Below, one piece after another: positions 1-64,000 of a stretch of DNA of 64,000 bases. Under the pieces are notes generated by a model. It saw only the letters and a list, made by a program, of their open reading frames with translations. It was not told where the DNA came from and did no database searches. How positions within the stretch are numbered: the first letter of the stretch is position 1; the number at the start of each line of letters is the position of its first letter. The position numbers were made by a program, and so were the translations under genes. Source of the stretch: Hymenobacter sp. DG25B (GTDB lineage Bacteria; Bacteroidota; Bacteroidia; Cytophagales; Hymenobacteraceae); assembly GCF_000801315.1 (NCBI RefSeq), contig NZ_CP010054.1, positions 248,001 to 312,000 on the forward strand, in the 5' to 3' direction.

Positions 1-561
1 CGCAACCAGCAGTCCTACTGTACGCGGCCGCAGGACGACTGGTGGCTGCTGGATGCGCCCCAGACGCGCCGGCTGTTTATTGAAACCTGCCCGGCCCCGT
101 CCTCAGCCCTGGTCATCCGGCGGGCCACGCTCAGCCAGCCCTGGAACGAGCAGATGCAGATTGCCGACGACTGGTGCCTGATCCTGGATATGGTCATCAA
201 CCAGCCCTGCCGGGCGGCCTTTACCATGACGCCGCGGTGGCTGAAGCGCGTGCACGATCAGAATATCTATGATGGTCGCGACCATCTTCTGGTGATTCCG
301 GAACTGGCCTTTCATGATGAGCGGCTATTGGTGCAACGCTTTCAGCACCAGCTCAGCTTTCGGGAGAAAACTGTTTTCCGACAAAGGCTGGCAGAGTATT
401 ATTTCCGTTTTGCTTACCTGGACTGGAAGCGCGCCGCCTCCAAGCGGGCGCTGGTGCGGCACCTGGCCACGGCTGTTTGCCTGGCTCCGGTAGCCATGAC
501 GCAGACCATGCTTGGCTCTTTCTGGAATTATCTCAAAAAGCGGCTGATACTCCCTGCCTGA
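1..561 (+). CDS. Glycosyltransferase, C-terminal part (5' end outside window)
   Basis: The reading frame is open from the first base and ends at a TAA at 559-561, leaving 186 residues without their N-terminus. The segment holds a QIADDWCLILDM stretch near residues 53-64 and basic aromatic-rich helices toward the end, ending YLKKRLILPA. The ADDW-type acidic motif resembles GT-A fold family 2 transferases. It lies beside an ABC-2 polysaccharide exporter, which fits a role in surface glycan assembly. The catalytic N-terminal half is missing, so the family call is an inference. Confidence 0.55.
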   Translation, partial: RNQQSYCTRPQDDWWLLDAPQTRRLFIETCPAPSSALVIRRATLSQPWNEQMQIADDWCLILDMVINQPCRAAFTMTPRWLKRVHDQNIYDGRDHLLVIPELAFHDERLLVQRFQHQLSFREKTVFRQRLAEYYFRFAYLDWKRAASKRALVRHLATAVCLAPVAMTQTMLGSFWNYLKKRLILPA

Positions 562-563
562 TG

Positions 564-1625
564 CTAGCCCACCGCCTGCCTGAGTACCTTCCCGGTTTTG
601 CGCCCCATCAGCAGTACCGCCCAGCCCACTTCCCGCAATGTGGGCCACAGGTGCCGCCAGAATAGCAGTAGGTGCAACCCTAGCACCAAGCCATCAGTGG
701 GGAAGCGCCAGCATTGTAGCAGCAAAAATGACAAGGGATAAAACACCTCATAGAACTCATTGAGGATAATACGCCGATGCGGTTCCAGCACTACGGGGCG
801 TATGTTCCAGAGGCGAAACCGAAACAGCTCCAGTGCCCCGTAAAGCGCCAGCAATACCAAGGGCAAGCCCTGCCCGCTCACCCACAACATCAGCCCCAAA
901 GCCCCTATTTCAATGGGAAAAGCGCCACGCTCGCCTAGTTTCTTAACAATACCGGCGCCCCGCACGGTTACCAGGGTGGCTACACCGGCCTGCTCATCCG
1001 CCACAACATCAGTAAGCTGATGCCACAGAATATTGCGGAAGCCACAGGCCAGTGCCCAGGCACCCACGGCCAGCCACCACAGGCCCGGCAGGGGCCGCGC
1101 CGCCCAATCGTGCAGCAGAGAAACCGTCAGGAGCTGCGGAAAGAGGTGCGCGCCACTGGCATCGGCCAGCACACCGGCCAGCCCCTTGGTTTTTAGCCGC
1201 ACGGGCGGAAGCGAATACAGGGTATAGGCAAGCCAGGCTCCCAGATAAAGCAAACTGCTGAGTTTACTAAGCTGCCAGAAGTACCAGCCAAACAAAACCC
1301 CTATCCCTATGCACCCAAACAAGACCAGCCTAATAAACAGCGCTGAGCGGCCAGCCAGCCGATTGTGCTTCCCGCCGGCCAGGTCATCTGCCCGGTCAGT
1401 CCAGTCGTTGAGCAGGCTAACGTAGATGGCGCCTATGGTAAGTGCCAGCAAGAGCAGCAGCAGGTGTCCCAGCAACGGCCAGATAGCCACGCCGGCCACG
1501 CAGGCCGAGGCATAGAACGTGGCTAACAAAGGCGAAAACTTATAGGCCCACCATTCATCGGCCCGGGCCACGGCCACCACACTTTGCCTCTGGCGGGGCA
1601 CACTTTTCTCCTGCAGCTGCATCAT
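564..1625 (-). CDS. UbiA-family prenyltransferase, integral membrane
   Basis: UbiA enzymes transfer a prenyl chain to an aromatic or polar acceptor inside the membrane. This 353-residue protein has about eight hydrophobic segments. It carries both Asp motifs of the family: NDWTDRADD at residues 73-81 (NDxxDxxxD) and a later DVVAD in HQLTDVVADEQAG. The start (ATG at 1625, or the adjacent one at 1622) lies 42 bases from the start of the divergent ABC permease. Its stop is 2 bases from the convergent glycosyltransferase stop. The substrate cannot be read from sequence. The location in an export cluster suggests a lipid-linked intermediate rather than quinone synthesis, which is inference. Confidence 0.8.
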   Translation of the reverse strand: MMQLQEKSVPRQRQSVVAVARADEWWAYKFSPLLATFYASACVAGVAIWPLLGHLLLLLLALTIGAIYVSLLNDWTDRADDLAGGKHNRLAGRSALFIRLVLFGCIGIGVLFGWYFWQLSKLSSLLYLGAWLAYTLYSLPPVRLKTKGLAGVLADASGAHLFPQLLTVSLLHDWAARPLPGLWWLAVGAWALACGFRNILWHQLTDVVADEQAGVATLVTVRGAGIVKKLGERGAFPIEIGALGLMLWVSGQGLPLVLLALYGALELFRFRLWNIRPVVLEPHRRIILNEFYEVFYPLSFLLLQCWRFPTDGLVLGLHLLLFWRHLWPTLREVGWAVLLMGRKTGKVLRQAVG

Positions 1626-1667
1626 GGTAACCGGCTAATCAGCAGCTTCTCGCCACCTTTACATCAA

Positions 1668-2498
1668 ATGAAAGAAACTATTTACACTTCTCAGTCGTCG
1701 CTCAATGCCCCGCGGGCCTTTCTGCGCAGCGTGCGCGACGACCTGCGGGTGGTATACCACATCAGCTGGCAGCTGTTTGTGCGCAACCTCAAGCTACAGG
1801 TGCGCCAGAGTTTGCTGGGCTATGCCTGGATGCTGCTGCCGCCGCTTATTGCGGGCCTGGTCTGGGTATTCCTGGGCCGCGCCCGGGTGCTGAACGTGCA
1901 AACCATGGGCATACCCTACCCGGTATTTGTGCTGGCTGGTGTGCTTTTGTGGCAGGGCTTTGTTGATGCGCTCAACTGCCCCCTGCAACAGCTATCCAAT
2001 GCCAAGTCTACGCTGGCCAAAGTGCGCGTGCCGCACGAGGCCTTTGTGGCAGCGGGGGCCGCCGTGGTCGTGTTCAACAGCCTCATTCGGCTGGCGGTGC
2101 TGCTGGGCGTTATGCTCTGGTTTAAGACACCACTGACGGGGAGCTTGGCGCTGGTGCCGCTGGGGTTGCTGGCGTTGCTGGTGCTGGGGCTGGCGCTGGG
2201 GTGGCTGCTGGCACTATTGGGCCTGCTCTACGCCGATGTGTCAAATGCCCTGAGCGTCATTATTAACCTGTGGTTTCTGATTACGCCTGTTGTGTACACG
2301 CTGCCCCCGCGCTTTGCTTTCTGGCTGCAGCTCAATCCGGTGACGCCGCTGCTCACCACTACCCGCAACTGGCTGCTGGCAGGGCCAGCCATCCCTACGC
2401 CGGGCTTCTGGCTGGTCACAGTTTTGGCGGGGGTTGTTTTTGGCGGTGCCTGGCTGGCCTACCGCCTGGCCCAGCCCCACCTCATTGCCCGCCTCTAA
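1668..2498 (+). CDS. ABC-2 type permease, polysaccharide/O-antigen export
   Basis: This 276-residue protein has the ABC2_membrane layout: a cytoplasmic N-terminus followed by six hydrophobic helices. It would form the membrane channel of an exporter with the ATPase encoded 80 bases downstream. The sequence after the first 30 residues (ISWQLFVRNLKLQVRQSLLG) is typical of Wzm/TagG permeases. The frame is open further upstream to 1584, but that extension overlaps the divergent UbiA gene. The ATG at 1668 gives the expected N-terminus, so I prefer it. Confidence 0.85.
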   Translation: MKETIYTSQSSLNAPRAFLRSVRDDLRVVYHISWQLFVRNLKLQVRQSLLGYAWMLLPPLIAGLVWVFLGRARVLNVQTMGIPYPVFVLAGVLLWQGFVDALNCPLQQLSNAKSTLAKVRVPHEAFVAAGAAVVVFNSLIRLAVLLGVMLWFKTPLTGSLALVPLGLLALLVLGLALGWLLALLGLLYADVSNALSVIINLWFLITPVVYTLPPRFAFWLQLNPVTPLLTTTRNWLLAGPAIPTPGFWLVTVLAGVVFGGAWLAYRLAQPHLIARL

Positions 2499-2578
2499 GG
2501 CTGGCCACCCAAGCCAGCAGCGCTTTTTGCCCCGGACACGCACTTTTCTGACTTCTCCTTGCCGTTTCTACCTGCCGC

Positions 2579-3823
2579 ATGACCCCTGCTCTTTCTCCGC
2601 CGGTGGTTACCGTGCGTAACCTCTCCAAGAAATTCTGTACCCAGCTGCGCACCTCGCTCTGGTACGGCCTGCGCGATATTGCTGCCGAAGCCTGGCCGGT
2701 GCGGCGTACCGGTGTGCGCCACCTGCGCCGGGCCGAGTTCTGGAGCCTGCAGAATGTCTCATTTGAGCTGCACCGCGGCCAGGCCCTGGCCATCATCGGG
2801 GCCAATGGGGCCGGCAAAAGCACCTTGCTTAAGCTGCTCAATGGCCTCATTAAGCCCGATGCCGGCTCCGTACGGATTCTGGGCCGCGTGGGCGCGCTGA
2901 TTGAGCTGGGGGTGGGCCTGGACCCGGTGCTGACGGGCCGCGAGAATATTTTTCTGCGGGCCGCGCTGCTGGGGGTGCCTCGGGCGCAGGTACAGCCCTT
3001 GCTGCCCGCCATCATTGAGTTTACGGGGCTGGGCGAAGCTATTGAAATGCCGGTGCAGTTCTACAGCTCCGGCATGTTATCGCGCCTGGCGTATGCCGTG
3101 GCGGCCCACCTGCACCCCGATGTGCTGCTGGTGGATGAAGTGCTGGCCGTAGGCGACTTTGACTTCCAGCGCAAGTGCATCAACCATATGATGGGCTATC
3201 TGGCCGGCGGCGGCTCCCTCATTCTCGTGTCGCACCAGCCCCATCACATTCAGGCGGTGTGCCAGCGGGGCCTGGTACTGGAAAAAGGGCAGGTTGCCTT
3301 CGCGGGCACCGCCACAGAGGCCCTCGACTACTATTTTACCCAACAACTTGTTGCCACTGCGCCGGTAGCCGATGCGCAGCTGGCAACGGTGAACGAGCAG
3401 CGGCCCGTGGTGATTGAGGCGGTGCAGCTAAGCGCCCCGCACGGCCCTATCACAACCGGTAGTGAAGCCCTGGTGCGGATTACGTGCCAAACGCTGCACC
3501 CGCTCTCTGATGTTAACTGGGCCTTTTATCTCTACACCAACGATGGCCAGATCTGCATCAGTGGGGCTTACCGGCCCGAGCCAATGACGATTCCGGCGGG
3601 ACGCCACACGCTGGAAGGCCGCATTCCTCGCCTACCGCTCACGGCCGGCGAGTATCTGGTGCGGGCGGCCATCTTTGAACAGCAGGCCCTGCAGCCCCTG
3701 GCTATGTTTGGCTGGGACAATGCACCCGCTCGCCTATCGGTAGAAGACACTACCAGCCTCAGCAAAAACGTGCATAAAATGCTTCAGCAGCTTGTTACCC
3801 TTGATGTGGAATGGACGCATTAA
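2579..3823 (+). CDS. ABC transporter ATP-binding protein, Wzt-like with C-terminal carbohydrate domain
   Basis: This is the ATPase partner of the preceding permease. It has a Walker A motif GANGAGKST near residues 73-81, an ABC signature YSSGM near 161, and Walker B VLLVDE near 182. The signature lacks the usual LSGGQ form, as is normal for Wzt/TagH/KpsT proteins. Residues from about 250 to 414 form an extra beta-rich domain of the Wzt C-terminal type. In characterised systems that domain recognises the end of the exported glycan, which suggests a chain-terminated polysaccharide here. Its end overlaps the next gene by 13 bases. Confidence 0.88.
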   Translation: MTPALSPPVVTVRNLSKKFCTQLRTSLWYGLRDIAAEAWPVRRTGVRHLRRAEFWSLQNVSFELHRGQALAIIGANGAGKSTLLKLLNGLIKPDAGSVRILGRVGALIELGVGLDPVLTGRENIFLRAALLGVPRAQVQPLLPAIIEFTGLGEAIEMPVQFYSSGMLSRLAYAVAAHLHPDVLLVDEVLAVGDFDFQRKCINHMMGYLAGGGSLILVSHQPHHIQAVCQRGLVLEKGQVAFAGTATEALDYYFTQQLVATAPVADAQLATVNEQRPVVIEAVQLSAPHGPITTGSEALVRITCQTLHPLSDVNWAFYLYTNDGQICISGAYRPEPMTIPAGRHTLEGRIPRLPLTAGEYLVRAAIFEQQALQPLAMFGWDNAPARLSVEDTTSLSKNVHKMLQQLVTLDVEWTH

Positions 3824-4887
3824 CTAACCAACTTGCTACGATGGATATCGCACCCGCACGGATTGCTCAATCCATAAACCTGGGGTTGAGCTATTTACAA
3901 CAGCACCAGTATCCTAATGGGGAGTTCTGCTGCTACATTGCCGCCGATGAGCCGATGCAGGGCTGGTGCGTTACTGACAGCACCGTATTCGCCACCATGG
4001 TTGTGGCCTCGTGTCTGCTACCGCTGAGCGGCCGACCGGAAACGGAAGAGATGCTTACCCAGGCCACCCGCTACCTCCAGTACCAGATGCACCGGGGTGG
4101 CGTATGGCCCGTTTTTTCCAACCGTCATCCCTGGCACTCCATGGTGCCCTACGACACCGACAGCCTGGCTTACGCATCAGCATTCATGCGCGCCCGCGGC
4201 ATCAACTGTCCTAGCCCTACTAACATCCCTCTGCTGCTGGCTAACCGGACCCGACAGGGCTTGTTTTATACCTGGTTTTTGGTGCGTCCGCGCTGGCAAC
4301 CCAACCGCACCCACTGGCGCGTAGCGGCCCGGGAGGTGCTGCATCCCATCACCAGCCTGCTGTTTTGGCGGGCCAACGAATGCACCCGGGCTGATGTGGA
4401 TATGGGTATCAATACCAATATACTCTACTACCTGGGCGATGTAGAAGAAACCCAGCCTATTATCACGGAGCTGCTGCGGATTATTGCTGAGGGCCGGGAG
4501 GCAGATTGCGACAAATGGTACCGCAACCCGTTCACAATCTACTATTTACTCTCGCGCGTATATCAGCAGGGGGTACAGAAGCTGGCGCCTGCCCGGCCAC
4601 TCATCCTGGAGCGGATTCGGGCCACAGCTCAACCAAGCGGACAGTTGGGTAAATCTTTATTCGACACGGCCATTGCGGCTACTACCCTGATTAACCTAAA
4701 CTACCAGGGCCCTGAGCTGCACCGGGCTATTCACTATATCTTGAACAGCCAGAGCACCTACGGAGAGTGGCCACGGTGGCTGTTTTACTACGGCGGGCCG
4801 AAACTCTTACAAGGATGGGGCTCGGAAGAAATAACAACTAGTTTTTGCCTGGAAGCCCTGGCGCGCTATCAGGCCAGTGTCAGCTAA
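3811..4887 (+). CDS. Prenyltransferase/squalene-cyclase repeat (alpha-toroid) protein of unknown function
   Basis: The 358-residue product has repeated helical units typical of terpenoid-cyclase/protein-prenyltransferase toroids. Examples are GLSYLQQHQYPNGEF near the start, DSTVFATMVVASCLL, YDTDSLAYASAFM, LFDTAIAATTLINL and the final SEEITTSFCLEALARY. I see no DxDD protonating motif of squalene-hopene cyclases, so cyclase activity is not shown. The start at 3811 overlaps the ATPase gene by 13 bases; an in-frame ATG at 3841 is an alternative. The overlap implies cotranscription with the exporter. A UbiA prenyltransferase in the same cluster suggests a terpenoid-linked product, but that is inference. 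Confidence 0.6.
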   Translation: MDALTNQLATMDIAPARIAQSINLGLSYLQQHQYPNGEFCCYIAADEPMQGWCVTDSTVFATMVVASCLLPLSGRPETEEMLTQATRYLQYQMHRGGVWPVFSNRHPWHSMVPYDTDSLAYASAFMRARGINCPSPTNIPLLLANRTRQGLFYTWFLVRPRWQPNRTHWRVAAREVLHPITSLLFWRANECTRADVDMGINTNILYYLGDVEETQPIITELLRIIAEGREADCDKWYRNPFTIYYLLSRVYQQGVQKLAPARPLILERIRATAQPSGQLGKSLFDTAIAATTLINLNYQGPELHRAIHYILNSQSTYGEWPRWLFYYGGPKLLQGWGSEEITTSFCLEALARYQASVS

Positions 4888-4923
4888 AGGTACGTGTAAC
4901 TCCATGCGTACCCTTGAAAAAGA

Positions 4924-4956
4924 AAAAGGGCGCTTCCGTATTGGAAACGCCCTTTT
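4924..4956. terminator. Bidirectional intrinsic terminator
   Basis: A nine-pair stem AAAAGGGCG/CGCCCTTTT, extended by TTCC/GGAA pairing inside, lies between the toroid-protein gene and the convergent tRNA gene. The A-tract on one side and T-tract on the other make it usable from both directions. Confidence 0.85.
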
Positions 4957-4957
4957 A

Positions 4958-5032
<75 letters not shown>

Positions 5033-5045
5033 CTGTTTGGTTCTG

Positions 5046-5053
5046 CAAATGTA
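5046..5053 (-). promoter_or_regulatory. Bacteroidota -7 box for the initiator tRNA
   Basis: On the minus strand this reads TACATTTG, matching the TAnnTTTG -7 consensus. It lies 13 bases before the first tRNA nucleotide. A TTTG lies further upstream at 5079-5082, but the 25-base spacing is longer than usual, so only the -7 element is convincing. Confidence 0.5.
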
Positions 5054-5251
5054 CGAGGCTTTTTGGAAAAAGCACAGCCAAACCCAAAGAATACCTCAAG
5101 GGCAGGCTTTTCGCCTGATACTCAGGAGCATTTTTTTGCTGGTGTTGTATCCCATCGAGCACCATTGCCGTTCTATACAACTTATTCTTAAAAATTTTAC
5201 GTAGAAGCTTACTCCTGTTGAGCTTCTCACTAACCTTTTCGCCACAACCGA

Positions 5252-6415
5252 ATGAAACAACCCGTCACTACCTCTCTGAAAAAAATCTTCTGGCTAACCC
5301 CCGCCTTGGTGGCCGGTCTGGCTTTCACATCCTGCAGCACGGACACCAAATCCACTGCGGACCAGACTACTACTACCCCTGACGCAAATAATAGTGCCAC
5401 AACCAACGCGGGGAATACCGCCGGCATGGCCGATGTGAAACCTACCGGGCCGCCTCCCGCCTGGGCCCCTAACATAGCGCCGGAAATGCTGGCCGTTATA
5501 GAGAAGCTCGACAGCCTAAGCGGCCCTACCCCGCCGCATAAGCTAACCCCAGCCCAGGTACGCAAGGCACCTTCCTTTAAGGACGCTTTGCAGGCCGTGA
5601 TGACGAAATACAACATCCCCATGACCCATACCGGCGTAGATACAATGAGCCAGATGGTGCAAGCGGGCGTGAAAGTCCGCATCTACACCCCTCGGGGCGC
5701 TACGGGCACCTTGCCCGTTATTGTATACTACCACGGGGGCGGCTGGGTAATTGCCAACCTGGACACGTATGACGCCTCGGCGCGAGCCCTGGCTGCCAAA
5801 ACTAACGCCATTGTAGTATCGGTGGCCTACCGGCAAGCCCCGGAGCACAAATTCCCTACGGCCCACAACGACTCCTTTGCTGCCTACCAGTGGGTGCTGA
5901 AGAATGCGGCTTCCTTTAAAGGCGACCCCAACCGGGTGGCAGTGGCGGGTGAAAGCGCCGGCGGCAATCTGGCTGCTGCCGTAAGCATGATGGCCCGCGA
6001 CAAAGGCGTACAAATGCCCAAGTATGAGGTGCTTGTTTTCCCCATAGCCGGCTACGACGTGAACACCCCTTCTTACAAGGAACACGTCATGTCGAAGCCG
6101 CTAAACAAGCCTTTTATGGAGTGGTTCTTCAAGTACTATTTACGTAGCGCGGCCGATGGTAAAAACCCGATGATTAACTTGGTTGATGCTAATCTGAAGG
6201 GCCTGCCGCCAACTACCATTATTGGTGCGGGCATCGACCCCCTGATGAGCGAAGGCAAGACGTTAGCCGACAAACTGGAGGCGGCCGGCGTCTCCGTTAA
6301 CTACAAACTCTATCCCAACGTGACGCACGAATTCTTTGGCATGGATGCCGTAGTGCCGCAGGCCCGCGAAGCCCAGGACCTGGCCGCCAGCGACCTGAAA
6401 GCGGCTCTAAAGTAA
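5252..6415 (+). CDS. Alpha/beta-hydrolase esterase lipoprotein (HSL family)
   Basis: A 387-residue esterase exported as a lipoprotein: the signal peptide ends in the lipobox FTSC (Cys near residue 28), followed by a Thr/Ala/Asn linker. The hormone-sensitive-lipase fold is shown by the oxyanion motif HGGGW near residue 160 and the nucleophile elbow GESAGG near 233. An Asp follows in GIDPLM near 329 and a His in NVTHEFFG near 358. Family members hydrolyse short-chain acyl esters. It is monocistronic, with its own terminator just downstream. Confidence 0.88.
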   Translation: MKQPVTTSLKKIFWLTPALVAGLAFTSCSTDTKSTADQTTTTPDANNSATTNAGNTAGMADVKPTGPPPAWAPNIAPEMLAVIEKLDSLSGPTPPHKLTPAQVRKAPSFKDALQAVMTKYNIPMTHTGVDTMSQMVQAGVKVRIYTPRGATGTLPVIVYYHGGGWVIANLDTYDASARALAAKTNAIVVSVAYRQAPEHKFPTAHNDSFAAYQWVLKNAASFKGDPNRVAVAGESAGGNLAAAVSMMARDKGVQMPKYEVLVFPIAGYDVNTPSYKEHVMSKPLNKPFMEWFFKYYLRSAADGKNPMINLVDANLKGLPPTTIIGAGIDPLMSEGKTLADKLEAAGVSVNYKLYPNVTHEFFGMDAVVPQAREAQDLAASDLKAALK

Positions 6416-6438
6416 AGTCGAGCCGCTTATAGCTTACT

Positions 6439-6473
6439 GAAAACCCGCCGCGGACCACCGCAGCGGGTTTTTC
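6439..6473 (+). terminator. Intrinsic terminator after the esterase gene
   Basis: The stem AAACCCGC/GCGGGTTT is followed by TTTCTTT. It also lies 23 bases past the convergent barrel-protein stop and may serve both genes. Confidence 0.85.
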
Positions 6474-6495
6474 TTTGCCCGGATAGAAGTTCAGG

Positions 6496-8354
6496 CTAAA
6501 ACCGGCTGGTAATACCGAAGTGAATTTTGGAGGCATTTAAGGACAATATCTGCCCACGGGTCCGGCCCACGGAATACACAAACTGGAATACGCCGGCCCC
6601 GGTGCGAAAGCTCAGGCCAGCCCCCAAGCCGGTGGGATTGTTGGTTGACTGGGCGCCTACCACATTCTGCTGCAACACGCCCTGATCAGCGAACAGAAAA
6701 ACGTACGCATCCTGGCCGGTGTACTGCCGGAACTCCACGGTGCCCACGGCGTAGCGGTTGGCGTAGAAGTTCAGCTCGTTGAAGCCGCGCAGGGTATTGA
6801 GGCCGCCCAGGCGGAACAGGTCGTTGAGGAACAGGCGCTGGTTGAGCAGCGCCTCGCCGCGCACCCGGGTAAGCACCACACCGTTGCGGCCCGCCCGAAA
6901 ATACTGCTCCGCGCGCAGGCCCAGGGTGGTTTGCGTAGTGCGCAGGGGCAGGCGTTGGTAGAGCGTGTCATTCAACTCGGAGTTTTTGAAGATGCGCTTG
7001 TTACCGATGGCGGCCTGTGCTGCTACCAGCAGGCCCTGGCGGGGGAAGTACAGGTCATCCAGCGTATTCCAGCTGTAATCGAGGCCGTAGGAATTGTATT
7101 CGGTGTCGATGTTCTGGGGCAGCGTGGTGCGCTGGCGGAAGGTGGAATCGGCCAGCAGGCGGGAGCCACGTCGCTCGGTAAAAAAAGCAATGCGCCCGGC
7201 ATTGGCCGTGGGGTAGGTGACCTGCACCCGTGGCCGGATGGTTTGAAACGCCTCGTTCTGTCGGTATAAATTGAAGCTGCCACTCACTTCCAGTGGCGTG
7301 CCGAAGAACCCCGGGTGCACGTACTGCGCATCCAGCAGCTGCGAGAGGGCATCTACCTTGCGCCACTGCAGGCCCAGCTGCTTGCCGCCCCGCGCAGGTT
7401 GCGCAGGTTAATGGTTACGTCGCCGGTGAGTTGCACGCGCTTTTGCGTGGGCCCCGGGGCAGGGTTGGGCAGCACGCCCACAATGGCATCGAACTGATTG
7501 GCGGGCCGGTCTTCCAGCAGCAGGTACACGCGGGCCTTGCTTTGGGCAAAGCGCACCTCGGGCGCCGCCTTCACGCGCAGATACGGCAGCTGTTTCAACA
7601 GGCGGGTAGCGGCATCCACGCGCTGCTGACTGTAGGGCTGGTTGGGCAGAATCTGCAGGTACCGCATCAGGAACTGCTTGCGGGTTTTGGTGGCGCCCAC
7701 TAGCTGCAGGGAGTCGAAATACACCACCGGACCGCGGTCCAGCACTACGCGGCCGGCTATTTCCCGGTCCGTGAACTGCAGGGAATCCAGGCGCACGGTG
7801 GCGAAGGGGTAGCCCTGGTTTTCGGCTTCCGAGAGAATACGCTGCTGCAGGCGCACCCAGTCGGCGGGCACAAAGGGCTTGTTGGTGAAGAACCGCTCCC
7901 GGTAGCCGGCGCGGGTTAGCAGGGCGTCGCCGAGGTTGCCGTTGCGCAGACGGGCCCAGCGGAAGGGCTCCCCCACGTACAGGCGCACCCGTACGGTATC
8001 AGCCTGCCACTGCAGCGTGTCGGCGGAGGCGGTGAGGTAGGCATCGTTCTGCAGGCTGAGCACCAGGGCCCGCACTTCGCGCAGCACGGCCAGGGAATCA
8101 GGGAGCAGGCGGCGGTAGCGGTAGCGCCGCATCACGGGCTGGTCGGCGGCTTCTGTTTCCAGCACCAATGTGCGTGGCCGCGCCTGCACAGCGGTCCGCT
8201 GGCGGGTAGTGTCAGGAGTGGTTTTAGGAGGCAGTGGTGGAGTAGCCAGTCCCGGCACGTTGGGTGCTGCCGGCGAAATTTGCGCCCACGCGCTGCCGGG
8301 GCTACTCAATAGCAGCCAGCAGCATCCCAGAAAAAGCAGTAAGCGCGCAGCCAT
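6496..8354 (-). pseudogene. Omp85/BamA-like outer-membrane protein, split by one frameshift
   Basis: Two adjacent minus-strand frames make one Omp85-type protein. The first (8354 down to about 7386) has a signal peptide ending AWAQ and POTRA-like segments, then enters a wrong frame and stops after INLRNLRGAASSWACSGAR. The second frame (to 6496) continues with KQLGLQWRKVDALSQL and a beta-barrel ending in IHFGITSRF, a C-terminal Phe as in Omp85 barrels. One extra base in the C run at 7385-7386 would restore LRGAGKQLGLQW. The ATG at 8354 is preferred over a TTG at 8372. This is either a real inactivating deletion or a sequencing error. Intact relatives assemble outer-membrane proteins or translocate a passenger. 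Confidence 0.8.
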
Positions 8355-8504
8355 GACGGCAAGTAAACGCAAAACCGGCGGTTTCGTGCCAGGAACAACA
8401 AGACAGCGCCGGGAAATACTGAATCTGTATCCAGACAGGCAGCTGATGTGAGGACTAGACTATATTGCCGCGTTTTGTAGCCATCCTATTCTCAACTACT
8501 AAAA

Positions 8505-9056
8505 ATGCCCCGAGCCATCAATCCTATTGAAATTCCTGAAGTAAGCTTTACCTCCACCGGCGAACTGCTCATTACCGCCTCGGCTACCTCTTCCAAACAT
8601 GACTTTGATTTTTATGAAGGCCAGTGGAAGCTGCATAACCGCAAGTTGAAATCCCGGTTAGCGAACTGTACTGAATGGGTAGAGTTTGAATCGACGCAGG
8701 AGATGCATCGGGTTTTACAGGGCCTGGGAAACATCGACAACTACCTGGCTACGTTTGATGGTGTGCCATTTGAAGGAATGTCGGTCAGACTTTTCAACCC
8801 TACTACCCGGCTCTGGAGCATCTATTGGGCTGATTCCAACGCCGGCCGGTTAGACCCGCCCGTGGTTGGCTCCTTCGATCAGGACGTTGCCCATTTCTTC
8901 GCCAAGGACATTTTTGATGGCCGGGAAATTCTGGTTGTGTTCCGGTGGGATGCCCGGGACAAAGAAAACCCGGTGTGGAGTCAGGCTTTTTCTGCTGACA
9001 ACGGTGAATCCTGGGAGTGGAACTGGTATATGCACTTCAGCCGAATGAATTCCTAG
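8505..9056 (+). CDS. Conserved hypothetical protein, DUF1579-like
   Basis: A 183-residue soluble protein without a signal peptide. The DFDFYEGQWKLHNRKLKSRL segment near residue 33 is typical of small calycin-like bacterial proteins often annotated as hypothetical or DUF1579-like. No catalytic residues are recognisable. It is divergent from the barrel-protein gene and precedes a methyltransferase gene on the same strand, with 71 bases between them. Function is unknown. Confidence 0.6.
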   Translation: MPRAINPIEIPEVSFTSTGELLITASATSSKHDFDFYEGQWKLHNRKLKSRLANCTEWVEFESTQEMHRVLQGLGNIDNYLATFDGVPFEGMSVRLFNPTTRLWSIYWADSNAGRLDPPVVGSFDQDVAHFFAKDIFDGREILVVFRWDARDKENPVWSQAFSADNGESWEWNWYMHFSRMNS

Positions 9057-9127
9057 CCTCGGCGAGCGGGTTTAGCTGGCAGCCCAGTAAGCACCCATTT
9101 ATATACCATCCTCAACGCCTCCACCTT

Positions 9128-9757
9128 ATGGACCACAACGCCGCTGCCGTCGCCTTGTTCGATAAGCTGGCCAATCAGTACCAGGCCAAGTACATGCAAC
9201 AGGAGCAGTATCATGCTTCCTTCGACGCTTTTTGCCGCCGCGTGGCTAAGCCCAACCCAGCCATTCTGGAAATTGCCTGCGGCCCCGGCAACATCACCCA
9301 GTACCTGCTCGGCCAACGCCCCGATTTCCGCCTCCTGGGTATAGACCTGGCCCCGAACATGCTGGCGCTGGCCCGGCAGAATAACCCCACGGTGGAATTT
9401 CAACTACTGGACGGCCGGAATATCAGCCAGCTTGGCCGGCAGTATGATGCCATAATGTGCGGCTTTTTCCTGCCCTATCTTTCCAAAGAAGAAGCTGTAA
9501 AGCTCATTCACGATGCGGCCGTGCTGCTGACCGAAGATGGCACGCTGTATATCAGCACCATGGAGGATGACTATAGCAAATCGGGCCTGCAGTATTCCAG
9601 TTCCGGCGAGGCTTTGTACATGTATTTCCATCAGGCCGATTATCTTCTGGAAGCCCTTACCGAAAGTGGGTTCAGGAACATCAAAGTGCAGCGCCTGACG
9701 ACGCCCGGCCAGAACGGTGCCGTCACCACGGATCTGCTGATTCTTGCCGGCAAATGA
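9128..9757 (+). CDS. Class I SAM-dependent methyltransferase
   Basis: The 209-residue protein has the SAM-binding glycine motif EIACGPGNIT near residues 55-64, an acidic residue at the end of strand 2 (LLGIDLAPNM), and an FFLPYLSKEEA post-motif. These mark the Methyltransf_25 type. The frame extends upstream to 9017 but overlaps the preceding gene; the ATG at 9128 gives a normal N-terminus (MDHNAAAVALFDKLA). The substrate is not identifiable. Confidence 0.8.
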   Translation: MDHNAAAVALFDKLANQYQAKYMQQEQYHASFDAFCRRVAKPNPAILEIACGPGNITQYLLGQRPDFRLLGIDLAPNMLALARQNNPTVEFQLLDGRNISQLGRQYDAIMCGFFLPYLSKEEAVKLIHDAAVLLTEDGTLYISTMEDDYSKSGLQYSSSGEALYMYFHQADYLLEALTESGFRNIKVQRLTTPGQNGAVTTDLLILAGK

Positions 9758-9805
9758 GGCGAAGCGCCTATACCCTGCCGCCCCCATTCTCCCCGGCCCA
9801 AGCGT

Positions 9806-9813
9806 TATCTTTG
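9806..9813 (+). promoter_or_regulatory. Bacteroidota -7 box before hemW
   Basis: TATCTTTG matches TAnnTTTG exactly and lies 49 bases upstream of the hemW ATG. This supports the 9862 start over the longer open frame beginning at 9754. No clear -33 TTTG is visible. Confidence 0.5.
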
Positions 9814-9861
9814 TACCCCGCAACGCCCCAGGCACCCTGCCTGGCCGCTGCGGATTGCTTC

Positions 9862-10995
9862 ATGCCCGGACTCTACCTCCATATTCCCTTCTGCAAGCAG
9901 GCCTGCCACTACTGCGACTTCCATTTCAGCACCTCCCTGGCGCTGAAAAGTCGCCTGGTAGAAGCCATTGGCCAGGAACTAGCCCTGCGCCGCGACTACC
10001 TGGGGCCGGATGCCGTGCTGGACACTATCTACTTCGGCGGCGGCACGCCTTCCCTGCTCACGGCCGCTGAGCTGGATTTCATTCTGGAGGAAATTCACCG
10101 CCATTTCCGGGTAGCAGAAGGGGCAGAAATTACCCTGGAAGCCAACCCCGACGACCTCACGGCCCTGAAAGTGCGGGAGCTGGCCGCCTCCCCCATCAAC
10201 CGCCTCAGCATCGGCCTGCAGAGCTTCCACGAGCCCCACCTGCGGCTGATGAACCGCGCCCACTCCGCCGTCGAATCGGAAACGGCTGTGCGGCTGGCGC
10301 AGGACGCCGGCTTCGAGAATATATCAGTGGATCTGATTTACGGCGTGCCCGCCCCCGACCATAGCATCTGGGAGCAGGACATGGCCCGGGCATTTGCCCT
10401 GCAGGTGCCGCACCTTTCCTGCTACGCCCTTACCATTGAGCCCGGCACGGTGTTCGGGCATCAGCTGAAAAAAGGCACGTTTAAGGCCCCGCCCGATGAG
10501 TTTGTGGCCCAGCAGTTTGAGCTGCTGCTCACCCAGATGCGCGCCCACGGCTACCAGCAGTACGAAATCAGCAACTTCTGCCAGCCTGGCCGCGAGTCGC
10601 GCCACAACTCCGCCTACTGGCGCGGGGTGCCGTACCTGGGCCTGGGTCCCAGCGCCCACTCCTTCAACGGCAGCAGCCGGCAGTATACCGTGGCCAACAA
10701 CCCGCAATACGTGGCTGCCGTGCTGGAGCGCCTGCAGGTGCCCGCCACCGTGGAAATACTCTCCCCCACCAACCGCGCCAACGAGTACCTGATGACCAGC
10801 CTGCGCACCGCCCAGGGCTGCGACCTGCGCCACCTGCGCCAGCACCTGGGCGTAGACCTGCTCGGCACCCACGCGGCCTACCTGCAACAGCTCCAGGCCA
10901 CCGGGCAGGCCACCATCCATCGGGAAGTGCTGCAGCTCACGGACCAAGGCAAGCTGCTGGCCGACCAGATTACGCTGGAGCTGTTTCAGGAGTAA
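9862..10995 (+). CDS. hemW: Radical SAM heme chaperone HemW
   Basis: HemW binds heme and a 4Fe-4S cluster and delivers heme to respiratory proteins; it was long misannotated as oxygen-independent coproporphyrinogen III oxidase. The 377-residue product has the radical-SAM cluster motif with Cys11, Cys15 and Cys18 (CKQACHYC) followed by DFHF. It also has FGGGTPS and EANPDDL motifs, GLQSFHEPHL, and the C-terminal HemN-like domain with YEISNFCQPG. The ATG at 9862 puts the cluster at the usual distance from the N-terminus. Confidence 0.93.
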   Translation: MPGLYLHIPFCKQACHYCDFHFSTSLALKSRLVEAIGQELALRRDYLGPDAVLDTIYFGGGTPSLLTAAELDFILEEIHRHFRVAEGAEITLEANPDDLTALKVRELAASPINRLSIGLQSFHEPHLRLMNRAHSAVESETAVRLAQDAGFENISVDLIYGVPAPDHSIWEQDMARAFALQVPHLSCYALTIEPGTVFGHQLKKGTFKAPPDEFVAQQFELLLTQMRAHGYQQYEISNFCQPGRESRHNSAYWRGVPYLGLGPSAHSFNGSSRQYTVANNPQYVAAVLERLQVPATVEILSPTNRANEYLMTSLRTAQGCDLRHLRQHLGVDLLGTHAAYLQQLQATGQATIHREVLQLTDQGKLLADQITLELFQE

Positions 10996-11075
10996 GCCGG
11001 CGGGGCAACGCATTGGCCTTCAATCCCTGGAAAATTGGCCGTACGTCGCGTCCGGTTTTCCCGTACATTGAGGCA

Positions 11076-11495
11076 ATGAACCGCCTGATTGATGCCCTCG
11101 TGGATGATGCCGACTTCTTTGTCGAGCACGTTCAGCTCACCGCCATTGTCTTCGACAACACCAACGACGTGACCCTGTGGGCTACCACGGTGTTCGACGA
11201 CGACCTGCATTTTTTCCACCTGGGCCTGGAGTTTCAGGCGCTTGATGTGATTCTGCGCCTGGCTGGTCCGCGCGCCGAGGCCCTGCAGGAACAGGTAGCC
11301 GATGCCCTGGCCACCGTAACCGACTGGCCCTGCCTGCTGGAGTACAACACCGAAGAGGTTCCGCCTGTGGTGCTGCCCGATGTGGCCCTGAAGCTTTCCT
11401 GCACCTACCCTGCCGACACCGACGAGGACGACGAGGAAGCCATGCCGCACAACATCTTTTACCTCGAAGATATCTACCTGCGCCTCGAGTCATAA
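11076..11495 (+). CDS. Hypothetical acidic protein
   Basis: A 139-residue acidic, soluble protein with no signal peptide or known motif. It has an Asp/Glu run (DTDEDDEEA) near the C-terminus. An upstream TTG at 11013 could extend it by 21 residues, but the ATG at 11076 is more likely. It lies between hemW and a hydrolase gene that begins 10 bases after its stop, so it is probably cotranscribed with the hydrolase. I do not recognise the family. Confidence 0.6.
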   Translation: MNRLIDALVDDADFFVEHVQLTAIVFDNTNDVTLWATTVFDDDLHFFHLGLEFQALDVILRLAGPRAEALQEQVADALATVTDWPCLLEYNTEEVPPVVLPDVALKLSCTYPADTDEDDEEAMPHNIFYLEDIYLRLES

Positions 11496-11505
11496 GCCTG
11501 CCGCT

Positions 11506-12192
11506 ATGATGTACCTGATTCCTGGGCTGGGCGCCGATGAGCGGGTTTTTCGCAACCTGCTGCCGCTGCTACGGGGTCCGGTACAGGTGCTGCCCTGGCT
11601 CACGCCTCTGCAGGACGAGAGTCTGCCGCATTACGTGGCCCGCATAGCCGAATTAGTGGATTCCACGCAGCCTTGTCTGGTGGTGGGCGTGTCGTTTGGC
11701 GGAGTGGTGGCGCTGGAGCTCTGTCGCCTGCGGCCGCTGGCGCAGGCCGTTTTGATATCCAGCATCCCCGATGCCAGCTGCCTGCCCCCGTTGCTGCGTG
11801 CTATCCGGGCCTCTAGGGTATATAAGCTGGTTCCGCCCCAGTTGCTGAAGCTGTTTCCCCGTGCGGGTCAGTGGTATTTTGGAGTCCGGAACGGCGAAGA
11901 ATATCAGCTATTCAAGGAGATTCTCAACGACATGGAGCCCCGCTACACCCGCTGGGCCATCGACCGGCTCCTGCACTGGGACAGCACCGATACCGGCCGC
12001 TGCCTGCAGATTCTGGGCACGAAAGACCGGGTATTCCCACCCGGCCCCGCTCCCGTAGATTATCTTATCCAGGGTGGCGGCCACTTCATGATTCTCAGCC
12101 ACGCCCACGAAATCAGCCATATTTTAAATCGGCTGGCCGAAGCCCAAGCCACCGGCACCAACGCCGAAGCCCCGCTTCCGATAATTCTGTAA
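11506..12192 (+). CDS. Alpha/beta-hydrolase
   Basis: The 228-residue protein has the alpha/beta-hydrolase core. An oxyanion-side HG-type loop appears as PGLGADERVF, the nucleophile elbow is GVSFGG near residue 67, an Asp lies in LGTKDRVFPP, and the His is in GGGHFMI. It lacks a signal peptide, so it acts in the cytoplasm. The substrate is not predictable. It begins 10 bases after the preceding acidic protein gene. Confidence 0.75.
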   Translation: MMYLIPGLGADERVFRNLLPLLRGPVQVLPWLTPLQDESLPHYVARIAELVDSTQPCLVVGVSFGGVVALELCRLRPLAQAVLISSIPDASCLPPLLRAIRASRVYKLVPPQLLKLFPRAGQWYFGVRNGEEYQLFKEILNDMEPRYTRWAIDRLLHWDSTDTGRCLQILGTKDRVFPPGPAPVDYLIQGGGHFMILSHAHEISHILNRLAEAQATGTNAEAPLPIIL

Positions 12193-12232
12193 TTGAGGCT
12201 GTTGAGAGTTAGAATAATCAAGTAACTCGGTC

Positions 12233-12447
12233 GTCATGCTGAGCGCAGTCGAAGCATCTCGCTCCCGTCATTGCTGGGCAAAGAACATCTTTACAAAAAA
12301 AGACTGTCATGTCGAGCGCAGTCGAGACATCTCGCGTGCTGATGTTGCCACAGTAACTGTCCTGCTGAGCGCAGTCGAAGCATCTCTACCACTTCGTTGC
12401 AGTGGTATACCACACTAGCGAGATGTCTCGACTGCGCTCGACATGAC
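12233..12447. repeat. Cluster of four ~30-bp intergenic repeats, two forming a perfect inverted pair
   Basis: Copies related to GTCATGCTGAGCGCAGTCGA occur at 12233-12262, 12306-12335, 12360-12386 and, inverted, 12418-12447. The second and fourth copies are exact reverse complements over 30 bases and would fold into a long hairpin with an 82-base loop. I recall similar motifs as dispersed intergenic repeats in Hymenobacter-type genomes. The cluster fills the gap between the hydrolase and cyclase genes. No gene is seen within it. Confidence 0.8.
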
Positions 12448-12488
12448 GTTCTGTTACTTTGCAGCTTCCTCATTCCGCCACCGCTCCT

Positions 12489-13268
12489 ATGCTCGCCACC
12501 TACCCCTACCAAAACCGCACCTTCACCTTCAACCCCACCGCCCCGCTGGATATTTCCCTGCCGCTGGCTCCCGGCGAAAACCAGGTGAATTGCTTCTGGG
12601 CCGAGCCGGTGCAGTTTGATGTTATTCGGGTGGGCAGCTTTGTGGGCAGCGTGGCCGATGGGGGTAGCACCAACTACAAGCGCGTACACGTAACGCCCCA
12701 CGGCAACGGCACCCACACCGAATGCTACGGCCACATCTCCCCCGATCCGGCAGCCACGCTCAACCGTTGCCTGCGCCGCTTTCTGTTCGTGGCCCGGCTG
12801 GTATCGGTGCAGCCCCGCCCCCAGCCCAACGGCGACGAGGTGGTCATGCTATCTGACGTGCTGCGCGAGCTGAACTCCGGATCTGATGCCGCCATTCGCC
12901 CCGAAGCCCTGATTCTGCGCACGCTCCCCAACCACAAGTCCAAGCGCACCCGCCAGTACTCCGGTACCAACCCCACTTATCTGGAGCCCGCTCTGGCGCA
13001 CTACCTGGCTGAGCACCACATCGAGCACCTGCTGCTTGATCTGCCCAGCGTAGACCGGGAAGAAGATGCCGGCCAGCTGCTGGCCCACCACGCCTTCTGG
13101 CAGTACCCGCACACCACCCGACAGCAGGCCACCATCACGGAGCTCATCTTCGTTCCCGATGAAGTAGAAGACGGCCTCTACCTGCTCAACCTGCAAATCA
13201 CCAGCCTGGAGCTGGATGCCAGCCCCAGCAAACCCGTGCTCTACGCCTTAAGCAGCACCTCGGCATAA
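12489..13268 (+). CDS. Cyclase-family protein (kynurenine formamidase-like)
   Basis: The 259-residue product has the metal-binding motif of the cyclase superfamily in a variant form, HGNGTHTECYGHI near residue 70. The usual HxGTHxDxPxH has Asp where Glu stands here. Other family features include a late HAFWQYP. Relatives hydrolyse N-formylkynurenine or related amides, but the substrate here is undetermined. The ATG at 12489 is preferred to a TTG at 12459 that lies at the edge of the repeat cluster. Confidence 0.75.
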   Translation: MLATYPYQNRTFTFNPTAPLDISLPLAPGENQVNCFWAEPVQFDVIRVGSFVGSVADGGSTNYKRVHVTPHGNGTHTECYGHISPDPAATLNRCLRRFLFVARLVSVQPRPQPNGDEVVMLSDVLRELNSGSDAAIRPEALILRTLPNHKSKRTRQYSGTNPTYLEPALAHYLAEHHIEHLLLDLPSVDREEDAGQLLAHHAFWQYPHTTRQQATITELIFVPDEVEDGLYLLNLQITSLELDASPSKPVLYALSSTSA

Positions 13269-13290
13269 AGACCCTGAACTCCATCATCCT

Positions 13291-13394
13291 CTGTCATTCT
13301 GAGCAAAGCGAAGGACCTTCTCACCGCTGAACGAGTCGTTGTTACGACAAATGTTCACACGTGAGAAGGTCCTTCGCTGGGCTCAGGATGACAG
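13291..13394. repeat. Hairpin repeat element, copy 1
   Basis: Arms at 13291-13324 and 13361-13394 are near-perfect reverse complements beginning CTGTCAT and containing GCGAAGGACCTT. The loop holds TGAACGAGTCGTTGTTACGA. A second copy at 55608-55709 shares both arms and this loop core. The element lies between the cyclase gene and the convergent rpmA. Confidence 0.85.
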
Positions 13395-13455
13395 ATGTTA
13401 AAGGTTAACTGAGTTATTTAAGGGTCAAATAGAAATCCACCTCTCACCGCAACGC

Positions 13456-13487
13456 AAAAAGGGACAGCCCTTGCGGACAGTCCCTTT
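13456..13487 (-). terminator. Intrinsic terminator of the rplU-rpmA operon
   Basis: On the minus strand a stem AAAGGGAC/GTCCCTTT is followed by TT, about 25 bases after the rpmA stop. Confidence 0.8.
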
Positions 13488-13511
13488 CTGAAAGAGCGAA
13501 GCTAAAAAAGC

Positions 13512-13823
13512 TTACTTGTTGTCTTCAGCCGACTCCGTAGCTGAGGTGTGCACCTCAGCAGCGTCTACCTCTGCAGGTACTACCGATACGAACGAACGGT
13601 CTTTGCGGCCCTTGCGGAACTGCACGGTACCATCAATCATAGCGAACAGGGTGTGGTCCTTACCAATACCCACGTTCTGGCCAGGGTGGTGCTTGGTGCC
13701 ACGCTGACGCACGATGATGTTGCCGGAAATGATGGCCTGGCCACCGAAGATTTTCACGCCCAGACGCTTGGAATGCGACTCGCGGCCGTTGTTGGAAGAG
13801 CCTACGCCTTTCTTATGTGCCAT
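13512..13823 (-). CDS. rpmA: 50S ribosomal protein bL27
   Basis: bL27 sits near the peptidyl-transferase centre of the large ribosomal subunit. The protein starts [20 protein letters not shown], the standard mature-type bL27 N-terminus, with [20 protein letters not shown] after it. At 103 residues it is longer than most bL27 because of an acidic C-terminal tail after [11 protein letters not shown]. It is the second gene of an operon with rplU, 110 bases upstream. Confidence 0.97.
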
Positions 13824-13933
13824 GGTATTTTGAACTTTTAGCTACCAGCGGTTGGCTGCTAGCTGATGGTCTGAGGAAAGCCCAGCCGGGAAGAGAAAGC
13901 TACTGGCCAGAGGCCGCTAGCTTACCGCTTTCC

Positions 13934-14239
13934 TTAGCCGATGCTGTTGATCATTACTTTGGTGAACTGCTGACGGTGACCGTTCAGCTTCTTGTATCCC
14001 TTACGGCGCTTCTTCTTGAACACCAGGACTTTATCACCCTTTACGTGCTCCAGAATAGTACCCGTTACGGCTACGTCCAGCAAGGGCGCGCCGATGGTCA
14101 GCGTACCGTTGTCATCGGTCAGCAGGGCTTTGCCCAACTCCACCTTGTCGCCGACGTTGCCGGCCAGTCGGTGAGCGTATACAAATTTATTGGCTTCGAC
14201 CTTGGTCTGCTTGCCAGCTATGTTGACGATTGCGTACAT
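13934..14239 (-). CDS. rplU: 50S ribosomal protein bL21
   Basis: The 101-residue protein starts MYAIVNIAGKQTKVEANKFV and contains VLVFKKKRRKGYKKLNGHRQ, both diagnostic of bL21, which binds 23S rRNA. It is transcribed first in the rplU-rpmA operon from a well-formed promoter about 30 bases upstream. The spacer to rpmA holds a self-complementary sequence but no gene. Confidence 0.97.
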   Translation of the reverse strand: MYAIVNIAGKQTKVEANKFVYAHRLAGNVGDKVELGKALLTDDNGTLTIGAPLLDVAVTGTILEHVKGDKVLVFKKKRRKGYKKLNGHRQQFTKVMINSIG

Positions 14240-14271
14240 CGGCGTCTTCGCGGTTTCTGAAAAATGGAAGG

Positions 14272-14303
14272 CAAAAGTACAAGTACGAATCTACAATTCC
14301 AAA
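14272..14303 (-). promoter_or_regulatory. Bacteroidota-type promoter of rplU-rpmA
   Basis: On the minus strand TTTG (14300-14303) and TACTTTTG (14272-14279) are separated by 20 bases. This matches the -33 TTTG / -7 TAnnTTTG consensus and spacing of the Bacteroidota primary sigma factor. It is the best promoter I found in the window. Confidence 0.8.
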
Positions 14304-14394
14304 CCTAACTCGTTAATCATCATTAGCCCAACCCGTCCCGGCCCCCTCCGCCCTACTTAGGAGGCTCCCGCACAGAGCACGCGAATAACATTTT

Positions 14395-14500
14395 TGTGGA
14401 TAATTATGATTGTCCACACCTCATTTGTGGATAACTTTTGTAAAATCCCTGCTTTTTGGTATTTCTCGGGGTATTTTCCAGCTTTTGCCGTTGTGGACAA
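14395..14500. promoter_or_regulatory. Cluster of four DnaA-box sequences upstream of nrdB
   Basis: Two exact TTATCCACA boxes lie on the minus strand at 14395-14403 and 14426-14434. Two TTGTCCACA variants lie at 14410-14418 (plus) and 14492-14500 (minus). They stand in an AT-rich part of the rplU-nrdB gap, just upstream of the nrdB -7 box. In Escherichia coli, DnaA binds boxes before nrdAB and tunes ribonucleotide reductase expression to replication. A replication origin is the alternative. Confidence 0.65.
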
Positions 14501-14571
14501 CATTCGGGGCATACACAAAAATTAACAGAGAAAAAACGGGTTCGGGGGGCGCGGCTCCCGAAACTGCGGTT

Positions 14572-14579
14572 TATATTTG
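14572..14579 (+). promoter_or_regulatory. Bacteroidota -7 box of nrdB
   Basis: TATATTTG matches TAnnTTTG and gives a leader of about 115 bases before the nrdB ATG. The DnaA-box cluster ends 71 bases upstream. No clear -33 element is visible. Confidence 0.5.
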
Positions 14580-14699
14580 ATGCTCCGGGGTTGGCAACTG
14601 CCCGCCGGATATTCCAAAACATTCCGGTTGCCACGAAGTTGAAAACCACGACTTCCCCGGCTGTTCCGGTCTTAATTCGCTACTCAAACCTTGCCTGCT

Positions 14700-15662
14700 A
14701 TGGAACCTTTGCTCGTCGAAAATCCCAACCGCTTTGTTCTGTTCCCCATTCAGCACGATACGGTGTGGCAGATGTACAAGAAAGCCGAAGCCTCCTTCTG
14801 GACGGCCGAGGAAATCGACCTGAGCCAGGACCAGAAGGACTGGGAAGCCCTCAACGATGGGGAGCGACACTTCATCAGCCACGTGCTGGCCTTCTTCGCT
14901 GCCTCCGATGGCATTGTGAATGAGAACCTGGCCGTGAACTTCATGCAGGAAGTGCAGATGCCCGAGGCGCGCTGCTTCTACGGTTTCCAGATCATGATGG
15001 AAAACATCCATTCGGAAACCTACTCCCTGCTGATTGACACTTACATCAAAGACCCCAAGGAAAAGGACCGCCTCTTCAACGCGCTGGAAACCGTTCCCTG
15101 CGTGAAGAAGAAAGGCGAGTGGGCCCTGAAGTGGATTAACTCCGAAGACTTTGCCGAGCGCATCATTGCCTTCGCAGCCGTAGAAGGCATTTTCTTCTCG
15201 GGCTCGTTCTGCTCCATTTTCTGGCTGAAGAAGCGCGGCCTCATGCCGGGCCTCACCTTCAGCAACGAGCTCATCAGCCGCGACGAGGGCCTGCACTGCG
15301 ACTTTGCCTGCCTGCTCTACGAGAAGTACCTGGTAAACAAGCTGCCCGAGGCCCGCGTGCACGCCATCATCCGCGACGCCGTAACCATTGAGCAGGAGTT
15401 TGTAACCGATGCCCTGCCCGTGAACCTGATTGGCATGAATGCCAAGGCCATGTCGCAGTACATCGAGTTTGTGGCCGACCGCCTGCTGCAAAGCCTGGGC
15501 TACAGCAAAATCTACAACGCCACCAACCCCTTCGACTTCATGGAAATGATTTCCCTGCAGGGCAAAACCAACTTCTTCGAGAAGCGCGTAGCCGAGTACC
15601 AGAAAGCCGGCGTCATGAGTGAGCGTACCGAAAACGCCTTTTCGCTGGACGAGGATTTTTAA
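14700..15662 (+). CDS. nrdB: Class Ia ribonucleotide reductase, beta subunit
   Basis: NrdB holds the diiron centre and tyrosyl radical that starts reduction of ribonucleotides by NrdA. In this 320-residue protein, Asp70, Glu101, His104 and Tyr108 (ENIHSETY) keep the spacing of E. coli D84, E115, H118 and Y122. The remaining ligands are the Glu in AVEGIFF and the Glu/His in DEGLHCDF. The radical Tyr is present, which points to class Ia-type chemistry. A TTG nine bases upstream is less likely than the ATG. nrdB has its own terminator, and nrdA lies 912 bases away beyond an inserted element. Confidence 0.95.
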
Positions 15663-15683
15663 GCCATCCAATTCAACAAGCAA

Positions 15684-15719
15684 AAAAAGCCCCGCGACAA
15701 TTCTGCCGCGGGGCTTTTT
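15684..15719 (+). terminator. Intrinsic terminator of nrdB
   Basis: The stem AAAAAGCCCCGCG/CGCGGGGCTTTTT with a ten-base loop ends in a T-tract, 22 bases after the stop. It makes nrdB transcription independent of nrdA. Confidence 0.9.
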
Positions 15720-15734
15720 CATTCTACAGCTAGA

Positions 15735-16277
15735 GCTAAGAAAACTAAAAACTAGTTCCCCTCCTCAGCTGAGGAGGGGTTAGGGGTGGTTGATAATCGT
15801 TGAACAACATCATCAGTACCATAAGCCGCTGCAATTCCTGCCAGCACACCATCCAGTTGCGCCAGCACCAGCTGATTCTCAAACCGCAACACCCGCAGCC
15901 CTAGCCCCGTCAGGTAAGCTGTTCTTTCCACATCGTGTGCTTCGCCGCTTGCCGTGTAATGCCCGGCACCATCCAGTTCCACAATCAGCTTTTCAGAGGC
16001 GCAGTAGAAGTCAACGATATAGGGTCCGATGCTGTGCTGTCGGCGGAATTTCCGGCCGCCTAGCTGGCTGCGCTGAAGTGCCCGCCACAAGGTGGCCTCG
16101 GCAGGGGTAAGGTTGTTCCGCAATTCCCGCCGGGTGCTTTTCTGATGCGGGTGATTATGAACGTGGCGAGTATCCGACATGGCAGACAGAGTTAGATGTC
16201 CAAAATAAACAACGATTGGTCAACCACCCCTAGCCCCTCCTCATCTGAGGAGGGGAACTAGCTTTTAGTTTTCTAGC
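15735..16277. mobile_element. Putative DUF559-endonuclease element with long terminal inverted repeats
   Basis: Arms of about 58 bases at 15735-15793 and 16220-16277 are near-identical reverse complements. Each holds an internal palindrome (CCCCTCCTCAGCTGAGGAGG, one arm with a single change) plus an outer AAAACTAAAA tract. They enclose one minus-strand DUF559 gene. The same arms, without a gene, form a 150-bp element at 61612-61765. No clear target-site duplication is visible. Calling it mobile is inference from the paired arms and the second copy. Confidence 0.6.
15752..16180 (-). CDS. DUF559-domain endonuclease-like protein
   Basis: The 142-residue protein belongs to the DUF559 group, related in fold to Vsr-type very-short-patch-repair endonucleases. 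It shows LTPAEATLWRALQRSQLGG, then FRRQHSIGPYIVDFYCASEK and LIVELDGAGH, with the Asp and Glu expected of a restriction-endonuclease-like site. Its last dozen codons (TTPNPSSAEEGN) are read from the palindromic inverted-repeat arm. Gene and repeat are therefore physically merged. Function is unproven; nicking or cleavage tied to spread of the repeat is a hypothesis. Confidence 0.85.
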   Translation of the reverse strand: MSDTRHVHNHPHQKSTRRELRNNLTPAEATLWRALQRSQLGGRKFRRQHSIGPYIVDFYCASEKLIVELDGAGHYTASGEAHDVERTAYLTGLGLRVLRFENQLVLAQLDGVLAGIAAAYGTDDVVQRLSTTPNPSSAEEGN

Positions 16278-16574
16278 ATTTGCCCCTCCCGCCCTACCCT
16301 GTTGTACCAAATTCCCCACTCCCGCGCAACCTGAATTTCTCCTCTCCTTCCCCGGCAACATAGCCCCACGCCGATATTAAAAACCTGCTGAATTGCACTG
16401 ATTTAAGGCAATGTGGAAAACTTCTGAAAAGAACGTTTGTCCTGCCCGTGGAAGACCAATAACTTCCGGAATCAATCTGCTCCGTGAGCGGCGGATTGCG
16501 CCTCTTGTTAGAACCTTCGGCTGGCTCTGCGCAGAGCAGCCCCATCCTATCCAACCTCATAACCTGCTACGTCT
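16278..16574. promoter_or_regulatory. nrdA upstream region with one DnaA-box-like site
   Basis: This 297-base stretch has no credible gene. It contains TTTTCCACA on the minus strand at 16412-16420, which fits the relaxed DnaA consensus TTWTNCACA and echoes the cluster before nrdB. No exact TAnnTTTG box was found, so the promoter position is unknown. Confidence 0.4.
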
Positions 16575-18950
16575 ATGCTGGTACTCAAACGCGACGGTCG
16601 CCGCGAATCCGTGAAATTCGACAAAGTCACGGCACGCATTGAAAAGCTCTGTTACGGGCTTAACATGATGTTCGTATCGCCGGTGGAGGTGGCCAAAAAG
16701 GTCATTGATGGCATTTACGACGGCGTAACCACCGTAGAGCTGGACAACCTGGCCGCGGAAACTGCCGCCTCGCTCACCACCAAGCACCCCGACTACGCTA
16801 TTCTGGCGGCGCGCATTGCCGTGAGCAACCTGCACAAGGTTACCTCCAAGTCGTTCAGCAGCACCATGAAGCGGCTGTACACCTACGAGGACCCCAAAAC
16901 CGGCGAAAACGCTTCCCTCATTGCCAAAGACGTGTGGGAAGTAATTCACAAGCACGCCGCTACCCTGGACTCGGCCATCATCTATGACCGGGACTACAGC
17001 TACGACTACTTCGGCTTTAAAACCCTCGAGCGGAGCTACCTGCTGCGCGTAGACGGCAAAGTGGTAGAGCGGCCCCAGCACATGCTCATGCGTGTCGCCA
17101 TTGGCATCCATAAGGACGATCTGGAGTCGGCTATTGAGACCTACAACCTCATGAGCGAGCGGTGGTTCACGCACGCCACGCCTACGCTGTTCAACGCCGG
17201 CTCGCCCAAGCCCCAGCTCAGCTCCTGCTTCCTGCTCACGATGAAGGACGACTCCATCACGGGCATTTACGACACGCTGAAAAACTGCGCCCAGATTTCG
17301 CAGAGCGCCGGCGGCATTGGCCTGAGCATTCACAACGTGCGCGCCACCGGTTCCTACATCAAAGGCACCAACGGCACCTCAAACGGCATCATCCCGATGC
17401 TGAAAGTGTTTAACGACACGGCCCGCTACGTAGACCAGGGCGGCGGAAAGCGCAAAGGCGCCTTCGCCATCTACATTGAGCCCTGGCACGCCGATATCTT
17501 CGACTTCCTGGATCTGAAGAAGAACCACGGCAAGGAGGAAAACCGCGCCCGCGACCTGTTCTACGCCCTCTGGACGCCCGACCTGTTCATGAAGCGCGTG
17601 GAAGCCAACGCCGACTGGACGCTGATGTGCCCCAACGAGTGCCCCGGCCTGGGCGACACCTGGGGTAAGGACTTCGAGCGCCTCTACGAGAAGTATGAGC
17701 GCGAAGGCCGCGGCCGCAAAACCATTAAGGCGCAGGAGCTGTGGTTCTCTATTCTGGAAAGCCAGCAGGAGACCGGCACGCCCTACATGCTGTTCAAGGA
17801 CGCCGCCAACAGCAAGAGCAACCAGCAGAACCTCGGCACCATTAAGTCCTCCAACCTGTGCACCGAGATTATGGAGTACACCGACGAGAACGAAATTGCG
17901 GTGTGCAACCTGGCTTCCCTGGCGCTGCCGCGCTACCTCAAAGAAGAAAACGGCACCGTGATGTTCGACCACGACAAGCTGTACGAGGTAACGTACCACG
18001 CCACCAAGAACCTGAACAAGGTAATTGACATCAACTACTACCCCGTGCCCGAGGCGGAGCGCAGCAACCGCCGCCACCGCCCCATCGGGCTGGGTGTGCA
18101 GGGGCTGGCCGATACGTTCATTGCGCTGCGCATGCCCTTCGAGAGCGACGAGGCCAGCGGACTGAACAAGGACATCTTCGAAACCATCTACTTCGCGGCC
18201 ATGACGGCCTCCAAGGACCTGGCCATGAAGGACGGCGCCTACGAAACCTTCCAGGGCTCGCCCCTGAGCCAGGGCAAGTTCCAGTTTGATCTGTGGGGCG
18301 TAACGCCCGACTCGGGCCGTTGGGACTGGGATACCCTGCGCCAGCAGGTAATGGAGCACGGCGTGCGCAACTCGCTGCTGGTAGCGCCCATGCCTACGGC
18401 CAGCACGGCCCAGATTCTGGGTAATAACGAGTCGTTTGAGCCGTATACCTCCAACATTTACGTGCGCCGCGTGCTCAGCGGCGAGTTTATGGTGGTGAAC
18501 AAGCACCTGCTGAAGGACCTGGTGAAGCTGGGCATCTGGAACGACCAGATGAAGACGGCCATCATTGCCGCCAACGGCTCGGTGCAGGACATCCCCAACA
18601 TTCCGCAGCACATCAAGGACCTGTACAAAACGGTGTGGGAGATTTCGCAGCGCCGCATTATTGATATGTCCGCTGACCGGGGCGCCTACATCTGCCAGAG
18701 CCAGAGCCTGAACCTGCACGTGCAGAACGTGAACTTTGGTAAGCTCACCAGCATGCACTTCCACAGCTGGAAGAAGGGCCTGAAAACCGGCATGTACTAC
18801 CTGCGCACCAAAGCCGCCGCCGATGCCATCAAGTTCACGGTGCAGAAGCAAGCCGCCGAAACCCTGGAGCCCATGAACGTAGCCGACCAGGCCGCCGCCA
18901 TGGCCTGCTCCCTGGATAATCCGGACGCCTGCGAGGCGTGTGGTTCGTAA
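16575..18950 (+). CDS. nrdA: Class Ia ribonucleotide reductase, alpha subunit
   Basis: NrdA reduces ribonucleoside diphosphates to deoxy forms. The 791-residue protein begins with an ATP-cone ([20 protein letters not shown]), the allosteric activity site. Active-site Cys residues appear in [11 protein letters not shown] near residue 218, in NLCTE near 427, and in [11 protein letters not shown]. The C-terminal redox pair CEAC lies four residues from the end, as needed for thioredoxin or glutaredoxin recycling. [16 protein letters not shown] is the conserved substrate-phosphate loop. It is transcribed alone and ends at a long palindromic terminator. Confidence 0.96.
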
Positions 18951-18968
18951 AAGAAAAAGACATTTTTT

Positions 18969-19014
18969 AAAAGGTGTGTCTGAAATATTTAAATATTTCA
19001 GACACACCTTTTTT
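18969..19014. terminator. Terminator formed by a perfect 44-bp palindrome
   Basis: Positions 18969-18990 and 18991-19012 are exact reverse complements with no spacer. The palindrome starts AAAAGGTGTGTCTG, has an AT-only centre and ends in a T-run. It ends nrdA transcription and marks the edge of the AT-rich segment that follows. Confidence 0.8.
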
Positions 19015-19052
19015 GTTGTAATTCAATTTTAAATCGACAATTGTGTTTAAAA

Positions 19053-20879
19053 ATGGAAATAATTTTTAATAAAACCTATAAATCTATTTCTCCTTTTGAA
19101 TGGAAAAATATAGCACCACTTTCAATTATCACTGGATTAAATGGCGTAGGAAAAAGCCAGCTTCTCCAGGTAATTTCTTCCGAATACAATGATGCTTTTA
19201 GCAAAAAAAAGAATGGACAACCCGAAATTGAGAATTTCTTTGGCCATGATTTCAAATTTAACAAATACAGCCAAGGGGCAAATTATCTTAACAACATATC
19301 ACTAAGCAATCAAAGCGTCAACTATAGCGACTTAAAGTTAATAGTTGATACCATATATAGCTTTAAGAAACCTAAATCGGCACCAGCAAGCTATAATGGT
19401 AATTTTACATATGAACAAGAGCAACAACTAAATGAGCTTATTGAAGCTAAAAATTCAAGCAGTCCTTTTTATCATCTAGCCAAATCAAAAGCCCCTAGCA
19501 TATGGCAATTTCTATGTTCTAGCCTGAATAAAGAAGAAAAGGATATAACACCATTTGATATTTCCATAAATCTTCCAGACCACATTCTATTTGAGGATTA
19601 CCACACAGCAAATGGCGCTAGCCTAGGATTCACTTTTTTTCTTTTCGAATACAAAAGATTAGCAAGGGAGAAAGCGGGATTAGTATCATTCGATAACATT
19701 CCCCCATGGCAAATACTTAACGAGGCAATAGAAGCCTCTAATCTTCCATATAAAATTTCATCTCCTGATTCGGCGGGCATTGCTCTTGTGCTTCAAGATC
19801 CACTCAATGAGTCATTGAGTATACCATTCACTATAAATATCACTCATATAACTAAGGAATATGAAGTGCAATTTTATGACTTATCATCCGGAGAAAAAAT
19901 ATTGATGTCTTTGGCGATGCTCCTGTATTATGCTAAAGAGAGCGGAGTTGATCAAGACATTTTGCTGTTAGATGAGCCCGATGCGCATCTACATCCATCA
20001 ATGACCCAGCAGTTCTTTCGGGTTGTATATGATGTACTTGTCAAGCGACATGGAGTAACGGTCATTATGACCACTCACTCCCCTTCAACTGTAGCATTAG
20101 CACCAGAGGAATCTGATTGTATAGTTTATGAGTTAAAGAAAGACCCTACTACTATTATTCCTATTGTATCAAAAGAAAAAATTATTGAAGCTCTGACTGA
20201 AGGCATTGTATTAGTCATGCCCGCAACACGCACAATTTTGATTGAAGGAAAAGATGACAAACCATTTTATGAGGCATTTTACGGTATACTTCTTAATAAA
20301 AAGGCATTAGCAGGTCAAGCTACTTTATCTTTTGTTACTGGTACAGGTGTTAATAGTGTCCATCATTGGTCCAAGGGGTTACGTGCAGCAGGCCTCAGCA
20401 ACACTATTAGAGGTATAATTGACAAGGACAATGACAATGTAGTTTCAGAAGGAATAATAAGGCTTGAGCGTTATAGTATTGAAAATTATATGCTTGACCC
20501 TGTATTAATATTAGTAACAGGTAAAACAATACCTAATACAATAATTAGACATGGTTTGCATAATGGTGACGAGGAAAAATTCCGTGGCCTCACCCAGCAA
20601 CAAGTGCAAGAAATAGCAAATTCATTACTATCACATATTGAACTCAAAATACCTCATTTAAAACCACATGAGACAACAAAGATATCTGTGGAGTTTACGA
20701 ATGGCTTTGTTATTGAATACCCTCAATGGTTTCTACAACGCAGAGGCAAGGAGCTGTATGGAATATTTAATGAAGAGTTTGGCAAAAACCTTACTCGTGA
20801 TGCATTAACAGCTTCTCTCAAAAGAGTTCAGTTCATACCAAAAGACATTCTAGCACTTTTTCGCACCGTACAAAACTGA
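19053..20879 (+). CDS. Fused ABC-type ATPase and TOPRIM (DUF4435-like) protein, candidate defence gene
   Basis: The 608-residue protein joins an SMC/ABC-like ATPase to a TOPRIM nuclease-like domain. The ATPase part has Walker A GLNGVGKS (residues 28-35), signature LSSGEK near 276, Walker B ILLLDEP near 304 and H-loop TTHSP near 340. The C-terminal part has LIEGKDD near 396 (TOPRIM Glu), IIDKDND near 456 (DxD) and YSIENYML, which resembles DUF4435. ATPase plus DUF4435 is the composition of the AriA/AriB PARIS anti-phage system, which also occurs fused; OLD-family nucleases are the alternative. Base composition is far more AT-rich than its neighbours, indicating transfer. The ATG at 19053 is chosen over a TTG at 19041. 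No partner gene is adjacent. Confidence 0.75.
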   Translation: MEIIFNKTYKSISPFEWKNIAPLSIITGLNGVGKSQLLQVISSEYNDAFSKKKNGQPEIENFFGHDFKFNKYSQGANYLNNISLSNQSVNYSDLKLIVDTIYSFKKPKSAPASYNGNFTYEQEQQLNELIEAKNSSSPFYHLAKSKAPSIWQFLCSSLNKEEKDITPFDISINLPDHILFEDYHTANGASLGFTFFLFEYKRLAREKAGLVSFDNIPPWQILNEAIEASNLPYKISSPDSAGIALVLQDPLNESLSIPFTINITHITKEYEVQFYDLSSGEKILMSLAMLLYYAKESGVDQDILLLDEPDAHLHPSMTQQFFRVVYDVLVKRHGVTVIMTTHSPSTVALAPEESDCIVYELKKDPTTIIPIVSKEKIIEALTEGIVLVMPATRTILIEGKDDKPFYEAFYGILLNKKALAGQATLSFVTGTGVNSVHHWSKGLRAAGLSNTIRGIIDKDNDNVVSEGIIRLERYSIENYMLDPVLILVTGKTIPNTIIRHGLHNGDEEKFRGLTQQQVQEIANSLLSHIELKIPHLKPHETTKISVEFTNGFVIEYPQWFLQRRGKELYGIFNEEFGKNLTRDALTASLKRVQFIPKDILALFRTVQN

Positions 20880-20896
20880 GTATTTACTTATGCCTC

Positions 20897-20934
20897 AAAA
20901 GAAAAGGCCCGCAAATCTGCGGGCCTTTTCTTTT
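20897..20934. terminator. Bidirectional intrinsic terminator
   Basis: A 16-pair stem with arms at 20897-20912 and 20919-20934 (core GGCCCGC/GCGGGCC), with A and T tracts, serves the ATPase gene and the convergent secreted-protein gene. Confidence 0.88.
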
Positions 20935-20948
20935 AAAGTGTAAAGCTC

Positions 20949-21599
20949 TTAAGACTTAGCATAGGGGAAGTTGCGCGACACCTTGCGCATCATGCGCTCT
21001 ACCAGGTCGTCGGTGGAGGAGCCGATGCCATCATCCATGGTCTTGAAGAAGCGCCACAGCAGTTCGCCGTCGCTGCCTTCGTTCAGCTGGAGGAAGAGCG
21101 TGCCGGTGCCGGTTTTGCCGCCCATGCCGCCTATTAACAGGGCCGTAGCAATAGCGGCACCATCTGACTTGGTCTGCTCCTGCTCAAAGCGGCCGCCCAG
21201 CACGGCATCTACGCCCAGGATTTTGGCCAGCTCGTCGCGCGTCATTTCATCCAGCTTATCCATTACGCCGGCTTTCTTCAGCAGGATGTTGGTTTTGTCT
21301 ACGTCCTGGAAGGTGACGGTGTAGTTGTTGGCTTTGCGAAGCAGGAAGGTGTACAAGCTAGCCTGGATGGACTTCGACATAGATTTCTCCTGCTCCCGGT
21401 TTGCCTCGGCGCTGAAGTTCTTCGGCTGCTTTTTGTAGGTGATTTTGGTTTCGAAAGGCAGGATAGCTACCGTCTTGTGCTTGGCAATTTCGGTCTTCAA
21501 CTTGGGGCTTTCGAAGATTTGCTTCGCGCTTTCGAAGCCCTGCGCATAAGAGAATGAGATGCTCAGAGCGAGCAACGCGGATAGATAGAATTTCTTCAT
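20949..21599 (-). CDS. Secreted CsgG/GNA1162-like protein
   Basis: A 216-residue protein with a signal peptide ending SFSYAQ. The mature part has KTVAILPFETK, an ILGVDAVLGGRFEQ segment and a GELLWRFFKTM segment. This order (LPF, LGVDAV.G, LW) is typical of periplasmic LpoB/CsgG/GNA1162-like folds. Such proteins bind the outer membrane or activate envelope enzymes. No lipobox Cys is present, so it is probably soluble in the periplasm. The family call is by pattern only. Confidence 0.55.
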   Translation of the reverse strand: MKKFYLSALLALSISFSYAQGFESAKQIFESPKLKTEIAKHKTVAILPFETKITYKKQPKNFSAEANREQEKSMSKSIQASLYTFLLRKANNYTVTFQDVDKTNILLKKAGVMDKLDEMTRDELAKILGVDAVLGGRFEQEQTKSDGAAIATALLIGGMGGKTGTGTLFLQLNEGSDGELLWRFFKTMDDGIGSSTDDLVERMMRKVSRNFPYAKS

Positions 21600-21770
21600 G
21601 TTTTGTGGTGTGGAATAGGTTGTATTGGCGAAAGATAAAAGATGATATTATCAAATCAATATATAATACCAAAGCGCCCTGCCGGCTGGTGGGTGGCGGT
21701 GGCTGATGCCCGCCCGGGGCTACCTGCTGCCAGGCTGAGCAAGGCCGCGTAGCCGCCACTATACCGGAAC

Positions 21771-21805
21771 AAAAAAGACCTCCACCGCAGTGGAAGCCTT
21801 TTTTT
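21771..21805 (-). terminator. Intrinsic terminator of the small secreted-protein gene
   Basis: AAAAAAG, a stem TCCAC/GTGGA and a closing CTTTTTT form a terminator 20 bases after the stop of the minus-strand gene at 21825. Confidence 0.75.
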
Positions 21806-21824
21806 TATAGATAACGGGCCGCTA

Positions 21825-22115
21825 CTAATGGCGTCCCTTGCCGTGCCCTTTTCCATGCCCACGGCCGCCGCCATAGTAGGCACCGCGGGGGGCGTAGTAC
21901 ACGGGGCGGGCCGGCACCACCATCACGGGGCGGGGCTGATAATAGTAGTGCTTAGGGCCTTTCGCCTTTTTGGGGTGATGCACTTCGCGCACCACAATGA
22001 CGGGGGGCGGCGCCGGGCGGCCAATGTTGATGGTAACCTGGGCGCTGGCTGGCGTAGCGCTAAGCCCCAGAATAGCTGCTACCAAAAAGGCAGCGAGAGA
22101 GAAGATTTTCAGCAT
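21825..22115 (-). CDS. Small secreted basic, Pro/Gly/Tyr-rich protein
   Basis: A 96-residue protein with a clear signal peptide (MLKIFSLAAFLVAAILGLSA, cleaved near TPASAQ). The mature part is rich in Pro, His, Lys, Tyr and Gly: a PRPVMVVPARPVYYAPRGAY stretch and a GHGKGHGKGRH tail that could bind metal or polyanion. The ATG at 22115 is preferred over a TTG at 22121. It is exported; function unknown. Confidence 0.7.
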   Translation of the reverse strand: MLKIFSLAAFLVAAILGLSATPASAQVTINIGRPAPPPVIVVREVHHPKKAKGPKHYYYQPRPVMVVPARPVYYAPRGAYYGGGRGHGKGHGKGRH

Positions 22116-22396
22116 ACACAAACGGTGAAGGACAGGGAGGCAAAATGCACCTCAACAGTGCTCAAAAAACACGCCAAAACGCCGCCGTTTTAGCCAGTCC
22201 CCGCCCTAAAGTTCCCGGAACCCCCATAGCACCCCGGAAAACGGAATAGGTTAGCCCCGGCCCTAAAACCAGTTCGGGTCAGATACCCAACCAAGTTGGT
22301 ATCAGACCCGAGCTAATTCCCCTTAGGGGGCTATCTGGTAATTTCCTGTTCTACGCAGGCGCCGCGGCGCGGCGCATGGCCGCAGCCACCCTGGCC

Positions 22397-22492
22397 TTAG
22401 TAAACAAACCGGCCCAACCGACGACGGGCGGCAGCCGAAAGCGAAGTAGCAGGACGAACAGAAAGGGCGGAGGAGGCAACAAAACGTTTCAT
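22397..22492 (-). CDS. Micro-ORF A, 31-residue basic peptide (paralogue of micro-ORF B)
   Basis: An ATG-to-TAA frame encodes 31 residues starting MKRFVASSALSV and ending SLSAAARRRLGRFVY. It is shorter than usual annotation limits. An equally long frame at 22551-22646 encodes a peptide whose last 15 residues are identical. Codon by codon, 11 of the differences between the two are synonymous, and all 7 differences in the shared C-terminus are. That points to selection on this protein frame. The product is small and cationic with one hydrophobic end; function is unknown. Confidence 0.65.
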   Translation of the reverse strand: MKRFVASSALSVRPATSLSAAARRRLGRFVY

Positions 22493-22550
22493 GACTCAAA
22501 AAGGAAAAATGTGAATTGACTTGATTTAGAAAAGACAGGCGCTGAGCCGC

Positions 22551-22646
22551 TTAGTAAACAAAGCGTCCCAAACGGCGGCGGGCAGCAGCCGACAGCGAAG
22601 CAGAAGGTTTCAGGGAACGAGCGGAGGAGGAAGTGAAGCGTGACAT
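22551..22646 (-). CDS. Micro-ORF B, 31-residue basic peptide (paralogue of micro-ORF A)
   Basis: This frame encodes 31 residues starting MSRFTSSSARSLKPSA and ending in the same SLSAAARRRLGRFVY as micro-ORF A, 58 bases away on the same strand. The N-terminal halves differ at eight positions but keep the pattern of Arg/Lys, Phe and a Ser run. Both use TAC TAA as the last codons. No promoter or strong ribosome-binding site is clear, which is common in Bacteroidota. Another frame across the same bases is open but does not show codon-position conservation. Confidence 0.65.
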   Translation of the reverse strand: MSRFTSSSARSLKPSASLSAAARRRLGRFVY

Positions 22647-23129
22647 GGCTGAAAAGAGAAAGAGAGTGGATGAATGATTGCTGGTTTGGATCAGGTCCGT
22701 ACTGTGCGTTTCTGAACATCACTGCGGCGAACCTGTATAGTAGTACCCAAGCCCCGTGCCAATGTTATAAGTTATTGATTATCACATATTTATAACGAAT
22801 ATCAGCTACACCCACTCCGTAAAAAACGTCCGTAATCAGGCAGACTGTCCGTTTTCGTACAGTCCTGACCCGGGCAATGCAGAAATCCGGCTTTTACTGG
22901 TGATTTTTTTTTCGAGGCTGGCCGCGGCCGGGCGGCCGCGAGGGAGCGTTGGCAGTGAAAAAGCCGCTTACAGCGGCTTTAATAGAATCTTTTCAATAAT
23001 CATTAAAATATATATAAGCCCACAGGCAACCGTTCAGCTGAGCTGCGAATCTTACTGGCAACCGGGAAGGGCTGCCCGCTACGCCGTGGGCCGCAGCTTC
23101 CTTATCCAACCTCCTTACCCTACCACGCT
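22647..23129. other. Intergenic region upstream of secreted-protein gene
   Basis: About 480 bases without a credible gene. It contains a terminator-like hairpin, AAAGCCGC/GCGGCTTT at 22960-22980, and a GACTGT/ACAGTC inverted repeat near 22843. The rest holds AT-rich tracts likely to carry promoters for the micro-ORFs and the downstream secreted protein. No exact TAnnTTTG box was seen. Confidence 0.4.
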
Positions 23130-23534
23130 ATGAAAACACTCCTCCAAAAAGCCTCCCGCCTGGTGCTGGTGGCCGCCTTCGCTGGTCTTGGCTTTACGCA
23201 GCCGGCTCAGGCCCAAACTGCCAACCAGGCGCCGGCCGTCAGTGTGCTGAAAGTAAACGACTTCACTTATATAGTGCGGGCCAGCAACCCCCAGCGGCAA
23301 CGCAGCCGGCTGCAAGTGGTTCGGCTGAGCGACAATGCCGTTGTCTACAGCCAATCTACCTTTAAGCCCACCTTCGGCGGCCGGCTGAACGTGCAGCAGC
23401 TGACGGATGGGGAATATGCCGTGGTGGTGAAAGTAGGCCAGGGCGTAACCCGCTACTCGCTGAACCTGCAAACCGAAACGGAGCGCACAGTACACCTGGA
23501 GAATGTGTCGCTAGCGGCTGTGAACACCAAATAG
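23130..23534 (+). CDS. Small secreted beta-rich protein (paralogue of the gene at 25324)
   Basis: A 134-residue exported protein with a signal peptide cleaved near AQAQ. The mature part has alternating beta-strand pattern (FTYIVRASNP, LQVVRLSDNAVVY, GGRLNVQQLTDGEYAVVVKVG, TRYSLNLQT). This resembles the short Ig-like modules seen in T9SS proteins, but it lacks a sorting-signal ending. A paralogue at 25324-25725 shares signal peptide, core and even the bases before the ATG. The two flank a metalloprotease gene. Function unknown. Confidence 0.7.
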   Translation: MKTLLQKASRLVLVAAFAGLGFTQPAQAQTANQAPAVSVLKVNDFTYIVRASNPQRQRSRLQVVRLSDNAVVYSQSTFKPTFGGRLNVQQLTDGEYAVVVKVGQGVTRYSLNLQTETERTVHLENVSLAAVNTK

Positions 23535-23570
23535 CTTCCCTCCCACTCCTTTAGCAGGATGGGCATAAAA

Positions 23571-23615
23571 CAAGGCAGGGTATCCACGTAAAGCGGATAC
23601 CCTGCCTTGTTTTTG
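23571..23615. terminator. Strong bidirectional terminator
   Basis: A 15-pair perfect stem (23571-23585 with 23595-23609, starting CAAGGCAGGG) is followed by a T-tract. It lies between the secreted-protein gene and the convergent metalloprotease gene. Confidence 0.88.
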
Positions 23616-23684
23616 TAGGGGTGCTACCTACTCACTCCCAGTAGGTGACCAGCAAACCGGCCGCACGGCCCCGTCAGGCCCAAC

Positions 23685-24815
23685 TTATTTTACCAGCAGG
23701 CGTTGGCTGCTGGCGCCGGTGCGCAGCAGGTATAGCCCGGGGTTTAAGCCCTGCAGGTCCAGCGTGGCCTCGGTGGCCCGGGCACCTACCGGATATTGGC
23801 GCACTTCCCGGCCCAGGGCATCGGTTAGGGTAAGCGTGGTTTTGCGGCTGAGGGCCCGCAAATGCACCGTGGCGGTGCCCTGCGCCGGGTTGGGGCTGAT
23901 GCTCTGCATGATGGAAGCGGCCTGCCGGCGGGCACTCGTCAGCACATCGCAGCCCGTGGGCGGCACTTTCAGAGGCTGCGGCGTAAAGAAGGGGCTCTGG
24001 TTGAGGGTGTCTTTCTCCGCCTGGCTAATGTAGGTGTTGGGGTAGTCGACATAGCCCAGATACAGCAGGTCGCTGTAGTCGCAGGTGGGCAGGCCGTCGT
24101 CGCAGCCGGGAGGGTGGGGCAGGCCAAAGGCATGGCCCATCTCGTGCGCCAGGCGCCCCACGTACAGGCAGGGCGCATAATGGGGCGGCTCGGGGTCGGT
24201 GGGGCAATAGCGGGTGGTAGGCAGGTTGAGCAGGCCTTTGAAATCGTTGGAATCCATCACCACTATTCCACCACCCCCGCAGCCACCGCACTGCCCGCAG
24301 GCCGCTTCGGCATCTATGTAGAATACGTACACGTTCTGCGGGTCGTAGTACATGCCGTTCACGGCCGCAAACCCATCCTGGGCCACATTATAGAAGAACT
24401 GCGCAAAGTTGTTGCCATTGGGGTTGGTCTGGTACCAGGCCGCATCGTGCGGGGTCTGGTAAACTTCCACCACCGGCTCCCGCAGCGTAAAGGTTTTGGT
24501 GTTGCCCATTTGCTGCTGATAAAAGCTTTGCACGTGCAGGGCCGCGTTGCCTATTGCCGTGGCGTAGGTGGGGTTGTAGGTCCGGTCGGTGGGGATTAGG
24601 TAAATGATCCGCACCTGCGGGGGAAGCGCCTCGCGCCCGCTGCCGGTGCGGGGAGGAAACTTAAACGTGGCGGGAATATCTACCAGCTGCATGGCGCCGC
24701 CGGGCTGGCAAGTGTGCAGCAGCAGCTGCCCGGGGCCGGGAGTAGTAGGCTGCTGGCCCCAGGCCAGCGGAACTACTCCAAAAGCCAGCAGGAAAAGTAA
24801 GTACAGGTTTTTCAT
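23685..24815 (-). CDS. Secreted zinc metalloprotease with T9SS type A sorting domain
   Basis: A 376-residue exported protein: signal peptide ending LAWGQ, then a protease domain with HEMGHAFGLPH, the full metzincin zinc motif HExxHxxGxxH. A Cys/Gly-rich CGQCGGCGGGG lies before it and further Cys after it, suggesting disulfides. The last 80 residues (SISPNPAQGTATVHL to GLYLLRTGASSQRLLVK) are a typical Por secretion-system C-terminal domain, so export by the type IX system is expected. The ATG at 24815 is chosen because it begins the signal peptide; the upstream extension to 24920 is not needed. Confidence 0.88.
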   Translation of the reverse strand: MKNLYLLFLLAFGVVPLAWGQQPTTPGPGQLLLHTCQPGGAMQLVDIPATFKFPPRTGSGREALPPQVRIIYLIPTDRTYNPTYATAIGNAALHVQSFYQQQMGNTKTFTLREPVVEVYQTPHDAAWYQTNPNGNNFAQFFYNVAQDGFAAVNGMYYDPQNVYVFYIDAEAACGQCGGCGGGGIVVMDSNDFKGLLNLPTTRYCPTDPEPPHYAPCLYVGRLAHEMGHAFGLPHPPGCDDGLPTCDYSDLLYLGYVDYPNTYISQAEKDTLNQSPFFTPQPLKVPPTGCDVLTSARRQAASIMQSISPNPAQGTATVHLRALSRKTTLTLTDALGREVRQYPVGARATEATLDLQGLNPGLYLLRTGASSQRLLVK

Positions 24816-25323
24816 AGCGGATAGGCGTAGCAGGTTAGGTAAGCAGAAATAGAAATAAGACAGCCAACAAGCCTCCCGCAGCAGCCAGCGCAGGCTGGTC
24901 TGAGGGGAAAGGCACACCACGAACCGGGAACGGAGAGAGAAAGAAGCTCAACAGAGCAGGCGCGAAACGGCGGATAGCAACAGCACAATACTTCCCAGGC
25001 CTTAGCCGGCCCTAACCAGCTAAGTATTAATCATAAATATTATATTCAATATACAATAATTAAGAGAGTTTTTCACTTATAACTGGTGTTTAACATGATA
25101 CCCCAGCCGGTTGCTTAGCGGCCTGCTGAAAGGGCATCTACCGGGGTTGGCGGGCGCCTTATTGCATTGTTCCTTTATTGATTCATCTTTCTTATAATCA
25201 GAGAATTATATACAAATAATATGCAACCGCGTGTGGAAAACGGTGTCTATGATACATCATACAAATACTGCTTCGCCGTTGGGCGGGCAGCCGTTTTTTC
25301 CAACCTTTTTACCACACCACGCT
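24816..25323. other. Intergenic region between metalloprotease and secreted-protein genes
   Basis: About 500 bases with no credible gene. The centre (about 25020-25070 and 25170-25225) is AT-rich and probably carries divergent promoters. I saw no exact promoter consensus, repeat or RNA structure. Confidence 0.4.
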
Positions 25324-25725
25324 ATGAAAACGCTCCTGAAACAAGCTCCCCGCCTCCTTCTGGTGGCCGCCTGCGCCAGTCTGGGTTTCGCCCAGGCCGC
25401 CCAGGCCCAGTCCTCTGCCCGTCCGCAGCCCGTTTGCGTGGATAAGGTGGGCGACTTTACCTACTTGGTGCGCGTGAGCAACCCGCGCTTTCAAAAGGGC
25501 GAGCTGCAAGTGGTGCGCCTCGCCGACAACGCCGTGCTCTACGATAAGATCACCAACAAACACGTCTTCGGGAGCAAGCTGAACGTGAAGGAGCTACCCG
25601 ATGGCGAATATGCCTTTGTGGTGAAAGTGGGCAAAGACGTGACCCGCTATACCCTGGATATCCACACCACGGTGGAGCGCGCCGCCCGCCTGGGCTCCGT
25701 ATCGATGACAGCCATGGCCGACTAG
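25324..25725 (+). CDS. Small secreted beta-rich protein (paralogue of the gene at 23130)
   Basis: A 133-residue exported protein with signal peptide MKTLLKQAPRLLLVAACASL cleaved near AQAQ. It aligns along its whole length with the 23130-23534 product: DFTYLVRVSNP, LQVVRLADNAVLYD, SKLNVKELPDGEYAFVVKVG and VTRYTLDIHT. The ATG at 25324 matches the paralogue start; the longer open frame from 25231 has no counterpart. Function unknown; the flanked protease may or may not be related. Confidence 0.7.
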   Translation: MKTLLKQAPRLLLVAACASLGFAQAAQAQSSARPQPVCVDKVGDFTYLVRVSNPRFQKGELQVVRLADNAVLYDKITNKHVFGSKLNVKELPDGEYAFVVKVGKDVTRYTLDIHTTVERAARLGSVSMTAMAD

Positions 25726-25768
25726 CGGCCCGGCGCCCACTTAACCGGCGCACGCCCAAGTAGCTGAT

Positions 25769-25805
25769 AGCCCCCTTCCCAACAACTCGGGGAGGGGGCT
25801 ATTTC
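25769..25805 (+). terminator. Intrinsic terminator
   Basis: AGCCCCCTTCCC pairs with GGGGAGGGGGCT, closing with ATTT, 43 bases after the secreted-protein stop. Confidence 0.7.
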
Positions 25806-25989
25806 CGTTCTGGAAGCGGGTTTCGAACGAAGCTGTAGCGCAGGCCGGCTGGCAGAGCAAGGCAAAGGCGGAAGAGGCCGCAAATTTCCGGGGCAGTTAG
25901 CAACCTGCCGTCCGTTTTTAGCATCTCTGGGTAGATACCGGATGATGCAAGCAGCGCCTCCCGGCCATACACCTTCCCTATTCCTGCCT

Positions 25990-26877
25990 ATGGCCCGATT
26001 ATTACCTGGTTTGATCTGCTTGGCCGGCCTGGCTAGCTGTACGGCTGCGCATACCCCCACCCCTACTCCCGCCACGGCTACTGCCGGGCGCCCCACTGAA
26101 ATATGGCTGTTTGCCTCGCCCCACCTGGGGCAACTCTACAAGCAAAATCAACCCCAAACGGATGTGCTCACGCCCCGGCGGCAGGCTGAGTTGCGCGCCC
26201 TGCAGGACCAGCTGCAGCGCTTCCGCCCCGATGCCATTATGGTGGAAGAGCTACCCGGGCAGCAGGCGCGCATCGACAGTCTGTACCAGCGCTACCGGAA
26301 GGGTCAGCTGATGCTGGATAGCCTCCCCGATGGGCGCTCGGAAGTATTTCAGCTGGGCTTTGCGCTGGGCAAGCGCCTGGGCATCAGCCGCATTTATTGC
26401 GTAAACGCCCCGGGCGGCACCTCGCAGAGTATTCTAAACCAGGGCACTAACCTGGCGCTGTATGAGCAGGCCACCGCAGAGCACCGGCAGTTTTACAAGC
26501 CCGTAGTAGAGCAGTTTGAAAGCGGCACTATCACGCTTGGCGGCCTGTACTCCTTTCTCAACAGTCCGGCTTTTCTGCAGCAGCTGCACACGCTGGTGTA
26601 CCGCACCCCCGCCCGGGTAACCGACGGCACCCTAAAGCCCGACCCCATGGTAGATGCCGCCTTCATTAGCCCGCACCACGTGGGGGCGGAGTTCATTTCC
26701 GTGTTTTATAACCGCGACCTGAAGGTGTATTCCAACATTGTAACCACGCAGCTGGCTACCGGCAGCGCCCGGATTCTTACCATCATCGGGGGCCGGCACG
26801 TGGCGTCTTTGAAAGGCATTTTCGCTACGGACCCCGCCTACCGGGTAGTGCCGGCGGCGTATCTCAGGCACAAGTAG
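25990..26877 (+). CDS. DUF5694-like lipoprotein
   Basis: The 295-residue protein has a lipoprotein signal ending LASC (Cys near residue 18) and a Thr/Pro linker. The body (EIWLFASPHLGQLYKQNQ, then RFRPDAIMVEELPG, later ILTIIGGRHVASL) resembles DUF5694 proteins, which are related in pattern to TraB/GumN-type folds. These are proposed hydrolases but mostly uncharacterised. The ATG at 25990 gives a clean lipoprotein signal; the start at 25942 would add a non-signal extension. Confidence 0.65.
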   Translation: MARLLPGLICLAGLASCTAAHTPTPTPATATAGRPTEIWLFASPHLGQLYKQNQPQTDVLTPRRQAELRALQDQLQRFRPDAIMVEELPGQQARIDSLYQRYRKGQLMLDSLPDGRSEVFQLGFALGKRLGISRIYCVNAPGGTSQSILNQGTNLALYEQATAEHRQFYKPVVEQFESGTITLGGLYSFLNSPAFLQQLHTLVYRTPARVTDGTLKPDPMVDAAFISPHHVGAEFISVFYNRDLKVYSNIVTTQLATGSARILTIIGGRHVASLKGIFATDPAYRVVPAAYLRHK

Positions 26878-26896
26878 CCGGCCCAGGGCGGGCAGC

Positions 26897-27331
26897 TTAC
26901 AGCTGCGGGGCGGCGGGCTGCTGCAGAAGCCAGGCCAGAGCCTCGGCCTCCGTTTCGAAAGAGCGGTACTGCAGGGGCAGCCCCATTACCTGGGTGGTAA
27001 TATAGGCGGTGGCCAGGCGCACCATAACATTGGGCGAAACGATGACCGCGCCGTGGCGGTAGCCGCCCTCGGACACCGCCCGGGGCATCCACTCCTGGGT
27101 TATCCAGGTTTGCTCCTCCGCCGTGAAGGGCTGCATCGGGCGTTGGTCAATCAGGATGCGGCTCCAGCCGTGCCGCTGCAGGGCCAGCATCATGTGCGTA
27201 AACACAGCCCGGGTATCTTCGGGCCGGCGGGGGCCGCTGCCCCAAATGGTACGCATAAACCCAGCAGGCTCTTCCAGCAGGCGCCCGGCGGCATTCTCAA
27301 AATAGATAGTGGCGGGCTTCAGCTTGCTCAT
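26897..27331 (-). CDS. Hypothetical SpoIIAA/STAS-like protein
   Basis: A 144-residue soluble protein beginning MSKLKPATIYFENAAGRLLE. Alternating strands and helices and the final ETEAEALAWLLQQ resemble small STAS/SEC14-like (SpoIIAA-like) proteins. The gene at 48652-49068 has a similar plan. The ATG at 27331 is preferred; an upstream start at 27349 adds six residues. Function unknown. Confidence 0.5.
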   Translation of the reverse strand: MSKLKPATIYFENAAGRLLEEPAGFMRTIWGSGPRRPEDTRAVFTHMMLALQRHGWSRILIDQRPMQPFTAEEQTWITQEWMPRAVSEGGYRHGAVIVSPNVMVRLATAYITTQVMGLPLQYRSFETEAEALAWLLQQPAAPQL

Positions 27332-27501
27332 GAGGGGCAAAAATATCACCTAATCCGGTAAGGTTTCAAGTGACTGAAGCTTACGGCGGCGGACCACCGG
27401 CAAAACCAGCATGCGCTGCCGCTGGGCTGGAACAGAACAAAGGGTTTGGTACAACCGGTGCCAGGTGGTAAAATTGCCGGCTCCATTACTATCCTTTCCT
27501 C

Positions 27502-27780
27502 ATGCACGAGCCTATCCTGCAACTGGTTCACCAGGCCCACGCCCTCACGGAAACTGCCGCGCTCCAGGAGGCTGCTCCCGGTGCCCGCCGGCAGCTTCTC
27601 CTCGCCGATTTATCGTTGCACCTGGTGCAGGCCGCGCTGCGCCAACCACACCCCGACCCGGCACAGCTAAAGCGCTACCTGTTTTCTATTCTCACGCTCT
27701 GTGATGGACTGGTAGATGACCTGGACCTGAAAGCCATGGCCGAAACCGTGCTGGCCTCCCAACAGCCGGCCGCAGAGTAA
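27502..27780 (+). CDS. Small helical hypothetical protein
   Basis: A 92-residue, probably all-helical protein (Ala/Leu/Gln-rich, HEPILQLVHQAHALTETAAL and later LTLCDGLVDDLDLKAMAETV). It has no signal peptide or known motif. It is followed by a terminator, so it is a single-gene unit. I do not recognise it. Confidence 0.5.
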   Translation: MHEPILQLVHQAHALTETAALQEAAPGARRQLLLADLSLHLVQAALRQPHPDPAQLKRYLFSILTLCDGLVDDLDLKAMAETVLASQQPAAE

Positions 27781-27824
27781 AGCCCTACCTGGCTACCAGC
27801 AGCGTACCACCCCGGCCGTCGCAT

Positions 27825-27866
27825 AAAAAGAGCCGCCCCTTCTCAAGGGAAGGGCGGCTCTTTTTT
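27825..27866. terminator. Bidirectional intrinsic terminator
   Basis: AAAAAGAGCCGCCC pairs with GGGCGGCTCTTTTT between two convergent small genes. Confidence 0.88.
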
Positions 27867-27886
27867 ATGGCTACCAGCGGTAAAGC

Positions 27887-28222
27887 TTAGGGCTTGGGTG
27901 CAGGCGGTGGCGCCGGCATCTTCATATCCGGGGCATCTACCCGAATCACACCCCGTTTGGCCGGAGCAGCTTTTCTGGTTGGTGCGCCCTTGTTTTTGCG
28001 TTTGGCTTTGCGGTAAGCAGCCCAGCGGCGGAACACGCCCAGGCGCTTTTTCTTGCTGCGGCTATTGCCTTTGTAGCGTCGGTAAACAGGACGCGGCACT
28101 TTAGGAGGGCTTAACAGCAGAGCCGTTTCGGCCAGCGCAACGCTGGCCGACTCGGCCGCCACCTGACCCGGCTCTACCAGCATCAGAAAAGCCAGGAGCA
28201 GAATAAGCAGGAGTTTGGGCAT
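27887..28222 (-). CDS. Small exported basic protein
   Basis: The 111-residue product has an N-terminal hydrophobic segment (MPKLLLILLLAFLMLVEPG) serving as signal peptide or anchor. A strongly basic Lys/Arg-rich middle (RRYKGNSRSKKKRLG, KAKRKNKG) and a Pro-rich tail (MPAPPPAPKP) follow. The frame extends to 28261, but the ATG at 28222 starts exactly at the signal. Function unknown. Confidence 0.55.
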   Translation of the reverse strand: MPKLLLILLLAFLMLVEPGQVAAESASVALAETALLLSPPKVPRPVYRRYKGNSRSKKKRLGVFRRWAAYRKAKRKNKGAPTRKAAPAKRGVIRVDAPDMKMPAPPPAPKP

Positions 28223-28371
28223 ATAGAAAGGGAGTAGAAGACCTGTTGATCTTCCTGTCACAAAGTTAATGCCGGAAGTGTGTTTTCGCCCCTGCTTTTT
28301 GAACCAAACTGTGAATTATAGTGTTATTTGATGTTTTTTTTCGTCGAGCTTAAACGCCACCGGCCCATCCC

Positions 28372-30009
28372 CTACACCGACGTAGCCACTTCTACATTTA
28401 TAGTTTTGGGGAAAGCCAGGAAGTGGGTGACGCGGGGCGGCTCAGGACCGGTATGGAACTGGCGCACCCGGGCTTCCACGGCCACGTCCTCGCGGGTGAA
28501 GCGGTGGTGCTGGCGCTCATGCTCGCCCCAGGTAGCCACGTAGAAGAACTCGGTAATCTTTTCAGGTTGGGCCACATCGGCAAACACGCCGGCGCGCAGG
28601 GCACCGTCGCGGAGGCGCAGGCGCGTGAGCTGGGTGGCGGCCTGCCGGAACGCCGGCCAGCTGGCAGCCGGCACGTGGTATTCTATCATGACCACCACGG
28701 GACCATCGTCGGGGTCAATGTCGCCCTGCACTTCGGGGTCGGGCCAGTGCTCGGCGGGGGCCAGGTCCAGCCCCTCGGCTGAGCGCATGGGAAAGGGCAG
28801 CGCCAGCAGCATGCTCACCAGCATCCAGCCGGCCGTGAGCAGCAGGGAAAGCTCCAGGCTGGTGCGGTCGGCCAGCTCGCCCCAGGCCACGCTGCCCAGC
28901 GCCAGCCCCGCCTGAAACAGCAGCATGTAAATACTAACCACCCGCGCCTGCACCCACTTGGGCACGTGCAGCTGCACGGTGGTACTGAAGCTCGTCATCA
29001 CCATCAGCCAGGCAATGCCGGAGAGGAACATTACCGGGTAAAGCAGGTACACCGAGGTAAGCAGCGCCAGGGCCACGTTGGTGCCCACAAAAACCAGCGT
29101 GCCCAGCAGCACCCGCTGGTTGAAGTTGAGCCGATGCCCCGCGCGGCCCATCAGAAAGGCCCCGGCCACCGCGCCCGCACCCAGCCAGGAGAGCATAATA
29201 CCGTAGTGCCCGGAGCTGAGGTGCAGCCGGCGCGCCACTACCACCGAGAGCAGGGCCCACATGGCACTGGCCCCGAAGGAAAAGGCAAATGTGCGCACCA
29301 GCACGGCATAAATAGCCGGCGAGTACTGCACGTAGCGCAGCCCGGCCCGCAGCGCACCCGTAAAGTTCTCGGCCGGCCCGGTGGCTACCTCGGGGTTGCG
29401 CTTCCAGCTATACACCACGGCCCAGGTTCCCAGAAACGACAGCCCGTTCAGCAGAAACACCCACCCCGGCGAGTAGTAGGCAATAATGGCCCCGCCAATA
29501 GCAGGCCCCACGGCCCGGGCAATGTTATTGCTGACTCCGTTCAGCGTGATGGCAAAAGGCAGTGCCTGCCGGGGCACCAGCTCAATGGTTACCGTTTGCC
29601 AGATAGGGCCGTTCAGGGCCGCCCCAATGCCCAGCAGAAACGTGAAGCCCAGCACCCCCAGCGCCGATATCTCCCCCATAAGCGCCAGCGTGCCCAGCCA
29701 CAGGGCCACCACCGCCATAAAACCCTGGGTGAAGAGCAGCAGCTTGCGCCGGTCAATCAGGTCGCCCATGGCACCGGCGGGCAGGCTGAGCAGGAAGGAG
29801 GGCAGACTGGTGGCGGTTTGCATGAGGGCTACCAGCAGCGCCGAGGTAGTAAGGGTAGTCACCAGCCAAACGCCCGCCACATTCTGCATCCAGGTGCCAA
29901 TGTTGGACACCACGGAGGCAATCCAGATGGCCCGAAACAGCGAGTAAGTGAAGGGCGTCCAGAGCGTGGCTTTGGGCGCGTCAACAGAAGGGGAAAGCGA
30001 AGCAGGCAT
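28372..30009 (-). CDS. MFS exporter (EntS/MFS_3 type) with C-terminal soluble domain
   Basis: A 545-residue transporter. About 400 residues form a 12-helix major-facilitator fold of the EntS type, with the motif-A loop GAMGDLIDRRK between helices 2 and 3. Residues after about 430 form a soluble domain containing VVMIEYHVPAASWPAFRQAA and EFFYVATWGEHERQHHRFT. This resembles an antibiotic-biosynthesis-monooxygenase (ABM)-like ferredoxin fold. The same fusion is common in MFS proteins of this type. The substrate is unknown. The ATG at 30009 is preferred to 30093. Confidence 0.82.
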   Translation of the reverse strand: MPASLSPSVDAPKATLWTPFTYSLFRAIWIASVVSNIGTWMQNVAGVWLVTTLTTSALLVALMQTATSLPSFLLSLPAGAMGDLIDRRKLLLFTQGFMAVVALWLGTLALMGEISALGVLGFTFLLGIGAALNGPIWQTVTIELVPRQALPFAITLNGVSNNIARAVGPAIGGAIIAYYSPGWVFLLNGLSFLGTWAVVYSWKRNPEVATGPAENFTGALRAGLRYVQYSPAIYAVLVRTFAFSFGASAMWALLSVVVARRLHLSSGHYGIMLSWLGAGAVAGAFLMGRAGHRLNFNQRVLLGTLVFVGTNVALALLTSVYLLYPVMFLSGIAWLMVMTSFSTTVQLHVPKWVQARVVSIYMLLFQAGLALGSVAWGELADRTSLELSLLLTAGWMLVSMLLALPFPMRSAEGLDLAPAEHWPDPEVQGDIDPDDGPVVVMIEYHVPAASWPAFRQAATQLTRLRLRDGALRAGVFADVAQPEKITEFFYVATWGEHERQHHRFTREDVAVEARVRQFHTGPEPPRVTHFLAFPKTINVEVATSV

Positions 30010-30093
30010 AGGAGAGCAGAGAGCCAAGGACGACCGGCTCCAGTACAGAACCAGCTCACGGGCGAATTGCTTTCCTACGCAGGCCGCCACCAA

Positions 30094-30135
30094 AGGGGTG
30101 CCTGCCCCGGGAAGGGTTCAGAGCACCCCTTTGCC
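30094..30135. other. Strong hairpin upstream of the MFS gene
   Basis: AAAGGGGTGC (30095-30104) pairs with GCACCCCTTT (30123-30132) around a GC-rich loop. It lies about 85 bases upstream of the MFS start and about 80 before the divergent VOC gene. It could be an attenuator or a dispersed repeat; no known riboswitch core was recognised. Confidence 0.35.
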
Positions 30136-30212
30136 AGGTCTGTGGGTTTCCTACTGAAGGCCATAAAAACCCGGTATCTTACGGGCTTACGCTCCACTAC
30201 TTCCCTTTTTCT

Positions 30213-30572
30213 ATGTTTCAAGGCTTACGCACCGTTGTCTATCCGGTCGGTAATCTGACTAAAGCCAAAGCGTGGTATAGCGCCGCGCTGGGGCAGGAGC
30301 CCTATTTTGACGAGCCCTTTTATGTGGGCTTCAATGTGGGCGGCTACGAGCTGGGCCTGGTGCCCGACGCACCTGTAGCCGGGCAGGCGGGCCCCATAGC
30401 CTACTGGGGCGTGCCCGATGCCGCCGCGGCCTTTGCCCGGCTGGTGGAGCTGGGCGCCCAGCCCCACGAAGACGTGCACGACGTGGGCGGCGGCATTCTG
30501 CTGGGCACCGTGCAGGACCCATTTGCCAACTTACTGGGTGTTATTCAGAATCCGCATTTCGCGCTGCCGTAG
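30213..30572 (+). CDS. VOC-family (glyoxalase/bleomycin-resistance fold) protein
   Basis: The 119-residue protein has the paired beta-alpha-beta-beta-beta units of the vicinal-oxygen-chelate fold. It starts MFQGLRTVVYPVGNLTKAKA and WYSAALGQEPYFD, and ends GTVQDPFANLLGVIQNP. Family members include dioxygenases, isomerases and drug-binding proteins. The usual metal ligands are not obvious, so a binding role is possible. It is a single gene, divergent from the MFS exporter. Confidence 0.8.
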   Translation: MFQGLRTVVYPVGNLTKAKAWYSAALGQEPYFDEPFYVGFNVGGYELGLVPDAPVAGQAGPIAYWGVPDAAAAFARLVELGAQPHEDVHDVGGGILLGTVQDPFANLLGVIQNPHFALP

Positions 30573-30668
30573 TAGGCAGGCCGTATTCCGGCCTCTTCCC
30601 AGCCGCATGTTGAGAGCTTCTCTGGTCTGGTCTGCCTAAGAAGCCGTAAGCCGCTGACGCCAATCACC

Positions 30669-30704
30669 AAAAATCCCTCTACCACTGGTTGGCAGAGGGA
30701 TTTT
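30669..30704. terminator. Intrinsic terminator
   Basis: AAAATCCCTCT pairs with AGAGGGATTTT. It lies just past the M56 gene stop on the minus strand and about 100 bases past the VOC gene. Confidence 0.8.
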
Positions 30705-30726
30705 CGCATAGGATTCCGGAAGGAGT

Positions 30727-32322
30727 CTATTTCGTTTTAATGATGATAGCGCCTTGCCGGCCCTTTTGGCCATACTTTTTCGTGGCCTGCTCGGCATCCA
30801 TCAACAGCACCATTTCTATCTTCTCTTTCCCCATGGTGGCCTGCTCGGCCGTAGCTTCCTGGTCATTAATTATCAGCAGCTTACCGCGTAATACTGCGGC
30901 AGGAACACCCCGGCCCTCCGCTATGGAATTTAGGATTTGTTCATCTTCAGGATTAGTCTGATTAAACGTTATGCTATGCTTTTTAATGAAACGCTGTACT
31001 TCGGCGGAGTTGATGTTTTCTTTAGTGATAATGACGATTACTCCATGAATGGCCTTGTCGCCGAAGGTTTTGCGGGCGGTTTCGCCCTTTAGCACATTCA
31101 TGCTGCTGATAGTTTTTGGATCCAGCTTATCCACCTCGCTTTTGGGCATGAGCTTGCCATCCACGTAATACAGGGGCTCCGGCGCCGCTACGGCCGCTAC
31201 CGGCTCGCCCTTCTCCGTAAAGACCAGTTGCTTGGGCCGACGACCAACAGCAATTTCAGCCTTATAGCGCAGGTTGCTCCCATCAGGCGCGCGCAACTCC
31301 GACACGCCAATAAGACGGTAGCCGGGATATTCCTTTACGATATGCGCCAGCGCCGCCGGGGGCAAGTGACTGATAGTAGTGGGCTTTTCAATATCCTCGC
31401 CGGCCGGTGCCGCGGCCACAGTGGGCGTGAGCATGGCAGAGGCAGCCTCCGGGGCTGAGAAGCTCAGCAGGCCCAGGGCCAGGGGCAGCGCCAGCAGATA
31501 GCGGGCGGCTTGTTTGCGGGCAGAAGCGGGAGAATTCATCATGCGAATACGGTTTTTGAGAGTGATAAAGGAGAAGGGCGTTACCAGTGCCGGGCCCGGC
31601 GCCAGGGTGCTCAGCCGCACGAGGCTGTATTGATACTGTCGGGCATCGAGGCGGCCGGCGCGCAGCACTTCCTCATCCGTAATGAACTCCAGGTTTTCCT
31701 GCACGGCCCGCAGCAGCAGCCACGTGCCGGGGCTAAACCAGCCCATAATACGCTGCAGATGAGCCAGCAGCACATCCAGCGTGTGCCACTGGCGCACGTG
31801 CACCTGCTCGTGCAGCAGAATGGCCGGCAATTCTGTAGCGCCGTGCTGGTCGGGGTTCAGGTAAATCGTTTGCCAGAAGGAAAACGGATTCACCTCGGCA
31901 GCCACCTGGCGGAAAGGCACCCCGGCGGCCATGGCCGGGCGCGAGGCACGGTGCACCCCGGCCAGCGAAGCACCCTGCAGCAGCAGGCGCAACAGCATGA
32001 AGGCTACGCCCGCCCAGTACAGCCCCAGCAGCCAGAGCCCATAATCAGGTCCCGCGGCAGCGGCGGGCATGGCCTTGGCGGTACCGTCGCCCACCAGCAG
32101 GGCCCATTCCGGCAGTGCTACCGCGCTCAGCTGCACCGGCCGCACCAGCAGCGCCGAAACATCCAGCAGCGGGTAAAATAGGGAAAATGCGCCCGCGCCC
32201 AGCAGATACGCCCGGTTAAGCTGGTGAAACGTGAGGCGGCGGAGCAGCGCGTAATACAAGCCCAGCAGAAGCAGCAAGGCCGCGTTGGCCTTCAGCAGAT
32301 AAACCAGCACGTCCGGCATCAT
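30727..32322 (-). CDS. M56-family (BlaR1-like) membrane metallopeptidase sensor
   Basis: BlaR1-like proteins sense a signal and cleave a partner BlaI repressor. This 531-residue protein has N-terminal transmembrane helices, then the zinc motif HEQVH (LLHEQVHVRQWHTLD) and ENLEFITDEEV, followed by another helix. Instead of a penicillin-binding sensor it ends in an exported region with YYVDGKLMPKSEVDKLDPKTI and GVIVIITKE, which resembles the plug/carboxypeptidase-like part of TonB receptors. Its ATG overlaps the repressor stop (ATGA), so the two are translationally coupled. Confidence 0.85.
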   Translation of the reverse strand: MMPDVLVYLLKANAALLLLLGLYYALLRRLTFHQLNRAYLLGAGAFSLFYPLLDVSALLVRPVQLSAVALPEWALLVGDGTAKAMPAAAAGPDYGLWLLGLYWAGVAFMLLRLLLQGASLAGVHRASRPAMAAGVPFRQVAAEVNPFSFWQTIYLNPDQHGATELPAILLHEQVHVRQWHTLDVLLAHLQRIMGWFSPGTWLLLRAVQENLEFITDEEVLRAGRLDARQYQYSLVRLSTLAPGPALVTPFSFITLKNRIRMMNSPASARKQAARYLLALPLALGLLSFSAPEAASAMLTPTVAAAPAGEDIEKPTTISHLPPAALAHIVKEYPGYRLIGVSELRAPDGSNLRYKAEIAVGRRPKQLVFTEKGEPVAAVAAPEPLYYVDGKLMPKSEVDKLDPKTISSMNVLKGETARKTFGDKAIHGVIVIITKENINSAEVQRFIKKHSITFNQTNPEDEQILNSIAEGRGVPAAVLRGKLLIINDQEATAEQATMGKEKIEMVLLMDAEQATKKYGQKGRQGAIIIKTK

Positions 32323-32690
32323 GGCTGCGGGGGCTTTTGGCGTTCAATCATCTCAATGATTTCCTGCAGCTCCTGGGCGCTGATTTTCTGGTCCTGGGCA
32401 AAAAACGACACCAGTTCTTTGTAGGAGTTCTTGAAATAGTCGCCCACAAACGTGCTCATAAACCGCTTGCGGTAGTCCTCGGCGGCAATACGCGGCGTGA
32501 AGCGGTAGGTGTTGCCCAGCTTCTCGCTCTGCAGGTAGCCTTTGCGCTCCAGGTTGCGGATGGTGGAAGCCAGCGTGGTGTAAGGCGGCGGGGGCGCGGG
32601 CAGCCGTTCTAGCACGTCCTTGATAAAGCCTCCGCCCAGCTGCCAGAGCACCTGCATAGCTTCTTCTTCGGGTTGTGTGAGTCGTTCCAT
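32319..32690 (-). CDS. BlaI/MecI/CopY-family transcriptional repressor
   Basis: The 123-residue protein is a winged-helix repressor of the BlaI type: MERLTQPEEEAMQVLWQLGG at the N-terminus, PPPYTTLASTIRNLERKGYL as the recognition helix and wing, then a dimerisation helix (KNSYKELVSFFAQ). It pairs with the downstream M56 peptidase, which in known systems inactivates it by cleavage. Palindromes just upstream are likely self-operators. The inducing signal is not evident. Confidence 0.9.
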   Translation of the reverse strand: MERLTQPEEEAMQVLWQLGGGFIKDVLERLPAPPPPYTTLASTIRNLERKGYLQSEKLGNTYRFTPRIAAEDYRKRFMSTFVGDYFKNSYKELVSFFAQDQKISAQELQEIIEMIERQKPPQP

Positions 32691-32697
32691 AGTCTGA

Positions 32698-32732
32698 TTA
32701 CGATTTCTTCGTAATTCTACGAAAATTTCGTA
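32698..32732. promoter_or_regulatory. Two palindromic operators of the BlaI-like repressor
   Basis: TTACGATTTCTTCGTAA (32698-32714) and TACGAAAATTTCGTA (32718-32732) share TACGA/TCGTA half-sites and stand directly upstream of the repressor start. BlaI/MecI proteins bind TACA/TGTA-type dyads in the same place, so this is a likely autoregulatory operator with a TACGA variant. Binding is inferred. Confidence 0.65.
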
Positions 32733-32774
32733 ATAACCAAGCTACACCATCTCATTTTTTTTGTAAACCGCAAT

Positions 32775-32808
32775 AAAAAAGCCGTTTGCGGTCAGCAAAC
32801 GGCTTTTT
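32775..32808. terminator. Intrinsic terminator of the amylase gene
   Basis: AAAAAGCCGTTTGC pairs with GCAAACGGCTTTTT, 20 bases after the minus-strand amylase stop. Confidence 0.88.
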
Positions 32809-32827
32809 AGAATTAATGATTAACCGG

Positions 32828-34636
32828 CTATTGCCAGGTGTCGGTACGCGTCAAGCTGGTGCCCGAGGGCGTGAAGGCGCGGTTAGCGCCACCTTCCCAC
32901 AACACGTTGCCGGCGGCATCTTTCCGGATGTACTTATACTGCACGGCGGTGCCGCTGGTCAGGTTTACGGTGCCGCTCCATTTGGGGTAGGCGGCCCCGC
33001 TCAGCTTAATGGCGTTAGCCGTGTTCCAGCTGCCCAGCTGGGCCGTGCTGCCAATAATGTACACGTCCTGGCCCGTTACCGTGTTGCTGTAGGTCACGTT
33101 AAAAGTAACGGCCGTGGTAGTGCTGGTAGGGGGCGGCGTGGTGGTGCCGGTGCCGGGTACCCAGGCCGAGTAGCTGCGGGCATTTACCGGGAATACGCCG
33201 TAGCCATTGGCATCGGTGGTAACAGTGCTGGTATTGTTGCCGGTTTTGTCGGTGAGGGTGGCGCTTTTAAAGGGCGTGGTAATGCCTTTGCTGCGCGCGG
33301 CGCTGCCATCATTCAGCAGAAGCAGCAGGCCCGCGTGCGTGGCGTCGCCGGCGCGGGAGTAGGCATAAAGGTCGGCATCGTTGATGCTGGTGTACTCATT
33401 GCCGGCCCCGTAGGCGTTGGCTTTGCGGATGCTGATGAGCTTTTTGATCTGGGCGCCCAGGCCGTACTCGTAATAGTCGCGGTAGAACACGCAGGGGTAG
33501 CCTTTGGCCCGGGTCAGGATGTAGGCATAGGCCAGCATCTTGAGGTTCACCACCGGCGAGTACAGGGCGCCGCCCTGCTGGTCGGTATCATGGTTATCCA
33601 CGAAGGATACGGACAGGGGCCCGTTGGCCTCCGTGAAACCGGCAAACTGCAGCCCGCGCATATCCCAGGCGCCATTACCGTTGCTCATGTCCTGGAACGT
33701 GTAGTGCAGAGGCACATCGAAGAGGCTGGTGCGCCCGCCGGTGCTGGCGGCGTAGTTGTTCAGGTCCGTGAGGTTGCGGAACCAGGCCTCACTCACGGCA
33801 AAGCGGGTACCCTTCACTGCATCCAGCCACTGGTTTACGTAGGGCGTGTAAATGTGCTTGGTGGCATCCAGGCGGTAGCCGTCCAGGTTCAGCTTGGTGG
33901 TAATCCAATTACCCCAGTTGATGGTTTCCGTCTGGTTGGCGGAGTTGCCGTTGTACTGAATTTCCGAGCCCAGCAGGTTGTCGTAGGCATCGTTATTGGC
34001 GTAGGGCTGAAAGTCCCAGCTTTTCCACTGGTACCAGCCGTTGTTGGGGGCCTGCTGGGTACCGGTAAAGTTGGCCGAGCTCCACCGATAGGAGCTGTAG
34101 GTAGCGCCACGGCCCGGGTAGTTAAACTTGGTGTAAACGGTGTTGCCGTTCACCGTTTCCTGCGCGTCGGCCCAGGTGAGGTGGTTCATCACCATGTCCT
34201 CGTACACCTGAATTCCTTTGCCGTGCAAGGAGGTAATGGCTGATTGTAGCTGGCTGATGGTGCCGTAGCGGGTAGCCACCGTGCCTTTCTGGTTGAACTC
34301 GCCCAGGTCGTACCGGTCGTACACCCCGTAGCCCACATCACTGGCACTGCCGCCTTTGTAAGCCGGGGGTAGCCACACGGCCGTAATACCGGCGTCGCTC
34401 AGCTCCTGAGCTTTGCTGCCCAGGTTTTGCCACCATGTGCCCGCTGCGGTGGTAGTAGGCGTGTTCCAATAAAAGCCCTGCAGCATTACGCCGTTGGTGG
34501 CTACGGCATTCTGCGTGCCGGGGGCTGCCAATACCGCTGGTGCCCCGGCTGGTACGGCCGCATCTTTGGTGCAGGAGGACACAAGCGTGCCCATGGCTGA
34601 CAGCCCTAGTAGGGCCGCCGCAACAAGTTTTTTCAT
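32828..34636 (-). CDS. Secreted alpha-amylase, GH13 with C-terminal CBM20
   Basis: The 602-residue enzyme hydrolyses alpha-1,4 bonds of starch. A lipoprotein signal (lipobox near VSSC) precedes the GH13 barrel. Its motifs are VYEDMVMNH (region I), GYRLDATKHI with the nucleophile Asp (II), VSEAW with the acid Glu (III) and VDNHDTD (IV). These resemble liquefying (GH13_5-type) amylases. The last 90 residues (AVTFNVTYSNTVTGQDVYI, LGSWNTANAIKLSG, QYKYIRKDAAGNVLWEGG) form a starch-binding CBM20. It is a single gene with a long AT-rich upstream region. Confidence 0.92.
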   Translation of the reverse strand: MKKLVAAALLGLSAMGTLVSSCTKDAAVPAGAPAVLAAPGTQNAVATNGVMLQGFYWNTPTTTAAGTWWQNLGSKAQELSDAGITAVWLPPAYKGGSASDVGYGVYDRYDLGEFNQKGTVATRYGTISQLQSAITSLHGKGIQVYEDMVMNHLTWADAQETVNGNTVYTKFNYPGRGATYSSYRWSSANFTGTQQAPNNGWYQWKSWDFQPYANNDAYDNLLGSEIQYNGNSANQTETINWGNWITTKLNLDGYRLDATKHIYTPYVNQWLDAVKGTRFAVSEAWFRNLTDLNNYAASTGGRTSLFDVPLHYTFQDMSNGNGAWDMRGLQFAGFTEANGPLSVSFVDNHDTDQQGGALYSPVVNLKMLAYAYILTRAKGYPCVFYRDYYEYGLGAQIKKLISIRKANAYGAGNEYTSINDADLYAYSRAGDATHAGLLLLLNDGSAARSKGITTPFKSATLTDKTGNNTSTVTTDANGYGVFPVNARSYSAWVPGTGTTTPPPTSTTTAVTFNVTYSNTVTGQDVYIIGSTAQLGSWNTANAIKLSGAAYPKWSGTVNLTSGTAVQYKYIRKDAAGNVLWEGGANRAFTPSGTSLTRTDTWQ

Positions 34637-35006
34637 GAATGGGGGGGTTTGGTTGTAAGAGAGATGGTTACAATACTAGCTCGTCAGTTTACTATAAATG
34701 AAATAGAATTTTGGCCAATTTTAATATGCTTTTATTAGCAATAAATTCTTTAACTATTTTTAAATCAATGTTTTATATTTTATGAAATTAGGATAAAATG
34801 CGAAATTTCGCTATTGAAAAAGTATTCGCCATTCTGGTTTATGTGCAAACCAAATTACCACGGGCATTTCTGTCTTCTTTCTAATGTCCAGGCAACTTCT
34901 TTCAGTGCAGTAAAAAGTAAGGTCCTGCAGCAGTACCGTCTGCTTAATTAATTAGCCCCTTTATTCCCACTGACAGTCATCCTCACTTGAACTAAACGGA
35001 AAAAAG
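34637..35006. promoter_or_regulatory. Amylase upstream region with two candidate operator palindromes
   Basis: About 370 AT-rich bases without a gene. GCGAAATTTCGC (34800-34811) is a perfect 12-base palindrome, and TGGTTT/AAACCA (34835-34852) has 6-base arms around a 6-base spacer. Sugar-responsive LacI-type regulators bind dyads of this size, so these are candidates only. Confidence 0.3.
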
Positions 35007-35034
35007 AAAGCCGCCTGCAGTTGCAGGCGGCTTT
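35007..35034. terminator. Intrinsic terminator of the first M13 gene
   Basis: AAAGCCGCCTGCA pairs with TGCAGGCGGCTTT across a two-base loop, 28 bases after the stop. Confidence 0.78.
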
Positions 35035-35061
35035 GCTAATCAGAACCCTATTAGGGCCGGT

Positions 35062-37185
35062 TTACCAGATGCGGGCGCGCTCGTTCTGAGCGCGCACCAT
35101 TTTACCCTGGTCTTTGCAGCCAAAGGCTTCGTAGAACTCGGGCATGTTCATCAGCGGGCCGTTGGTACGGTACTGCGCCGGCGAGTGCGGGTCCGTCTGT
35201 ACCTGCTGGCGGATGTACTCCGGGCGGGCATTGGTGCGCCACACCTGCGCCCAGGCCAGGAAGAAACGCTGTTCAGGCGAGAAACCGTCGTACTGCGGAC
35301 GGGGGCCGTTGCCGTGCTGCTTCTGCAGCTGCTTTTCCAAAGCGGAGTACGCCAGGGCCAGGCCACCGAAGTCGGCCAGGTTTTCGCCCATGGTCAGCTT
35401 ACCGTTCACGAACACCGAATCCAGGGGCTGGAAGGCCGAATACTGGGCGCCCACCATGTCGGCGCGCTTCGTGAATTCGTCGGCATCTTCCTTGGTCCAC
35501 CAGTCGCGCAGGTTGCCCTGGGCATCCGACTGCCGGCCACGGTCGTCGAAGCCGTGGGTGATTTCGTGGCCGATAACGGCACCCATACCACCGTAGTTTA
35601 CCGCGTCGTCGGCCTTGGGGTCGAAGAACGGCGGCTGCATGATGCCGGCGGGGAACACAATTTCATTCAGCGACGAGTTGTAGTAGGCATTCACCGTGGG
35701 CGGCGTCATACCCCACACGGAGCGGTCGATGGGCTTGCCGTAGCGGCTCAGGTTGTCTTTCGACTCCCACTCGCGGGCGGCCAGCATGTTTTTCAGGTAC
35801 GACTCACGCGAGATATTCAGGGCCGAATAGTCCTTCCACTTGTCGGGGTAGCCGATTTTTACGGTGAAGGCATTCAGCTTTTTCAGGGCTTCTTCCTTGG
35901 TAGCGGCGCTCATCCACTCCAGACCACGGATGTGCTCACCCATGGCTTCCTTGATGTTGGCCACCATTTCCTGGGCCTTCACTTTGGTTTCCGGGGTAAA
36001 AGCCTTATCCACGTACAGCTGGCCGAAGGCTTCGCCCAGGGCACCATCCGTAGCGCGCAGCATGCGCTTCCAGCGGGGCTGCTGCTCCTTGGCCCCGCTC
36101 AGCACCTGCTGAAAGCGGAACGACTCATCCACGTATGCCTTGGGCAGGGCCGAAGACACCGAATTGACGAGGTGAGCGCGCAGATAGGTTTTCCAGTCGG
36201 CGAGGGACTCCTGCTTGAGGGCCATATTGGCTTCTTTCAGGAAATCCGGCTGCCCCACAATTACTTCCTTAGCCGAGCTCAGGCCCAAAGAGGGCAGCAT
36301 GGCCGTGAGGCCCAGGTTAGGATACAGGCGGCTGGCCTCGGCCACCGTCATCTTGTTGTAGTTGGCGTAGGGGTCGCGCAGGGCTACCCGGTCTTTGCTG
36401 GCTTTGGCCAGGCGCGTCTCAATGCGCAGTACCGTAGCCGCGTTTTTGGCAGCGTTAGCCGGCGTCTCGCCCAACATTTTGAAGGTGTTGGTGAGGTAAG
36501 TGGTGTAAGCCGTGCGGATGCCTTTGGAGCGGGCATCATCCTTCAGATAATAGTCGCGGTCGGGCAGCGTGAGGCCGCCCTGGCTCAGGTACAGCGCGTA
36601 CTCGTCGCTCTTTTTGCGGTCCTGGTTCACGCCCAGGCCAAATACTGAACGGGTTTGCAGGCGCTGGGCCCGTACCAAAGCCGTTTGCAGGCCTTTCAGA
36701 TCCTTCACGGCCGCAATACGGGCCAGCTCGGGCTGCAGATACTTCAGGCCGGCTTTCTCGATGGCCATGGAGTCCATGGAAGAAGCGTAGTAGTCGCCTA
36801 CCTTCTGCAGATTAGAGCCTTTGGTAGCCGAGGTATTGGCCGCCGATTCCTCCAGAATGCTGCGCATCACGGCTTCATTCTGGTTGATGAGCGTATTCCA
36901 GGAGCTCCAGCGCGACTCAGCGGCCGGAATAGGGTTGTTCTTCAGCCAGGTGCCGGAAGCATACTGGAAGAAGTCGTCGCAGGGCGACACCGACTTGTCG
37001 ATGTTGGCGGGGTCGAGGCCCACGCCGGGCAGCACCGGGCCCGCCGAGGCCGTAACTGCGGTAGCCGTGGCCGGCGCCGTTGTGGGTTCGGTGGCCGTGG
37101 CCACCGGCGTGCTGCTGGCACAGCCCGACAGCACCAAGCCAGCAGCTGTACCCAGCGTTAAAAGAAAAGCACTAGTACGAAACAT
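35062..37185 (-). CDS. M13-family (neprilysin/PepO) metallopeptidase lipoprotein
   Basis: The 707-residue protein is an M13 zinc endopeptidase that would degrade oligopeptides in the periplasm or at the surface. It has a lipoprotein signal (LSGC near residue 22) and a Thr/Ala linker. The SPCDDFFQYASGTWL N-domain follows, with the zinc motif HEITH in VIGHEITHGFDDRGRQ, ENLADFGG with the third ligand, and the C-terminal CKDQGKMVRAQNERARIW. It lies in tandem with a paralogue 59 bases away; both have complete active sites. Confidence 0.93.
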   Translation of the reverse strand: MFRTSAFLLTLGTAAGLVLSGCASSTPVATATEPTTAPATATAVTASAGPVLPGVGLDPANIDKSVSPCDDFFQYASGTWLKNNPIPAAESRWSSWNTLINQNEAVMRSILEESAANTSATKGSNLQKVGDYYASSMDSMAIEKAGLKYLQPELARIAAVKDLKGLQTALVRAQRLQTRSVFGLGVNQDRKKSDEYALYLSQGGLTLPDRDYYLKDDARSKGIRTAYTTYLTNTFKMLGETPANAAKNAATVLRIETRLAKASKDRVALRDPYANYNKMTVAEASRLYPNLGLTAMLPSLGLSSAKEVIVGQPDFLKEANMALKQESLADWKTYLRAHLVNSVSSALPKAYVDESFRFQQVLSGAKEQQPRWKRMLRATDGALGEAFGQLYVDKAFTPETKVKAQEMVANIKEAMGEHIRGLEWMSAATKEEALKKLNAFTVKIGYPDKWKDYSALNISRESYLKNMLAAREWESKDNLSRYGKPIDRSVWGMTPPTVNAYYNSSLNEIVFPAGIMQPPFFDPKADDAVNYGGMGAVIGHEITHGFDDRGRQSDAQGNLRDWWTKEDADEFTKRADMVGAQYSAFQPLDSVFVNGKLTMGENLADFGGLALAYSALEKQLQKQHGNGPRPQYDGFSPEQRFFLAWAQVWRTNARPEYIRQQVQTDPHSPAQYRTNGPLMNMPEFYEAFGCKDQGKMVRAQNERARIW

Positions 37186-37244
37186 AAGAACGGTAAGAAG
37201 AGAGGAAAGTGAAGAACGAAGAGGTGATGAGGAGCTAAATATAG

Positions 37245-39347
37245 TTACCAGATCTTTGCGCGGTCCTGCTGAGCGCGCACCATTTTCTGGCCTTCCTGGC
37301 AGCCGAAGGCCTCATAGAACTGGGGCATGTTCATGAGCGGGCCAATAGTGCGGTATTGCCCCGGCGAGTGGGGGTCGGTGAGGATCTGCTGGCGCAGGGC
37401 TTCGGGGCGGATGTTGGTGCGCCGCAGCTGGGCCCAGGAGAGGAAGAAGCGCTGCTCCGGCGTGAAGCCATCGAACTTAGGGCGCGGACCGCTGCCGTAG
37501 CGCTGCTGCAGCTGCTTTTGCAGAGCGCCATACACTACCGTGAGCCCGGCGAAGTCGGCCAGATTTTCACCCATGGTCAGCTTGCCATTCACGAATACCG
37601 AATCCAGGGGCGAGAAGGCCGAATACTGGCGGCCTACTACCTCAGCGCGCTGGGTAAACTTCTCAGCATCTTCCTTGGTCCACCAGTCGCGCAGGTTGCC
37701 CTCGGCGTCGTACTGCCGGCCCTGGTCGTCGAAACCGTGCGTGATTTCGTGGCCGATAACGCCCCCGATGGCACCGTAGTTTACCGCATCATCGGCCTTG
37801 GGGTCGAAGAACGGGGGCTGCAGGTACCCGGCCGGGAACACAATTTCGTTCATCGGCGGGTTGTAATAGGCATTGATGGTGGAGGGCGTCATGCCCCACT
37901 CGTTGCGGTCGATGGGGCCGCCGTACTTTTTCACTTCCTGGCGGTAGTCCCACTCGCGGGCGGCCAGCAGGTTTTTCAGGTAGGAGTCGCGGGAGATGGT
38001 GAGGGCCGAATAGTCCTTCCACTCATCGGGGTAGCCGATTTTCACGCGCAGGGCGTTCAGCTTTTTCAGCGCCTCGGCTTTGGTGGCGTCGCTCATCCAG
38101 GTGTTGGTCTGGATGTGCTCGGCCATGGAGGCCTTGATGTTGGTGACCATTTCCAGGGCCTTTCGCTTGGCGGCGGGGGAAAAGGCTTTGTCAACATAAA
38201 GTTGACCGAAGGCTTCGCCCAGCGCCTGGTCCGTAGAAGCCAGCATGCGCTTCCAGCGGGTGGGCAGTTGCTTGGTGCCGCCCAGCACCTGGCTAAACCG
38301 GAACGACTCATCCACATACGCCTTTGTCAGGGCTGAGGAAACGGAGCGCACCAGGTGCCAGCGCAGGTAGGTTTTCAGATCGGCCAGCGGCTCGGTCTTC
38401 AGCACTTTGTTGGCTTCATCCAGGAAAGCGGGCTGGCCCACAATCACCTCCTGGGCCGCGCCCAGCTGCAGGGCACCCAGTACGCGGGGCAGGTTCAGGT
38501 TGGGGTAGCGCTTGCTTGCCTCGGCCAGCGCCATTTTGTTGTAGTTGGCCTGCGGGTCGCGCAGCTCTACGCGGGTGCGGGAGGCCTTGGCCAGGCGCGT
38601 CTCGATGCGCTCTACCGTAGCCGCATTTTTCTGCGCGGTGGCCGGGTTGTCGCCCAGCAGGGCAAACATATTCGTCAGGTACTTGCGGTAGGCAGCCCGG
38701 ATGGTTTCGGTGCGGGCGTCCTGCTTGAAGTAGTAGTCGCGGTCGGGCAGCGTGAGGCCGCCCTGGTACAGGCCTACGGCGTATTGGGTGGTTTTTTTCT
38801 CGTCTACCTCCACCCCGGCACCAAAGAAGGCCCCGGTTTTCAGCAGCTTGTGGCGGGCAATTATGTCCTGCAGGCCGCGCAAATCTTTCACGGCGGCAAT
38901 GCGGCTGAGCTCGGGCTGCAGCGGGGCCAGGCCGGCCTTTTCAATGGCAACGGTGTCCATGGCCGAGGCATAGAAGTCGCCGACCTTCTGCAGGTTAGAG
39001 CCCTTTTCAGCGGCGGTATTAGCGGCGGCTTCTTCCAGAATGCGGCGCAGCAGGGCCTGGGTTCGGTCGCCGAGCAGGTTGCGCGGGCCCCAGCTGGAGG
39101 CATAGGCCGGAATGGGGTTGTTCTTCAGCCAGGCGCCGCCGGAATACTGGAAAAAGTCCTCGCAGGGCGAAACGCTTGGGTCCAGGTCGGCTACATCCAG
39201 ACCCACCCCTTTTACTACGGCTTCGGTGGGGGCCGCCGGTGCGGCGGCGGTGGGAGTGGAAGGTGCCTTTTGGCTGGTGGCACAGCCCGCTACGGCCCAT
39301 ACGGCTGCCGCGGCAAGTGAACGGGTGAGAATAGAAGTCTTCTGCAT
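37245..39347 (-). CDS. M13-family metallopeptidase lipoprotein, tandem paralogue
   Basis: A 700-residue relative of the downstream M13 gene, with the same layout: lipobox AVAGC, SPCEDFFQYSGGAWL, HEITHGFDDQGRQ, ENLADFAG and the ending MVRAQQDRAKIW. Sequence differs throughout (for example YFKQDARTETIRAAY versus YLKDDARSKGIRTAY), so the duplication is not recent. The ATG at 39347 is the natural start; a TTG at 39353 is unlikely. The two genes probably form one transcription unit. Different substrate ranges are possible. Confidence 0.93.
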   Translation of the reverse strand: MQKTSILTRSLAAAAVWAVAGCATSQKAPSTPTAAAPAAPTEAVVKGVGLDVADLDPSVSPCEDFFQYSGGAWLKNNPIPAYASSWGPRNLLGDRTQALLRRILEEAAANTAAEKGSNLQKVGDFYASAMDTVAIEKAGLAPLQPELSRIAAVKDLRGLQDIIARHKLLKTGAFFGAGVEVDEKKTTQYAVGLYQGGLTLPDRDYYFKQDARTETIRAAYRKYLTNMFALLGDNPATAQKNAATVERIETRLAKASRTRVELRDPQANYNKMALAEASKRYPNLNLPRVLGALQLGAAQEVIVGQPAFLDEANKVLKTEPLADLKTYLRWHLVRSVSSALTKAYVDESFRFSQVLGGTKQLPTRWKRMLASTDQALGEAFGQLYVDKAFSPAAKRKALEMVTNIKASMAEHIQTNTWMSDATKAEALKKLNALRVKIGYPDEWKDYSALTISRDSYLKNLLAAREWDYRQEVKKYGGPIDRNEWGMTPSTINAYYNPPMNEIVFPAGYLQPPFFDPKADDAVNYGAIGGVIGHEITHGFDDQGRQYDAEGNLRDWWTKEDAEKFTQRAEVVGRQYSAFSPLDSVFVNGKLTMGENLADFAGLTVVYGALQKQLQQRYGSGPRPKFDGFTPEQRFFLSWAQLRRTNIRPEALRQQILTDPHSPGQYRTIGPLMNMPQFYEAFGCQEGQKMVRAQQDRAKIW

Positions 39348-39372
39348 TGACAAGAGAAGGGTGGGGAAAAGT

Positions 39373-39409
39373 CAGGAGCGGGCCTTTGCCAGGCAAAGAC
39401 CCGCTCCTG
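39373..39409 (-). terminator. Long hairpin, probable terminator of the oxidoreductase gene
   Basis: Arms at 39373-39390 and 39392-39409 pair almost completely (CAGGAGCGGG with CCCGCTCCTG, then CTTTGCC with GGCAAAG). On the minus strand it follows the oxidoreductase stop by about 58 bases and is trailed by a short T-run, ahead of the M13 start. Confidence 0.65.
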
Positions 39410-39467
39410 CAAGTTAGGCTGCATGAGCCACTTCCTACTCGGTTTCTCCAGCTCGCAATGGCCCACT

Positions 39468-40580
39468 TTATCTTTTTCGAGGGCGGGCCCGCACGTATTG
39501 GTCCGGCCAGGCAATGTCGGCACCCAGCTCGTGGGCGGCATGCAGCGGAAAGTAGGGGTCGCGCAGCAGCTCCCGGGCCAGCAAAACCATATCGGCCTGG
39601 TGGTTGGCAATGATGCTTTCGGCCTCTTCGGCCGTGGTAATCATACCCACGGCACCGGTGGGCAGGCCGGTTTCCTGTTTGATGCGGGCGGCAAAAGGCA
39701 GCTGGTACATGGGCCCCACGGGAATAGGCGCCACGGGCACGTTACCGCCGGTGGAGCAGTCCAGCAGGTCGACGCCTTTGTGCTGCAGCACGCGGGCCAG
39801 GGCCACGGAGTCATCGGCGGTCCAGCCGCCTTCAGTCCAGTCGGTAGCGGAGATGCGCACGAACAGCGGGTACTCAGCGGGCCACACGCTGCGGGTGGCT
39901 TCCACTACTTCCAGCAGTAGGCGGATGCGGTTTTCAAAGGAGCCGCCGTAGGCATCGGTGCGCTGGTTGCTGAGCGGGGACATGAACTCGTGCAGCAGAT
40001 AGCCGTGGGCCGCGTGCACTTCAATCACCTCAAAGCCAGCCTCCAGGGAGCGAACTGCCGCCGCCCGGAAATCAGCAACCACCTTTTCAATACCGGCCGG
40101 GAAGAGTTCCTGCGGGGCTGCTTCGTCCCCGGAAAACGGCAGGGCGCTGGGCGCTACCCGCACCCAGCCGCCTTCCTCGGTAGGCCCGATGAGCGTGCCG
40201 CCTTTCCAGGGGCTGCGGTGGCTGGCTTTGCGGCCGGCATGCGCCAGCTGAATGCCGGACACGGCGCCCTGGCTTTTTAGAAAATCGGTGATGCGCTTCA
40301 GGAAAGGCACGTGGGCATCGTCCCAAATCCCCAGGTCATCGGGGGTGATGCGGCCTTCCGGCGAAACGGCGGCGGCTTCCGTAATGACCAGTCCGGCCCC
40401 GCCCACGGCGCGGCTGCCTAGGTGCACCAGGTGCCAATCGTTGGCAAAGCCATCCTGGCTGCTGTACTCGCACATCGGCGACACGGCAATGCGGTTTTTA
40501 AACGTAATGCCGCGCAGAGTAAGCGGCGTGAAGAGCTGAGACACGGTATAGCGGGCTGAGGTGATACAGAAAGTCTTCAT
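39468..40580 (-). CDS. Old yellow enzyme-family NADH:flavin oxidoreductase (YqjM-like)
   Basis: The 370-residue protein is an FMN-dependent ene-reductase-type enzyme that reduces activated C=C bonds. It has SPMCEYSSQDGFANDWHLVH, HAGRKAS and HAAHGYLLHEFMSPLSNQRT, YGGSFENRIRLLLEV, and RISATDWTEGGW. The last 60 residues have the FMN-phosphate segment and LLARELLRDPYFPLHAAHEL. The Cys in SPMCEYS is the YqjM-type Cys26 equivalent. The ATG at 40580 is preferred to the frame start at 40655. It appears monocistronic. Confidence 0.9.
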   Translation of the reverse strand: MKTFCITSARYTVSQLFTPLTLRGITFKNRIAVSPMCEYSSQDGFANDWHLVHLGSRAVGGAGLVITEAAAVSPEGRITPDDLGIWDDAHVPFLKRITDFLKSQGAVSGIQLAHAGRKASHRSPWKGGTLIGPTEEGGWVRVAPSALPFSGDEAAPQELFPAGIEKVVADFRAAAVRSLEAGFEVIEVHAAHGYLLHEFMSPLSNQRTDAYGGSFENRIRLLLEVVEATRSVWPAEYPLFVRISATDWTEGGWTADDSVALARVLQHKGVDLLDCSTGGNVPVAPIPVGPMYQLPFAARIKQETGLPTGAVGMITTAEEAESIIANHQADMVLLARELLRDPYFPLHAAHELGADIAWPDQYVRARPRKR

Positions 40581-40720
40581 AACTCTATTGCGGGGCCCGG
40601 GGTTTAGAAGCTGCCCCTGGCCAGGTCCGGCGCCGGGCGCACTATTAATACCCAATTATCCCGGCCTCCGTAAAGCCCGGCAGTCACCTATCTGTTTCCT
40701 GACCTCTTTTCCTGACTTCT

Positions 40721-41635
40721 ATGAATATGCACTACATCCGGCGCGGCACCGGCAAGCCTTTGCTTTTGGTACATGGTATTGGCGGCAGCTGGCGCTCCTG
40801 GAATACCATTCTGGATGATTTGGCCGCCGAGCGCGAGGTTATTGCCGTGGATTTACCGGGCTTTGGCGACACGCCCCCGCTGTCCGGTCCGGTTACCATT
40901 GGCACACTGGCCGATGCCCTCACCGAATTCCTGGAGGCACACCAGTTGCTGGGGATTGATGCCGTAGGTAGCTCCATGGGGGCCCGCCTGGTGCTGGAAA
41001 TGGCCCGGCGGGGCGGTGTACTGGGCGCGGTGGTTTCCCTGGACCCCGGCGGATTCTGGCAGGGCTGGGAAATTCCCTTCTTCTACTACACCGTGGCCGG
41101 CTCCATCCGGCTGGTGCGGGCGTTGCAGCCCGTTATGCCCGCCCTGACCAGCAGCGCAGTGGGCCGAACGGCCCTGTTTGCGCAGTTCTCAGCCAAGCCC
41201 TGGCGTCTGTCGCCAAAAATTACGCTGGATGAGATGCGCACCTTTGCCGCCGCACCTTCTTTCGATGAGCTGCTGGATAGCCTGGCCTACGGCGAAAAGC
41301 AGCAGGGCGCGCCCGAAGGGTCTGTTCCGGCGCCGCTGGTTATTGGCTGGGGCCGGCAGGATCTGGTTTGCCTGCCGCGGCAGGCAGCGCGGGCCCAGGC
41401 CCTGTTTCCCGATGCCCGGCTGCATTGGTTTGCGGGCTGCGGCCACTTTCCGCAGTGGGACCAGCCCCAGGAAACCGTCCGCCTGATTCTGCAGGTAACC
41501 CAGGGCGAGTATATTGGGCAGGAAGCGGGCAGAGAAGCCGCTGCCCAGCCCCGGCCGCAGCGCACCCTGGCGGTAGCAGCCGTGGCAGGGGTAGCCGTAG
41601 CCGGCCTGTGGCTGCTGGCCCGCCGCTCCCGATAG
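40721..41635 (+). CDS. Alpha/beta-hydrolase with C-terminal membrane segment
   Basis: The 304-residue protein has VHGIGGSWRSW (oxyanion), GSSMGARLVLE with the nucleophile Ser, WGRQDLVCLP with an Asp, and GCGHFPQWDQP with the His. That is a complete triad. The tail has a Gln/Arg linker and a hydrophobic helix (TLAVAAVAGVAVAGLWLLA) ending ARRSR, so it is probably anchored to the inner membrane from the cytoplasmic side. The substrate is unknown. It is divergent from the oxidoreductase gene. Confidence 0.8.
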   Translation: MNMHYIRRGTGKPLLLVHGIGGSWRSWNTILDDLAAEREVIAVDLPGFGDTPPLSGPVTIGTLADALTEFLEAHQLLGIDAVGSSMGARLVLEMARRGGVLGAVVSLDPGGFWQGWEIPFFYYTVAGSIRLVRALQPVMPALTSSAVGRTALFAQFSAKPWRLSPKITLDEMRTFAAAPSFDELLDSLAYGEKQQGAPEGSVPAPLVIGWGRQDLVCLPRQAARAQALFPDARLHWFAGCGHFPQWDQPQETVRLILQVTQGEYIGQEAGREAAAQPRPQRTLAVAAVAGVAVAGLWLLARRSR

Positions 41636-41742
41636 ATCATATAAGTGGCGCCGCCGGCATAGAGTCCGCTGGGCCCGGCCCCAAACACTTGCCCGGTGGC
41701 TGGGTTTAACGAATTATTTTAACTGCCTTTTCCTCAATTATT

Positions 41743-42261
41743 GTGGCTGAATCCCTGGAAGTATGGCTGCGCGGCCCGTTGCCCGCCATACCCCCTTTGT
41801 TTCAACCCGTGGCGCATGCCCTGCTGCAGGCCCGGGAAGAAGTAACGGCGCTGCTGGCTGACTTTCCGGCCGACCTGCTCTGGGAACGGCCCGCGGGCGT
41901 GGCTTCCGTGGGCTTTCACCTGCAGCACCTGATAGGTGTGCTCTCCCGTCTCTTTACCTATGCCCGCGCCGAAACGCTGACGCCGGAGCAGCTGCAGGCG
42001 CTCCGCGCCGAAGGCCAGCCCACCAGCGCCACGGCGACTGAGTTAGTCGGGCAGTTTTCTGAGCAGGTAGATAAAGCACTGGAGCAGCTGCGCCTAACGC
42101 CGCAGGACACCGCCACGGAGCCGCGCAGAGTGGGCCGGGCCCAATTACCCTCCACAGTACTGGGCCTGCTGTTTCATGCCGCCGAGCATACCCAGCGCCA
42201 TGTGGGCCAGCTGCTGGTAACGGCGCGGGTGCTGCAGGCCGCCTCAACCTCGGACCGGTAA
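41743..42261 (+). CDS. DinB-family protein
   Basis: DinB proteins are four-helix bundles, often with a metal bound by three His, and act as thiol transferases or have unknown roles. This 172-residue protein has FHLQHLIGVLSRL near residue 58 and the late HAAEHTQRHVGQL helix with further His, matching that plan. The start codon is GTG at 41743. It is followed 43 bases later by a pirin gene on the same strand, suggesting cotranscription. Confidence 0.78.
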   Translation: MAESLEVWLRGPLPAIPPLFQPVAHALLQAREEVTALLADFPADLLWERPAGVASVGFHLQHLIGVLSRLFTYARAETLTPEQLQALRAEGQPTSATATELVGQFSEQVDKALEQLRLTPQDTATEPRRVGRAQLPSTVLGLLFHAAEHTQRHVGQLLVTARVLQAASTSDR

Positions 42262-42303
42262 AGCCAGTATCCCTTCCCATTATCTATTCTCTGCCTGATT
42301 TCT

Positions 42304-43164
42304 ATGTCGCTTCGCCAAATAAAACAGCAGCACCGTGCCGTTAGCGCCCCTATTGCTGACCTGATTACCTACCGCGCCCTGCCCACGCAGGCCGTGGAGC
42401 ACATCGACCCGTTTCTGTTTCTGAACCACCACGGCCCGCAGGTATACCGGCCTAAAAACCAGGGGCTGCCGTTTGGGCCGCACCCGCACCGCGGCTTTGA
42501 GACGGTAACATTTATTGTGGCCGGCGACATTATGCACCAGGACAGCGGCGGGCACAAAAGCGTGATTGAAGCCGGCGGCATTCAGTGGATGACGGCGGGC
42601 AGCGGCCTGATTCACTCCGAAGTTTCCTCAGAGCAGTTTAAAGCCACCGGCGGCGACCTGGAAATTCTCCAGCTGTGGGTGAACCTGCCGGCCAAAAACA
42701 AGATGGTAGCGCCGCGCTACATCGGGCTGCAGCAGGATGAGATTCCCACCGTGGCGCTGGATGAAGGCCGAATTCTGATTCATGCCGTATCGGGGACGTG
42801 GGCGGGCACAGCCGGGGCCATTCAGCCGCTGGCTGATGTACAGCTGGCTACCCTTGACCTGCAGGCGGGCAGCACCCTGGATTTAAGTATTGCCGCGGAG
42901 CGCAGCATCTTCTTCTATACCATTACCGGGAAGCTGCGCCTGAACGGGCAGGACACCGAAGCCCGCCAGCTGGTAGAATTTACGCATGAAGGCGACGAGC
43001 TGCATATAGAAGCCCTGACGGATGCCAAGATTCTGCTGGGCCACGCCCGGCCTTTCAACGAGCCCATTGTGGCGTACGGTCCTTTCGTGATGAATACGGA
43101 AGCCGAAATCCGCCAGGCCTACCACGATTATCAGTCGGGAAAATTTGGCACCTGGCAGGGTTAA
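42304..43164 (+). CDS. Pirin-family protein
   Basis: A 286-residue bicupin. The N-terminal cupin has GPHPHRGFETVTFIVAGDIM, HQDSGGHKSVIEAGGIQWM and GSGLIHSE, which supply the His/Glu metal ligands of pirins. The C-terminal cupin ends AYGPFVMNTEAEIRQAY. Some pirins are quercetinases, others redox sensors or regulators; sequence alone does not decide. It lies in a plus-strand run with DinB, SUKH-3 and Gfo/Idh genes. Confidence 0.9.
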   Translation: MSLRQIKQQHRAVSAPIADLITYRALPTQAVEHIDPFLFLNHHGPQVYRPKNQGLPFGPHPHRGFETVTFIVAGDIMHQDSGGHKSVIEAGGIQWMTAGSGLIHSEVSSEQFKATGGDLEILQLWVNLPAKNKMVAPRYIGLQQDEIPTVALDEGRILIHAVSGTWAGTAGAIQPLADVQLATLDLQAGSTLDLSIAAERSIFFYTITGKLRLNGQDTEARQLVEFTHEGDELHIEALTDAKILLGHARPFNEPIVAYGPFVMNTEAEIRQAYHDYQSGKFGTWQG

Positions 43165-43209
43165 AACGCATTAGTTTCCCTGATTGAACTTCTTTACCTT
43201 ACTCGGCTT

Positions 43210-43677
43210 ATGAGTAACCCCACCAGCCGTTCGTTCTTATTTACGCCCGAAGTGCACCACCTGCTGGTAGAAGCCGGCTGGCACCGAAGCCGGACGGTGG
43301 AGCTAAGCCACTGCCGGCTGCCGGTTTCTATCGTGGTCGGCTGGCCGGCGCCGGTGCAGGCATTTTTAGCCGAGTTTGGCGGCCTCATGCTCTACTTCAT
43401 CCGCCGCGACGACAGTATTGCCTACCTCCACTTTGATGTGGCCCGGGCGTATCAGAATTCCGCCACCGGCTACCCCCTGGCCGAGTATGCCCTGCGGGCC
43501 GGCGAGCTGGCCTTATACATTATTGGGCAGGCCTACACGGAGAATCTGTTGCTGCTGATGAGCGCAACCGGCCAGGTTTACGGCGGCTACGAGGATTCCC
43601 TGTATGCTATTGCCGGGAACGGGGAAACGGCCATTGAAGCCATTTGCCTGGATCTGCCGTTTCGGGAGATACCCTAG
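43210..43677 (+). CDS. SUKH-3-domain protein (orphan immunity-type)
   Basis: The 155-residue protein matches the SUKH-3 pattern: LLVEAGWHRSRTVEL near residue 20, VQAFLAEFGGLMLYF near 55, then YALRAGELALYIIGQAYTENLLLLMSATGQ and a tail with GNGETAIEAICLDL. SUKH proteins are immunity proteins against polymorphic toxins, and Bacteroidota carry many. No toxin gene is adjacent; the neighbours are a pirin and an oxidoreductase. It may protect against a neighbour's toxin or serve another role. Confidence 0.7.
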   Translation: MSNPTSRSFLFTPEVHHLLVEAGWHRSRTVELSHCRLPVSIVVGWPAPVQAFLAEFGGLMLYFIRRDDSIAYLHFDVARAYQNSATGYPLAEYALRAGELALYIIGQAYTENLLLLMSATGQVYGGYEDSLYAIAGNGETAIEAICLDLPFREIP

Positions 43678-43713
43678 GCCGGTTCTGCCCGGCGGCTTAT
43701 TTGCTTGTGCCTT

Positions 43714-44745
43714 ATGCCTACCCCTATTCAAACTGGTTTGCTTGCTTACGGAATGTCGGGGCGGGTATTTCACGCGCCTTTTCTGGAGGCCCACCCCGGC
43801 TTTGCGCTGGCCGCCGTAACCGAGCGGCATGAGCAGCAGGCCCACCTTCAGTACCCGGCGGTGCGGAGCGTGGCCAGCGTAGAAGCGCTGCTGGCCGATG
43901 AAGCCCTGGAGCTGGTGGTGGTGAACACGCCCAACAACACCCACGTGGAGTTTGCCCGGCAGGCCCTGCTGGCCGGCAAGCACGTGCTCCTGGAAAAACC
44001 CGTGGCTACTACCGTGGCGGAAATACGGGAGCTGTATGTCCTGAGCCGCCGCGTAAACCGCCACCTGCTTCCCTACCAGAACCGCCGCTGGGACAGTGAC
44101 TTTCAGCTGGTGCGGCAGGTGGTGGAAAGCGGGCAGCTGGGCCGGCTGGTAGAAGTCCACTTCCGCTTCGACCGCTACAAGCTGGCCCTCAACAAAAAAA
44201 CCTTCAAGGAAAACCCAATTCCCGGCAGCGGCCTGCTCTACGACCTGGGCCCGCACCTGCTGGATCAGGTTATCAGTCTGTTCGGCCCGCCCCAACACAG
44301 CTACAAGGCCCTGAGCAGCTACCGCCCCGGCTCCAAGGTAGATGATTACTTCACCTTTCACTTTCGATACGCATCCGGGCTGCACGTAACGGTGACCAGC
44401 AGTTTGCTGGTAGCCGCCCCCGGCCCGGCCTTTGCGCTGCATGGCACCGCCGGCAGCTTCAGCAAGCTCCGCGCCGATGTGCAGGAAGCCCAGCTACTGC
44501 AGGGCATTTCGCCGCTGGCGGATGAGTACGGCTTGGAACCGGCAGAAGCCGCCGGCCAGCTCACGCTGGCCGCGTCCAACGGTAGCCTTTCTCACGCTGT
44601 GTTACCCGCCCCCCGCGGCCACTACATGGGGTTATTTGAAGCGGCCTACCGCACCATCCGGCATGGGCAGCCCTACCCCATAACCGAGGCTGATATTATG
44701 GCCCAGCTGGCGCTCCTGGAGCAGCCGCCCACGGCAGCCAGCTAG
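43714..44745 (+). CDS. Gfo/Idh/MocA-family oxidoreductase
   Basis: The 343-residue protein has an N-terminal Rossmann domain (GLLAYGMSGRVFHAPFLEAH) and VVNTPNNTHVEFARQALLAG, then HVLLEKPVATTVAE with the conserved EKP lysine. The C-terminal GFO_IDH_MocA domain (SGLLYDLGPHLLDQVISLFG) contains the family Asp and His. It binds NAD(P) and oxidises or reduces a sugar-like substrate that is not identifiable here. Its stop overlaps the convergent ClC gene by 4 bases. Confidence 0.9.
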   Translation: MPTPIQTGLLAYGMSGRVFHAPFLEAHPGFALAAVTERHEQQAHLQYPAVRSVASVEALLADEALELVVVNTPNNTHVEFARQALLAGKHVLLEKPVATTVAEIRELYVLSRRVNRHLLPYQNRRWDSDFQLVRQVVESGQLGRLVEVHFRFDRYKLALNKKTFKENPIPGSGLLYDLGPHLLDQVISLFGPPQHSYKALSSYRPGSKVDDYFTFHFRYASGLHVTVTSSLLVAAPGPAFALHGTAGSFSKLRADVQEAQLLQGISPLADEYGLEPAEAAGQLTLAASNGSLSHAVLPAPRGHYMGLFEAAYRTIRHGQPYPITEADIMAQLALLEQPPTAAS

Positions 44746-46628
44746 CTGCGCACGCGGTTACCACGCAGAAGCTTGTTGCCGCGCAGCATAATCCGGATGC
44801 CGTGGCGACGCAGGGAAATATCCGTCTGGGAGCCCTCCTCTTCTTCCAGCCGGAAGCGGTAGGAGCGGATAATATCGTGGTACGACAGCACGCCCGTGAC
44901 CAGGCGCGGGTTTTCCGGCGATACCACCGGCAGCACATCTACGCCGGCGCGGGCCATAGTGCTTACCGCCGCCCGCAGCGTATCCGTGGCCTGCACGGAG
45001 GGCAGCTGGGCCGAAACAATGCTGCGGATGGAGGCCGCCAAATCAGGGTAGGGACCGTAGAGCTCCGCTACGCTCACTATGCCTTCGAATACCCCATTAT
45101 TGTCGACGATGACAAAGTAATTGGCCCGGTTATCGGGTTTGCGGCCCAGCCACTCGCGCACTTCCTGCAGGGAGTTTTCGGCGCTAACCGTGAGGCCGCC
45201 TTCGCGCAGCACCTGCTCTACCCGGATTTTCTCCAGGGCGTCGGGCTCGTAGGAATCGGGCGTTTTCACGCCGCGACGGGCTATTTTCTCCGTCATAATG
45301 GTGTTGTCCATCAGCAGGGTAGAAACCAGGTACGAGCCCACGCAGGCTCCCAGCAAAGGCAGCAAAGGGTTAGACTGCCCGGTAAATTCTACAGCGAAAA
45401 TGATGGATGTGAGCAGGGCCCGGGAGGCACCCGCAAACATGGCCGCCATACCCACTAATGCTGCCAGCGGCAGCACTACGCCGGCCTCGGGAAACAGCTG
45501 CTGCGCTACCAAACCCAACAGCGCCCCAGTAGCCCCGCCAATAGTAAGCAAGGGCGCCAGCGTGCCACCAGAGGTGCCGCTGCCTAGGGAAATAGCCCAG
45601 GAAGTAAACTTCAGCAGGCACAACGACAGAATAACCTGCAGGGGCAGCTTGCCCGACAGCAAATCAATGATATTCTCATAGCCCACCCCCAGGGTGCGCG
45701 GGGCAAAATAGCCCACCAGGCCCACGGCCAGACCGCCCAGCGCCGGCCACCACATCCAATGAATGGGTAGCTCCTCAAACATATCCTCAATCCAATACAC
45801 CAGCTTGGTAACCAGAACGGAAATGGCCCCAATCAGCAGGCCCATTACGCTATAAACTGCCAGTGCTTCGTTGCCGGGGGCAGCCACCAGCGGCATGGGA
45901 AAAGTAGGTCCTGCTTCGAATAACACATGATGGCCCGCCGCCCCGGTAATACAGGCCAGGGCCACGGGAATAATGGAGCGCGGCGAAAACTCAAACAACA
46001 GCAGCTCAATAGCCAGGAAAATGGCCGCTACCGGCGTGCCGAAGATGGCCGTCATGCCGGCCGTAGCGCCGGCCGCCAGCAGCACCTTTCGCTCAGAGTG
46101 GGTGATTTTCAGCAGCTGACCCACCGTGGAGCCAAAAGCGCCGCCCGTGGCAATAATGGGCCCCTCGGCGCCAAACGGGCCGCCGGTACCAATGGAAATG
46201 GCCGCCGAAAGAGGCTTCAGCAGCATAATGGAAGGCTTGATGCGGCTTTTATTAGTCAGAATCTGCTCCATGGCCTCCGGAATACCGTGGCCCCGAATGG
46301 CCTTGGAGCCATACAGCGCCATAAGACCGACGAGCAGGCCTCCCACGGCGGGCAACAATATCACAAACAGCCCCAGGTGGTTATCGGCCGGGCTGTGGTA
46401 CCGCACCGAAAGCTCCCCGAAAAACGACAGGTTGGTAACCAGGTTAATCAGGTAAACCAACAGGCGGGCTACCACACTGATGACTACGGCAATACCTATG
46501 GCCAGCACTGCAATCCAAATCGTTCGTCGGGTATTCTGCAGGCGCTGGGTCTGCATATTTTCGGAGGCCAGGGCCAGGTCGAGCGAGGTGGAAACAGGAA
46601 TGCCAGTGTGAGGAGCCGTATTCTTCAT
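44742..46628 (-). CDS. ClC-family chloride channel/antiporter with CBS pair
   Basis: The 628-residue membrane protein has about ten or more hydrophobic segments and the ClC selectivity motifs. GPFGAEGP holds the gating Glu of GREGP-type motifs, and GSGTSGGTLAPLLTIGG is the GxFxP-region equivalent. A retained gating Glu favours, but does not prove, Cl-/H+ exchange. Residues after about 480 form two CBS domains (LQEVREWLGRKPDNRANYFV and ATDTLRAAVSTMARAGVDVL) that could bind adenine nucleotides. The start is the ATG at 46628, not the TTG before it. Confidence 0.92.
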   Translation of the reverse strand: MKNTAPHTGIPVSTSLDLALASENMQTQRLQNTRRTIWIAVLAIGIAVVISVVARLLVYLINLVTNLSFFGELSVRYHSPADNHLGLFVILLPAVGGLLVGLMALYGSKAIRGHGIPEAMEQILTNKSRIKPSIMLLKPLSAAISIGTGGPFGAEGPIIATGGAFGSTVGQLLKITHSERKVLLAAGATAGMTAIFGTPVAAIFLAIELLLFEFSPRSIIPVALACITGAAGHHVLFEAGPTFPMPLVAAPGNEALAVYSVMGLLIGAISVLVTKLVYWIEDMFEELPIHWMWWPALGGLAVGLVGYFAPRTLGVGYENIIDLLSGKLPLQVILSLCLLKFTSWAISLGSGTSGGTLAPLLTIGGATGALLGLVAQQLFPEAGVVLPLAALVGMAAMFAGASRALLTSIIFAVEFTGQSNPLLPLLGACVGSYLVSTLLMDNTIMTEKIARRGVKTPDSYEPDALEKIRVEQVLREGGLTVSAENSLQEVREWLGRKPDNRANYFVIVDNNGVFEGIVSVAELYGPYPDLAASIRSIVSAQLPSVQATDTLRAAVSTMARAGVDVLPVVSPENPRLVTGVLSYHDIIRSYRFRLEEEEGSQTDISLRRHGIRIMLRGNKLLRGNRVRS

Positions 46629-46735
46629 CAAGAAATGGATTTGGTACTTTTAATAGACACGTTGCACCACCAATAGGTTTTCCTTTGATACTGAAACCGA
46701 AGGAAGTGCATAGCTAGGGTACGGGCGCGGCGCCA

Positions 46736-46743
46736 CAAAAGTA
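46736..46743 (-). promoter_or_regulatory. Bacteroidota -7 box of the ClC gene
   Basis: On the minus strand this reads TACTTTTG, an exact TAnnTTTG match 108 bases before the ClC start. A TTTG at 46767-46770 stands 23 bases upstream, slightly longer than the usual spacer. Confidence 0.45.
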
Positions 46744-46853
46744 GAGCCGCTTTCCCGGAGCAGAGGCAAAAAGCGGCCTGTCTGCTACCAGCATCCGTTG
46801 GCGCGGGCTTACCTAACAATCCATAAAAAACTCATTAACAGTTTATTATCTCA

Positions 46854-47363
46854 CTAAAGAGCCAGCTCCTTTTCGTAGCAAAAAAAACGCAACCCGGGCC
46901 GGAAGGCCAGCGTGATTTCGCCCGCAAAGCGGTAGCCCAGCTTGGGAAACAGGGCCTGCGTCGCACGATTTTCGGAGTTGGTATCTACGCGGGCCACGCG
47001 CAGGCCCCAGGCCCGGCCCTGCTCTTCTGCCTGGGCCAGCAACGCCGCGGCTATGCCTTTGCCCTGGGCGGCGGGGTGTACGGCCAGGCGGTGCGTAACC
47101 ACGGCGGGCTCGGCGGCGTCCCAGTCGGCCTGGGCATATTCCGGGTCCTGGGCCGTGGTGAGGGCCGCTACGCCGACCACCCGCCCATCCAGCTCGGCCA
47201 CCCAGAGCCAGTCCTTGGCAATATCTTCTTGAAACACCTGCTCATTAGGGTAGGTGGCCTCCCATTGAAAATTGCCGGCAGCCTGCATCAGCGGCACTAC
47301 AGCCTGCACGATGCGCAGAATAGCAGGCAAATCTTGGGTGGTAGCCAGGCGAACGTGAAGCAT
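46854..47363 (-). CDS. GNAT-family N-acetyltransferase
   Basis: The 169-residue protein has the GNAT core: RLATTQDLPAILRIV (strand 1/helix 1), VVGVAALTTAQ, and VTHRLAVHPAAQGKGIAAAL with the acetyl-CoA loop (Q/RxxGxG/A). LRVARVDTNSENRATQALF and LGYRFAGEI complete it. The acceptor is unknown. It is followed 18 bases upstream by the TetA-like gene on the same strand, so they probably form one unit. Confidence 0.87.
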   Translation of the reverse strand: MLHVRLATTQDLPAILRIVQAVVPLMQAAGNFQWEATYPNEQVFQEDIAKDWLWVAELDGRVVGVAALTTAQDPEYAQADWDAAEPAVVTHRLAVHPAAQGKGIAAALLAQAEEQGRAWGLRVARVDTNSENRATQALFPKLGYRFAGEITLAFRPGLRFFCYEKELAL

Positions 47364-47381
47364 AGAAGGAAGCAGACGGCG

Positions 47382-48626
47382 TTAGGCGGAAGTTTGCTGC
47401 GCTACGGGGGCCGGGTGCCGGTAGTGCGCCAGGGAGCGGAGGGTGAACAGCAGGCTGGCCAGCGCCAGCACGGAGCCCATCAGAAACGGAGCGCCCGCAA
47501 AGTGGACTGGCGCCCCGGGGCTGGTGAAATAAGCAAACAGATTGGTCATGAGCGGTGGCCCCAGGATGGTGGTCAGGCTCACGAGGCTGGTGAGGGCTCC
47601 TTGCAGCTCACCCTGCTCATTAGGCGGCACCTGGCCGGAAATAATGCCCTGCAGCGCCGGCCCCGTAATACCGCCCAGGCAGTAAGGCACCAGGAAGGCA
47701 AACATCTGCCAGCTCTGGCCGGCAAACGCAAACAGCAGCAGGCCAAAGCTATATAGCAGCAAGCCGGCGTATACCGTGTTGCGCTGGCCCAGGCGGGCAA
47801 TAATAAAACGAATGAGCCCGCCCTGCACAATAGCCGTCAGCAGCCCTACAAAGCCCAGGGAATAGCCCACCCAGCGCTCCGTCCAGCTGAATTTCAGCAT
47901 GGTATAATACGTCCAGGTAGATTGCACCGCGTGGGAAGCAATGTACACCAGCACCAGGGATACGATGAGGCCGGCCACCACCGGGTAGCGGCGCAGCTGC
48001 AGCAGAGAGCCCACCGGGTTGGCCCGGCGCCAGTTAAAGCGGCGCCGGTGCTGCTGGTCCAGCGACTCGGGCAGCACCAGGTAGCCATACAGGAAATTAA
48101 CCAGGCTGAGGCCGGCGGCCACCATAAAGGGCACCCGCGGCCCCCAATGGCTGAAAATACCGCCCAGCGTGGGCCCAATGATGAACCCCAGCCCAAAGGC
48201 GGCGCCCACCATGCCAAAGTTCTGGGCCCGCTTTTCCGGGGTGCTGATATCGGCAATGTAGGCGGTAGCCGTGGTGAAGCTGGCCCCGGCTATGCCGGCA
48301 ATCAGGCGCCCAACAAACAGCCACCCAATAGTAGGGGCCAAGGCCAGGAATATGTAGTCGATGCCCAGGCCCAGCAGGGAAAACAGCAGGATGGGGCGCC
48401 GCCCAAACCGGTCACTGAGCCCGCCCAGCACGGGGGAGCACAGAAACTGCATAATGGCGTAGGAAAACGTGAGCCACCCGCCGTACTGGGAAGCCTCGCT
48501 GAGCCCGCCGCCCGTGAGTTGCTCAATCAGGCGGGGCATTACGGGAATAATGATGCCCAGCCCAATAACATCTACCAGAATAGTGATGAAAATGAAGCCC
48601 AGGGCCGCGTTGCGTTTAGCAGACAT
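47382..48626 (-). CDS. TCR/Tet-type MFS transporter
   Basis: The 414-residue protein has 12 predicted helices, the N-terminal [20 protein letters not shown] typical of TetA-type transporters, and motif [12 protein letters not shown] between helices 2 and 3. [19 protein letters not shown] (motif-C region) and [12 protein letters not shown] follow. It resembles chromosomal TetA-like exporters. Sequence does not show tetracycline as a substrate, and no TetR-type regulator is adjacent. Confidence 0.88.
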
Positions 48627-48651
48627 AAAGCAGAATATAAACTACGGATAC

Positions 48652-49068
48652 TCAGACGGTGGAAACATTTTGGCCTTGCAGCCAGGCAATGGCCTCACCC
48701 TCTTCAATAAACCGCTCCGCCATAAAGGCTTTGCCCACAAAAAAGGAAGGTGGCGGAAAGGCAGCATCGGCCTCCTGATTGCGCAGTATTACCGGGCCCA
48801 GCAGGTAGGCCAGCCGCAGGTGCCCGCCCAGGTGCGTTCCGGCATCAGGCAGAAAGGTGCCCACCATCCATTGCGCGCCTTCCTTATCGGTATTGATGCG
48901 GCGGCGGGCATCCAGCAGCCAGTGTCGGCACTGACGCCCGGCCGCTTGCTCCAGCAGGTAGCGGTAGCCTGCCTGCATTTCCGCCCCGGAAACCAACCGC
49001 ATCCATCGACCAAAGAGAATATCCAGGTCGGCCCGATAAACCACATGGAGAAAGTCGGAAACGTGCAT
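48652..49068 (-). CDS. Hypothetical SpoIIAA/STAS-like protein
   Basis: A 138-residue soluble protein (MHVSDFLHVVYRADLDILFG) ending FIEEGEAIAWLQGQNVSTV. Length, strand-helix alternation and the AIAWL ending resemble the 26897-27331 product and small SEC14/STAS-like proteins. It contains HWLLDARRRINTDKEGAQWM near the middle. No catalytic motif is seen. It is 25 bases upstream of the TetA-like gene on the same strand. Confidence 0.5.
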   Translation of the reverse strand: MHVSDFLHVVYRADLDILFGRWMRLVSGAEMQAGYRYLLEQAAGRQCRHWLLDARRRINTDKEGAQWMVGTFLPDAGTHLGGHLRLAYLLGPVILRNQEADAAFPPPSFFVGKAFMAERFIEEGEAIAWLQGQNVSTV

Positions 49069-49289
49069 AGGAAAAGAGCAGAAAGAAGAAGGCTAAAGGT
49101 AGGAAGGCGGGGCGGGGAATTTCGTATGTCCTGCCTGTAGCCAGGGCATCAAGGCAAAGTTTTGGCTATCAGGAAGCGCCTAAAAAGCCAAAGTTATATA
49201 GCGTCTTTTCGGCCACAGCTATAAATTTATAATGTATATTTAATTAGTTATATCTCTAATGGTTTCACCTGTTTAAACTACTGCACACC

Positions 49290-49931
49290 ATGGCTATCCA
49301 AAAGTATCAAAGTTCCTTTCCCGGCACGCCCTCCAGCTTCTCCTCCATGCTGGACCGCTTCTTCAATGACTCATTGGCCTCACAGGGCAGAGTTGCCAGT
49401 TTTTCTCCTCAGGTAGATGCCTTTGAAACTGAACAGGGCTTCGAAATAGAAGCTTCCCTGCCCGGCCTGAAGCGCGACGAAATAAAGGTGGACTTTCAGC
49501 AGGGCCGCCTGGCCATTTCCGGCGAGCGGCGGTTCCACAATGAGCGGAATGAGCGGCAGTACCACTTGGTAGAAAACTCCTACGGCTCTTTTTACCGCGC
49601 CTTTGATATGCCCGATACGGTGGACGCCCAGAAGATAGAGGCCACTTTTGAGGATGGGGTGTTGCACGTGCACGTGCCCAAAGACACGCAGAAAACCATG
49701 CGTCACCAGATTGAGGTGCGGGGTGCGCAGGGCAGCCAGCCGGGTGGGGGCGACGGCAATGTTGGCAAAGGCAGCACCAGCGGAAAAATGTCGGAGCGGG
49801 TGGGGCGTGATGCTACGGATATCCCTGTGCAGGATGCTTCTTCTGCTCAACGAGGCGGCAGCCAGCAGCATGCGGCCGGCCAGCAAAACGCGCCCGGCGC
49901 CTCTAAGCAGGGCTCCGGCGTAGGCTCCTGA
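49290..49931 (+). CDS. Hsp20/alpha-crystallin small heat-shock protein
   Basis: The 213-residue ATP-independent holdase has the alpha-crystallin domain at about residues 45-145. It runs VDAFETEQGFEIEASLPGLK, KVDFQQGRLAISGERR, SYGSFYRAFDMPDTVDA and FEDGVLHVHVPK. The C-terminal tail is long and rich in Gly, Ser, Gln and Ala (GGGDGNVGKGSTSGKMSERV and on), without the usual IxI end motif. A shorter Hsp20-like gene follows after a terminator. The AT-rich 220 bases upstream hold no exact vegetative promoter box. Confidence 0.92.
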   Translation: MAIQKYQSSFPGTPSSFSSMLDRFFNDSLASQGRVASFSPQVDAFETEQGFEIEASLPGLKRDEIKVDFQQGRLAISGERRFHNERNERQYHLVENSYGSFYRAFDMPDTVDAQKIEATFEDGVLHVHVPKDTQKTMRHQIEVRGAQGSQPGGGDGNVGKGSTSGKMSERVGRDATDIPVQDASSAQRGGSQQHAAGQQNAPGASKQGSGVGS

Positions 49932-49958
49932 GCAAGATATTCATACCGTAAACAGACT

Positions 49959-49997
49959 AAAAAGCAGGCATTCTTCGCCCGGAATGCCTGCTTTTTT
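49959..49997 (+). terminator. Intrinsic terminator of the Hsp20 gene
   Basis: AAAAAGCAGGCATTC pairs with GAATGCCTGCTTTTTT, 28 bases after the stop. Confidence 0.88.
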
Positions 49998-50131
49998 GCG
50001 TCTGGATTGCAGACAATATGACCGAATGCGCGCTCCTACTACCCTTTTTCTGCGCCATTATGGCTTATTAAGTGTGCGCTACAGATTGGTACGGGGTTTG
50101 AATAACGGTTGCTAACCTTACAGATGTAACT

Positions 50132-50515
50132 ATGAAGCTCATCAGCAAAGAATTTATTCACAACCTGGCCCCCCAGCTGGACTTGCTCAACACCCTGGGT
50201 GGCGGCACGGCGCAGGGCACGTTGCGAGTAGATAAGCGCGAGAAGGGCGTCGTTATTCACGTTGCGGCGCCTTCCGTGCAGCCCGAAAACTTCCACGTGG
50301 TTTTGCACCACAACCGCCTCACGGTGTACTGCGACTTCCGGCATCAGCCAGCAGACAAGCTCGGCGCTCCGCTGTTCGCCCAGTCCCTGGAATTGCCCGA
50401 TACGCTGGACCTGACCCGCATTGATGCCGTGCACGAGAACAACGAGCTACAGGTGCGCATTCCCTATAAGGATGCCACCGGCAAGCCCCGCGAAATCGAC
50501 ATCCGGCAGCGCTAA
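50132..50515 (+). CDS. Divergent Hsp20-like protein
   Basis: A 127-residue protein with an alpha-crystallin-like core. KREKGVVIHVAAPSVQPENF matches the 'vdvPGvkkeDi' region, LHHNRLTVYCDF the following strand, LEDTLDLTRIDA-type text (LELPDTLDLTRIDAVHENNE) the helix-strand pair, and LQVRIPYKD the final strand. The Leu/Pro signature is weaker than in the upstream Hsp20, so it may be specialised or non-oligomeric. It is a separate unit with its own terminator. Confidence 0.65.
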   Translation: MKLISKEFIHNLAPQLDLLNTLGGGTAQGTLRVDKREKGVVIHVAAPSVQPENFHVVLHHNRLTVYCDFRHQPADKLGAPLFAQSLELPDTLDLTRIDAVHENNELQVRIPYKDATGKPREIDIRQR

Positions 50516-50540
50516 GCCTGCTTTTCACCTTTGGTTTTAC

Positions 50541-50574
50541 AGAGCCACTGCCCTACGGCGGTGGCTCTTTTTTT
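50541..50574 (+). terminator. Intrinsic terminator of the Hsp20-like gene
   Basis: AGAGCCAC pairs with GTGGCTCT, followed by seven T residues, 26 bases after the stop. Confidence 0.85.
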
Positions 50575-50596
50575 ATGCATTATGGGGCCGCCGGCA

Positions 50597-50920
50597 CTAG
50601 CTAAACAGCGGCCACAGCAGCACAAAGCTCATCAGTAGGGAAAGGTAGAACCACCCCATCAGCTGCCCCCGGTACCGGCGCGGCAGCCAGTTGCTGAGCA
50701 TCAGTACGGCCACTACTACCAGCGTGAGATGCAAGAGCAGAAACACCACCGTTTTCACCCAGTTGCTGACAATGGTATTCTCCGGCTGCAGCTGGTTGTT
50801 CATGCCCAGCCCGGAGGTGAGCAGCTGGAGCAGGTAAAAAGCCACCAGCTCAAACACCACAAACAGGCCAGCCCCAAGGAGTAGGGCTGGCGGACTGGAT
50901 TTCCGGGAGGCGTCGGCCAT
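50597..50920 (-). CDS. Small membrane protein, three predicted helices
   Basis: A 107-residue protein with hydrophobic segments at about 15-35 (LLGAGLFVVFELVAFYLL), 50-75 (VVFLLLHLTLVVVAVLMLSN) and 88-107 (GWFYLSLLMSFVLLWPLFS). It has no signal motif and no recognised family. It lies 31 bases from the stop of the VF530-like gene on the same strand. Function unknown. Confidence 0.55.
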   Translation of the reverse strand: MADASRKSSPPALLLGAGLFVVFELVAFYLLQLLTSGLGMNNQLQPENTIVSNWVKTVVFLLLHLTLVVVAVLMLSNWLPRRYRGQLMGWFYLSLLMSFVLLWPLFS

Positions 50921-50951
50921 AGCTATTATGGGGTTAGGGCTAAAGTTTTGC

Positions 50952-51221
50952 TTAAGGCCGGGGTTTGCCCAGCACCTCAGCCGTACGAGCCTGAATATAA
51001 AGCTCTTCTACCTTGGCGCGGGCCCAGGGCGTGCGCCGCAAAAAGGTAAGGCTGGATTTGATGCTGGGGTTCACGGCAAAGCAGTTTACCCGGATGCGGC
51101 TATCCAGCTCCGGCCAGCCATAATGGGCTACCAGGTACTCCAGTATCTGCGCCAGCTTTACGCCGTGCAGCTCGCGGATCAGGTACCCGGACTCGTCCCG
51201 GGCGTCATCAGAAACAGACAT
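50952..51221 (-). CDS. VF530/DUF2132-family DNA-binding protein
   Basis: The 89-residue protein contains LHGVKLAQILEYLVAHYGWP, then NCFAVNPSIKSSLTFLRRTP and WARAKVEELYIQ, the full pattern of VF530 proteins. That family was structurally related to DNA-binding folds; physiological role is unknown. It is transcribed with the small membrane protein downstream. Confidence 0.87.
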   Translation of the reverse strand: MSVSDDARDESGYLIRELHGVKLAQILEYLVAHYGWPELDSRIRVNCFAVNPSIKSSLTFLRRTPWARAKVEELYIQARTAEVLGKPRP

Positions 51222-51314
51222 ACAAGCAGACTTTGCGGCGAAGTTGCAAAAACTCTGGCGGCTTTCCGGCGGGTAGCAGCCGCCCGGCAGGTACCAGAAC
51301 CGGCCGATGTGCGT

Positions 51315-51322
51315 TACTTTTG
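51315..51322 (+). promoter_or_regulatory. Bacteroidota -7 box before the GH25 gene
   Basis: TACTTTTG matches TAnnTTTG and lies 14 bases before the ATG at 51337. This implies a very short leader and supports that start. Confidence 0.45.
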
Positions 51323-51336
51323 TCCAGTATCCGCTT

Positions 51337-52176
51337 ATGAGTCGTTCCCGCCGCCGTACGCCCGTTGCCCGCCGCCGGGCCAGCCCTACCCGTCGCTGGG
51401 CGGTGGTGCTGCTCGCGCTGCTGGTGCTGACCGGCGGTCTTTATAGCCAGTACCGCCGCCAGGTAAACCGCTATGCGCGCCGCCTTTATACTACCTTGGT
51501 AAATCCGCACCTCACGGGCTCAGAGCGCACCCCTTTGCTGGATGGCTACTCCGTGCACGGCATTGATGTGTCGGCGTATCAGGGGCACATCGACTGGCCC
51601 CGCGTGGCGGCCAACAACGTTCGGTTTGCCTTTATTAAAGCCACGGAGGGCGTAACTCTGCGCGACCCGCGCTTCCCGCGCAACTGGCGCGAGGCCCGCA
51701 AGGCGGGGGTGTTCTGCGGAGCCTACCATTACTTCCAGCCCAATTACGATGGCGCCCAGCAGGCCAACCTGTTTGTACGCACCGTGCCCCTGCAGCCCGG
51801 CGACCTGCCCCCGGTGCTGGACGTGGAAGCCCCTGATTTTCATGATGTAGCCGTAATGCGCCGCAACATTGCTACCTGGCTGCGGCTGGTGGAGCGCCAC
51901 TACGGCGCCCGCCCTATCCTGTATTCCAATTACAGCTTTTACCGCCGCTACCTGGCCGGGCATTTTGATGAGTACCCGCTGTGGCTGGCGCACTATGAGG
52001 TGGCCCAGCCGGCTCTGGCCCGGGAGAAATGGATTATCTGGCAGCACAGCGACGAATCCTACGTGCCAGGCATCCGGGGCACGGTAGATTTCAATGTGTT
52101 TCAGGGTAATTACAACAGCCTGCTGGCCTTGCGTTTAGCAGCGCCGCGCCGCCCGGCAGCTCCCCTTCCCCGTTAG
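51337..52176 (+). CDS. GH25-family muramidase (lysozyme-like), membrane anchored
   Basis: The 279-residue protein has a basic N-terminus and one hydrophobic helix (WAVVLLALLVLTGGLY) that anchors it. The GH25 domain follows: GIDVSAYQGHIDW, FAFIKATEGVTLRD, AYHYFQPNYDGAQQAN and PPVLDVEAPDF with the catalytic Asp/Glu region. WIIWQHSDESYVPGI then NVFQGNY closes it. GH25 enzymes cut peptidoglycan between MurNAc and GlcNAc. The ATG at 51337 is preferred over 51307. An RlpA-like gene follows 18 bases later, so a joint cell-wall role is likely. Confidence 0.88.
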   Translation: MSRSRRRTPVARRRASPTRRWAVVLLALLVLTGGLYSQYRRQVNRYARRLYTTLVNPHLTGSERTPLLDGYSVHGIDVSAYQGHIDWPRVAANNVRFAFIKATEGVTLRDPRFPRNWREARKAGVFCGAYHYFQPNYDGAQQANLFVRTVPLQPGDLPPVLDVEAPDFHDVAVMRRNIATWLRLVERHYGARPILYSNYSFYRRYLAGHFDEYPLWLAHYEVAQPALAREKWIIWQHSDESYVPGIRGTVDFNVFQGNYNSLLALRLAAPRRPAAPLPR

Positions 52177-52194
52177 TTTTTGCTACTTTCCGCC

Positions 52195-52560
52195 ATGCGC
52201 TCCATTTCATTTCTTCTGCTGGTCCTGGCTTTCTTAACGGGCTGCGCCGGCGGCAAAGCCTTTACCCAAACCGGGCAGGCCTCTTATTACGCCGATAAAT
52301 TCAACGGTCGTAAAACGGCCAGCGGCTCGGTGTACCGGCCGGGGCAACGCACGGCCGCGCACAATACGCTGCCCTTTGGCACGGTGGTGCGCGTCACCAA
52401 CCCGCGCAACCACCGCTCCGTGAAAGTCACCATTACCGACCGGGGGCCACACGTGAAAGGCCGCATTATTGATCTTTCCCGCAAGGCCGCCCACAAAATT
52501 GGGGTAGATAAAGCCGGCGTAGCGCCGGTGCAGCTGAAAGTGGTGAAAAAAGCCCGCTAA
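52195..52560 (+). CDS. rlpA: RlpA-like septal ring lytic transglycosylase lipoprotein
   Basis: The 121-residue protein has a lipoprotein signal with LTGC (Cys near residue 16) and a DPBB/RlpA domain. It contains QASYYADKFNGRKTASG, RTAAHNTLPFGTVVRVTNPR and VTITDRGPHVKGRIIDLSRK. RlpA of known systems cleaves naked glycan strands; the SPOR domain of longer RlpA proteins is absent, as in many Bacteroidota. The ATG at 52195 starts the signal peptide. It follows the GH25 gene closely. Confidence 0.85.
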   Translation: MRSISFLLLVLAFLTGCAGGKAFTQTGQASYYADKFNGRKTASGSVYRPGQRTAAHNTLPFGTVVRVTNPRNHRSVKVTITDRGPHVKGRIIDLSRKAAHKIGVDKAGVAPVQLKVVKKAR

Positions 52561-52584
52561 AAACCTCTATAGCAACCTCCTCTT

Positions 52585-52791
52585 ATGCGCATTAAAAAGA
52601 AAGTACAGTGGCCGCTTGCCAACTATACCAGCCGGTATACTGCGCTGGGGGCTTTTGTAAAAGCCGCCGAAGCCCAGACCTGGACCGAGGCCGAGGTGCA
52701 GTTTGTGATAGATGAGGTAGTGGAAGCCGCCGATGATGCCGAAGCCCTGGCCATTTTGCAGGACTACACCCAGACCGGCCCCAACCGATAA
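52585..52791 (+). CDS. Small hypothetical protein
   Basis: A 68-residue acidic helical protein ([20 protein letters not shown], then [20 protein letters not shown]). It starts 24 bases after the RlpA stop on the same strand. No known domain is recognised. A GC-rich hairpin (AGGGGCAA/TTGCCCCT) immediately after its stop may end the transcript. Confidence 0.5.
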
Positions 52792-52851
52792 GGGGCAACC
52801 CCGCCTGCGCCGGATTGCCCCTGTATACCTTAGTAAAGAACGTAGCAGGAA

Positions 52852-53277
52852 TTAGTTGCGGCGGCCCTTTTTGGTCTTCAGCTTCATTTTGGATTTCTGC
52901 GTGCCCTGGAAAGCGGCCTTCGAGAGGCTGTCCTGCTCCATGCGCATTTCCTTAGTGGTTACGCGGCCTGTGAGGGACATAAAGTCGCCTTCCTTCATTT
53001 GTACGGTGGTGCTGTCACGTAGTACCACCGTGCCATCAGCCTTAATCCGGGTGCCGTTCAGCAGGCTTTCGTCCTGCAGTACGGGGTCGGTGTGGCCACT
53101 GCGCGTTACCAGTAGCTTACCATCTTTTATGGTATAGCCCTCTTTCAGGGAAACAGTGGTGGGCGCTGTGCGGGACTTGGGCGCTACCGGGCGGCGCGGC
53201 GGCAGCTTCTTGGTTTGGGCCTGAGCCGTAAGGCCGAACAGCGCCAGCGCTAAGGTGAGATAAGTAATGCGCTTCAT
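52852..53277 (-). CDS. DUF6799-domain exported protein
   Basis: A 141-residue protein with a signal peptide ending LTAQAQ. The mature part has EGYTIKDGKLLVTRSGHTDP and TRIKADGTVVLRDSTTVQMK, then EGDFMSLTGRVTTKE. This repeated beta-hairpin pattern matches DUF6799 proteins. The C-terminus is basic (KSKMKLKTKKGRRN). Function is unknown; it is probably periplasmic. Confidence 0.72.
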   Translation of the reverse strand: MKRITYLTLALALFGLTAQAQTKKLPPRRPVAPKSRTAPTTVSLKEGYTIKDGKLLVTRSGHTDPVLQDESLLNGTRIKADGTVVLRDSTTVQMKEGDFMSLTGRVTTKEMRMEQDSLSKAAFQGTQKSKMKLKTKKGRRN

Positions 53278-53485
53278 AGAAAAGAAATAAGCAAAGGGGG
53301 TGGGAATGGGACCACAAAGTACAAATTACAGGCCAGAAAGTGCCAACAAGTCCATGCCCACAACTTCTCTTTTTGCCGATTCGTTTTTGACACCGGCCAA
53401 GCGCCCTTGTTTTGCGTACCCTCATGCAGGACCGCCGCATTAGCGCTACCTTTTGTCCGCTCTTTCACGCCCAGCCTCGTACCCC

Positions 53486-54424
53486 GTGGATTACAAAGAC
53501 TACTATAAGATTCTGGAGCTCGATAAGTCGGCTACCAAAGACCAGATCCGGAAGCAATACCGCAAGCTGGCCCGCAAGTATCACCCCGATGTAAACCCGA
53601 ATAACCCGGACGCTGAGCGCAAGTTCAAGGAAGTGAATGAGGCCAATGAGGTGCTCAGCGACGAAGAGAAGCGTAAAAAATACGACCAGCTGGGCGCCGA
53701 CTGGCAGCGCTACCAGCAAGCTGGCGGGCCAGGCCGGGGCAGCGGCGGGTTCGACTGGTCCCAGTACGGCGGCCAGCCCGGCGCGGGCGGGTACGGCGGC
53801 TTCAGCGGCGGCGAGAATCCCTTCGGCGACGCTGACTTCTCCGATTTCTTCAGCTCCATTTTTGGCGGCATGGGTGGCGGAGGTGGCCGCAGCGGCGGCA
53901 CTCGCGCCGGCGCCGGCCAGGATTTCCAGGCCGAGCTGGAGCTCACGCTGGAAGAAGCCTACCGGGGCGGGCCGCGTACGCTCACCGTCAACGGCAAAAA
54001 CCTGCGCATCACCATTCAGCCCGGCGTAGAAGATGGCCAGACCATCCGGCTCCGCGACCAGGGCGGCCCCGGGCGCCACGGTGGCCCCAATGGCTCGCTC
54101 TACATCACCTTCCGCATCAAGCCCGACCCGCGCTACACCCGCACCGGCCACGACCTGACCATGGAGGTGCCGGTCAGCATTTACAAAGCCCTGCTGGGCG
54201 GCGAGCAGGTGGTAGAAACTCTATCCGGCCCGGTTAAAATCAACATCAAGCCCGAAACCCAGAATGGCACGCGGCTGCGGCTGCGCGGCAAGGGCTTCCC
54301 GGTTTACCGGCACGCCGGACAGTTCGGCGACTTGTACCTGCGTCTTACCCTGACGCTGCCTCAGCACCTGACCGACAAGGAGAAGGAGCTGTTTCAACAG
54401 CTGGCAGAGCTGCGAAAAGAGTAA
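53486..54424 (+). CDS. cbpA: CbpA-type DnaJ co-chaperone
   Basis: The 312-residue J-protein lacks the zinc domain of DnaJ. The J-domain starts at once (DYKDYYKILELDKSATKDQI) with the HPD motif in KYHPDVNPNNPDAERKF. A Gly/Phe-rich linker (about residues 75-150) and two DnaJ C-terminal beta-domains follow. It would stimulate a DnaK ATPase. The GTG at 53486 is chosen because it places the J-domain at the N-terminus; a TTG at 53453 would add 11 residues. A CbpM-like gene follows. Confidence 0.88.
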   Translation: MDYKDYYKILELDKSATKDQIRKQYRKLARKYHPDVNPNNPDAERKFKEVNEANEVLSDEEKRKKYDQLGADWQRYQQAGGPGRGSGGFDWSQYGGQPGAGGYGGFSGGENPFGDADFSDFFSSIFGGMGGGGGRSGGTRAGAGQDFQAELELTLEEAYRGGPRTLTVNGKNLRITIQPGVEDGQTIRLRDQGGPGRHGGPNGSLYITFRIKPDPRYTRTGHDLTMEVPVSIYKALLGGEQVVETLSGPVKINIKPETQNGTRLRLRGKGFPVYRHAGQFGDLYLRLTLTLPQHLTDKEKELFQQLAELRKE

Positions 54425-54431
54425 ATTTAGT

Positions 54432-54507
54432 TAGCCGTAATCCGTTGTCCGTTCTTTCAACGAGCAACCGGCACCTGGCTACTGGCAACTCACAACTGGC
54501 AATTGAT
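54432..54507. repeat. Degenerate CAACTGGCAACT-type simple repeat
   Basis: The gap between cbpA and the cbpM-like gene consists of repeated GTTGTCCGTT, CTACTGGCAACT and CACAACTGGCAATT units. A related tract lies at 57846-57930. It looks like a slippage-derived intergenic repeat with no coding potential. Confidence 0.5.
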
Positions 54508-54509
54508 TC

Positions 54510-54833
54510 ATGGAAACGCACATCATCACCATTACCTACCGGGAGTGCGCCGCCGTTTATGGGCTGAGCGAAACCGACCTGCGGGAGTTTACCGAGTTTG
54601 GGCTGGTGCAGCGCGCCGAAGCGCCTGATACCATTCTGGCCGAGCCCGACCACCTGGCCCGCCTGGCGCGCCTGCAGCACGACCTGGGCCTAAGCCCGGA
54701 AGGCGTGGATATTGTACTGGCCATGCGCCAGCGTCTACTGAGCCTGCAGGCCGAATTGCAGCGCCAGCAGGCCCGCGCCGCTCAGCTGGAGCGCCTGCTG
54801 GGCGGCTCCGCCCCTACCTTCGATATTGATTAG
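54510..54833 (+). CDS. cbpM: CbpM-like chaperone modulator
   Basis: CbpM binds the J-domain of CbpA and blocks its interaction with DnaK. The 107-residue protein has YRECAAVYGLSETDLREFTE near residue 10 (a MerR-like winged-helix start), FGLVQRAEAPDTILAEPDHL, then GLSPEGVDIVLAMRQRL and a coiled-coil with a Gln/Arg-rich heptad. Its place directly after cbpA fits the known cbpA-cbpM arrangement, though the 85-base gap holds a repeat. Confidence 0.82.
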   Translation: METHIITITYRECAAVYGLSETDLREFTEFGLVQRAEAPDTILAEPDHLARLARLQHDLGLSPEGVDIVLAMRQRLLSLQAELQRQQARAAQLERLLGGSAPTFDID

Positions 54834-55558
54834 CTGACCAGCAGCGCCAGCCCGGCACCCAGCACGGTGGCCGTGAGCTTAGGCATATTCAGGCGGTGCT
54901 CGGGGCTGGTTTCAAAGAGAATGGTGGTGGATACGTGCAGAAAGTTGCCGGCCACCAGGCCCAGCAGCGCCGCATACCAGCCATTCTGCAACAGGGCATC
55001 CAGCGCTACGTAGTTGCTCACCAGCACGCCGGCCGGGGAAGCCAGCGCGAACAGCAGCAGATAAGGCAGGGCCCGCGTAAAGCGGCCCAACCGCAGCATG
55101 AGCGCCGCCATCAGGGCAATGGCCGCCGGAATATGGTGCAGCGCCACGCCTGCTACCACGGTATAAAAATTCCGGGCAATGTCGCCGGCCGCCGGGGTGC
55201 GCACCAGAATGCTCCCCTCCATAAACGAGTGCAGCACCAGGGCAAACAGCAAAAGAAACGGTACCCGCCCGGCATGGCCGGTATGATGGTGAATGTGCCC
55301 GTGCTCCACGCCCTGCGAGAATACCTCCAGCAGCAGCTGCCCAAAAAAGCCGGCCAGCACAAAGTAGCCCACCCGGTGCGAATCGGGGGACAGCTGCAGG
55401 GCCTCCGGCAGCAGGTGCGTGACCGTAAGCGTGAACAGGTAGGCCCCGCTGAAAGCCAGCAGCGGCTTCAGCCAGGTGGTATGCGCCGTAGGAATGAGGC
55501 GGGTGAGCCAGCCAGCCCCGAGCACCGATCCGAATAAGACGGCAATGGCTAACCACAT
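54830..55558 (-). CDS. ZIP-family metal transporter
   Basis: The 242-residue membrane protein would import divalent metal, most often zinc. It has eight hydrophobic segments. A TVTHLLPEALQL segment is in helix 2, a His-rich cytoplasmic loop reads VEHGHIHHHTGHAG, and VLHSFMEGSILV and GVALHHIPAAIAL supply the helix IV and V metal-binding motifs. Its stop overlaps the CbpM-like gene by 4 bases. Regulation is not evident; no Zur-like site was seen. Confidence 0.88.
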   Translation of the reverse strand: MWLAIAVLFGSVLGAGWLTRLIPTAHTTWLKPLLAFSGAYLFTLTVTHLLPEALQLSPDSHRVGYFVLAGFFGQLLLEVFSQGVEHGHIHHHTGHAGRVPFLLLFALVLHSFMEGSILVRTPAAGDIARNFYTVVAGVALHHIPAAIALMAALMLRLGRFTRALPYLLLFALASPAGVLVSNYVALDALLQNGWYAALLGLVAGNFLHVSTTILFETSPEHRLNMPKLTATVLGAGLALLVS

Positions 55559-55607
55559 AGGTAAAATGGTGAAGTGGTGAGGTTGTGAAATGGTGAGTTT
55601 TTCTGTC

Positions 55608-55709
55608 CTGTCATCCTGAGCCTGCGAAGGACCTTATGCCAGTTGAACGAGTCATGGTTACGATGGCCGGGCTTACGTGATAAGGTCCTTCGCAGGCTCA
55701 GGATGACAG
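55608..55709. repeat. Hairpin repeat element, copy 2
   Basis: Arms 55608-55637 and 55680-55709 are perfect 30-base reverse complements beginning CTGTCATCCTGAGC. The loop contains TGAACGAGTCATGGTTACGA, shared with copy 1 at 13291. It is nested within a second imperfect inverted repeat of GGTGAAATGG-type units (about 55563-55600 and 55719-55746). Confidence 0.85.
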
Positions 55710-55746
55710 CTGTTTTTTCACCATCTCATCACCTCTCCATTTCACC

Positions 55747-56490
55747 CTATTTTTTGAGCACGAAAATCATGCGGGGACTGGTCTGCTCGTTGTAGGGCGC
55801 CAGGTGGTAATTTCCCAGCACTTCGGCCAGGCGCAGGTCCGTCATGGAGAAATATTCCTCAAACTGTTCCCGCCGCAGGGCCCGCACCCGCTCCTGATGA
55901 TGGTGCGGCCGCCCGTGCTCATCCTCAAAGCGAATATCCTTCACAATGAAGTCGGCGTCGAGGTGGCGAGTGAGGTGGAAGGTGATGCCATCCACGGTCT
56001 TTTCCTCCTGGCTGACCAGCTCGCGCACGGTGCGCTCCGTGTTCATAAAATCAATCACCAGCTTACCACCCGGCTTCAGAGCCTGCACCGCTGAGCGCAG
56101 GGCCACTACGTTCTCGGTTTCATTCTGAAAGTAGCCGAAACTGGTAAAGAGGTTAAAGATGAAATCGAACGGGCCGTAGGGCAGCGGTTCGCGCATATCG
56201 TGCACGTGGAAGTGCAGGTGCTCGTGCGCAAACTGCCGGGCGTAGGCAATGCTCTGGGGCGAAAGGTCGACGCCGGTTACATCGTAGCCGTGCTGGCTGA
56301 GGTAAATGGCGTGGCGGCCTTTGCCACAGCCCAAATCCAGCAGGTGGTGCGTGGGTTTGGGGTGCAGATGCTCCAGCAGCCGGTCAATAAAATGCTCCGC
56401 CTCCTGCTGGTCCCGGTCGCGGTACAGCAGGTGATAGTAGGGAGAATCAAACCACGTGCTGAACCATTCCGGATCAAACGACTGCGCCAT
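55747..56490 (-). CDS. Class I SAM-dependent methyltransferase
   Basis: A 247-residue protein with LLDLGCGKGRHAIYLSQHGY near residue 50, GVDLSPQSIAYARQFA for the ribose-binding Asp, and FNLFTSFGYFQNETENVVAL as the post-motif. The N-terminus (WFSTWFDSPYYHLLYRDRDQ) is typical of a widespread family of small-molecule methyltransferases. The substrate is unknown. It is separate from the nearby minus-strand genes. Confidence 0.85.
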   Translation of the reverse strand: MAQSFDPEWFSTWFDSPYYHLLYRDRDQQEAEHFIDRLLEHLHPKPTHHLLDLGCGKGRHAIYLSQHGYDVTGVDLSPQSIAYARQFAHEHLHFHVHDMREPLPYGPFDFIFNLFTSFGYFQNETENVVALRSAVQALKPGGKLVIDFMNTERTVRELVSQEEKTVDGITFHLTRHLDADFIVKDIRFEDEHGRPHHHQERVRALRREQFEEYFSMTDLRLAEVLGNYHLAPYNEQTSPRMIFVLKK

Positions 56491-56542
56491 GCGGGAGAAA
56501 ATAAACCAATAAAATAGGCGCGGCCGGCATAGCCGTTTATTA

Positions 56543-56827
56543 CTACAGCGAATCGGGGGCGGCCGCAGCCGGCTGAGCAGCGGCAGGATTAGCCTCCAGG
56601 TCCATGCCGCACACGGGGCACTTGCCGGGCTTGTCGCTGGCGCTGCCTTCGCAATTCATGGGGCACACGTAGGCTGCTACCTTGGCTACCGGAGCCGTGG
56701 CAGGCGCGGTAGAAGGCACAGCAGCCGTGGCGGGCGTGGTGGTAGCCGGCTCGCTCTGGCAGGAGGCTAAAGCGCTAACCGCGACCAGCACGAGGCCAGC
56801 CGCGGTTGCTTTGATTGACTTCAACAT
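56543..56827 (-). CDS. Heavy-metal-binding-domain lipoprotein
   Basis: The 94-residue lipoprotein has a lipobox with Cys near residue 23 (ALASC), an Ala/Thr/Pro-rich linker, and a heavy-metal-binding domain YVCPMNCEGSASDKPGKCPV followed by CGMDLEANP. The CPMxC and CPVCGM spacing is as in copper/metal-efflux-associated domains. It is anchored to a membrane and may buffer copper or other metal. It is 9 bases from the next minus-strand lipoprotein gene. Confidence 0.8.
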   Translation of the reverse strand: MLKSIKATAAGLVLVAVSALASCQSEPATTTPATAAVPSTAPATAPVAKVAAYVCPMNCEGSASDKPGKCPVCGMDLEANPAAAQPAAAAPDSL

Positions 56828-56836
56828 GGATGGGGC

Positions 56837-57181
56837 TTACTCTCCGATGGGCGAATCGCTGGCTTTTGCCGGCTTGGGCGCATCCTTTTCCCGCTTGGTC
56901 AGCTCTACCTTCTCAGCATCAGCTGAAATAGTATGCTCAGCGGGTTCTTTGCCATGGCGCTCCAGATCTACGCCGGAGCTAATGGGCTCCTCAATAGCGG
57001 CGCCTTTGTGCTGGCTTGGCGCTTCGGCAGTGTGCTGATCAAAGTACTGCGACGAGCGGGTGCCGGGGGCCACCATGTCCAGGGATACTTTCTTTTCGGG
57101 GCGCCAGTCAGAAGGTTCGGCGCTGCAGGAGGCCAGCATCAGGCCAGCGGCCAGGCAGGAGAGCAGTTGTTTGGAGTTCAT
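56837..57181 (-). CDS. Small hypothetical lipoprotein
   Basis: A 114-residue protein with a signal ending LASCSAEPS (lipobox). The mature part is polar and rich in Lys, Glu, Pro and Ala, without a recognised fold. The ATG at 57181 gives a standard lipoprotein signal; the longer frame to 57229 is not needed. It is transcribed with the metal-binding lipoprotein downstream. Function unknown. Confidence 0.6.
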   Translation of the reverse strand: MNSKQLLSCLAAGLMLASCSAEPSDWRPEKKVSLDMVAPGTRSSQYFDQHTAEAPSQHKGAAIEEPISSGVDLERHGKEPAEHTISADAEKVELTKREKDAPKPAKASDSPIGE

Positions 57182-57234
57182 ATAGATATTCAGCAAAAGA
57201 CGTAAACAAAGGTACGAGGCAGCCGCCACTCCGG

Positions 57235-57843
57235 TTAAGCTGCTGGCTTCGCCTCGGCGGCCAGCAGGCTCTTGCGGCGCAGCATCGATTCAAACAGCTT
57301 TAAGTCGTTGGGCGAGTTGAAGATACGCGAGGGTAGATACAGGAACATGGGCACCGTGAAGGTGCGGGCTACCCAGCCTTTCCAGCCGGTAGGCATGTCG
57401 GCATTGGCGGGGGCTTTCAGGTAGAGCTGGTAGGCGCCATCCTGCTGCCGTACTTTCTCTATCATTTCCCACGGAATGTTCATGCCCTGCTTGTCGTTCA
57501 GGCGCATCAGGATCTGGCGCTGGTCAATTTCGTAGTTCACCCGCTCAAACAGGGCTTTGCTCTGCTCCATCTGGGCCAGGGCCTGCACCTGCGCCGAGCG
57601 CAGCACCACGAACAGCACCGTAACCAGCACAGCCGCCACTACCCACCACCACGAAAACACAAAAATGGCGGGCAGGAGCACGACAACCAGCGGAATGAGG
57701 GCGTACCACCACTCCTTTTTCCAGACTTCCGTGAGGGCCATGCGGACGTAGGTGTTCGAGTCGAGCTGGCTTTTTTTGGTGCGGATAGCCAGCGGGGAAG
57801 CCCCCTGGGCCTGGCGGAATCCGCGTTGATTGGGTTGTTGCAT
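57235..57843 (-). CDS. YcxB-like membrane protein
   Basis: A 202-residue protein with two adjacent hydrophobic helices near residues 45-85 (WWYALIPLVVVLLPAIFVFS and WWVVAAVLVTVLFVVLRS) and a C-terminal soluble domain. That domain (ILMRLNDKQGMNIPWEMIEK, YLKAPANADMP, RIFNSPNDLKLFESMLRRK) has the PH-like strand pattern of YcxB-family proteins. The role is unknown. It stands alone, followed upstream by a repeat tract. Confidence 0.55.
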   Translation of the reverse strand: MQQPNQRGFRQAQGASPLAIRTKKSQLDSNTYVRMALTEVWKKEWWYALIPLVVVLLPAIFVFSWWWVVAAVLVTVLFVVLRSAQVQALAQMEQSKALFERVNYEIDQRQILMRLNDKQGMNIPWEMIEKVRQQDGAYQLYLKAPANADMPTGWKGWVARTFTVPMFLYLPSRIFNSPNDLKLFESMLRRKSLLAAEAKPAA

Positions 57844-57845
57844 TA

Positions 57846-57930
57846 GTTCAGTTGTCTGTTGTCAGTTGCCAGTTGCCGGTTGTCAGGATTCGCTGTACGA
57901 ACTGACCACTAACAACTAACAACCAGCAAC
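57846..57930. repeat. Degenerate GTTGTCAGTTGCCAGTT-type repeat
   Basis: The stretch between the YcxB-like gene and nadC is built from short GTTGTCAGTTGCC units on one side and AACAACTAACAACCAGC units on the other, so it is partly self-complementary. It resembles the tract at 54432. Confidence 0.5.
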
Positions 57931-57934
57931 TCAT

Positions 57935-58795
57935 TTAAAAAGCTTTCAAACTCATATCCAGGCTGCCGGCCGAGTGCGTGAGGGCGCCTACGGAGATAAA
58001 ATCGACGCCGGTGGCGCCTACTTCCCCAATAGTTTCCTCCGTAATGCCCCCGGAGGCTTCCGTGGGGAAGCGCCCGGCAATCAGGGCTACGGCTTCCTGC
58101 AGCTGGGCGGGCGCCATATTATCCAGCATGATGCGGTCTACGCCGCCCGTGTCCAGCACCTGCTGCACCTCGGCCAGCGTGCGGGTTTCAATTTCAATAG
58201 GCAAGGTGCGACCCAGCTGGCTCAGGTAAGCGTGGGTAGCCTCAATAGCCTGCCGGATGCCGCCCGCATAATCCACATGATTATCCTTCAGCATAATCAT
58301 ATCAAACAGGCCGTAGCGGTGGTTGGTGCCGCCGCCAATCAGCACGGCCCATTTCTCGCAGAGGCGAAAGTTGGGCGTGGTTTTGCGCGTATCCAGCAGC
58401 CGGGCCTGGGTGCCGGCCAGCAGTTCCATCAGGTGAGCCGTGTAGGTGGCAATGCCACTCATGCGCTGCATGCAGTTGAGTACCAGCCGCTCCGCCGTCA
58501 GAATGCTGCGGGCGGGCCCTTCCACGGTGAAAGCCACGTCGCCGTGGCGCACGCGGGTGCCATCGGGCAGCAGCACTTCCACCGTTAGGGCCGGATCTAC
58601 CTGCTTAAAGATGAGTTCGGCCAGCTCCACGCCCGCCAAAACCCCCTCGCCTTTTACCAGCAGCCGCGCCCGGTTGTGGGCAGAGGCTGGAATAGAAGCC
58701 AACGACGAATGGTCGCCGTCACCAACATCTTCGGTCAGGGCAGTTCGGATGAATTCTGAAAGAGCGTTCGGGGTGAGGTACGGGGCGTTTTGCAC
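57935..58795 (-). CDS. nadC: Nicotinate-nucleotide pyrophosphorylase (carboxylating)
   Basis: NadC converts quinolinate and PRPP to nicotinate mononucleotide in de novo NAD synthesis. The 286-residue protein has LTEDVGDGDHSSLA near residue 20, RLLDTRKTTPNFRLCEKWAV with the Arg/Lys substrate motif, GGGTNHRYGLFDMIMLKDNH, and EIETRTLAEVQQVLDTGGVD. The start is GTG at 58795. A TATTTTTG -7 box lies only 5-12 bases upstream, suggesting a leaderless transcript. Confidence 0.94.
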   Translation of the reverse strand: MQNAPYLTPNALSEFIRTALTEDVGDGDHSSLASIPASAHNRARLLVKGEGVLAGVELAELIFKQVDPALTVEVLLPDGTRVRHGDVAFTVEGPARSILTAERLVLNCMQRMSGIATYTAHLMELLAGTQARLLDTRKTTPNFRLCEKWAVLIGGGTNHRYGLFDMIMLKDNHVDYAGGIRQAIEATHAYLSQLGRTLPIEIETRTLAEVQQVLDTGGVDRIMLDNMAPAQLQEAVALIAGRFPTEASGGITEETIGEVGATGVDFISVGALTHSAGSLDMSLKAF

Positions 58796-58799
58796 GGTG

Positions 58800-58807
58800 C
58801 AAAAATA
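58800..58807 (-). promoter_or_regulatory. Bacteroidota -7 box of nadC
   Basis: On the minus strand TATTTTTG matches TAnnTTTG and ends 5 bases before the GTG start. Transcription would begin at or near the start codon. The usual -33 position falls within a terminator. Confidence 0.45.
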
Positions 58808-58808
58808 G

Positions 58809-58841
58809 AAAAAGGCCCCGACATACGCCGGGGCCTTTTTT
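58809..58841 (-). terminator. Intrinsic terminator of the DUF4783 gene
   Basis: AAAAAGGCCCCG pairs with CGGGGCCTTTTTT. It lies 120 bases after the DUF4783 stop and directly before the nadC promoter. Confidence 0.8.
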
Positions 58842-58962
58842 CAGGAGGACAGAATAGGTAAGAAGTTAAAGCAGTGGCTGATCCGGAACAGGGGCTGCTC
58901 GCTCGGGGCTGGCTGCCGGCCCGGTTCGCCTGCTTTTTACCGCTTGTGTGCTAAACGGGTCT

Positions 58963-59364
58963 TTATTCTTTGGTGAAGTCAATGGTATCGATGAGCAGCT
59001 TACCCTGGGCAGGCTTCATTTTAATGAACACCCGATAAGTGCCGCTTTTGCCCACGTACTTGCCAATGGCATACTGAATGCCTTCGTTTGAAGAACCCTG
59101 GTGAATAAACTCAAAGCTGGTGGGCGCGTTCTTGGCAAAGAAGTCCTTCAGGACAAACTCCGCCTGGGTGGCGCTATAGCTTTGCTTGTCGCCATCGAAG
59201 CCTAGTTCCACGGCCGAGCCGAAGTACTGCGCCACGCCGTGGGAAGAGCCACCGCGGACGGCACCCTTCACAGCCCCGAAAGCTTCGCCCTGAGCGTAGG
59301 CCCCCACTGTCGTCAGCAGCCACAACCCAACCAGAACTACAACACGGAAAAAGGAAGTTTTCAT
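58963..59364 (-). CDS. DUF4783-family exported protein
   Basis: A 133-residue protein with a signal peptide ending VGAYAQ. The mature part has GGSSHGVAQYFGSAVELGFD, SATQAEFVLKDFFAKN, and FIHQGSSNEGIQYAIGKYVG. This cystatin-like strand-helix pattern is shared by DUF4783 proteins of Bacteroidota. Function is unknown; it is probably periplasmic. It is divergent from gpmI. Confidence 0.82.
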   Translation of the reverse strand: MKTSFFRVVVLVGLWLLTTVGAYAQGEAFGAVKGAVRGGSSHGVAQYFGSAVELGFDGDKQSYSATQAEFVLKDFFAKNAPTSFEFIHQGSSNEGIQYAIGKYVGKSGTYRVFIKMKPAQGKLLIDTIDFTKE

Positions 59365-59489
59365 AAGTAATATTAGAATACCCGGCCATTCACTAAAACT
59401 ATGCCAACCGCGTAAGCCTGTGATAATAATCTCCGTTGCTTTGCAAAGGACAATAGTAAGAAAAACCCGGCGGTTCGGCGCCGGGCCGT

Positions 59490-59497
59490 TATCTTTG
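59490..59497 (+). promoter_or_regulatory. Bacteroidota -7 box of gpmI
   Basis: TATCTTTG matches TAnnTTTG and ends 4 bases before the gpmI ATG. The transcript would begin at the start codon, so translation is probably leaderless or the box drives a secondary start. Confidence 0.45.
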
Positions 59498-59501
59498 CAT
59501 C

Positions 59502-61052
59502 ATGAATAAACAGGTATTGTTGGTCATTCTGGATGGATGGGGGTTGGCCACGAACCCCGAGGTGTCGGCTATTGATAAAGCGAATACGCCCTACGTGGAT
59601 TCTCTCTTTCAGCGCTTCCCCCACAGCAAGCTGCAGGCTTCCGGCGAGGCCGTAGGGCTGCCCGAGGGGCAAATGGGCAACTCCGAGGTAGGCCACATGA
59701 ACATTGGGGCCGGCCGCGTAGTGTACCAGGATCTGGTGCGCATCAACAAAGCCATTCGGGAGCGGAAGCTGGGCCAGATTCCGGCCCTGGTGAAAGCCTT
59801 TGAGTACGCCCGCGAAACCGGTAAGAACGTTCATTTCATTGGCCTGCTTTCCGATGGTGGCGTGCACTCGCACATTGAGCACCTGAAGGCTCTGTGCACC
59901 CTGGCGCACGATGAAAGCGTGCACAACGTGTTTATTCATGCCTTTACCGATGGCCGCGACACCGACCCCAAAGGCGGCGTGAGCTACGTAAACGACTTAG
60001 AGCAGCACCTGCAGCGCGGGGCCAGCGGCAAAATAGCCTCCATTGTGGGCCGCTACTACGCCATGGACCGCGACAACCGCTGGGAGCGGGTGAAGGAAGC
60101 CTACGATTTGCTGGTGAACGGCAAAGGCACACCTTCGCAAAACCTCATCCAGAGCATGCTGGACTCCTACAAAGCCGGCGTAACCGACGAATTCCTGAAG
60201 CCCATTGTGAAAGTAGGGGCCGATGGCCTGCCCCTGGCAACCATTCAGGAGGGCGACGTGGTTATCTGCTTTAACTTCCGCACCGACCGGGGCCGCGAAA
60301 TCACGCAGGCCCTCACGCAGCAGGACTTCCACGCCTACAACATGCACCGGTTGAACCTGCACTACCTCACCATGACGAACTACGACAATACGTTCGTGGG
60401 CGTCACGCCTATTTTTGAGAAGGACAACCTCGAGAATACCCTGGGCGAGGTACTGGCTGCCAATGGCAAGCGCCAGATTCGCATTGCCGAAACCGAGAAA
60501 TACCCGCACGTGACGTTCTTCTTCTCCGGTGGCCGCGAGGTGGAGTTTCCCGGCGAAACCCGCATCATGCGCCCTTCGCCTAAAGTAGCCACCTATGATC
60601 TGCAGCCCGAGATGAGCGCCTACGACCTGCGCGATGCGCTGGTGCCGGAGCTGCAGGCCCGCTCGGCCGATTTTGTGGTGCTGAACTTTGCCAACCCCGA
60701 CATGGTGGGCCACACCGGCGTGTTTGAAGCCGCCGTGAAGGCCGTGGAAACCGTGGATGCCTGCACCCGCGACGTGGTAGAAACCGCGCTGGCGGCCGGC
60801 TACGCTTGCATCATCATTGCCGACCACGGCAACGCCGACATGATGATAAACCCCGATGGCACGCCCAACACGGCGCATACTACCAACCTGGTGCCCTGCG
60901 TGCTGGCCGATAATGACTATACGGGCATGCTGGCCGATGGCAAGCTGGGGGATATTGCTCCCACGGTACTGGAGCTCATGGGCCTGCCTCAACCTGCTGA
61001 AATGACCGGGCACTCCCTGTTGTCGGCGGCGCCAGAGGTAACTCATGCGTAA
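59502..61052 (+). CDS. gpmI: 2,3-bisphosphoglycerate-independent phosphoglycerate mutase
   Basis: GpmI interconverts 3- and 2-phosphoglycerate in glycolysis using two Mn2+ and a Ser nucleophile. The 516-residue protein, the usual length, starts MNKQVLLVILDGWGL with the first Asp ligand. It has GNSEVGHMNIGAGR with the catalytic Ser, HFIGLLSDGGVHSHIEHL, FTDGRDTDPKGGVSYV, FNFRTDRGREIT, and ADHGNADMM with the second metal site. A lipoprotein gene overlaps its last 8 bases, so translation is coupled. Confidence 0.96.
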   Translation: MNKQVLLVILDGWGLATNPEVSAIDKANTPYVDSLFQRFPHSKLQASGEAVGLPEGQMGNSEVGHMNIGAGRVVYQDLVRINKAIRERKLGQIPALVKAFEYARETGKNVHFIGLLSDGGVHSHIEHLKALCTLAHDESVHNVFIHAFTDGRDTDPKGGVSYVNDLEQHLQRGASGKIASIVGRYYAMDRDNRWERVKEAYDLLVNGKGTPSQNLIQSMLDSYKAGVTDEFLKPIVKVGADGLPLATIQEGDVVICFNFRTDRGREITQALTQQDFHAYNMHRLNLHYLTMTNYDNTFVGVTPIFEKDNLENTLGEVLAANGKRQIRIAETEKYPHVTFFFSGGREVEFPGETRIMRPSPKVATYDLQPEMSAYDLRDALVPELQARSADFVVLNFANPDMVGHTGVFEAAVKAVETVDACTRDVVETALAAGYACIIIADHGNADMMINPDGTPNTAHTTNLVPCVLADNDYTGMLADGKLGDIAPTVLELMGLPQPAEMTGHSLLSAAPEVTHA

Positions 61053-61611
61053 GCTGTGGCTGGCCGGTGCGGTTAGCCTGCTGCTGGCGGCCTGCAACCC
61101 CGATGCCGGGGCGCCCAAGCCCGTCATCCGGTCCCGCTATTTCAACCTGAAAGGGTTTCTCGATGCGCAGGCAGATTTGCTGAATCAGCAGCGGCCGGCG
61201 GTGGAGAAGCGGGTGCAGCTGCGCAATGGCCAGCTGGAAACCACCCGCGTGCCCCAGGTAGACTGGACCAAGGAGCTACAGATCTTCTATCAGGCTGATA
61301 TCACCAAGCCCGCCCTGCGCGGCGCCTATACTATTGACTCCGTTGTAGCCGATGGCCTGCTGCGGCGCACCTATTCGCGCCGGGAGGGCATTGAAAACCC
61401 CGTCCGTACGCTTACGGTAGTCACGGAGGGCCCGCAGGTGCGCGAGGTGCAAGCCGTGATAACCCAGGACAACCCGCTATTTTACTCTGAAAAGCAGTTT
61501 ACCTTGCACGCTCAGCAAAATAAGCTAGCCGACTACCAAGTGCGTGGGGTACAGAAGCTGGTGCTGTTTGATACCCTGCGTTATAGCGCTTCGTCCCGGC
61601 TGCTGCCGTAA
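61045..61611 (+). CDS. Hypothetical lipoprotein overlapping gpmI
   Basis: A 188-residue protein with a lipoprotein signal (MRKLWLAGAVSLLLAACNPD; Cys17). The mature part has DWTKELQIFYQADITKPALR and a series of beta-strands (RTLTVVTEGPQVREVQAVIT). No known domain is recognised. The ATG overlaps the gpmI end by 8 bases, so it is cotranscribed. It is probably an outer-membrane lipoprotein of unknown role. Confidence 0.68.
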   Translation: MRKLWLAGAVSLLLAACNPDAGAPKPVIRSRYFNLKGFLDAQADLLNQQRPAVEKRVQLRNGQLETTRVPQVDWTKELQIFYQADITKPALRGAYTIDSVVADGLLRRTYSRREGIENPVRTLTVVTEGPQVREVQAVITQDNPLFYSEKQFTLHAQQNKLADYQVRGVQKLVLFDTLRYSASSRLLP

Positions 61612-61765
61612 GACTAGAATTAGAAGTTCCCCTCCTCAGCTGAGGAGGGGTTAGGGGTGGTTGAAAGACTAGAGCTAGAAACTAAAGCTAGTTATCGTTC
61701 TAGGTTAGGTCAACCACCCCTAGCCCCTCCTCAGCTGAGGAGGGGAACTAGTTTTTAGTTTTAGT
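61612..61765. repeat. Gene-less copy of the DUF559-element inverted repeats
   Basis: Arms at about 61626-61664 and 61709-61750 repeat the CCCCTCCTCAGCTGAGGAGG palindrome and TAGGGGTGGTTGA of the element at 15735-16277, in inverted orientation, around about 45 bases. The outer AAAACTAAAA tract is kept on the right. It fills the gap between two convergent genes from stop codon to stop codon and could also act as a terminator. Confidence 0.75.
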
Positions 61766-62345
61766 CAACGTAATACTCAATCTGCACGGCATTTACCTGG
61801 CCGTTGCGCATGGTTAAGGCAACGGTGTTCAGGCGGTTGGTGTCGGCAATGCGCAGACTGTCGCAGCGGCCGGTTTTGGCAGCGTAGCGGGCTTTGTAAG
61901 CGGCGCCCAGCTTGCTCCGCAGCTGTTTCCCATACACCGGGGAGAAATCCGTGATGTTGACTTGCTGCAGCAGGTCTTTCTCCGGCGTCTGGTAGTACTC
62001 GAAACGGTTATGATGGTGCCGGATGGTAATCACGGTATCCACTTGCCCGGCTACGTGGCGGTTTTTTATGGGGGTGCGTTTTTCTACGGTTCCTCCATCG
62101 GCCAGTAACTCTTCCGTGGTTATTTCCTGCTCAAAGGGCTCTTCGGCCACGGCATCGTCTACCAGGGTGCAGGCTGCGCGGGGTGCGGTGGGGGTAGTTT
62201 TAGCCGGAACTGGTTTCTCCACAGCCGGCTTGGGCTGCTCTACTACGGCGGGCGCCTTTTCCTGGCAGCTCGAAAGCAGCAGGCTTAGGCCCAGAGTGAG
62301 GGTCTGGCCACCGTGTTTTGCGGCTGAAGTTAGAAGGAAAAGCAT
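61761..62345 (-). CDS. Hypothetical lipoprotein
   Basis: A 194-residue protein with an N-terminal hydrophobic signal and lipobox (LSSCQEK near residue 27), a Pro/Lys/Val linker, and a soluble domain. That domain (VDTVITIRHHHNRFEYYQTP, VNITDFSPVYGKQLRSKLG, AVQIEYYVD) has no recognised family. Its stop codon lies at the edge of the inverted-repeat copy. Function unknown. Confidence 0.6.
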   Translation of the reverse strand: MLFLLTSAAKHGGQTLTLGLSLLLSSCQEKAPAVVEQPKPAVEKPVPAKTTPTAPRAACTLVDDAVAEEPFEQEITTEELLADGGTVEKRTPIKNRHVAGQVDTVITIRHHHNRFEYYQTPEKDLLQQVNITDFSPVYGKQLRSKLGAAYKARYAAKTGRCDSLRIADTNRLNTVALTMRNGQVNAVQIEYYVD

Positions 62346-62400
62346 AGCGGGCGAAGGGAGGATATGCCGCTATACGAGGAAATGGCTGGCAGGTAGGCGC

Positions 62401-62829
62401 TTATTTTTCCTCTCCCATCAGCGTAGCTACCACCCAGCGACGGCCGCCGTGGTTGCGGTGCTCACCTAAGTAAATTCCCTGCCAGGTGCCCAAAGCCAGC
62501 TCGCCGTTGCTGATGGGCACGCTGACGGCATGGCCCAATAGGCTGGCTTTAATATGCGCCGGCATGTCATCAGGGCCTTCCTGGGTATGGCGGAAATAGG
62601 GGGCGTTTTCGGGTACCGCGCGGTTGAAGAACTGCTCGAAGTCGTGGCGCACGGTGGGGTCAGCGTTTTCGTTGAGGCTGAGGCTGGCGGAGGTATGCTG
62701 GATGAAGAAGTGCGCTGTGCCCACGCGGATTTTCTCCAGCTCGGGCAGCTCGGCCACCAGCAGATCAGTAATCAGATGAAAGCCCCGCTGCACGGCCGGC
62801 AGGCGCAGGCGCTTTTGCGTCCAGAGCAT
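62401..62829 (-). CDS. YjbQ/UPF0047-family protein
   Basis: The 142-residue protein has GFHLITDLLVAELPELEKI, HFFIQHTSASLSLNENADPT with the family's HTSA and ENAD motifs, and a C-terminal GTWQGIYLGEHRNHGGRR. YjbQ proteins can form thiamine phosphate in a side reaction in E. coli, so they are sometimes called secondary thiamine-phosphate synthases; the native role is unclear. It is 3 bases from the beta-helix gene on the same strand. Confidence 0.9.
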   Translation of the reverse strand: MLWTQKRLRLPAVQRGFHLITDLLVAELPELEKIRVGTAHFFIQHTSASLSLNENADPTVRHDFEQFFNRAVPENAPYFRHTQEGPDDMPAHIKASLLGHAVSVPISNGELALGTWQGIYLGEHRNHGGRRWVVATLMGEEK

Positions 62830-62832
62830 GGG

Positions 62833-64000
62833 TTACGGGTTTTTCCGCTCGAAGGCGCCCATGTCGGGCGTGGCGGGGTCGCGGGGTACGCGCAGCAGGT
62901 CATGGGGGAAGGCGGGCAGCGGCAGGGCCTGGTTGCTGGCGGGAGAGAGAGTATCGAGGCTGAAGTCGAACTTCTCGGGGAAACTGTTGTAGGGCGTCTT
63001 CCGGAATTTGGGGTCCTGGTTCAGGATGTTGCCGTTGTTGGCCAGGCCGGGCTTGGTGGCGCTGTTGGCGGTGGCTTTGTACTCCTGCGTGCGCAGCAGG
63101 CTGTGGTCTATTTGGATATTGGCGAGGTACCGCTCAGCATGGTGGAAGAACAGCTCATCCTTATAATCTCCCCATAAAATGCTGTTTTGCACGCTGATGG
63201 TGGGGCTAATGCGGCGCTTGGGGTCCTGAACGGGCAGCTCATCGGAAAACGTGAGCGAGGACGTCTCGCGGCGCAGGAACTCGGGAGTGAAGTTGGCAAT
63301 GGTGCAGTAGCGCAACGTGTAGGTGCCGCCCTGAAAGCCCGCCAGGGCAAACTCGCCGCAGTTGGAGAACAGGCAGTTGTTCACCTCAAAATTACCCGAG
63401 AATCCCAGGATGCCGCCGCCGAAGGGCAGTGAGGTACTCCCAAAGTTGAGGGCGCCGCCGGAGATATTCCGGAATACCGTGTTTTCTACCTTCACGCCCG
63501 GGAAAGGCTCCTTCGCCTCAAAGTTGTTGACCAGCAGACCAAAGGCAGCGTTGCGGATTTCGGCGTAGCGCACTACGCTGTTGCGGCTGCCGGCATCAAA
63601 CTGAATACCGGCCCACTGCCCGGGAATGTTGTCGTAGGCGGGTTCCAGCCGGTCGCCATCAAAGCGCACGATGCGCGGGTCGGTGGGCTTCAGGGGAGCA
63701 TCAGGCTGCAGATCAGGGTTTACCAGCAGCTGGCCGCGCACTACCAGGGCGGCCCCGGCGTGGAAGTATACCCGCGCGCCGGCCTCAATGGTGAGGCGGC
63801 AATCGGCATCCACCAGGGCATAGCCATACACCACGTGGGGCTTGTCGTTGCGCCACACTTCATCGCAGGGCAGGGTTTCCTCGGAGTGGTAGTAGGCGTT
63901 CTGCCCGTAGGACACCAGCTTCACGTCCTGGTCGTTGCCGTTGGTGCGAAATTGCAGCAGTTCTTCTACCAGAAAAGGCTTGTTCTCGGTGCCGGGGCCC
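62833..64000 (-). CDS. Right-handed beta-helix surface protein, N-terminus outside window
   Basis: The minus-strand frame is open to the right edge, so at least 388 residues are present and the N-terminus is missing. A GTENKPFLVEELLQF segment at the edge is followed by stacked beta-helix turns. They hold repeated NxI/V patterns: VVRYAEIRNAAFGLLVNNFE, VENTVFRNISGGALNFG, VNNCLFSNCGEFALAGF and ISVQNSILWGDYK. The end reads DMGAFERKNP. This fits the right-handed parallel beta-helix (DUF1565/choice-of-anchor) family of Bacteroidota. Function and export signal cannot be judged. It is followed at once by YjbQ. Confidence 0.72.
   Translation of the reverse strand, partial: GPGTENKPFLVEELLQFRTNGNDQDVKLVSYGQNAYYHSEETLPCDEVWRNDKPHVVYGYALVDADCRLTIEAGARVYFHAGAALVVRGQLLVNPDLQPDAPLKPTDPRIVRFDGDRLEPAYDNIPGQWAGIQFDAGSRNSVVRYAEIRNAAFGLLVNNFEAKEPFPGVKVENTVFRNISGGALNFGSTSLPFGGGILGFSGNFEVNNCLFSNCGEFALAGFQGGTYTLRYCTIANFTPEFLRRETSSLTFSDELPVQDPKRRISPTISVQNSILWGDYKDELFFHHAERYLANIQIDHSLLRTQEYKATANSATKPGLANNGNILNQDPKFRKTPYNSFPEKFDFSLDTLSPASNQALPLPAFPHDLLRVPRDPATPDMGAFERKNP

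Follow-up and report, generated by a model that had tools for sequence, protein, structure and literature searches.

The sigma54 promoter consensus is TGGCACN5-7TTGCT, and ABC systems of the FtsX type have been described as sigma54-controlled in Bacteroidia and in further classes, with COG0577 being enriched in Bacteroidia among others (PMC12316311). AtoC-like activators have been linked in general to the cell exterior (PMC3162934). Another described system is that of the extended signal peptides of autotransporters, which possess an unusually long n-region (PMC2805444). The locus analyzed here resembles the sigma54-controlled FtsX/MacB systems in that sigma54-like promoters precede MacAB-like genes and an NtrC-type regulator is encoded in the cluster; it differs by small peptide genes and by dyads that flank the promoter upstream and downstream, neither of which is described in the text of that study available to us (PMC12316311). 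The likeness to the autotransporters, drawn from the available description of their signal peptides, lies in the long n-region of a parent protein, whereas here the n-region alone is the whole gene product (PMC2805444). The literature searched yielded no account of the peptides or of the promoter layout.

The window (the whole stretch of DNA analyzed, 64,000 nucleotides) contains two tandem frames, termed ORF1 and ORF2. The pair is real and under selection; its distribution is narrow, and its origin can be traced. Judged from the sequences, it probably represents a pair of genes for small cationic peptides that derive from a truncated extended signal peptide, are maintained by selection and are induced together with an efflux regulon. 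The window genome is designated G000, and G102 is Hymenobacter sp. BT730. The following features were assigned:

22846-22861, minus strand: dyad A, TGTACGAAAACGGACA, 99 nt 5' of the core promoter
22827-22842, minus strand: dyad B, TGCCTGATTACGGACG, 80 nt 5' of the core promoter
22745-22762, minus strand: core sigma54-like promoter, TTGGCACGGGGCTTGGGT, with -24 TGGCAC and -12 TTGG instead of TTGC
22703-22718, minus strand: dyad C, TGTTCAGAAACGCACA, at +44 from the core start
22692-22735, minus strand: predicted 5'UTR stem-loop, starting near the putative transcription start
22647-22671, minus strand: final part of the 5'UTR, rich in pyrimidines and invariant in three species (25 of 25 positions between G000 and G102)
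22551-22646, minus strand: ORF1, 31 aa, MSRFTSSSARSLKPSASLSAAARRRLGRFVY
22493-22550, minus strand: spacer of 58 nt, G000-G102 identity 0.69, below that of the frames (0.91 for ORF1, 0.88 for ORF2)
22397-22492, minus strand: ORF2, 31 aa, MKRFVASSALSVRPATSLSAAARRRLGRFVY
22255-22345, minus strand: conserved stem-forming region after ORF2, 80 of 90 positions identical between G000 and G102, putatively linked to the ORFs
21825-22115, minus strand: next gene, encoding a putative secreted protein of 96 aa from the ATG at 22115 (98 aa with a TTG start)

ORF1 and ORF2 form a 112-nt direct repeat with 75% identity and a start-to-start distance of 154 nt. The preliminary description had reported two minus-strand frames of 96 bases, 58 bases apart, and these coordinates proved exact. 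Its codon counts were reproduced as well: 19 codons differ, 11 silently and 8 non-silently, and the seven differences that fall within the shared final 15 codons are all silent when read from the sequences. The differences are distributed over codon positions 1, 2 and 3 as 7, 4 and 13 (NG86 dN of 0.20, dS of 0.69). When these 24 base changes were placed randomly on ORF1, eight or fewer amino-acid changes were obtained in 0.245% of 20,000 trials (mean 13.5). Since so few amino-acid changes arose this rarely, the codon pattern exceeds chance. An overlapping 77-aa frame (22489-22722) was rejected; it is disrupted in G102.

The peptides had been called basic with a hydrophobic end. Each indeed carries a net charge of +7, but hydrophobicity is limited to the final FVY: the most hydrophobic 12-mer has a mean Kyte-Doolittle value of 0.51 in ORF1 and 0.99 in ORF2, as compared to 1.90 in the parent signal peptide. 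Three consecutive Arg codons lie close to the end of both frames. A low-confidence structure model placed helices at residues 3-11 and 15-30 (pLDDT 62, pTM 0.20). Type I toxin peptides contain a single hydrophobic membrane-spanning stretch; ORF1 and ORF2 contain none, and this candidate was rejected.

In a genus set of 120 genomes including G000, full-length matches were observed in G000, G076 and G102, with a tandem pair in each. Thus, homologous frames are neither missing nor broken by frameshifts or stops: intact pairs occur in 2 of the 119 other genomes, and both frames keep the same length and the same stop in the three species, with no indels. G000 and G076 are near-identical here (no change in ORF1, one silent change in ORF2). 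Between G000 and G102, the first 13 codons of ORF1 are identical and neither frame contains gaps. ORF1 differs at 9 bases and 3 amino acids, and this few amino-acid changes or fewer were obtained in 4.65% of random placements (6 codons differ, 3 of them silently; dN 0.048, dS 0.25), so that the selection test for ORF1 alone is weak. ORF2 differs by 12 base changes and 1 amino-acid change, and none of 20,000 random placements was as low (10 codons differ, 9 of them silently; dN 0.047, dS 0.43). Flanking genes showed dS values of about 0.07 to 0.94, with antisense frames in the list ignored. The G000-G102 identity was 0.79 for dyads A and B, 0.55 for the AT-rich stretch that precedes the core, 0.83 for the core promoter and 0.71 for the early leader. 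Purifying selection on the protein, as proposed earlier from the repeat, is supported by the codon tests on the orthologues; conservation, however, extends also to the promoter dyads and to the 25 nt of leader before ORF1.

The peptide family is narrow, with three species found and no credible member in the family and order samples or in the GTDB scan. A protein search with the single peptides yielded a match with E of at most 1 in 73 of the 120 genus genomes, the best beyond G000, G076 and G102 having 0.036, and 27 weak genus matches that were inspected (L006-L032) were judged to be chance. A 200-genome family sample returned these three genomes and one weak match (0.036). In a 341-genome order sample at E of at most 0.05, 34 genomes matched, of which all but G000 gave weak matches (33 genomes, best 0.0027); this is about twice the 17 expected. 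G076 and G102 were absent from the order-sample listing, and the 33 weak matches were taken as listed. The GTDB pattern scan gave 37 stretches, two of them in BT730 and 35 without a comparable small frame. Four stretches matched in viral contigs, all judged to be chance, and plasmids and phages gave no match to the peptides.

The source of the frames appears to be a gene for a secreted protein with a long signal peptide, located about 8 kb from the tandem frames and encoding 153 aa in G076 and 157 aa in G102:

L125:1828-2289 and L124:1616-2089, plus strand: parent secreted-protein genes, present in G076 and G102

The parent protein starts with MKRFAPALFSSRA.SLASSVRRHLGRFTF, followed by a hydrophobic core and AQAQ. 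The alignment of ORF2 with the two parent n-regions scored 64 and 60, and none of 5,000 shuffles each was as high. For ORF1 of G000, the scores were 47 and 48 (1 and 3 of 5,000 shuffles), and for ORF1 of G102 they were 45 and 46 (10 and 6 of 5,000 shuffles). The DNA upstream of ORF1 likewise matches that preceding the parent gene, at 78% over 82 bp in G102 and at 74% over 92 bp in G076. The peptides terminate at FVY, whereas the parent continues with FTF into its hydrophobic core. In G000, the alignment is interrupted at the syntenic position (about 30103-30165 of the window), and no such gene is seen there. The genus search found three distant members of the parent family in G000, the best being 38% identical with a shorter signal peptide. 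The window itself encodes two secreted proteins (23130-23534 and 25321-25725, both plus strand), each distantly related to the parent and with a shorter signal peptide.

The peptides share the n-region MKRF...RR.LGRF, the promoter array and the leader with a Hymenobacter family of secreted hypothetical proteins (L125:1828-2289, P0003, P0004). They differ from this family in having neither a hydrophobic core nor a cleavage region of the AQAQ type nor a mature domain, and because the core and the mature domain are missing, they are placed outside it. A Pfam domain was found in none of 12 parent homologues, and a Pfam profile search up to E of 1 gave no family for either peptide. The initial statement that no described family is known therefore agrees with Pfam, but it overlooked the relationship to the n-region of the secreted family's signal peptide.

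Transcription of ORF1 would start at about 22735, a position that follows from spacing only. The leader stem-loop had z-scores of -2.34 in G000, -2.45 in G076 and -0.8 in G102; over 19 promoters, the mean was -2.06 (range +0.42 to -5.67). The ORF region was less structured than its shuffles (z of +2.68), and the fold of 22230-22400 gave a z of -2.90. Matches to the conserved region at 22255-22345 were confined to G000, G076 and G102, plus a 28-nt match in G091. Rfam yielded no match in the ORF region at gathering thresholds, and a Weinberg-type riboswitch, likewise without an Rfam match at gathering score, was rejected. The product of the next gene ends in HGKGHGKGHGKGRH; relatives of this gene occur in 26 of the 120 genus genomes, with the tandem frames upstream in 3 of the 26.

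Several explanations besides selected peptide genes were weighed. Short frames are common and many mechanical ORFs overlap the region, as a chance repeat with open frames would have it, but this reading is hardly credible, being contradicted already by the orthologous pairs as well as by the codon test on the repeat and that on ORF2. Decaying remnants, i.e., two stop-cut copies of the 5' end of the secreted gene without peptide function, whose promoter and leader persist through modest divergence, are a less easily dismissed, though unlikely, explanation. The stop lies at the border of n-region and hydrophobic core, as expected of a nonsense mutation, the parent gene itself is gone from its syntenic place in G000, and ORF1 gave only the 4.65% value. 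However, remnants would not be expected to retain length, stop and reading frame in both copies in three species, nor to differ silently in nine of ten codons of ORF2, and divergence is higher in the spacer and the flanks than in the frames.

The identity of the 25 nt before ORF1 and of its first 13 codons, together with a stem-loop and dyad C that are common to the secreted genes, might alternatively indicate that RNA or DNA is the functional unit, either as a promoter titrating the regulator or as a sigma54-induced small RNA with a 5' part like the leaders of the secreted genes, the frames being passengers. The poor folding of the ORF region, the bias of changes to third codon positions and the Rfam result argue against this, and it is considered improbable. 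Leader peptides controlling the downstream gene of 96-98 aa by attenuation or translational coupling would fit the common strand, the stem-forming region in between and the Arg triplets, but with the pair preceding so few relatives of that gene, and since two near-identical leaders would be odd, such a role is very improbable. Selected peptide genes thus remain the preferred reading.

The ORF1 promoter carries three 16-bp dyads at offsets of -99, -80 and +44. Its -24 element is present as TTGGCAC at 22756-22762 (minus strand) and is kept in three species, while the -12 position reads TTGG in ORF1 and in 14 pattern-selected loci; because this is off the consensus, the promoter is named sigma54-like only. 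The genome encodes rpoN (PF04552, 191.7 bits). The dyads at -99 and -80 represent, as sequence alone, putative activator sites upstream at constant distance; they are found in all three species, and the dyad at +44 in G000 and G102, where tested. Reading dyad C as a pure RNA element was not adopted as the main interpretation, since A, B and C share one layout. Read by eye, the sequence would also allow a sigma70 promoter for ORF1 (TTGGCA, 17 nt, TATACA), but most of the other promoters lack TATACA.

Of 30 fetched loci of the secreted family, L153 was dropped as no start was found. The core pattern TTGGCACG-N4-TTGG was present at most 320 nt from the start in 14 of the remaining 29, and several of the other 15 carry core variants, e.g., TTGGCACGGGAATAGAATT. 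In these 14 promoters, the start of a TGYCCG-N4-CGGACA-type dyad was located at -80 in 12 and at -79 and -81 in two; another dyad was positioned at +44 in all but one, where it lay at +43. The core matrix scored 24.2 bits at the ORF1 promoter, the next site in the window reaching 14.35. A composite matrix, trained on 12 promoters of other species with the two parent promoters left out, scored 59.2 at 22762 (minus strand), as compared to -0.1 for the next site in the window and a maximum of 12.4 in 20 shuffled windows; no second strong promoter site was found within the 64,000 nt. As the training promoters had been chosen by a core pattern resembling that of ORF1, the core score is partly built in, and the dyads had been spotted by eye on the scored loci ahead of scoring.

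Genome-wide, either pattern alone was at background (dyad: 83 sites versus 78 with reversed-pattern controls; core: 7 versus 6), and a strict dyad pattern missed the MacAB sites. Among the 7 core-pattern sites, only the promoters of ORF1, of an HlyD adaptor gene and of a MacB-type ATPase gene scored above 15 with the composite matrix. In a scan of 188 loci, 30 rows exceeded 15, comprising 25 of the secreted family (one promoter being counted twice), 3 tandem frames and 2 transporter genes; as the majority of the loci had been collected for the secreted family, the scan gives no measure of specificity.

The two transporter genes belong to a MacAB-like cluster of the same genome:

L187:1-2050 and L188:8063-15000: MacAB-like cluster, near the two ends of contig C1, adjacency of the ends being assumed

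According to Pfam, the cluster encodes an HlyD-type adaptor, an ABC ATPase, two MacB_PCD/FtsX permeases, a kinase (HATPase_c, PAS) and an NtrC-type response regulator that carries domains for sigma54 activation and for DNA binding of the Fis type. The three-dyad array precedes the HlyD-like and the MacB-type ATPase genes, with composite scores of 42.3 and 56.2, respectively, although neither was used in training, and +44 was the best position of the downstream dyad in both. We infer that the NtrC-type regulator of this cluster may bind the dyads, because of its proximity and because the array precedes two genes of its own cluster.

With selected peptide genes as the preferred reading, the 5' end of a secreted-protein gene, comprising promoter, leader and signal-peptide n-region, would have been the source of ORF1 and ORF2; it would have lost the hydrophobic core and the mature part and then been duplicated in tandem. 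A signal perceived by the sensor kinase would result in phosphorylated NtrC-type regulator on the 16-bp dyads, the regulator most likely being the one encoded with the MacAB-like efflux cluster. A sigma54-type start would then give rise to the leader and to translation of two peptides without a membrane core, made together with the efflux system once its kinase is triggered. Being short, cationic and possibly helical, the peptides would probably act at the inner membrane face and would be kept by selection as proteins. It is rather doubtful that the stand-alone n-region acts in trans, i.e., that it tunes or competes with the machinery handling the long signal peptides of the regulon, or is exported by this machinery, with the duplication having doubled the dose. 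If the proposed origin is true, new small-protein genes can arise by keeping promoter, leader and n-region and discarding the rest. The promoter layout, in which three dyads surround a sigma54-like core at fixed distances, is testable, and it unites the efflux cluster, the secreted family and the two micro-proteins in one predicted regulon of a little-studied genus.

The second-best core match in the window, TTGGTACGGGGTTTGAAT at 50086 (plus strand; 14.35 bits), has no dyads at the fixed offsets and lies 47 nt before a 127-aa frame. Upstream of the secreted-family genes at L144, L145, L148, L149 and L156, a variant promoter, TTGGCACG..AATAGAATT, was observed, with a downstream element near GCTCAAAACCGGACACGAGC. 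Beside the genes of the MacAB-like cluster, a putative TolC-like frame was named by eye, as was a putative sigma-factor-like frame between the ATPase and permease genes.
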